Shown piece by piece: positions 1 to 34,087 of a stretch of DNA of 34,087 nucleotides (its first letter is position 1; each line of letters opens with the position of its first letter). The DNA is from Planoprotostelium fungivorum (Eukaryota > Evosea > Variosea > Cavosteliida > Cavosteliaceae), in contig MDYQ01000266.1 of NCBI GenBank assembly GCA_003024175.1, forward strand, positions 1 to 34,087, given 5' to 3'. Made by a program: the position numbers and the translations under genes. The notes below the pieces were generated by a model that saw nothing but the letters and a program-made list of their open reading frames with translations, made no database searches and was not told where the DNA came from.

Positions 1-194
1 AGCGCAAGAACTGATCTGCTGGATCAAGGGGACAATGTTATGACGCTACGTTGTAGAGAAGGAACATCGACGACAAAGGAATTGATTTAACGGTCTACAA
101 TTGTATTGTGTAATAAAAGGGGATTGTTTGAAGCCCATCCCCAAGAAGAGGTCTCGAACTTATACCATCCAACTAATCCATCCTTGTGTATCCT

Positions 195-1360
195 TCACCC
201 CATCATCAAGAGTGAGACAATCCATTTATAACAGCTGAGATCATCCCTCTTGGAAAGAATCAACACTCTCCTGGCCTTGGGAGAAGATCAGATCATCAAT
301 TTGGAGGAGAGGCTATATCAATGCCTCACCCGTCAAGTACTTATCACATCACATCATCAGCATCACATTGATGATTGACGTTGCATCTTTAGGCCAGAAG
401 AAATCTTCACGTCGTCTCTACGCTGAACACCGCCTCTTCCTCGTTCCACAATTTGAGCCATTCCCTCCGATCTCTGCTGCCGTGTCACCCAGATCAACTT
501 CCAGGCTTGCTGCAGAGTCAGTGCACACACCAACGGAGTCCCCCAACATCTGCACCAAGCAGAAGAGCCTCATCAAGGCTGAGAGTGAATGGAAGGCCAA
601 GCTGAAGAATTTGGAGAAGAGTCTCTCCGAGACCTGAACGAGACCTCCGTCCACATCTTGGACGACGAGATCATTGGCACTTGAAAGACTTTCAAATCGG
701 TGCGACAAAGATGATGGCCAGAAGAAGAAGGCGTAGAATGTGGGAAACATGTGATCGCAGGCTGAGAGCTTTATCTCGAAGAGATGAACACAGTGACCTC
801 AATAGTATCATCACTGACTTATATCAGAGGTGAGAAGAATGAATGTCATCATCCATCAACGATTGTGCATCACTCAATCGACATCATCATGATCAACAAG
901 ATCAACATGATGATCAACTCACGATGGAAGCCATCAACTCGAAGGCTGTTGGATCTCTCATCCAAGGAATAGGAGAAGACAACTATTTGGACTTACCCCT
1001 ACAAATTCAAAGCTACCAAGGATCTTGGACAAAGGAGCAAAGAGGAGAAAGGGACACAAGAGAAGAGAGGTGAGAAGAGAATGATTTGAATGTAGTTGAA
1101 ATGAGAGGGTGGAGGGTGGATCATGACGGACTCTTCTCCTCCTGTACAGATCCACAGATTTCTCCTTGACAGGTCTCAGTGCCATCACAGTCAGACGCAT
1201 TCGATATACTGAGCACACATCACAAAAAAGATTGGAGACTCCCTCCTTTGTGCTCTCAAGGGTGAGGAAAGAAGAGGAGAGGAAAAGAAAGGAGAGTTCA
1301 CATGGAAAGCGACGTCAATTGATGGAGCACAGGGAAGATCACACATTTGGCAAGAAATAG
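195..1360 (+). CDS. Probable multi-exon protein, unknown function
   Basis: I do not recognise this gene. Several + strand stretches read as plausible exons separated by GTGAG...AG introns. A helical stretch at about 250-335 contains [13 protein letters not shown] piece near 560-635 contains [15 protein letters not shown], which looks like coiled coil. A very basic stretch at 690-825 has a run of six arginines ([17 protein letters not shown]) and ends at a GTGAG donor. A piece at about 930-1070 contains [14 protein letters not shown] final exon at about 1160-1360 follows a good acceptor at 1147 and ends at TAG, about 10 bp before an AATAAA-like signal. The frames do not all join cleanly by eye, so exon order and start are uncertain, and the left end may lie outside the window. 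Charged, basic composition suggests a nuclear or cytoskeletal protein, but that is a guess. Confidence 0.38.
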
Positions 1361-1680
1361 CCAATAAAGAGGATATTTCAATCTGTTTGCAATACTTTAG
1401 TCATCACACCCTTCATCTTCATCGCCTGGACCGTCGTTGTCATCGACTAGGTATTCATCTGATCTGACAACAACTATCTAAGAAAACAAAGCATTTCATC
1501 AACGGACGTATCCACACCTTTGAAATACACCCACGCTGTTCCGCTTAATAGACACATTCAATTAAATAATTAAACAAACGATCATTGTTAAACAAACCGA
1601 AAAAAAAAAGTGAAAGTCAGCTAGAATAGAAGGCGTAACTGATGTGTGGGGAGCGCATAAAAAAACAGAAAACTCTGTCA

Positions 1681-1697
1681 CCCCCCCCCCCCCCCCC
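1681..1697. repeat. 17-nt cytosine homopolymer
   Basis: An uninterrupted run of 17 C on the + strand, hence 17 G on the - strand. Such runs can form i-motif or G-quadruplex structures and are prone to length error in sequencing. It is the only long C/G homopolymer in the window. Confidence 0.9.
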
Positions 1698-1753
1698 AGT
1701 ATTCAATGTACAAAACAATTTTTCAATCGAGTGTGATAATGGCTTAAGAGATT

Positions 1754-1777
1754 TATCCATGTGTAAACACATGGATA
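1754..1777. repeat. Perfect 11-bp inverted repeat with 2-nt spacer
   Basis: Left arm TATCCATGTGT at 1754-1764 is followed by AA and then ACACATGGATA at 1767-1777, the exact reverse complement of the left arm. It lies just upstream of the first exon I can assign to the PARP-like gene. It could be a dimeric transcription-factor site or a small hairpin; the sequence alone does not decide. Confidence 0.8.
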
Positions 1778-1779
1778 CA

Positions 1780-2675
1780 GATGGACCAACTTTGTTGTAG
1801 ACCGTCAGAGTTCGTTCCTTTCGACTCAGATAGACGTAAGATACGTCAGAAGAGACTATTCGATGTGAATGTGCTTCAATCCTCTGGGCATGTATCAACT
1901 CGAATTTCGTGCATTCACAACAGTTTGGTGACTTTCCCGTATGTGCCTTCGAAATTTGCACGGGAGGGCATGACAACAAGATTATCATTGTCGACAGTGA
2001 GATGATAATAGGATGACGAGTGATTTCATCCTAGGCGTCACACCTAACACAGATATCCCAGTCAAACACCTTCACGAGGTGTTCAAGTGAGCCAAGCGCT
2101 ATAGATGTCCAATGAGGAGTATTAGTCACCAGTACCTCCCATCAAAAGAGATCACCAACCTGAACGTGAACTGGTGGCCAACGGTGCCACGGTCAAGGGC
2201 TACAAGAATATCTTACGCCTCAATGTCGCTACGAGATTCAAGAGGAAGGTGATCGTTCTCCTTCATCACGCGAGCTGAAATCTCCGAGGAAATGAGGAAG
2301 AGAGATCCAACGGTGAGAGTTCAGATGGTCTATTACGGTACACGTCATCCCTCCGCTGTGGAGGGTATCACGAATAAGGGTGAGAGTGAATCGAAATGAA
2401 TCAGGGTGAAGGGAGACAGGTTTCGTTCCTGGAATAGATGGCAACGGAGTGGCAAACGCGACGGACACGGGATACTGGGGGAGGGGAATCTACACGTCAC
2501 CGGACGCAAGTGAGTCTTCACGATGAGAGGTGATGCTGACGGTGATGAGATTTGTCTGTAAGGTACATGTCGGAGCAGGGAGGAGGACTCTTTGTGTGCT
2601 CGATATTCTCGTGGACAGGAGTGGATCGTCTTCGATGAGTGTCAAGTTCTACCGTGTTATCTTTTAGAATTCTGA
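1780..2675 (+). CDS. PARP-like ADP-ribosyltransferase catalytic domain
   Basis: Family role: transfer of ADP-ribose from NAD+ to proteins. The readable exons are about 1857-1991 (cysteine-rich, with CTGGHDNKIIIVDS), 2034-2090 (VTPNTDIPVKHLHEVF), about 2150-2249, 2293-2371, 2411-2509 and a last exon ending at TGA 2673-2675. The diagnostic features are MVYYGTRHPSAVEGI (NAD-binding strand), then GFVPG and GYWGRGIYTSPDA, and a C-terminal QEWIVFDECQVLPCY. These match the PARP signature of H-G-T, then G-x-G-x-Y, then E-Y-I-V-Y-D. In the H-Y-E triad the first position is Tyr (TAC), while the second Tyr and the Glu are present. The last intron-exon join is ambiguous: one acceptor keeps frame to the stop, but the other frame at 2560-2600 (GGGLFVCSIF) looks more PARP-like. 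The N-terminal start is not resolved. Confidence 0.68.
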
Positions 2676-2787
2676 TCGTCAAGTTGCAGATGTGTATGTT
2701 GAATAAAGAGGACTGTAGAAGTGATGGAAGAGAGTGAGAGCTCAACCGTTCCTCGTTCTGGATGTGCTGCTCGACACGAAGGTCATT

Positions 2788-2797
2788 TATAAAGAGG
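2788..2797 (+). promoter_or_regulatory. Candidate TATA element (TATAAAGAGG)
   Basis: TATAAAGAGG lies 81 bp upstream of the ATG of the LRR-GAIN receptor. The identical decamer occurs 103 bp upstream of the saposin-like gene. Core promoter function is inferred from position and the match to a TATA box. Confidence 0.35.
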
Positions 2798-2868
2798 GGT
2801 ATCGATATCTTGTGTTACGCTCTACAACTCAGTTCTATTCGCCGGGGGGAAAAACGGTAGTGTCGGGC

Positions 2869-5800
2869 ATGCGGAAGTGGCTCCCTTCCATCTTGAAACT
2901 CTTGTTTCTCTCTTCTGTTCTCTCAGATGATCGAAATGGTTTGAACGGGTTTTACAGCACCGCTGGGGGTCCGAGTGGGTTATCATCTTACCCCGAATAT
3001 CCATCAGTAACATTCTCCAGCATGGAAGAATCGAATGGGCTGGACGGATAATTCAGATCCTTGCTCTTCGATGCCACCGCCTTTCGGTGTGGAATGTACG
3101 AACGGCTTCGTTTCTGCCATCAGGCTACCAAATAACACCCTCAGCGGCAACTTAAACGCTGACAAATTAGTTCACCTCCTCCTTTTGGATGTATCATCCA
3201 ATCCGATCTCCAGCATTCAATGGTCACCTCCTCTTCCCACTCGGCACTTTTTGAACGTCTCTAATTGTGACAAGCTACAACCCAAACTATTGATGGGATT
3301 GTTGGGGGGAACCATCTCTGATATGGACATCTCTTCGACTTCGGTGAATGGTGAGTCTTCTTTCCCATATTGAAATGACTTACACTCTCAGTGGGCTTAT
3401 TGGATACCCTATTAAGTCCACAGAATTTAGTCTCGCTCAACATGAGCAACACCCGCTCGATCGCGCTTTCCTCGTTCCAGCAGATCATCAACGCAACTCC
3501 ACTCCAAACTCTCATCGCGAGTCACAACAGAAAGATGTTCAATGATCTCCTCACCCCTCCCCTAGACAACATCCAATTTGGGGTGAATTCTCTACCTCAT
3601 CGTCATCTGCTGACTCTCGATCGGGCATCCCTGATCACCTTGGATCTCACCGATAACGGCCTGACCGGATGTTTATCCAACTTGAGAATTCATCCCTTCC
3701 AGACTCTCCAATTGGGTGGCAACCTCCTCACGCTGTGCCTCCCGCGCCCGATCGCACCCTTACATCCTGATCGTCTCGACGCATTGAAATTTTTAAATGT
3801 CTCGGATAATCCCAAACTCTCGGGTTCCCTCGATTTGAGTAACGCTATCCATTTAGATCACCTCTACGCGGCCCACACTGGATTACTCTCCATCAAATTC
3901 GATCTGTGTCAGGTGAGACGAATAGAATAGAATGGATGGACTGATGCAGATAGATCGAACTGAGAGCTGCATCGAGGAGTGTTGTGGTCACATCAATTGG
4001 ATTGGGCGTGGAATGTTATCGCAAAGCAACGGGTACAACTTTCTCTTGTCACACGACGAATCGATCAATCGAGGTGGATGTTATGATGGATGCATCTGAG
4101 CCCTTCTGATGGATGTAGATCGATGTGGGATTGGCTTGCTCAAATTGTGACATGGAAGAGTCTACCACATCGACGTCATCGAGTATCATCACATCCACAA
4201 CATCGAGCACTACATCGACATCGTCCAGCACCAGCAGTAGCACCACATCGAGTAGCACAACATCATCTTTGATCACAAGCAGTAGCACCACCAGTACAAT
4301 GGATACACCAACCAGTACCGTGGATGAGACCGAGAGGTGTAGGGAGAGATATCACTCCATCGAATCGAATTCCACGGATGGAAACCTGGGTGATCAGGTA
4401 TCATCATCTCATCATCTCATCATCTCATCATCTCATCATCTCATCATCTCATCATCTCATCACCTCATCACCTCATCATCTCATCACCTCATCATCTCAT
4501 CATCTCATCATCTCATCACCTCATCATCTCATTGTGAAGATGAATCGATTGACAAAGAAATAGATCCATTCGGTGGCGATGATGAACCGACACTGTGCTA
4601 ATCTCCTCGATTCTTTCTTGTGGAATGTAACATCTTCCAAATTGGGTGGAGGAGGACATTACGAATTGACATCAGATCGCCTCAACATATCTGCCTACAA
4701 GGTGATATCCTTCATCGATGCGTCCATTTCATCGATGTTCGATCACAATTGTTCTTTTCTGATGTGACGTCAGATCTCGCAGAGGAAGGATGTCGACGTG
4801 GAATGTTCCGGAAAAAGTTACGGACAGATTCCCGCCAACGTGATCCAATCGATTCCCATCAACTCCACCGTGTTGATGTCCGTCATCAACTTTGATCCGT
4901 ACACCACTGAAAACAATTTTGGGTAAGCATCAGATGATCGTGTGAGATGAAGATGTGATGACACCCATTCAGACATCCAGATATCGTCATGATGACGATC
5001 TTCAACGAGGCTGGAGAAGAGATTCCAGTGAAGGACACCGTGAGCTCGATCACCATAGGAATGAACGCAAATCAAACGGGTGAGAAACTTATGAACGACA
5101 TCGATGATGAGCTCTGATTGATGAGATGATCAGATTATAACGAATGTGTATGGTGGGATCGATCGACGAGAGGATGGAGTGCAGAGGGTTGCACGTTGAT
5201 CAGAAACGGAACGTCTCTCGTCTGCTCCTGCAATCACCTCACCAGCTTCACTCTACGAAATAATTCTACGATGAAAGATTCATCCACGACACCCAACAAT
5301 ACCAAATGTGATCCACCTCATCATCATATCATCACATCATCACATCATCACATCATCACATCATCACATCATCACATCATCACATCATCACATCATCACA
5401 TCATCACGCTGTAATGTTGATCGATGGATGTAGGGATCATCATCGGGGTCGTCATCGCCATCGTTGTTATCGTCATCGTAATCACAATCGCCGTAGTGTG
5501 CATCGTACTTCGAAGGAAGAGAGTTATGTATCAATCCATCATCACAGACGATCACCCAATGTCATTGAACGTTCAGATGGATTCGTTGCAGATGAAAGGT
5601 GAGAGAGAGAGTGGAAGAAGGTTGACGACGTGCAGAGAAATTATCGGATCATTGTGTCAAGGCGATCTACCAGGTACGGAATCGTGTGTGATGTGATGAA
5701 TTGACTCGTACAGTTGGCACCAGTTGTCATCATGAGTTTCAGGAACAAGAGAGATAGAGACGAATATGCCATGATGATGCAGGTATGTATTTATCATAGG

Positions 5801-6654
5801 TTCTAATTCTAAAGAATATCTTTTTGTGATGGACATCACCTGAGCAGATTGACAGAGAATCAAACACGTGAACGTCGTTCAATATCTGGGCAATCACGAT
5901 AGCTTCGATGGAAAGCATCACATCGTCACCAACTTCATCGAGGGAGAACTCCTCTCTGATTGGATCCATCACTCCTGGGAAATCAACGATGCCGAGCTGA
6001 TGTGAGAGATCATTCCATCCGATCAAAGTATAGGAATAGAAGACGATGAGTTGTACTGAATGAACAAGTGTCATGCAGCTGGCAGGAGTGATGGCTCATC
6101 TGTTCGATTACGATCTGGTGATGGATTCACTCTCTCTCCGTAAGATCTTGTTGCAGAAGGATTTTGAAGGGAACATTTCTATCAAACTGTGGGACTTTCG
6201 ATGTAACGATCCTCCGCTGCTCTATCAGGTGAGACACATACGAGATCTCGATCCAAAGTGACGACGCACGATCGAGTCTGAGACGCGATCCAGGCACCAG
6301 AGAGAGTGAGAGGAGAAGTGACTGAGGAGAGCGCTGTGTGGGCCTTTGGTATCGTATCCTTACAATCGATACAAGGAAGAGAGTACAACCAAGGTGAGAC
6401 ACGAGATAGATCACTCGCTCATTCTTCAGATCGAAGGTATCCGGGTGGCGGTCTCTCATCCGAATCCTCCCGATTGTCTGATACAATCACGAGATGGTGA
6501 AGGATTGTGATGACATGCGATGTTGATGGATGACAGTGTGAACGTGGATCCGCTGTCTCGACCGAGGTTCAGAGAGATCTGCAAGAATCACACGGCCCCC
6601 GTCCAGACCGTGAAATACAACCTGCTCGAAGACGACGAAGGCGCTTACAATTGA
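2869..6654 (+). CDS. LRR - Ser/Thr stalk - GAIN/GPS - TM - pseudokinase receptor
   Basis: A single-pass surface receptor. It starts with a signal peptide (MRKWLPSILKLLFLSSVLS), then an LRR N-terminal cap (GWTDNSDPCSSM...FGVEC) and leucine-rich repeats to about 3915. A Cys-rich exon and a Ser/Thr-rich mucin-like stalk follow (about 4140-4300). A GAIN-like beta-rich region runs at about 4565-5080 and ends in a GPS motif at 5137-5260 (CVWWD...GWS..GC...CSCNHLTSFTL), with the HL/T cleavage tripeptide present. One membrane helix (about 5435-5510) is followed by LRRKR. The cytoplasmic part is kinase-like (about 5620-6654; KHVNVVQYLG, APERVRG, VWAFGIVSL, DPLSRPRF). It lacks the glycine loop; the VAIK Lys is Met (VVIMSF), the HRD region reads VMDSLSLRKILL, and DFG is DFR. 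It is therefore a predicted pseudokinase. Introns at 4398 and about 5308 are swollen by TCATC repeats. The junction near 6002-6076 fits no GT-AG pair in frame, so a non-canonical intron, frameshift or read error is possible there. Confidence 0.83.
4401..4530. repeat. TCATCATC microsatellite in an intron
   Basis: About 130 bp of (TCATCATC/TCATCACC) units fill an intron of the receptor gene; the donor is GTATCATC at 4398 and a fitting acceptor is AATAG at 4562. Long Ser/His/Ile reading frames through it are artefacts of the repeat. Confidence 0.85.
5319..5407. repeat. CATCACATCAT microsatellite in an intron
   Basis: About 90 bp of near-perfect CATCATCA-type units lie between the GPS exon and the transmembrane exon of the receptor gene. 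A donor at about 5308 (GTGATCC) and an acceptor at 5433 (GATGTAG) join the flanking exons in frame, which places the repeat in an intron. Confidence 0.82.
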
Positions 6655-6727
6655 TCCAATCGCGAGATCCTTCTACATAAAGAAACCCGAAAGTGAAATT
6701 GTAAAAGAAGACAAGGTACAGAGTTCA

Positions 6728-7154
6728 TTACAATTCGACGCAAGAGAGAGTGTCCCACGCTGCCTCAGAGATCTGAGTCCCCTTGGCATCGACCGTCTGG
6801 ATGTCGGGACAGAACCTCCTCACGTGTCCAACGGTGGCGTTCGTCAGCATCATGCAGGACCTGACGTTCATGTACTTTAGCTTCGGACTCTTCTCGCACA
6901 GTCTCTTGATGCCTGCATCGGTGATGGGGTTGGATGTCAGGTGGATCCGCTCGATGCTCTCGTGACTGTTGTCGGCCAGAGCGATCAATACCGCATCTCC
7001 CATCTGTCATGATTCAGTTTATTATGATGATGATGATGATGATGATGTGATGTATGTGATGATGTGATGTGATGTGAGATGATGATGATGTGATGTATGT
7101 GATGATGATGATGTGATGTGATGATGATGATGATGATGATGATGTGATGTGATG

Positions 7155-7186
<32 letters not shown>

Positions 7187-9418
7187 GATGTGATGTGATG
7201 TGATGATGCGATGACAATGTGATATTTCACCTGACAATTGGACACATCGACGATTCGAAGTCGAGTCGCTGCCGCGAATCTCGCCACACTCGCCTCGCTC
7301 AATATAAGCGGCGACAGACTGAAATTGACCTGAAACAAATCAACATCCACCTCTCCCCTCTCCCTCACCTTCTCGATCTGCGTACAACTAGAGAGGTACT
7401 CCAACGATTTAGACGTCAGCGTCTCGTGTCCCTGAAGTGATATGTTGCTCAATTTGAGACAGTACTTTGAGATGAACTGCACTGCGTTGTCCGTGAATCG
7501 ATTGTTGACTCCGTTGATGAAGTGGAATTCGAGAGAGATGAGTTGAGAGCCCAATCGCTTGATGAGGCGAGAGACTCCACGATCAGAATAGTGCTCGCTG
7601 GAGGGGAGACAGAGAGAGTGAAGTTGGCTGAGTTGGGCTAGTTCAGACAGACCTTCATCGGTGTAGAGTGTCTTCTTCGATGATTCAACGCACAGTACCT
7701 GAACGTCGTTTCACTTTCATGTTCGTCTGGTTGTGAGGGATGTGATGGATGATGGTGATGGATGATCATGTGATGGATGATGGTGCTGGATGGATGATGG
7801 TGATGGATGATCATGTGATGAATGATGTGATCACCTCCAACGATTTACAATTATCACAGATACTCTTCAGTGTGGCATCATACAACCTGGCAGCACATAT
7901 CGTGAGCGATCTGAGTGTCTTGCAATTATCAAAGATGGCCTTGGACAACTGCTGAAGCTCCTTTGAGTGGATGTGCTGTGCATCTTCTAGCAGGTGAGCC
8001 TTCTGTGCTCTGAAGCCGAGATCGATCTCGTGCAACCACTGAAAGTAATATCTAGACAACACAGAGATCAATAGACCTGTTCAAGTCAACGGAGAGCGTT
8101 GTAGATACGACACACCGTTGTCCGATCTGAATTTGAGGCAGATGTCTTGATAAGAGAGCTTCCTCCACAGGTTGGGAGAGTTGTAGACGATGTCCCTCCA
8201 CGTCCTGCAAGATTGTGCTAGGGTCAATAGATCTCTCCTCGAGATGAATCTGAAGATATGGGCCAGCATCTCGGCGGACAATCTGCGAAGAATGAATAAA
8301 ACAAATTTATGATGAATTTAAAAAGCGAAGAAGGTGAGAGATGGTGATGCAAAGATGAGAAGATGAGAAGATGGATGATGGGATGATGATCAATGAAGTA
8401 TTAATGAAAACGTGATTTCACCTCGTCATCGGGTTGGATGCGAAGGAATTGTCGTTGGACGATTCCTCTGGTGACAATTGATCAGAGGACCAAGTGTCCT
8501 GACAGAGAGAGTGGATGCTACTAGACAGCTTCTCTAACGTACCAAACTTGCTCTTGATGCCATTGACTACGGTTGTCTGCTCTTGACATAGATTCTGCAA
8601 TTGCCGAAGCTGTAATGATGTCACACGAACATTCGATTTTTATATTTGGGTATAGGATCGTGATGTGATTGGATGAGCTCGACTCACTTGTATTCTCAAG
8701 TTGTCTCTCTCCTCGGTCACGGCGTTCAATTGTTGGCTCAATGATTCAACCTGATGCCCATTCGATCACTCCATCTCAGCGGTAGACTCACCTTGGTAGA
8801 CATGGACCGAATTTGTTCCGTATAATCGTGATGGACTCTACTGCTGTAATTCGTCGGTGTTGTGTGGGCATTGATTCGACTGTCCATGAAGGGTTTCATC
8901 GGCTCGTTCCGGGGTGAAGAGTTCGTCGCTTGGCTCATGAACCGATCCAAATTCATATTTAACATCTGCGGATGATTGCCGTAATTTTCATGTTGCATTC
9001 CTGATTCTTAATGTCAGAAATGAAGATGCATGAGGGCGGAACCTTCTGGGGAACATAAAGCGTTGTTTGATAATGCCGGGTGTGAATCATGTTGATAAAA
9101 GTGGGGTACACTCTGCCCAGTCTGTTCTTGTTGGTGAATGGCATCAAACGTCTCCATCAAAAAGCTTCTGGGGTTGTGTTGGGGTTCGTGCATCTGGTTA
9201 TTATCCATTTGTTGCCGTGAGCTTGGATGATTAAACGGTCCATTCGGAGCAGATGTTCTATAATACCCAGCGTTCTGGCTCGAAGGCCCAGCCGACTTGT
9301 GAAAATGTGCATTCGGTGATGGATAATGCACTTGAGAGGCGGGCGGCGTCGGGTAGTAGTGGCGGAAGACACTGCTATCATCGGCGAACGTCCTTGACCT
9401 CTTTGGGTCGGGTTCCAT
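6728..9418 (-). CDS. F-box / leucine-rich repeat protein with coiled-coil N-terminus
   Basis: Predicted substrate receptor of an SCF-type (Skp1-cullin-F-box) ubiquitin ligase. From the start MEPDPKRSRTFADDS (ATG at 9418), about 190 residues are disordered and rich in Asn, Pro, His and Ser. A coiled coil follows (SLSQQLNAVTEERDNLRIQ, about 8690-8755), then a second helical exon at 8424-8610. The F-box is created across a splice: TR at 8422 joins LSAEMLAHIFRFISRRDL at 8285, keeping frame. AMN1-like Leu-rich repeats run to the stop, for example LRSLTICAARLYDATLKSI and IERIHLTSNPITDAGIKRL. Introns at about 7003-7234 and 7697-7836 are enlarged by ATG-rich repeats. The gene ends tail to tail with the receptor gene, 73 bp between stops. 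A long disordered plus coiled-coil region before an F-box is unusual, since FBXL proteins usually start near the F-box. An upstream non-ATG extension to 9460 is open but has no supported start. Confidence 0.82.
7022..7206. repeat. ATGATG / TGATGTGATG repeat filling an intron
   Basis: About 185 bp of mixed ATGATG and GTGATGTGATG units within an intron of the F-box/LRR gene. On the - strand the intron starts GTGAAATATC next to the exon ending VSNCQ and ends ATGACAG before MGDAVLIALAD. All three - strand frames are open and read poly-Ser, poly-His or poly-Ile, none of which is coding. Confidence 0.85.
7745..7820. repeat. 45-bp tandem duplication in an intron
   Basis: A 31-nt block beginning ATGGATGATGGTGATGG is identical at 7745-7775 and 7790-7820, giving a 45-bp period. 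It lies in an intron of the F-box/LRR gene and looks like a recent local duplication. Confidence 0.75.
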
Positions 9419-9562
9419 TCTGTTCTTCTTGTGCCTCCTTGCGACTGATGTCTGGAACAAAAGCGGGTTCGAAATTTACAGTCTGACCTCCAAGGACAAA
9501 AACAGCTGCCATCATCTCTTATCGTTTATATCGTTCTTCTTCCATCCACTCTCTATACTCCT

Positions 9563-10668
9563 TCATTCCTCTTCTTCTTCATCAGAGGAACTGGAAGAGT
9601 CCACCTTTGAGGTGGTGGCCGTTCTCATCGGCTGGGACCATCTTCAGTCATGTTCCATCTTCTGTCTCCTCTCACCCGATTGACACCTGGCTTGTTCTTC
9701 GCCTTGGGACTCTCGTTCAAATTGTATCCGATCTTCGTCAATTGTTCCTCTCTATCCAGAGTTAAGACGTCCGCGTACGATGGTGTCAGTGATCACCTGT
9801 GCCTCGGCAGCCTATTCTCTCTGTACATTTTTCTCTGCGTGTAGAGCCAATACCAGAGAGATCCGTTGTTCGTCTTATCGATGACAAAGTTGCCGCTCTT
9901 TTCTTTCGACTTCTTAGCTCGCTGGAACATGATCTGCCACTTCTCTTCTCCTCTCTCATCTGTTCAAATGGTCTGTGGATGATTTCCTCTTTGTATTCAC
10001 CTCTATCATCTTGTTTCGTCTCTTCTTCTTCCTACGTGGTTTCAGATGTTGATGATGGACATTGTGAATGATGCACGTTGGATGTATCGAACTCACATCC
10101 GAATCAGGGACTTCTTTTCCATCTGAATCATGATCGTAATCCTTGTGTCTGTCATCACATGGACAACACTTACGATGATCTTGATGCTTCACCTGAGGAG
10201 AGGCATTCTTATTCTTCCACAGACCGTATGAATGTTGTGACCACGTTCGTATCTGGTAACGATCCACTGTAACCAGATCCCCATTTCCTTCATCAAAGAT
10301 ACCAAACGGCTGCGATCATTCAACTTCGGGCGGTGATTGATTTCTCTCCATCGATGAGGAGATGTTCACCTCTGTATTTTCTTCTCTTCCGCAGTTCCAT
10401 TTGAGAGGTTGAGTGTATCGTCTCAAGGCGGACCCTTGGTCTCAATGAGAGACGAGGACATCGAATGGATCGACTCACTTTGAGTGGAATCGAGAGACAT
10501 CTGCAGTGCGGAGATGCTATCATTGTATGAATCAATCAGTCTCTGTCTCTTGCGATCTAGTTTTGCCAGAGAATTGAATAGTTCATCCGTCAGATGATCC
10601 CTTCTCTCTCTCAGTCGACTACGAATGTAGCTGTCACGATCGCCCCCATCAGATGTTCTGCTTAGCAT
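9563..10668 (-). CDS. Helicase-associated (HA) domain protein, no helicase
   Basis: The 3' half can be joined by eye in one frame. An exon with PDSD (about 10094) is followed by an acidic segment EEEETKQDDRDERGEEKWQ and the core SLWYWLYTQRKMYRENRLP, then HREEQLTKIGYNLNESP. The tail ends VDSSSSSDEEEEE at stop 9563-9565. The pattern Trp-x(n)-LWYWLxxQR-x(n)-RLxxxR-x(n)-L-x-x-IGY matches the helicase-associated domain (PF03457 type), which in other proteins sits beside DEAD helicases or stands alone. The N-terminal exon at about 10480-10668 is helical (LRERRDHLTDELFNSLAKL). The exon joining it to the HA half is uncertain; a segment with PLKWNCGREENTE and PFGIFDEGNGDL fits. No helicase motifs are visible. 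Probably nuclear, by its basic and acidic tracts. It is head to head with AP-4 epsilon, 129 bp between the ATGs. Confidence 0.62.
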
Positions 10669-10797
10669 TCACATCGGACCACTTCATTCGTCCATCATCT
10701 ATCTCTCACCTCTTTGTGGACATATTACAGCACCTTTAAGAGTTAGATCGCCCGTGAAATGACCTCTTCCAAACCGTCATCGGTGTAGATGTCCAGG

Positions 10798-13700
10798 ATG
10801 AAATTTACAACCGAACATTTCACGTGGCACCCGGCTAATGCGATGGTTGTTCGTGAAGCCATCGGTGTCTCTCGATCTTTCGTAGATTTTATATCCAAAA
10901 TTGGAGATGCTAGATCGAAGCAGGTGATGTGACGCAAAATCGTCCATCGGCTGAAGCGGTCGAATGCAGGAAGAAGATCAAGTGGTGTCACAAGAAGTGG
11001 AGAACATGAGAACGGAAATGAATCATTTAGAGGGTCAATCGGCGGTAAGAATGCGTCTTCTAGAAAGAATACTGAAGGAACTAGGTCAATCAGAAGGAAT
11101 TTCTGGTGAAATTGATCTATTGCGAGATGCTAGGTCACTCGGCTTCCTTCGGATGCATTCATGCCATCAAGATGACACAGCAACCCGATCTATTGACAAA
11201 GAGAACGGGTGATTCAATTCCTCCCTCATTCCAGACTGAACGATGGAACAGGTTACCTTTTATTCTCCATGATCACAAGAGACGACGATGAGATGTTGTT
11301 ACTGATCGTCTCTTCTGTTCTGAGGGTGAAGCTGATGACCGTGATGTCATCTCATCTCGATTTTTCAGGATCTGAAGAGCAGAGATTACATCTCCAATTG
11401 GTGCGGTCTCACTTTTCTAAGCCAGACGGTGAATCGAGACATCATCCCTGCCGTCATCAAAGATGTCTTGGCTCTGTCTAAACATGAGAGGAGTATCATC
11501 CGAAAGAAAGTGGTCTCCGTCTTACACAAGTGAGTTCCATCGCATCATGGACACGTGCCGGTGATGACCCGCGTCAGATTCTGGAGGTGTGATCCAAAGT
11601 GCGTGGAAGACATCGAGAGTATATTTCGATTGTCTCTCTGTGACAAAGACCCTTCTGTTATGGCCGCATCTCTACCCGTTTTCTTAGACATTTTGCAGGT
11701 GAACATCGAATGCACATTCTGATGATGCTTCTCATCATCATCAACATCATCTATGTTTTCATGTTCCATTTTGACGGACAAGTAGAGAGATCCAAAATCA
11801 CAGAAGGAATTGGCGCCGACGTTCGTCAGCATTCTGAAGCAAGTCGGTGCCGATCGAGCCCTACCCCCTGTCACTTTCAATCATCACAACGTACCTTCTC
11901 CCTGGGTCCAGTTATACCTCCTCAACATCTTATCGATCGTAGGTAGAGACGATCCAAAGTGAGAGATCTCGTCGGGATTTCGACTTACGTCGACTGACGA
12001 ACGTTCAGTACGAGCAGTCACATGTACCGAGTCATCAGTGAGATCATCCATTCGGCCAGTCAAATCAAGAATAACGTGGCATACGGTGATGTGGTCATCA
12101 CATCGTCGATGCTGACCAATCACAGCCATCATCTTTGAATGCGTGAGAACGATCTGCATCATCCATCCCAACGATGGGCTGTTGGATGTGGCAGCGAAGG
12201 CAGTCTACGGATTTCTCAGCAGCAAATCGAGAAATCTAGTCTACATGGGATTGTCATCTCTTCACTCCATCATCTCCCTCAGACCTGAGGCAGTCAACGA
12301 ATATCAAGACGTCATCGTAAGATGTCTCGAAGATTCAGATCCCATCATCAAGCACAGGGTGAGATTGTATGGTGATGACGTGTGATGACGTCATCATATT
12401 GCGGTTCGTACTGATGGATGGATCAGACAGTGGATCTGTTGTGTTCGATGGTTAATCCGGTCAATCTACAATTCATATTGGATACTCTCATACAACACAT
12501 GGTGGATCGATTCGTATTTTCGATCGAATTCCAACTGAAATGATACAGAAGGAGATGTCACTCGATGGTAGTATGATCGCAGAGTTGATGCCCAAAGTGT
12601 CTCATCTCATCGTAAAGTGAGTAAATCGACGATGACTTGTGGTGATGTGGAGTAGATTCTGTACCGCAGAGCCAGTATGGTACCTGCGTGAGTTGATGAG
12701 ACTGTACACGATCAACGTGGAAGATGTCCATCTGAATAGACTGACGAGTGGATTCTATCGATTACTTCTGAAAGGTGATTTGATATCAAATCAAACACAT
12801 CGTGACGGGATGATGTCAGATGATCAATCGATGATGGCATCGAGTCAAGTGATTCAGATGTTATGGGATGCCATCGAGGAAGAAGGAACACATCCTGATA
12901 TCATCACCTTGTCCATCTGGGTGAGTCACATCGTCGATGCGCATCTCATCGTGTGCAGGTGAACAGCGAATCACAACCCAACGAAGTCGTACGAACGATG
13001 GACCTCATCGATCGCATCTGTCAATTATCACATCGAGAGACGATGGGTGATCCATCACGATGACATACAAATGACTCACTCCATCAGACGAAAGTATGGG
13101 TAGACAGATCGTCAATGCATTGATCAAATTGTCTCTCCACTGTGAAGAGAGTAGAGAGAAGATTCTACAGCGAATGCACGAGATGTCCGCATCTCGTTCA
13201 CACGTCATGTCACAGGTGAGATGTGGTATTCGATCGACTTTTCACAATGTCGTCAGATGGCAACTGAGGCCGTTTGGGTCCTCAACACGGACGTCGTTGT
13301 AGATCGACAGAGATTCACAAACAATTTCGACGGAAAATTCGAGATGGACGTACACATGAAATTTCTAGAACATTTCGTGGAAAAGTGTGCCACAGAGACT
13401 GGATTATCTTACGTACCTCCAGAGCGTAGAGCAGCTCTCAGAACATCACAAGAAATGTCCAATCCATCAGGTTAGATCGCATCGTCGATGCCATCGTCGA
13501 TTTGATGACATCCATCAGCGATGCCCATCAAGAGATTGAGATTCGAAGAATACGATACACCGAAGACGATGTCACCTTCCATCGTGGGTAGACACTCCCT
13601 GCATCGATCTCAATCCATTCCAAACGAAGAGAATCAAAACGATGCGATGATCAAACCAGAGAGAGCGTGAGTGATGGATGCGATGAAGAGGAGAGATTGA

Positions 13701-15134
13701 AAGAAATAGAGAAGAGAATCTGATACAAGGGAAGAGTGTGTGGGGACCGGATGGATACACGCCACAGTCAGAAGAGTCACCGAAATCAGATGTTCTACCC
13801 GCTCTCTTGTCTGGCATACCGAATCTATCTTCTCCGGCAAAAACAAAACCGTCGACATCATTCGATGAGAAGGTGAATCGTCATCACATGGAAGATGGCT
13901 GACACAGAGAGCAGAAGAAGAACGACACGAAGCACGCACTGTTTGGTATATCTTCTCAGATCCATCGCTATCCAGAGACGAAGAAGGAAGTCCATTCGAA
14001 TCGATCGAGAGAGAAGAAGGAAGAGAAGAAGGACAACGATGCGAATCTGTTGGATTTGGAACCAACGGACAATCGACCGATGGAACCCACGCTATCGCCG
14101 ACAGACGCTCATTCACATTGGACGAAATTGATGGATGATAAGAAGAGATTTGAATCGATAGGGGATCTGGTGGTGGTGCCTTCTATCGAGAGGGTGAGGT
14201 CGATCGAAATGATTCGATGTTCATCGATGTAGATACAACGATGTCGACACAGTGGGCTGTTGGGAACGAGTACTGATTTGACTCTCACCGTGGCCACTAC
14301 CAAGATGTATCAGGTGAGAACAGATGGATGAGTCGTGAAGCAGTTGACATGGTAGCAGAACGATGGAGTCATTCTTGTGCTCTTTGTATTGAATCTGAGC
14401 GATAAAGACATTCTATCAGACGTCCAGTTATCTTGGGATGTATCGAATCATCTGAAGGTGAAGTTCAATTCAACCATCGACGAGAACCTGAACACTCACA
14501 GTTACAAACGGAGTCCGCTGAACCAACCGCACAATGGAGAGAACTACCTCCTAATCGATGCGTGAGTGACATCGTCAAGAGTGGAACTCAATCGATCAGG
14601 TTCCCATCTTCCATCGATTGAGCATGGAAAAGTTTAGCAGCCACGCCAACATCCGTCTGAACATCTCTTATCGATTGAACGGCACCGGACAACCACGAAA
14701 CCTCACGAGCAACACCCCTGCCTTCACTCATGATTTCATCAGGTGACTCGATGACACGCGATGATGACTGCTGATGCACGTGTAGGCCCATCAAGATGAC
14801 ACAAGAGACATTCGAAGGTCTGTGGAATCAACTCAACATCGAGAAGAAGTTATCCGTCCCCGATTCATATCAGAAGATGGAAGACATTGCATGTGAGAAT
14901 GTGAAGACATCTTCGATTCGTCTGAAGCTGTCAGCACTACTACATCTGTCGTCTGTGGGGGGTGCACCGACTGTAGAGAACGGTAGCATGGCTGGTAAGA
15001 CATTGGATGCGTCACTGTGTCTGTGTCGATTCGTGAGAGAAGAGAGGAGCTTGGAGATGACACTGAGGACGAGGGACGCAGCTTTGGGTCAGTCGTTCAT
15101 CAACGACATGATGAGATTAATACAGAAGAAATGA
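10798..15134 (+). CDS. AP4E1: AP-4 adaptor complex epsilon subunit
   Basis: Large subunit of the AP-4 coat adaptor, which sorts cargo at the trans-Golgi network. The start MKFTTEHFTWHPANAM is chosen because its exon (10798-10923) splices in frame to EEDQVVSQEVENMRTEM, matching the family N-terminus; the ATG at 10964 lies in the intron. Trunk landmarks in order are LVKLIYCEMLGHSASFG, IHAIKMTQQPDLLTKRTGY, IIPAVIKDVLALSKHERS, LCDKDPSVMAASLPVF, VPSPWVQLYLLNIL, VAYAIIFECVRTICIIHP, LEDSDPIIKHR and NPVNLQFILDTLIQHM. A charged hinge is at about 13480-14100. An ear domain follows (about 14340-14750; LVLFVLNLSDKDILSDVQL). The C-terminus contains PIKMTQETFEGLWNQL, the segment I associate with epsilon rather than gamma or alpha adaptins. 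About 15-20 short introns. It converges on the RhoGEF gene. Confidence 0.92.
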
Positions 15135-15443
15135 TAAGAGCAAGTGATACAGGGTGTAATAAACCAGCAGAATGGATCGTGCTCGTCTACTTACTGGGGA
15201 GGACAAAGCATTGGTCAAATTCGAGCGAAAGAAGCATGTGATGGCCTTCTTCCAAGAGAGACATCGAGGCAAGAGAGAAGCAACAGAAGGGGGACAAAAC
15301 TCCGATTGATACAGAAGGATTTTATTCTCCAGTGGATTGTGAGAGTGTGCTCTCTGATCCAGATCCAGCTAGGAAAGAGCCTGTCGTCAGCCCAGCACCC
15401 TTCTTGTGCTTCATCTTGTATTGCATCTTTGCACCTGAATCTC
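15135..15443. other. Gap between convergent genes; possible 45-codon ORF
   Basis: The gap lies between the stops of AP-4 epsilon and the RhoGEF gene. A + strand ORF at 15173-15310 (MDRARLLTGEDKALVKFERK, basic, 45 codons) is open, and a second frame from about 15255 reads on to a hydrophobic stretch (APFLCFILYCIFAPESL). I found no GT-AG intron that joins the two. It could be a small tail-anchored protein or chance. Confidence 0.3.
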
Positions 15444-18400
15444 TCAGTCATCTCTTAAGAAGATGCATCCACCTTCTATCTCCAACTGTTTGTCCCTGCA
15501 GTCGTTGATATCGTGGAGCCAGTCTGTCTTTTCCATCTGTCTGGAGCAGAGGAGAGAGTAACACTTCATGGCCATGTTGATGTTGAATTGGAATGTGGCT
15601 CCACCTGATCATCATAAGTCCACGTCACACGATCATGATGATGGTGTGATGACATCATCGTGGACACTCACCCGGTGCATCCTCTATGTTGGCTACGTCG
15701 ATGACTTCAATCAGTGGTAGAGTCGCAATGAACGTCATTTTACCCTTTTTCTCATCAGATCATCTACAACGTTGTAGTTTGATCTCACCAAGAATTTTGC
15801 CGTCCTACAGATGAGAATGGAATCGTTGAAGAGGAAGGTCTTCACGTCGAACTTCTTCATCTCTTTGTCTTTCTTCATGATCAGTGTCATCATGCTCTCA
15901 CTGTTCTCTCATCAGTACAATATTCACACGTATAAACATGATGATGAAAGATAAATAGATAGACATCTTAGCTAATATCAATCCATACATGTATATATCA
16001 TCCTGATGACATCATATCATCGAAAAGATAACGAGACAGATGAGAATAAGATACGAACCGAACGAGCACACGCTGCGGCATGACAATGACGAGATCGGCA
16101 GGCTTCCCCTGTAGTGAAGCATCGATGGCAGCCAATCTCATTCCCATGTCTTCTCCCTTCTTTGCAGAGTTGACTTGTTCGGCTACGGCAGATATACTCA
16201 TGATGGCTGTCTGAAGAGGTCTGTGATCTGGATGTGATTCCGGCGTGTGGTTCAATAGATCCTGTTGATGTTTCAATGAGATGAAAACGGCGCGTTGTAG
16301 ATGAGATGACCTTGAGGAGGAGACCGTAGCGGGGGATACGCTGGATGGGTGCGATGAGAACGGAATCCAAGGGGGGTAGTTCGTTTGGATTACTCAAATT
16401 CAAACGTAAGGACTGAGTGGAGGTCAGGAGGATTTGATGTGATGTGTGATGATGAGAAGAGAAATAGATGTCGATTGTGCCACATCAACATCACGATCAT
16501 GATCACATCATGATCACATCACGATCACATCACGATCATGATCACGATCATGATCACATCACGATCGTGATCACATCACGATCGTGATCACATCATGAAG
16601 TTGAGATGCGGTGATGATGACAAACGTGACATTCGACTCACGTCTAACCAATCTTGGAATGGAGCGTGTTTCTTTGCCTTGTTGAGCAGATCGATGGACT
16701 TGTCAAAGTTTCCACTGTATTGTATGTACAATCTTAAAAATGGTGTCTACATCGCGTCAACCACAACCTCCTATATTCTACACTCACTACAGCACAGAAT
16801 ATATCTCCGCAGCAGGTTTCAAAGGTGTAATTTCCTTGCCTCCCTTTCAGCCTATCTCCCTTCAGTTCACGTGAAAAATGTTTTATTCTATTTTATTCAC
16901 GACGAATCGATGTACTCACGGCGTGAGGAGGAGTTCACTGTTGATCTTGTAGATTTCACTGATATTTCCAAATATCTCTACCACGTGCTTTTCAGTGAAT
17001 GGTTTGCCCAATACTTCGAATTTCTTTGGAAATTCGTTGATCTGGGCCATCAGCGCTGCACAGTAATTCTGTCCCACCGTTACTCCATCACTTCCCATCC
17101 ACTCACCGTCTTCGCCTTGTCTAAAACGGAGATGTAATATTCTTCCGTGCTGATGATCTCGTCGAAAATATCTTTCCTCCTCTTCTTCAATTTCTCATCC
17201 TTGTTCTCCTTCGACTCGACTTCCACATCTTTTGTCGCCTCCACCTCCGGTTGGTCTCTGTTGTCCTGGACCACTGGAGCCACCGTGGGAACTACCACTG
17301 GAGTCACCGTGGGAACTACCGCAGGAGCCGTCACGCTGGGCGCCGGTCGATTCGAATCGCCGCTGCTGGTCCTTGATCGGTTGAACGCAAAATGTCCACT
17401 GAAACTTCTCGCCTTGCCAACTGCAGCGGTGACAGCAGCGGATGGATCGTCCACGTGAAGCACGGCACCCCTCCTGCCCGTTGTAGACGAAGAAGAATTG
17501 GTGGAAACTGGCGGAGATTTCGAGTCGTCGACGATCGGAGTCTCCGCGGGATCTGGGGGTGGATCGGTCTGTGGGAGGTCACGTGATGATGGTGGAGAAG
17601 GTGTGGGAAGGGTCACCCTGGGTGTGGTGGGAGAATCTGTGGGAGTGGAGGGGGGGAGGGGGATGGGTGGGACGGAGCGGGGGGGAGGGGAGGGTAATGG
17701 CGGGAGATTCGTCTTGCGTGTCGAATCGTCTGGTGGGGTGAGATTTTATTCGATTTTATTTTGTTTTATTGTATCTCATCGTATGTCATCATGATGGAGA
17801 CTCACCTAATATGGGTTTGGCTGGAATGGCCGGTGGCTTGGTCATACCTCGTAACGTCTGTCCCAAATAAATACAAATAAAACGGCGAGAAATCGATTTT
17901 ATATCGATGGGTGAGTCATCCAATTTGGGACTCACTTGAGAACGGGCGAATGTGGGTGTAGTCGGTGAGGTAGTTGGTCGATTTGAAGGTCTAACAGGTG
18001 GTGGTGGAGGAGGTGGTCTGTTAGCTAACCGTGTCGGCGCTGTATACGATCAGACAAGATATTCAGAACGTAGGGGGTCCGTGGATCGCGAGAGGTGGAT
18101 GAGATGTCGAATGAGATGGAGGTTATCTCACGTGATGTGGTGGAAGAAGTTCCCGGGGATAGAGGTGCCTCGCTACTGCCACTGGAGGCGAGAGATGGTG
18201 AGCTCGAAACTGGAGATGTCGGTTCATCCTGAATGGAGTCAACACAGATACGAACAATGTGATGATTACCTTCTTTCCTTGTAGATACGGATTATTCTGC
18301 TTGCCATAGAACGAATTTGGAGAGCTGGGAACAGTTCTTGTTTTGTCGGCTGCATTATCAGATGTAGAGTGGCTCAATTGATTGTTCGAACCCGTTCGAG

Positions 18401-18577
18401 ATATCTCTCCGCTCTCTGCATGATGACCATCTGGGATGTCGGATCAATTTTCTGTCGTATGATATGGACGTGTTCGAATGATTTCGAATCACCTGTATAA
18501 GTTGTGGCCACACGTCTCAGCGGGGGAATGGGCGGTGGCCCACGTGGAGAAGCCTTCAGAGCGTCTCCGCTTTGCAT
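15444..18577 (-). CDS. Proline-rich RhoGEF with DH and PH domains
   Basis: Dbl-family guanine nucleotide exchange factor that activates Rho/Rac GTPases at membranes and controls actin. The start MQSGDALKASPRGPPPIPP at 18577 opens a long disordered N-terminus with proline runs (PPPPPPPP near 18005-18030, PPLPSPPPRSVPPIPLPPS near 17680) that could bind SH3 or WW domains. The DH domain begins KRRKDIFDEIISTEEYYIS (about 17190-17130) and continues through NEFPKKFEVLGKPF. Its signature LIAPIQRIPRYGLLLK lies at about 16310-16360. The PH domain follows: VKTFLFNDSILICR (about 15840), MTFIATLPLIEVIDV and the C-terminal helix QMEKTDWLHDINDC (about 15515). It ends GGCIFLRDD and TGA at 15444-15446. About ten introns; the one inside the DH domain (16413-16641) holds a palindromic GATC repeat. 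The GTPase target cannot be told from sequence. Confidence 0.87.
16491..16597. repeat. Palindromic TGATCACATCACGATC repeat in an intron
   Basis: About 107 bp built from overlapping palindromes (TGATCA, ATGATCAT, CACGATCGTG), with about ten GATC sites. It sits wholly in the intron 16413-16641 that splits the DH domain of the RhoGEF gene. Repeated self-complementary units could form a hairpin in DNA or pre-mRNA. It is unlike the TGATG repeats elsewhere in the window. Confidence 0.85.
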
Positions 18578-18849
18578 GCTTCTCCTCTATGGAACTATTG
18601 AAACGTGTCTACCTGCTCTCCTCTTAACATCTCTCCACCTTACAGAGAGACGACACACGTCTGGTGTCAATTTGATGTCCAACCCACCTTCAATATACAA
18701 TCGAAGAGAGCTGAACACTTGCACCTGTCCTCTTTACGATACAAACTGGATACAGACCAACACTTCTACCGCTTCCGATGCAGATGAGCATCGCAAGTCA
18801 CTTGGCTTCATCTACAATCCATCCCCGATGATATTTATTCTTCCTATGA
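18578..18849. other. Short intergenic region between tandem - strand genes
   Basis: No exon with good boundaries is visible. It should contain the 3' UTR of the TMEM205-like gene and the promoter of the RhoGEF gene. Reading frames on the + strand here are open but show no domain or intron signals. Confidence 0.4.
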
Positions 18850-19550
18850 CTAAGGAGAAATGACGATGACTTGGGCCAGGTAGACGGTATAGACGATGGC
18901 GGCAATCATGACCACCAGATTCATCGCCGAGTTGATTCCATGCCACTTGCTGAAATCACGGCTGAGCTGCGTCACCTTCTTTTCGTCTCCTGCGAAAGGT
19001 CAAAAAGTTGTCACGTTGAAAGTTGACACCTTCGTCTTCTGCCTTCCATCTGGCATACATGATGTTGGTCGTCTTGGGTGAGACGTAGTATGCTTCTATG
19101 GCGTTGATGACCAACATCAGATTGAGGGTGACCAATTTGATAAACTGTATCTTGGGTGAGATAATCGCGGGCGGATGAGTCACTGATACCCTACCTGTGG
19201 ACGTGATGCAAAATTGACTTCAAAAATGGAGTTGATCTGATAGTAACTCAAGAGGAGAATGAACCCACAGATGTTTCCAAGGGTGTGATAAGGACCAAAC
19301 AACCTGACGTATTCAGATCGAGTCGTGAGATCATAGAATTCTCACTTTGCTTGAAGACCTCCAAACGGTCTCCTCTCCATGTTCTTAAACATGATGATAC
19401 CTGTCGAAACGTAAGGTTCAATCGTGTAGAGTCGAAGAGGGCACCTGCGATGAGTGAATGCCAGATCATGGTTCCAAACCAGAGGCCGAAGGAGAGAAGA
19501 TGGACGACAGTCCATATGTGTGGAGCAGAAAATAATTCGAGTTGAGTCAT
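18850..19550 (-). CDS. TMEM205-like (DUF4149) multi-pass membrane protein
   Basis: Four hydrophobic segments. The first exon, from ATG 19550, has VVHLLSFGLWFGTMIWHSL. A second piece, FKNMERRPFGGLQAK, matches the conserved loop before helix 2. Then come GNICGFILLLSYYQ (about 19230-19290), LVTLNLMLVINAIEAYYVSP (about 19090-19140), and a last exon with KWHGINSAMNLVVMIAA and VYTVYLAQVIVISP ending at TAG 18850-18852. The order of Trp-rich first helix, F-x(n)-LQ loop and a late F-x-x-WHG-x-N-x-x-NL motif is that of TMEM205/DUF4149. Human TMEM205 is linked to cisplatin resistance, but its biochemical role is unclear. The protein is about 160-180 residues across four or five exons. The 3' end is in the same orientation as the RhoGEF gene downstream. 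Confidence 0.75.
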
Positions 19551-19886
19551 GGATGATTCTCGTGATTCTGTGTGTGACGATGTTGTGATGGTGAGTCACA
19601 TCACGTGACAATAGAATCTTCTCAAATATTTCTATGCCGGACTTCGGTTTCATCACCCCACCCTCCATCTCATGACCTCTTCTTCCCCTTTATCCTTCTC
19701 ACTTCTATCTCATCTCGAGAACGATCGATCATCGGATGGCATCTCTCTCATTTTATTTCACATCACTTCATCTGAATCTTCTGACCCCAATAATTATCCG
19801 GATTCATCTCAACTCCCCCTTCTTCTCCACAGACGATACCTTCCATCCTGAACGACCATCACCGACCATGATGTGTCTGCGATGAC
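19551..19886. other. Intergenic region between TMEM205-like gene and RAD51B
   Basis: No coding signal found. It contains TCACATCACGTGAC at about 19594-19608, centred on a CACGTG E-box palindrome about 50 bp upstream of the TMEM205-like ATG. The rest is pyrimidine-rich and probably 3' UTR of RAD51B. Confidence 0.4.
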
Positions 19887-21108
19887 TCACCTTATCGTAA
19901 AGTAGAACGATAGAACGGGTGAAACGGGCGACTTTGCTATAATCATTCTCCTCTTATCTCCCTGCGCGTCTAAAACGATTCGATTGTTGACCGAGTGTGC
20001 CCACAGTGTCCCAAGAGCAGGTGAAACGTAGCTCTGCCCCGTCTCGTATTTCTTCGTCACTCGATTGGTCACCACGACCGGTATATCAAATATCTCTAAG
20101 AAGATGAGTCAGCGTGGGGTGGATGATGATGGTGGAGATGCATCTGATGATGGACATGTTCTCCACCTGCCAAGTTCTTGAGGAGGGCGGCTTCTTTTGA
20201 TACGGCTTCTGTTCGTTTCTCTGCGCTGTCTCCTCTCGTTTCTTTTCGAACGACGGAGGCGATGGAGTCTAAGACGATGAGCTTGATCTTGTGTTCGATG
20301 ATGGTGACTTCTAGATTTTGCAGGCTGTGTTTCTAATTCAGCGTGCGTGATGGTGGATGGTCACCTCTTGATGATGTCGGTTGATTGGAAGGATCGGATC
20401 ACTTGCACACGATTGACTAATCTCTCAATGTCTGTGGCTCCCTTGAACTCCTCTGGATATTTCTCTCTGGCCATCTCGACCAGTCTAATTTGGAGGTGAG
20501 TTTAGAAGATGGGATCATTATGTGCACCTCTCGGCGGAGAAAGCAGTCTCCGTGTCGTAATAGATGACACCTCCATCAAGACCTCCCTTATCTACAGGCA
20601 GCGTCGCGATCACAGACAACATGTGGCACATCTGCGTCTTTCCCATTCCAGCTTGTGACACGATCTGTTCGCATGTTCGGTGACAATGAAGATCAGATGG
20701 TGTACCTCTGTGACGGAACCAGATGGTATACCACCCAGAAGATGCCGATCTAAAGGATCGATCGTGCTTGCAAGGTAACCTGCTTTCCGTGATTTCGATT
20801 CCAGAATGACATCCAACTATCATCCTTTAGATAATAGCAGTATGTATATTCGTGCGTTACCGTTCTTCCCTTAAAGGTCTGACAAACGGCTCTGCTGACT
20901 GATTGTATGATCCCTCTCGCTCGGTAAATATCGACGTCCAACAGTTGAAACAATTCCCATTCAGAATATGCCAAGATGCTCTGTTCGTGTGAGTAATATC
21001 TATCTTCACCGATCAATTCACTGAATATTCAGACAGACCAAACGATATCAATTTTTGAATGATATCTTCTTCTAAACCCGCCTTGATCAGCTTTCTTTTC
21101 GATTGCAT
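19887..21108 (-). CDS. RAD51B: RAD51 paralogue RAD51B
   Basis: RecA-family ATPase of the RAD51B-C-D-XRCC2 complex, which assists RAD51 in homologous recombination. The start MQSKRKLIKAGLEEDIIQKL (ATG 21108) splices in frame to SILAYSEWELFQLLDVDIYR, the N-terminal helix-hairpin region. ASTIDPLDRHLLGGIPSGS and the Walker A segment EIVSQAGMGKTQM follow; then MLSVIATLPVDKGGLDGG and IYYDTETAFSAER, which are very close to RAD51B rather than RAD51 or RAD51C. Walker B is KIKLIVLDSIASVVRKE (about 20265). The end is GTLWAHSVNNRIVL and RRMIIAKSPVSPVLSF, with the stop at 19887. The first Gly of the usual GxxxxGKT is Ser here, while GKT is intact. About seven short introns. It is head to head with the PEBP gene, 103 bp between start codons. 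Confidence 0.92.
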
Positions 21109-21211
21109 GTTTCTGTTTTATGTTTCCCTCCTCCTCTTCCTGAAAAAGTTCAAGTTGAAAGACTACAACGTAAGTACGTCATCAACTCAATCAATATCGA
21201 ACGCCAACACC

Positions 21212-21856
21212 ATGCCTCTCATACTCCCACAACAAGCCGCACAAATGAGCCTGAGCAAGGCTGAACTCATTCCAGAGCTCTTCGATCAAAATGTTGCTCA
21301 GGAGGCCCTCCTTCAGATCACATACGGAGACAAGGAGGTGACTGTCGCAGCGCGTGAGCAATCGTCTAATCGTAACACAGGTACAAACTGGAAATCATCT
21401 CACGAAAGAAGATGCAGCTGCAGAACCCACCGTCAAGTTCTTCACCGCCGAGCCGGAGGCTTTCTACACACTCCTCATGATCGATCCCGACGCTCCCAGT
21501 CGTGAAGATCACAAGTTTGGTCCTTGGCGTCACTGGTAAATCATCTAGCATTATCACCTCTCCATCTTCCTTTCTCATTCGAATCATTCAGGATCGTCAC
21601 CAACATCGCTGGATCTGCCGGTGATGTCTCTGGCGGTGAGAAGCACACACCTTACATTGGCCCCGGTCCAGGAGCCAACACAGGAGAACACAGATACACC
21701 TTCATCTTGTTCCAGCAGCAAGGAAAGCAATCGTTTAGAGAGCTACCCAACCAAGAGAGACCCGACAGACGTAACTTTGACTGGAAGGCTTTTGTGGCGG
21801 AACATCAGCTGAAGCAAGTTGGAGTCTCTTTCTTCTTGATTAAGACTTCAGAATGA
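21212..21856 (+). CDS. Phosphatidylethanolamine-binding protein (PEBP/RKIP family)
   Basis: Small soluble ligand-binding protein; relatives bind phospholipid head groups and modulate kinases (RKIP) or flowering signals (FT). The start MPLILPQQAAQMSLSKAEL at 21212 gives the usual family length of about 180 residues; an in-frame ATG at 21245 is also possible. Exon 1 ends QITYGDKE at 21337. Exon 2 (about 21382-21537) has VQTGNHLTKEDAAAEPTV and the signature LLMIDPDAPSREDHK. Exon 3 begins IVTNIAG and has YIGPGPGANTGEHRYTF, then FDWKAFVAEHQL, ending at TGA. The DPDAP and GxHRYTF motifs that form the anion pocket are both intact. An upstream open frame from 21059 with a hydrophobic stretch overlaps the RAD51B start and is not preferred. 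It is tail to tail with COX19, 72 bp apart. Confidence 0.93.
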
Positions 21857-21928
21857 AGATGAGAGGGGTGACATTCGTCTCTTTGAATTCTAGGATGTTG
21901 ACGATGCATTTGTTGACTGTCGATCGAT

Positions 21929-22267
21929 TCACTTCTTTTCTTTATCATCTTCTTCGAAACCAAGATGCTTCCATTCCTCTTTTGCCATCAACTCTCTGTA
22001 AAACATGAGATTCACATCGTACATTGTCCCTCACTTGTCCATCCTGCATCCCAAATAAGCCTTGGATTCCTCTTTACAACGAGAGGGATGGTTCTCATTG
22101 ACTTTCAGACATTGCATGTATTTCTTCATCTGTTCACTGCACTCGTGGAAGTGGTCTAATGGAAAAGCTCCTTTTTCTGGTCCTGAGACCTGCATTATGC
22201 CATGTCAGCAACGAGAATGAAGACGTAAACGCACCTTTCCCGTCTGAGTTCGTGTCGAACCGAACAT
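21929..22267 (-). CDS. COX19: COX19, twin CX9C mitochondrial copper protein
   Basis: Assembly factor of cytochrome c oxidase in the mitochondrial intermembrane space, imported by the Mia40 disulfide relay. Three exons (22235-22267, 22035-22189, 21929-21995) total 255 nt, or 84 residues; human COX19 has about 90. The start is MFGSTRTQTGK, followed by GAFPLDHFHECSEQMKKYMQ. The first twin-Cys helix is C-SEQMKKYMQ-C and the second C-KEESKAYLG-C, both exactly CX9C. RMDKELM and WKHLGF follow as in the family, with a Lys/Glu-rich tail. It is head to head with seryl-tRNA synthetase across 102 bp that holds an inverted CCAAT pair. Confidence 0.92.
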
Positions 22268-22318
22268 GATGAGTTATTGTGGGTGTTGTGTTGATGTTGT
22301 GATGTGATGTGATGCGGT

Positions 22319-22330
22319 CCAATCAATTGG
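22319..22330. promoter_or_regulatory. Inverted CCAAT boxes in a bidirectional promoter
   Basis: CCAATCAATTGG is a CCAAT box in each direction, separated by two bases. It lies between the start codons of COX19 (-) and seryl-tRNA synthetase (+), 52 and 40 bp away. CCAAT boxes are bound by the NF-Y/HAP complex, which in yeast drives respiratory genes. A role here is inferred from sequence and position. Confidence 0.5.
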
Positions 22331-22369
22331 TCTCTCCGATCGCATCTCATCACCGTCAAATCGGCAGAT

Positions 22370-23924
22370 ATGAAGCGGCCCATCTTCTATTGGAATCAAA
22401 AGGGACATGCCTCTCTCAAGCCTGTTCCAAATCCACAGATGTTACCGTTCGAGAGGAAGTTCATGGCCGATTATAACAAGTTGAGAGAGGAGGCGGAGCT
22501 CATATCACAATCATGTCGATTAAGAGGAGTCAAGAATGCAGATGTTCACAAGGTTCTATCCCTCAATGATCAATACAGACTGCGTGGTGCACAAATCACA
22601 CAACTCAACACGGTGAAACACAATGATCCCAACAATCGAGAAGAGGCGATCAAAAAGAGAGAAACACTGTCTAAATTGGAGACGGAGAGAACAGAGGTGA
22701 GCCCACACCATGATATCACCACCACTGACCCATCCTTCAGATCGAGAAGGAGATGGTCGAAGAAGCACTCAAACTACCCAATCTCATTCATCCACACGGT
22801 GATCTCTTCGATGATGCGTTGGTTAACATTGATGTTCGATCTGATCATCAACAGTCACCCACACTGAACCGAAGCTCATCCGCACGAGCGGTGAAAAACC
22901 AAAGGGAGAGCCATTAGATCACGTGACCCTGGGCAGAGATCTAGACCTCTTCGACTTCCACCAGAGCACGAGCATCACCGCGGAAAAATTCGTCTACCTG
23001 AAGAACGAAGCCGCCATACTCGAGATGGCGCTCATCCACTGGGCCATGACATTCGTCGTCAGTCGAGGCTTCACCCCAGTCTTACCCCCTGATCTCATCC
23101 GACAGGAGGTACCTCCATCACCATGTTCTTCATCCCCATCATGCTGATCGCGATGACATCAGGTGGCGTTGGCCTGTGGATTCTCACCGAAGGGAGAGAA
23201 GGGAACAAAGAGTCACATCTACTCGATCGAAGATTCAGACCTGTGTCTGACGGGCACAGCTGAGATCCCCCTCACAGCCCTCTATGCCAATCGTGTCATA
23301 CCCGCTGAACTCTTTCCCATCAAGATGGTCGGCTTCGGTCACTGCTTTCGAATGGAGCCGGCGGCCAACAGAGGACTCTATCGTCTGGTGGATGTGTCTC
23401 TCTTCTTCTCGATCTGAATCGTTCGCCAGCATCAGTTCAGTAAGGTGGAGATGGTTAATATCTGTCTACCCGAGCAGAGCGAGAGACAATTTGAAGAGAT
23501 GTTGGACATTCAAGAGGAGTTGTACTCTCAGTTGGGGCTGCACTATCGTGTCTTAGACATGCCGCCGGACGACCTTGGAGCTCCTGCTTATAGAAAGTTT
23601 GACATCGAAGCGTGGATGCCTCACAAGCAAGACTACGGAGAGATCTCCAGCTTGTCGAATTGTACCGATTATCAGTCCAGAAGATTGGGTGAGTCATCAT
23701 CATCATCATCATCATCATCATGCTGAAGAGAGACAGCCATGAGATACAAAGATGAGAACAAGAAGAACTATTATCCTCATACACTGAACGGCACGGCTTT
23801 AGCAGTACCGAGGGTACTGCTGGCCATCATGGAGAACTGCCAGAGCGAGGGAGTCGTGCACATACCACAAGTGCTGCATCCTTATACGATGGGTTTGAAA
23901 GAGATAAAGATCAAGAGAGAGTAA
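22370..23924 (+). CDS. Seryl-tRNA synthetase
   Basis: Class II aminoacyl-tRNA synthetase that charges tRNA-Ser. From ATG 22370, a short N-terminus leads into the coiled-coil tRNA-binding arm ([14 protein letters not shown]... [19 protein letters not shown]). The class II core follows: [20 protein letters not shown], motif 1 region [17 protein letters not shown], serine-pocket [14 protein letters not shown], and motif 2 [17 protein letters not shown] with [11 protein letters not shown] from the next exon. Then come [36 protein letters not shown] and motif 3 [19 protein letters not shown]. It ends at TAA 23922-23924. The compact form with this motif 2 resembles bacterial and mitochondrial SerRS, so an organellar enzyme is likely, but the targeting peptide is not obvious. 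Introns include one with an (ATC)n tract at 23694-23721. The promoter is shared with COX19. Confidence 0.95.
23694..23721. repeat. (ATC)n microsatellite in an intron
   Basis: About nine ATC triplets just after the donor at 23689 of the last intron of the seryl-tRNA synthetase gene. Confidence 0.8.
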
Positions 23925-24134
23925 ACCTGCTATTTACATGCATTCCTCTCATCTTGTGAATGACGATTCGAATAGATGCATCTCATTCTGAACAACCCAC
24001 ACGGGATGCAGTGAGAGTAAGGCACCGTGTCGGCTCAGAAGAGAAAAATCGATTTGATCAGGAGCGAAATATTGAATGCAAGTGATGTTTGCCTCTTCCA
24101 GTCGTTCTTCCTCTGTGCCCAAATTCTACTTTAT

Positions 24135-25922
24135 TCAAGTGCAATAGGTGCCGTGAGAGGTGAAGATCCTCTCTTCGTGCTGGTCACACATCAACAGCAT
24201 CATGTGTTCCACACCAAGCCCGTCACTTTGTCCTTGATTGTCATCCGGCGCAAGAGAATAAACGACGATCATCTCTCGATTGCACTCCTTGCACAGTACT
24301 GGCCAGTAATCACGATGTGAATTTGGATTGTCTGGTTCCGGCCAACCACCCAACTTGTCGTTGTTATATATGCGAGCACCATCCTCGTCTACCATCCATC
24401 AGATGCGATATGACACGATCTGATCTCACCCTCTTCATACGGGAAGTTGAGGTCATCGGTGGCAGTCCAGTATGGTGTGTCTTTGAATTTGTATGGGTAG
24501 CATCCTGGATAATCGTCTTTCACCTTCCACCCGGTGATCAGTTGAACATGTGGAAACCCTATCTGGTTCATATTTGGATGCAACTGCGTAGAATGAGAAA
24601 AAGAGGCGAGAATGGATTGAACTCTTACCTTGGGTAGTGACAACTTCTCGTTTGGTTTTGGATGTACAATGCGGACTAGCTCGTTGCCCCCAAAACATTT
24701 GAGCGAACTGTGACATTCTGTGATACAATAAAAGAATTGCAAAAGGCCCTCACGACCGACCTCGTCGCATATTCTGGCCGGTACCTGTGATGCCTCAGTT
24801 TGGCGGGAAAGTGTGTGCACCAAATATGTCCACGATACATACCTTGGAAACATCGATCTGTAGCACGAACTCCAGGGGTTGGGACTTGTTGATGCAACCT
24901 TCACTGTTACACATCGGCCATGTCTCGCCACTTGTGAGGTATGGAGGGCCACCATAACGCGATAGCGTCAGTTGATCAGCTCTCAGCTCTCCTTCGTAGG
25001 CCTCTAAAATGGGGACGGCACAAGATTGTCGATAGACAAGGTAACGGTTCCTTCTTATCTCTCCGATGCGATCCAAGATGGGCACCATGGTTTGACGTAT
25101 CTTCTTGTTCACCATGGCCTGAGAAATGTTCAGACTGTCTGCATCGGTGTACATTCTCACCAAGTGGGTGAGGGACAGATGGTCCATGGGTGGCACGAAC
25201 AAGAGGCTCTTCTCATCGACATAAGATCGACCGTCACAGGCCAGGGTGCGAGCGATGATCTCTAAAGCATCTGAAGGCAATGTGTCTAGTGTCAGAGCAT
25301 TGACATTTCCTGTCAGAGGTCACGCGCTGTGGTATTTCGATGTGATGCCTCACCCCTAGATTTTGTGTCATCTTCCTCTGTCTCGATATCAGTGGTGAGT
25401 TCATGTGATGTCACGGCTCACTGCTGTCCAGAGGTAGCCTTGTACCAGGGATGTTCAGAAGGATCATACTACCGGCAGCCACCTTCTCACGTTTCAGTTC
25501 TGGGTGTCAGGAGTAAAGAGGACAGCTCACTTTACGAGTGGTGCACGTGGACTGTATGTAGAGGTGACCTTCTGTGATGCTCTTCTGACTGATAGATATT
25601 TCTCCCATTCCTAGACGGAGGCGCTTGCGACACTGAGAAAAGTCTTCTGTGTCTTGAGAATGATCGTTAGGATTGATTAACACTAGAGTTCTCTTGGCGC
25701 TGATCTGAGTCCATCAGTTCGATCGGTCCCTTTTAACACTGACCTTCTCAGACTTCGTTCCGAGGGTATAGAATACATCAGTCGCTTTGTAACTGTAACA
25801 CTGAGCATGTTCTTTACATCACATTCGAACCACCTCTCCTTGATCTCTCCCACAGTAATATCATCGTCTATCTCTATCTCTGTATAGACTGTGTCTCCCA
25901 CACGTATGAGCTTGGCAGTCAT
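24135..25922 (-). CDS. DUF1963 (YwqG-like) protein with ubiquitin-like N-terminus
   Basis: The C-terminal part, about 300 residues, has a DUF1963-like pattern: LSRYGGPPYLTSGETWPMC, then PLEFVLQIDVSKVPARICD, GLLQFFYCITECHSSL, PNMNQIGFP and NDKLGGWPEPDNPN, with WPVLCKECNREM, MMLLMCDQHEERIF and a stop at 24135. The family's function is unknown. The middle exon has an F-box-like or helical segment TLPSDALEIIARTLACDGRS. The first exon, from ATG 25922, reads AKLIRVGDTVYTEIEIDDDI then TVGEIKERWFECD, which is like a ubiquitin fold or the N-terminal domain of Crinkler-type proteins; this is a weak resemblance. Exons between 25330 and 25690 (LINPNDHSQDTEDFSQC, AAGSMILLNIPGTRLPLD) are coherent, but one junction near 25505-25535 is unclear. 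The gene model could be two genes. Confidence 0.6.
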
Positions 25923-26351
25923 CTCGTCGTTGCAATCTGTGGAGCAACGATCAATAAATCTTCATCGTCACGCTTTTTATAGATGGACTGATGCGATGTA
26001 CGCATGAAGAGTTTCACACGACGGACGATCTCGCCTCTCATCTCCAGGAACAATCTATCAGCAGAAATAGGAATACGGGGCGATCGGATGCTGGGAGGTA
26101 GATTGACTAGTGATCAACATTCAGGTCAAGTACCATAGACGATAAATGAGGTATAGCAAGGTCGAGACGATTTGATAACAACAGATCAGGTGTGATGGAT
26201 CAACATCATCAGTGACACAGTGAGACTCGTTCTCCGAAGCTAAAGCCTTCATTTGAATGAGGGCTTCGGGGTGATGAAGAACGGGCACGGCATTTGGGAT
26301 TCGGACCAGCCCGAAACTCGAGCGTCAAATTCACAATTTCAGAGTTTCAAC
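25923..26351. other. Divergent promoter region with an imperfect hairpin
   Basis: This 429-bp region separates the start codons of the DUF1963-like gene (-) and the CUB/EGF gene (+). I see no exon with good borders. At 26234-26269 it contains an imperfect hairpin. It is the longest gap between the starts of any divergent pair here. Confidence 0.5.
26234..26269. promoter_or_regulatory. Imperfect hairpin upstream of CUB/EGF gene
   Basis: CCGAAG at 26234-26239 pairs with CTTCGG at 26264-26269. An inner stem CCTTCATT (26246-26253) pairs with AATGAGGG (26256-26263, one G-T wobble) around a 2-nt loop, leaving a 6-nt bulge on the left. It lies about 80 bp before the ATG, so it could be a 5' UTR stem or a protein site. 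Confidence 0.5.
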
Positions 26352-29300
26352 ATGTGGGCAGCCACGCTCATCGTCTTCGGACTCGTGGGGCTGTGGGGTG
26401 CTACGGTCGCTCAAGATAGTCCATATGCGACTTCTCCTTCTCGTGAGTGGGGGATTTGATTTGAGAGATTGATATGGGGCAGTTTTGTGTGAATATACGA
26501 CATTAAATTCCAGTCAAGGGACTCTGGCAGATCATATCGGTGAGCTGGTTCTTCGGCACGATTCGTCTCTGATGGGACGACAGCACCGGCCAGCGGCTAC
26601 ATTCCTTACATGAGTTGCAGTTGGACTCTTTCTCCTCCTTCGAATTATACAACAGTCGTCTTTGAGTTCGCCCATCTCGACACAGAATATCTCTATGGTA
26701 ATCATCGTCCCATCTTCCCATCTGACTGCGACAAAGATTTCGTACAGATATACAAGAACTCGAGCAACACATCCGTGTTATCCTTCTCAGGCACCCAAGT
26801 ACGTCCATCTCTTCGCCATCATCTCACTGTCAACAGAAGCCCTCTTCACCCATCGTGGTCTCTCTCAATTCGTCCGATCAGCTGTCGGTGACGTTCACCT
26901 CTGATATAGACATCTGTGGTTCCGGCTTCAACTTGAACTACTGGATTGGTGGACACATCTTCCACTTCTTTCTGCTGATGAATGCACAGACACCTGTAAT
27001 CCCACTTGTGGAACGCGAGGAAAATGTGTGAACGACACGTGCAGTTGTTTCCCTGGCTGGGAGATCGGCAGTGCTGGTTCATGCAGCAACCGCACCTGTC
27101 AGAACACCAATGGATGTAACGGTCACGGCGTCTGCAGCGTCGACACTTGTATCTGGTGAGACATCTCACCATGATGTCTCGACGTTGAACGATAGTAGCA
27201 CCCCAGGCTGGTCCGGCGACGACTGCTCGACACGTGAGACGTTCCGTCATGATATCATAATGACATCCCACAGCCTATTCATCGGGAAATTATTACCTCA
27301 CCGCTCCCAGTGGAACCATCAGTAGCAATCAATACGCCGGAACATTGAACGGTGAGAATCAATGCTCCGAACGAGAGCGTGATTCTCTACAGATCACACG
27401 ATTCACATCGATGTACCCAGTCAAGATAACACGACCACCCTGACTGTCTTCACTTTCGATCGCGTCGACATCAGCGGCTCGTCTTCTCTGTCCCTCTACG
27501 ATGGCTCGCAGAAGGTAAGGTCACGTGACCTAACCTCCCTGACTCGTTGTAGATCGCTTCCGTGGGGTCCGTCGTGAAGGCTGTAGATAGAAGGACGTAC
27601 ACTCTGTACAGCAACAACATCACTCTCTCTCTCACTGGATCTACCAATCGAGTTTCGTTCGATGGTTATTCCTTTGATTATGAAACGAGTGAGATAGATG
27701 AAAGGAAGGATGCTGATGTAGACAGTCTTCTGTCATTGTTCGAGCACTCAAGGCTTCTGCACTGTATCTGGTGTCTGTCAGTGCTTACCTGGTTGGACTG
27801 GGTTGAATTGCACGACAGGTGCTATATTTCGATCTTCATACTTTTCTTCTCACCCACAACAGTTGACGCTGCACCGAATGGATGTTGGAATGCGTACAAC
27901 CACAGCTCCAGTAATACCACGTGTCAGTGCATGAACGGCTGGAGTGGTGTAGACTGTTCTCAATGCCTCGGCAGTCAATGCAGTGGTGGTACGTACATCC
28001 AACACACGAGTACTCATCCCCTCACAGGTTGCTCCAATTCCATGACGACAGACGAGAACATTTTGGTTTCGGCAGGCTCGACGTGCAGTCGTTCTCAGTG
28101 GAGCATCACAACGAACAAGACCTCCATCGTGCTGCTATCTTCTATCTCACAATTTGTGGGACAAGATGGGGTTAGATCAGCGTTTTGTTCGTTCGAAACT
28201 GACGCGTTGTAGATCACCACGAGAGATTCGAAGGGCTATTATCATAATTATCAGAGCACAAACATTCCACCCCAAGTTCTGAATGGAGCATCTACCATCA
28301 CCGTGACCAATTCGAACAACTCGACATACAACGGACAATACTTTTCCAGTGAGTTGACCGATTGATTTTCTATCTGAATGGTCTTCCAGTCAGCTGTCTA
28401 AATAACTGCTCGAACAAGGGCACTTGTCTTCCCAACGGAGACCCTCAGAAAATATCTGGAAGTTGTTCGTGTGCGGCAGATTACAGTGGAACGGACTGCT
28501 CCAACAGTCAGTGAAATCTTATCGAAATTTCATCGAGATCTCATTATCACAGACGTCTGCACGAACAACTGTGGAGACGGAAAGTGCTTCAACAACACGT
28601 GTCAGTGTGATCAGTACTGGGGCAGTGACTGCACTCAGAGTGAGCCGTCTTCCTTTCTCTCTTCCTGACCCGATCTTCAGCCTACTGCAGTGGACTGAAG
28701 ACAATCAACGTCTCTGACAATCTACCACACGTCATCAAGGATCATTATGAGGGTGATTCGTCCAGGCTGAGTTTCAGTTGCTCGTGGAATTTCGACTCGA
28801 TTGAGGTGGTTTCCATGGTTTACACTCGTCTGGGTCTACCTCAAGTTGGATTTTTGAATATTGAAACGGCTCCTCAGAATGTCATACGGGGCAGTTGTGA
28901 GTCGACGTCGACGTCTGTTCGGAGTTAAACCCTAAACCTTGTACAGACGGTGGTCTGCCCCTGCCCGCCAATATTCCCGCCAATTCTACCTTGAGCTTTG
29001 GGACGGTGGGTAATGTCAGTCCATTCACAGGCTTCACTGCCACCGTCCAGAAGCTGAGCGCTTGTCCAAATCGTTGCAGTCAGCGAGGTGTCTGTTATCT
29101 CTCTACTTGCAGCTGCAACCCCGGTCACCATGGCAACGACTGTTCACAGAGGATAGACATCAACTCTCTACCTGTATCTTACCCCAACGACACGGTGAGA
29201 GTGAAGAGGAGAGAAGAGGTTGACCTCGTGGACAGATGTATTTTGTTGGAGTGGAGATGCAGTGGAGCTTCTATGTCATGGACTTGTCGATGTATACTGG

Positions 29301-30202
29301 AGCGGATATGGCAATGTTCGAATACCAGATCACTAGCGGTAGATATCCACCCATCCTCTTGTTCAATCCATACGAGGTATTCATTCGATCGGTTCATTCT
29401 ATCTGCGTTGTAGATGACTGATACTGAACAGAACGGAATTCCTGATTATACGAACAATATCGGAATCAGATCGGGAGATTATTTGGCAGACTACATCTCT
29501 CCCGGAAGGTATCCATTTTATTTCATTTTATTCTATTTTATTCTCTTCTGACACGCAGAAGGTTCATATTGGGTGTATTCGGTCCCCCCAACGGACAATC
29601 GACCAACATCTCCATTCAGATCATAGGTAAGGTCCATCTACAACCAGCCATCTCATTCAAACGAAACAGCCACTTGCCGCAACGACTGTGGTGCTGGAAT
29701 CTGTAACCTAGACGACGGTACTTGCATCTGCGGTGAGATCTCTACGATATTTAGAGGAAATGATTGGGAACAGACGTGTGTTATTCTGGGGCAGTGTGTG
29801 ACGAGTACGTCTGTCAAATGAGCACCGACAATGGTTTCGTGAAGGTCAGCTGACTTCATCATCATGTCTCGCATGGAGATTCATGTCATCTTCATCACGA
29901 TGATGGACTGATGTCCTATCAGGTGCTCGTGGTCATCTTGGTCATCATCGTGGTGTTGATCGCCATCGCATTCTTTGTGGGCATATCAGCCATCCTCTAT
30001 CGAGTATGGTGAGTCGTCACTGCGATGTCCATGTTGATGGTGATGTCTGATGAGAATGAATAGGAAGAGGAAACAAGAGCAGGGAGGAAGGAGAGCACCG
30101 ACGCAGGGATCGTCATCAGAAAGGTTGAGACATGAGATGGTTCAGTTGGACGTGATACCTGCGGAGGATTCAGATGCAGAGAGGAGACCCTCCCTCCCAT
30201 GA
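26352..30202 (+). CDS. CUB/EGF-repeat single-pass transmembrane adhesion protein
   Basis: A type I surface protein. The start MWAATLIVFGLVGLWGATVAQ (ATG 26352) is a clear signal peptide. A CUB-like domain follows (YIPYMSCSWTLSPPSNYTTV, VFEFAHLDTEYLYG, FVQIYKNSSNTSVLSFSGT). Then come about eight EGF-like modules interspersed with further CUB-like or beta-sandwich segments: CGTRGKCVNDTCSCFPGW, CNGHGVCSVDTCICTPGWSG, CTVSGVCQCLPGWTG, CQCMNGWSGVDCS, CLNNCSNKGTCL, CGDGKCFNNTCQCDQYW, CSQRGVCYLSTCSCNPGHHG and CRNDCGAGICNLDDGTC. A strong membrane helix (VLVVILVIIVVLIAIAFFVG, about 29931-29990) is followed by a basic stop-transfer sequence and a 40-residue tail ending RRPSLP. Many N-glycosylation sites. 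Relatives in amoebae act in adhesion or phagocytosis; no ligand can be inferred. About 25 introns. Confidence 0.84.
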
Positions 30203-30468
30203 TGATATAAAGGATGGATTAGACGTGAATGAATAGGAGATGTATTTGTTTGCATTCTGAATTTGTTAGAGGGTGTATGGTGGACGAGAACAATTGTTGG
30301 GAATGGAAATCGGGAACGAAACAGGAGAACAGTGAAGAGGGGGTGAAGGTGCCAAGTGTCAGATATTTGATGCATCACCACTCTGGCCCAAGGATTGTAC
30401 ACGAGTATCTTTCACTGATGATGTTACCGTGTTGCTTTCTATTTTGTGACGATCTACAGCGGTAGAAG
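30203..30468. other. Region after the CUB/EGF gene with no clear gene
   Basis: A + strand open frame (30229-30465) exists but lacks splice signals, domain matches or a sensible composition. It most likely contains the 3' UTR of the CUB/EGF gene. Confidence 0.4.
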
Positions 30469-31100
30469 AAAGCTTACTTATAGTACTATATACATCGAAG
30501 ATTACGGAACTACAAAACGAGAGATCGAATATTGTGGGATAGCGAATTCAAAAGAAGTTGGCTTCATACATTGTCTCAACAACATCGCTTTATCTTCTTC
30601 ACCATTTTTGTTCTCTTCTTGGCGCTCTTCACATAAACATTGTGAATCACTACATGATACTAAATGCACTCTGTCCAACGTGACATTGTATGAATCGATA
30701 CCGAGCTATATTGCCACGTTGTTATAGCCCTCAAAGCTGCAGTTGTGAATGCGAATCGAACCAGAGACAGTAGCTCCTTCTATGGACAACGCCTTCGTGT
30801 CGCTGTGATCGTTCATCCAGATGTTTGACTCTGCATCCATGTTGAGATTGAAAGCAGTCGATACCGAAATTGTGAGAAGTGATTGTGAGATAGATGAACG
30901 TTTCCAAATGCAGTGAAGTAGAAAACTAAGCCGAACTCGTTTCCGTAGAGAGTGGTCGCACAACCACGTCTGACAGCGTGCAAATTTGAATTGATCAACG
31001 TCTTGATCCCCAATTGATGAGAGCCATTACACAGAACATGGATCACACCCAGGCACAGATATCTTCTTTTGGATACGACCTGCTGTTTCAAATGCATCAA
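30469..31100 (-). CDS. Possible right-handed beta-helix protein, fragmentary
   Basis: Tentative. On the - strand, about 30880-31000 reads NLHAVRRGCATTLYGNEFG, then TAFGNVHLSHNHFSQF, and about 30724-30850 reads NIWMNDHSDTKAL, IEGATVSGSIRIHNCSFEGY. After a TAG the same frame continues YNVTLDRVHLVSC. Alternating short hydrophobic strands with N-x-x-F/I turns (HNCSFEGY, SHNHFSQF) resemble pectate-lyase-like beta-helix coils. I could not place a start, and the splice between the first two stretches does not keep frame by eye. It may be a decayed host gene or only part of one. Confidence 0.25.
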
Positions 31101-31670
31101 GCGGGAGGAGATAAGGTATCAGACTTTCCCTTCGTCAGAGATATCGCAGAGACAGCCCTGGATGCTACAGAGAAGCTCTACAATACTCTCACGGGCCCGA
31201 ACGATTGGGTGATACAGCGACTGGGCACAAGGCGCATTGCAAGTGCTGCGAATTCGTCACGACGTTCTTGAACCATCCTTCACATTGAGAGATACAGATG
31301 TAGTGCCCACGTAAGGAGCGAGCTCACATGATAAAGAGATAGAGCAGTGAGAAGGTAAATCATCTATGTCGTATGTCAGTGTGATTGAACAGATGGACCA
31401 TGCTGTGTTCACGAAGATGAAGAGAGACTGCAAAGAGGTGAAGGAGAAGAGAGATAGAAGATGACAATCGGACAGAGAGTGCAACAGCACGTAGCTGAGA
31501 AGACCAGATTAGAATGTCTGCAGAAGTTCTTGAGTATCGGGTGTAATGATGAAGGTGCTGGTGGACAATCTCCGTTGAAGAGTTGTTCATATCCATCTGA
31601 CGTTGCTCCGGATAATTTGAATATTGTAAAACAAGAACCATTCGGTGAAGCGCTGTCAAACCACACCTAA
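31014..31670 (+). CDS. Possible small + strand gene, helical, unknown
   Basis: Tentative. An open frame at 31014-31271 contains amphipathic helices (DIAETALDATEKLYNTL, FGYDLLFQMHQAGGDK). A second at 31461-31670 (MTIGQRVQQHVAEKTRLECL) ends after VKQEPFGEALSNHT, which includes a VKQE SUMO-site-like motif. A short basic frame at 31389-31470 (MDHAVFTKMKRDCKEVKEKR) lies between. No set of GT-AG introns joins all three convincingly. The first frame overlaps the - strand beta-helix candidate, so at most one of them is right there. Confidence 0.25.
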
Positions 31671-31807
31671 GGCCGTGTTTGGAGGATTATTAATACTCGT
31701 GCCTGGAACACTTATCACTTTATGGAACACCCAGAAAATTCCCCATCCCTCCTCCTTCAGCCTGAAATTTTACTCTGACAAACAGAATACCCCACCCTTA
31801 TCATCAG

Positions 31808-32973
31808 ATGCCAAGAGCTCCAGCTCCAGAGAGAGCCATCTTTTTCGGTTGCCAATTATCCCTTTCTCTTCTTCTACTACTGGAACACATCGAGCAAGTC
31901 ATCCTGACGGGAACCGATGTGAAGCACGGCATCCGTTTCCAGTGTGGTGGAGGGCAAGCTTGGAATCTACCTCTAGAACAACCTGACACGAAATATCTGG
32001 AGAAGATCATCACAGACCAAAGCGTGGAAGTCAAGATACCAGGTCTACCTACAGAATATAAAAATATTGCAGGGTCAGTCATACCCTTCACCATTGTCAA
32101 CTGAACAGATTAGATTTATGAATGGATCCAGCATGGTCGATCCAATAGCTGTCTACTGGATTACTAGCTCTCTGGGACACTACGAAGTGTGCTACGAACC
32201 CACACCCATCAGAAACCGCAAGAGTAAGGCAAGGAGGATCAAGCACCTGCCCGACATTCAAGAAATTATCGCTGTTGACGCTACCCCTCCAACTGAAGGT
32301 ACAATGCATCTGATTCACATCCAAAACTGAAGACGAACAGTCCAGTATTCTCCTGAAGGCACACCCACCAGCAGCGAGGACGGCTCGCCAGATGTCTTTC
32401 GGTTCGACCTGCCATCCGATGAAGCGACGGCTTCAGACTATGATGAAGATCTATCCTGCATTCAAGTCCGTCTACAGCTCGTGGGTCAAGTCGACTCTCC
32501 TGGATCTGAGATCGAGCTCTACGATTGTCCCTCTGATGGATCGACCGATGAGATCGCAACCGCCCGCTCGGGTAACCCTTTCCCTCCTTTCACGTTAACT
32601 CAGATGGTCTCCTCTCTATCTGAGCCCGAAGGTGAGACCGTGGAAGGTCCATCCCCATCTCATCTCCTCAGGCTTCATCTCCCAATCGATCCCTCCTCTC
32701 CCAGTAGAGATGTCCATGATCCTCGGTTCCGAGAGAGGCAACACCCTCATCGAAGAGTCACACGATGTCTACTCGTCTAAACGCAAGAACATGCTTGATG
32801 AAGCCCGCCAGTATCTCTTTCCCGTCGATAATTGGTTCACTATTGAAGAGCCACAGACAGTGGAAGATATACTTGTGAAGGACATGTCTACTGCCTCCAA
32901 GAGGTACTACCATGATCTCAACACGATGAGACGAACTGACCATGATGCAGGAGGCGCCTCAAGTCAACTATAA
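31808..32973 (+). CDS. Intact multi-exon protein of unknown function
   Basis: Not recognised. Three GT-AG introns (about 32080-32110, 32300-32338, 32632-32671) join four exons in a single uninterrupted frame to TAA at 32973, which is strong evidence of a real gene of about 350 residues. The N-terminus reads MPRAPAPERAIFFGCQLS with a short leucine run. Next comes a folded-looking region (VILTGTDVKHGIRFQCGGG, AVYWITSSLGHYEVCYEPT, RNRKSKARRIKHLPDIQEII). An acidic Ser/Asp-rich middle follows (TSSEDGSPDVFRFDLPSDEA). The end is helical (SSKRKNMLDEARQYLFPVDN, FTIEEPQTVEDILVKD). The start may be further left, because CAG precedes the ATG and could be an acceptor. No signal peptide or membrane helix is convincing. 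A nuclear or cytosolic adaptor is possible but unproven. Confidence 0.6.
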
Positions 32974-33453
32974 TCTCTTTAGAGGAGACGCACGCAGCAG
33001 ACTCAGTATGAGTCATGGCGAGCGTCTACCTAGCCGAGCTTACGCCGAGCCCACTCACAATGTCAGATTTACAAAATAATCGACGGAGGGGGCAAAGCAA
33101 GTATAATAAATATTCTCTTTTCAACACCTCTCCCTTCTTCAGACGTCTGTTCTTGTGATACTGCTGAACGTATATCTTCACGTAACGCGATGTGTATGTA
33201 TTTAACAACTCTAAAGGGGAGGATCGAGCAGTCCCAACTTGAAACGTCGGGCGACTATACAGTGAGTCTAGAACGTCGCCGTTGATGGATAGCTTCAGTG
33301 ACAACGACTTATCCGCCAGGCCGTCAGGAGTAGTAATGAGCTGTTTCAAGTATAAAGAGGCCTTATCCCAAAGGAAGAAAACGGATTTAGGGTTTGAAAT
33401 ATATTTATGTTTACAAGGGGGACAACCATTTCCTCCCCGACACCCTATCCGAG
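32974..33453. other. Gap with a - strand open frame lacking an ATG start
   Basis: A 107-codon - strand frame at 33026-33349 (ADKSLSLKLSINGDVLDSLY, RYVKIYVQQYHKNRRLKKG) is open but begins at TTG and has no family match I know. CTTGAAACAG just before it could be a splice acceptor, so it might be an exon of a small - strand gene. Otherwise the gap holds the promoter of the saposin-like gene. Confidence 0.35.
33351..33360 (+). promoter_or_regulatory. Candidate TATA element (TATAAAGAGG)
   Basis: TATAAAGAGG lies 103 bp upstream of the saposin-like ATG and is identical to the decamer before the LRR-GAIN receptor gene. Function is inferred. Confidence 0.35.
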
Positions 33454-33862
33454 ATGCGTGTATTCTTTGTTGCTCTCCTCTTATTCTCTCTCGCTGTGGC
33501 CATTCCTCTATCTTATGGACAATCTCAAGGTGAGCCGATCATCGGAACATGGCACATCTTCCCATTCTGATTCTTAAAAGGAATTGCCACATGCTCCACC
33601 TGTAAATTTATCTTCGAAGAGATCCAGAAAGTAGTGGGAAAGAACAGCACCGAGGCTGCATTTCAGAAGGAGGTCGTCAAAGCATGCGCTATTAAACAGA
33701 CGACCGTCCAGAAAGTGGTGAGAGAACAGGAGATATATGAAAGGAAGAGACTTATCTGTGCAGTGTACTAAAGTGATGGCCTTCGGTGTCCACGAGTTGT
33801 TTAATCTGATCGAGAAGCAAGATGCCTCCGCCATCTGCCACAAGATCACTTTGTGCAAATAA
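33454..33862 (+). CDS. Small secreted saposin-B (amoebapore/saposin-like) protein
   Basis: Three exons (33454-33529, 33581-33717, 33764-33862) join in frame to 103 residues. The signal peptide is MRVFFVALLLFSLAVAIPLS. The mature part is one saposin-B domain with six cysteines in the family order: ATCSTCKFIFEEIQKVV, VVKACAIKQTT, CTKVMAFGVHELFNLIEK, AICHKITLC. These would form three disulfides around a helical bundle that binds or perturbs lipid. A single short domain right after a signal peptide is the layout of amoebapores and small saposin-like proteins of amoebae. Whether it forms pores, binds lysosomal lipid or is a signalling protein cannot be told. A TATA-like element lies 103 bp upstream. 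Confidence 0.85.
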
Positions 33863-34087
33863 ATCGAAACTCTTCGACTCCAACCGAGCTCAATGATCTC
33901 ATTCTTGGTCGTCGAATTTGACGCCGCTTTCATATCATCGTGCATCACCTCCACCCACCAATACCAATTCATGTATGATCCAACACGTCTCATCTTATCA
34001 TACTCTATACAGCCCACTGGGCAGCCGCGATGGCCCGACCTGACACCGCCTAGATATTTCATTTGTCCGAGTTTTTTTTGGAAATCT
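33863..34087. other. Right end, no gene seen
   Basis: After the saposin-like stop the sequence carries AATAAA-like AAATAAATCG at once and then no exon with splice signals. It ends in a T-rich stretch at 34071-34079. Confidence 0.4.

What the first reader, a model, noticed from the sequence alone, without database searches (positions are those of the whole stretch)
2869..6654. Receptor that couples a GAIN/GPS module to a pseudokinase instead of a GPCR
The gene encodes, in order, signal peptide, LRRs, Ser/Thr-rich stalk, GAIN-like domain with GPS motif, one membrane helix and a kinase-like domain. GAIN/GPS modules are best known from adhesion GPCRs and polycystin-1, where a self-cleaved, tethered agonist or mechanical stub acts on a multi-pass bundle. 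Here it would sit above a single helix and a cytoplasmic kinase fold, suggesting adhesion-triggered shedding of an LRR ectodomain linked to a kinase-type output. I am not aware of a well-studied receptor of this layout; the novelty is inference.
Basis: partly seen in the sequence, partly recalled or inferred. Interest (0 to 1): 0.86.

Follow-up and report, generated by a model that had tools for sequence, protein, structure and literature searches.

The report
Self-cleaving receptor wired to pseudokinase
In the fungus-eating amoeba Planoprotostelium, the self-cutting GAIN module known from animal adhesion receptors sits on a single membrane helix above an apparently dead tyrosine-kinase-like domain with a tyrosine tail, and more than a hundred places in its genome show the same pairing.

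Summary

It is not a one-off: of 150 GPS hits scored in the genome, 125 have a kinase-like domain just downstream, against 0-3 in control positions. Unnamed EukProt transcripts encode GPS and kinase in one ORF. None of 19 annotated P. fungivorum members keeps the catalytic triad; 5 of 7 EukProt relatives do. New: 24 of 26 proteins have a tyrosine within 15 residues of the C-terminus (expected 36%). Best reading: a self-cleaved adhesion receptor whose membrane stub is a pseudokinase scaffold with a phosphotyrosine tail. Cleavage, shedding and phosphorylation are untested.

The parts
2869..6654 (+). whole gene, 17 exons: 2869-2974, 3021-3350, 3392-3912, 3954-4073, 4119-4397, 4564-4701, 4774-4922, 4973-5079, 5134-5307, 5434-5598, 5636-5673, 5714-5782, 5856-6001, 6069-6228, 6294-6393, 6430-6496, 6537-6654; 928 aa
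   Evidence: agrees with annotated P0001 except its upstream fusion and the splicing around exon 16
2869..2925 (+). signal peptide, aa 1-19
   Evidence: by eye; no predictor was run
2926..4169 (+). LRR-type ectodomain with LRR N-cap-like start, aa 20-376 (exons 1-5)
   Evidence: 9 relaxed LRR segments in aa 1-380 vs 1.15 in shuffles; Pfam LRR_4 only E 0.14; sibling P0020 carries Pfam LRR
4170..4322 (+). Ser/Thr-rich stalk, aa 377-427
   Evidence: 70% S/T over aa 377-440; the corresponding stretch of sibling P0020 (285-459) has pLDDT under 50
4323..5264 (+). GAIN domain including GPS, aa 428-627 (exons 5-9)
5142..5252 (+). GPS motif, aa 587-623
   Evidence: PF01825 46.2 bits; 50.6 bits in six-frame search
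5238..5243 (+). predicted self-cleavage point HL^T (Leu619/Thr620)
   Evidence: sequence; cleavage rule is established knowledge of GAIN domains; HLT in 30 of 33 loci
5436..5510 (+). single transmembrane helix, aa 643-667
   Evidence: hydropathy peak 3.71; helix at the matching place in the model of sibling P0020
5636..6585 (+). tyrosine-kinase-type pseudokinase domain, exons 11-17, to aa 906
   Evidence: PF07714 39 bits; best PDB match JAK1 entries 4l01 and 4l00, E 2.5e-7
5732..5734 (+). position of the VAIK lysine, here Met716 (VVIM)
   Evidence: alignment A2
6121..6129 (+). HRD position, here Met-Asp-Ser (catalytic Asp is Ser801)
6193..6201 (+). DFG position, here Asp-Phe-Arg (LWDFR)
   Evidence: alignment A2; the automatic alignments shifted this row
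6607..6651 (+). acidic C-terminal tyrosine tail, ...NLLEDDEGAYN, Tyr927
   Evidence: tail tyrosine in 24 of 26 family proteins

Best explanation
This is one member of a large receptor family of P. fungivorum and relatives: a recognition module on the outer side (LRRs here; beta-helix-like or Kelch in others), a flexible stalk, a GAIN domain that cuts itself at HL^T but stays non-covalently joined, one membrane helix, and a cytoplasmic domain derived from a tyrosine kinase that has lost catalysis in the members of this species examined. Proposed working: binding or pulling on the ectodomain changes or removes the GAIN half. There is no seven-helix bundle for a tethered agonist to enter, so the signal would pass by release or reclustering of the single helices. 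The pseudokinase would act as an allosteric scaffold, and an active partner tyrosine kinase would phosphorylate the acidic C-terminal tyrosine, which SH2 proteins read. Shown (computationally): the architecture, GAIN fold, intact cleavage motif, loss of catalytic residues, family scale, tyrosine tail, and SH2 domains in the genome. Inferred: cleavage, force or ligand release, phosphorylation, partner kinase.
For: Gene model and domains. GAIN by profile and fold. Family: 123 of 150 GPS hits have a kinase hit 250-1800 nt downstream on the same strand; controls 1 of 150 upstream same strand, 3 of 150 downstream opposite, 0 of 150 upstream opposite; 125 of 150 with two loci read directly added. 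EukProt transcript-derived proteins with GPS and kinase in one ORF. GPS-linked kinases form one clade: FastTree support 0.99 (27 tips), IQ-TREE ultrafast bootstrap 77 (26 tips). Complete K/D/D triad: 0 of 19 annotated P. fungivorum members, 5 of 7 EukProt relatives, 19 of 23 control kinases. Few amino-acid changes in the pseudokinase core of close window-clade copies: dN/dS 0/0.085, 0.0098/0.204 (two pairs), 0.020/0.089, 0.0043/0.079. Tail tyrosine in 24 of 26 (p 3.6e-9); in 16 of 17 not seen beforehand (p 1.1e-6); only 5, 2 and 5 of 26 in the three preceding 15-aa windows; 67 of 206 in other proteins. Four window-clade loci read directly end in DPYSQIHI, DPYSQVNMME, DPYSQIQM and SPYFGSDYM. 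79 SH2 exon matches in the genome.
Against: No experiment on any member. Partner kinase and SH2 reader not identified. Tail phosphorylation is only inferred from residue and acidic context (26% acidic at -4 to -1 against 9% overall), and a weaker tail-tyrosine tendency exists in related kinases without GPS (9 of 12, p 0.01), so it is not specific to the GAIN class. Nine proteins were inspected before the tail test was framed. dN/dS rests on 100-111 codons and five pairs of near copies; one sequence (C335_13872) and two pairs with C196_26027 dropped out because the end motif or the length did not fit. In 25 of 150 GPS hits no kinase was found by these searches. The branching of the GPS clade relative to other tyrosine kinases is poorly supported (0.13 and 0.60).
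Confidence: 0.6

Rival explanations
1. The kinase-like domain is still catalytic through an unusual mechanism, as for some kinases first called dead.
For: The family clade includes members with complete triads (5 of 7 EukProt relatives). 17 of 19 annotated P. fungivorum members keep the VAIK lysine. The window protein keeps DF of DFG.
Against: The window protein lacks the VAIK lysine, the HRD aspartate and the Gly-rich loop together. No annotated P. fungivorum member examined keeps all three residues (0 of 19).
Confidence: 0.12
2. GAIN acts as a constitutive processing step: the two halves stay a stable heterodimer and cleavage has no signalling role; the receptor signals by ligand-induced clustering like an ordinary receptor pseudokinase.
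For: Some adhesion GPCRs signal without cleavage (recalled). A stub of about 22 residues between Thr620 and the helix has no seven-helix pocket to enter.
Against: The cleavage tripeptide is HLT in 30 of 33 loci and HVS in the other 3, although the motif could also be kept for folding. (It is HLT in 26 of 26 proteins too, but those were located by a pattern that asks for H, L/V/I, T/S/C.)
Confidence: 0.3
3. Decoy or pseudogene: the gene is a decaying copy of an active receptor kinase.
For: Catalytic motifs are lost; Gly-rich loop absent; LRRs degenerate.
Against: One open frame across 17 exons with intact splice sites. Low dN/dS in the pseudokinase core of related copies. Tail tyrosine kept. 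The window's kinase finds kinase exons at 16 GPS places, itself included, and the ten of them whose motifs were resolved share the lost HRD and LWDF/LWDL.
Confidence: 0.05
4. The GAIN and kinase parts are separate adjacent genes joined by annotation.
For: P. fungivorum gene annotation does fuse neighbours: P0001 carries an unrelated upstream ORF.
Against: Frame-consistent splicing through the TM exon. A kinase follows GPS in 125 of 150 places. EukProt transcript-derived proteins with both parts.
Confidence: 0.03

Closest known systems
Adhesion GPCRs (ADGR family)
   Different: One membrane helix and a tyrosine-kinase-type pseudokinase instead of seven helices; about 22 residues between cleavage site and membrane.
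Polycystin-1 / PKD1-like and sea urchin REJ proteins
   Same: GAIN/GPS on a protein that is not a classical GPCR.
   Different: No PKD, REJ, PLAT or channel domains matched; single-pass instead of eleven-pass (polycystin layout recalled).
Receptor pseudokinases of the tyrosine kinase group (PTK7, HER3; recalled) and the JAK pseudokinase domain
   Same: Dead tyrosine-kinase-type domain; best PDB matches of the window domain are JAK1 entries 4l01 and 4l00 (that these hold the JH2 pseudokinase is recalled).
   Different: No GAIN/GPS in those animal receptors (recalled). In animals the GAIN receptor ADGRD1 and PTK7 interact between neighbouring cells (passage in PMC13197933); here both kinds of module are in one chain.
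LRR receptor kinases (plants; protist LRR kinases)
   Same: LRR-like ectodomain, single helix, kinase-like domain; sibling P0020 has Pfam LRRs.
   Different: GAIN/GPS between stalk and membrane; closest to tyrosine kinases rather than plant RLKs.
7TM-kinase fusions of oomycetes, amoebozoa and choanoflagellates
   Same: Receptor joined to a kinase.
   Different: Those have seven helices; reported in PMC12716839 (passages seen).

Membership tests
Adhesion GPCR | GAIN domain | tested here: met
Adhesion GPCR | GPS with HL^S/T | tested here: met
   PF01825 46.2 bits; HLT at aa 618-620
Adhesion GPCR | seven-helix domain after the GAIN domain | tested here: not met
   one hydrophobic peak over 1.5 and no 7tm_2 match in the protein at E<=1
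Adhesion GPCR | autoproteolysis | not testable with these tools
   needs expressed protein
Polycystin-1 family | GAIN/GPS with REJ, PLAT and eleven helices | tested here: not met
   GPS only; no REJ, PLAT or channel domain at E<=1; one strong hydrophobic peak
Tyrosine-kinase group | kinase domain closest to tyrosine kinases | tested here: met
   [not shown]
Active receptor tyrosine kinase | VAIK lysine, HRD and DFG aspartates | tested here: not met
   Met, Ser and Asp; Gly-rich loop missing
Receptor pseudokinase | single-pass receptor lacking at least one catalytic residue | tested here: met
Receptor pseudokinase | no phosphotransfer | not testable with these tools
   needs assay
LRR receptor kinase | LRRs over family cut-off | tested here: inconclusive
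   Pfam LRR_4 E 0.14 below cut-off, relaxed pattern count above all 2000 shuffles

The most novel reading that the evidence does not exclude
Protosteliid amoebae evolved a separate class of GAIN receptors, as numerous as any GAIN repertoire described, in which the self-cleaving module drives a tyrosine-kinase-derived scaffold instead of a GPCR. In P. fungivorum nearly the whole class has given up catalysis and signals through one acidic C-terminal phosphotyrosine read by SH2 proteins, so that GAIN cleavage is a general, portable switch or force sensor and not a GPCR-specific one.
Probability: 0.35. Interest if true: 0.92.

Novelty: new variant of a known kind. Interest (0 to 1): 0.8.

Why it matters
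GAIN/GPS biology is studied almost wholly through seven-helix receptors and polycystins, where the relative weight of tethered agonist and separation of the halves is debated (recalled). A single-helix GAIN receptor with a pseudokinase cannot use the standard pocket, so it isolates the other mechanism and makes it testable. It also bears on origins: a survey that included P. fungivorum found no GAIN domain on amoebozoan family-2 GPCRs (PMC10445921, section 9 read), while the same genome has at least 150 GPS places, 125 of them followed by a kinase-like domain. The module is therefore in heavy use outside the animal lineage with another output. Loss of catalysis across the P. fungivorum members examined, with apparently active relatives in EukProt transcripts, gives a natural series for how receptor kinases turn into scaffolds.

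Tried and rejected
Pfam GAIN (PF16489) and 7tm_2 (PF00002) searches of the genome gave nothing, but their control genomes were silent too, so no absence is claimed. The first settings of my spliced-gene predictor chose far too many introns and were tightened; even then it mis-spliced exons 14-15 and 17 of the window gene. De novo models of the fetched loci are therefore trusted near GPS, TM and kinase core only, and were used for the presence of a kinase and for core motifs. Automatic alignments of the window kinase gave a shifted DFG row; the motif is taken from alignment A2. The first literature search was swamped by plant receptor kinases. Whole-model structure comparison of P0020 returned only kinases in the 50 rows shown, so the GAIN domain was folded alone. 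The plain Foldseek 'pdb' library was never reached because the machine was busy.

Print: looked for only in the held library, by the searches (listings); no listed title or abstract start joined GAIN or GPS with a kinase output in amoebozoa. The genome paper of this species (Hillmann 2018, cited in PMC10445921) is not held, so a mention there cannot be excluded.
Full report
WHAT THE GENE IS. The window is a 34,087-base contig of Planoprotostelium fungivorum (Amoebozoa, Variosea, Cavosteliida). Reading the + strand from the ATG at 2869, seventeen GT-AG exons join into one frame of 928 codons ending at 6654. Introns are 36-166 bases. The public protein P0001 agrees except that it fuses an upstream ORF without any Pfam match at E<=1 and reads through the intron 6394-6429 while leaving out most of exon 16. 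My splice gives SRLSDTITRCVNVDPLSRPRFREI, which aligns with the end of the JAK1 domain in 4l01; that piece alone is weak (13.9 bits), the whole match has E 2.5e-7.

PSEUDOKINASE. In the window protein VAIK reads VVIM, HRD reads MDS, the following Asn is Lys, DFG reads DFR, the glycine loop is missing, and APE is kept. Its best PDB sequence matches are JAK1 entries 4l01 and 4l00, with a LysM receptor kinase, IRAK4 and Abl weaker.

A FAMILY. A GPS search of the whole genome returned 150 matches, each above the curated cut-off; 150 of 176 candidates were scored, so 150 is a lower bound on places. It is not a gene count: some places are near-identical copies on other contigs (C1:310224 and C196:42487, C120:17360 and C5:24593) and may be assembly duplicates. 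Thirty-three GPS loci were read, the window included. They were not a random sample: the top of the list, nine of its ten weakest, and a few others. The remaining one, C196:626, runs off its contig, and a kinase exon of it is seen at C196:6-137. Ten of the predicted downstream pieces were scanned with Pfam; 10 of 10 exceed the PF07714 cut-off. For the 150 places, coordinate searches with PF07714 and seven family kinases (the lists were cut by the tool) put a kinase hit 250-1800 bases downstream on the same strand in 123 of 150, against 1 of 150 upstream, 3 of 150 downstream on the other strand and 0 of 150 upstream on the other strand; with two loci read directly this makes 125 of 150. For the other 25 no kinase was found, which does not show that there is none. 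Fifty-nine of 150 lie within 10 kb of another GPS. With the window's own kinase as query, 32 of 36 genome hits were GPS-linked.

OTHER ORGANISMS. In the protein searches (3 proteins listed; 120 of 146; 120 of 507) every listed protein with both GPS and kinase by Pfam is either from P. fungivorum or a TRINITY transcript in EukProt, whose species is not shown (P0005, P0007, P0008, P0009, P0011, P0123, P0124, P0125). P0005 is at most 33% identical to any P. fungivorum protein listed, so I take it to be from another species. Being transcript-derived, these show the joined layout on single mRNAs. Candidates had to share exact words and lie in a length range, so absence elsewhere is not shown.

LOSS OF CATALYSIS. 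Of 19 annotated P. fungivorum GPS-kinases (17 with GPS by Pfam, P0026 and P0031 by motif only) none keeps Lys, HxD and DFG together: 17 keep the Lys, 3 the HxD Asp, 1 the DFG Asp (P0113 is a fragment with gaps at two of the places). Five of seven EukProt relatives keep the three, and 19 of 23 control kinases without GPS do (Fisher 3.2e-4 and 2.1e-8, not corrected for relatedness). Among the read loci none of 24 resolved at both places has both Asp (C224 and C135 look mis-spliced there). The GPS-linked kinases fall in one clade (FastTree 0.99, IQ-TREE ultrafast bootstrap 77), consistent with a single fusion followed by loss of catalysis; where the clade sits among tyrosine kinases is not resolved (0.13 and 0.60). 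Close copies in the window clade show few amino-acid changes against silent ones in the pseudokinase core (five pairs of 100-111 codons), which suggests that the dead domain is kept by selection.

TYROSINE TAIL. Twenty-four of 26 GPS-kinases (P0004, P0008, P0014 and P0056 left out as duplicate, isoform, duplicate and fusion) have a tyrosine in the last 15 residues, expected 36%. It is the only strongly enriched residue of twenty (D, E and P reach p about 0.03), the three preceding 15-residue windows have 5, 2 and 5 of 26, and 67 of 206 other fetched proteins have one. I noticed this on nine proteins first; the other 17 give 16 (p 1.1e-6). The residues before it are acidic. Four window-clade loci not among the 26 were read directly and end in such a tail, three with DPYSQ (of five motifs tried one was not found in frame; two of the four are near copies). 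The window protein ends EDDEGAYN. Related amoebozoan-type kinases without GPS lean the same way (9 of 12, p 0.01). The genome has 79 SH2 exon matches.

HOW IT MAY WORK. From established knowledge, GAIN domains cut at HL^S/T in the secretory pathway and stay associated until ligand or force separates them; in adhesion GPCRs the freed strand enters the seven-helix bundle. Here about 22 residues join the cut to one helix, so that route is not available. The simplest reading is that separation or clustering rearranges the single helices and pseudokinases, an active partner kinase phosphorylates the tail, and SH2 proteins bind. Likelihoods: architecture and family about 0.95; cleavage about 0.85; phosphotyrosine-tail output about 0.5; force or shedding as the trigger about 0.4.

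LITERATURE. PMC10445921 (section 9 and passages read) reports no GAIN domains on family-2 GPCRs of Amoebozoa, this species included. PMC12716839 (passages) places the GAIN-7TM fusion in stem holozoans and notes both domains in other genes elsewhere. PMC13197933, a 2026 review (passages from its first 300,000 characters), gives up to 41 adhesion GPCRs in a choanoflagellate species and treats polycystin-1 as an atypical relative; the passages shown mention no GAIN-kinase receptor. PMC4758236 (passages) lists 18, 15 and 48 SH2 proteins in three other amoebozoans. PMC9198077 (passages) had nothing on GPS.

Noticed in passing
window 2869-6654 vs P0001: The public annotation of this gene is named 'YadA/hemagluttinin like protein', fuses an upstream ORF and mis-splices around exon 16 in the kinase C-lobe; both look like annotation errors.
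   Followed up: yes
G000 C1, C196, C335, C351, C58, C110 and others: GPS-kinase genes sit in local clusters: 59 of 150 GPS hits lie within 10 kb of another, and near-identical copies occur on separate contigs (recent duplication or haplotype contigs).
   Followed up: partly
C-termini of GPS-kinases (P proteins): A recurrent short context around the last tyrosine, often D-P-Y or acidic-x-Y, which I know from no described motif.
   Followed up: yes
P0005, P0011, P0123, P0124, P0125: Transcript-derived relatives with GPS and a full Lys/Asp/Asp triad: possible active GAIN-coupled receptor tyrosine kinases.
   Followed up: partly
(PF02415 or PF13229 in P0009, P0011, P0124, P0125; Kelch in P0002; LRR in P0020 and others): Ectodomains differ between relatives (beta-helix 'outer membrane repeat' type, Kelch, LRR) while GAIN-TM-kinase stays.
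   Followed up: no
window 4398-4563, 5308-5433, 7020-7220: Introns and an intergenic stretch made of CATCATCT- or GATGATGT-like repeats.
   Followed up: no
window 26544-26891 and 28901-29413, + strand: CUB-like (21.3 bits, just under the 21.4 cut-off) and Teneurin-type EGF-like exons: probably another surface protein gene.
   Followed up: no
window 16017-16484 (-), 20518-20826 (-), 22313-23726 (+): Exons matching RhoGEF, Rad51 and seryl-tRNA synthetase (the Seryl_tRNA_N match is just under its cut-off), ordinary neighbours.
   Followed up: no
[not shown]
   Followed up: no
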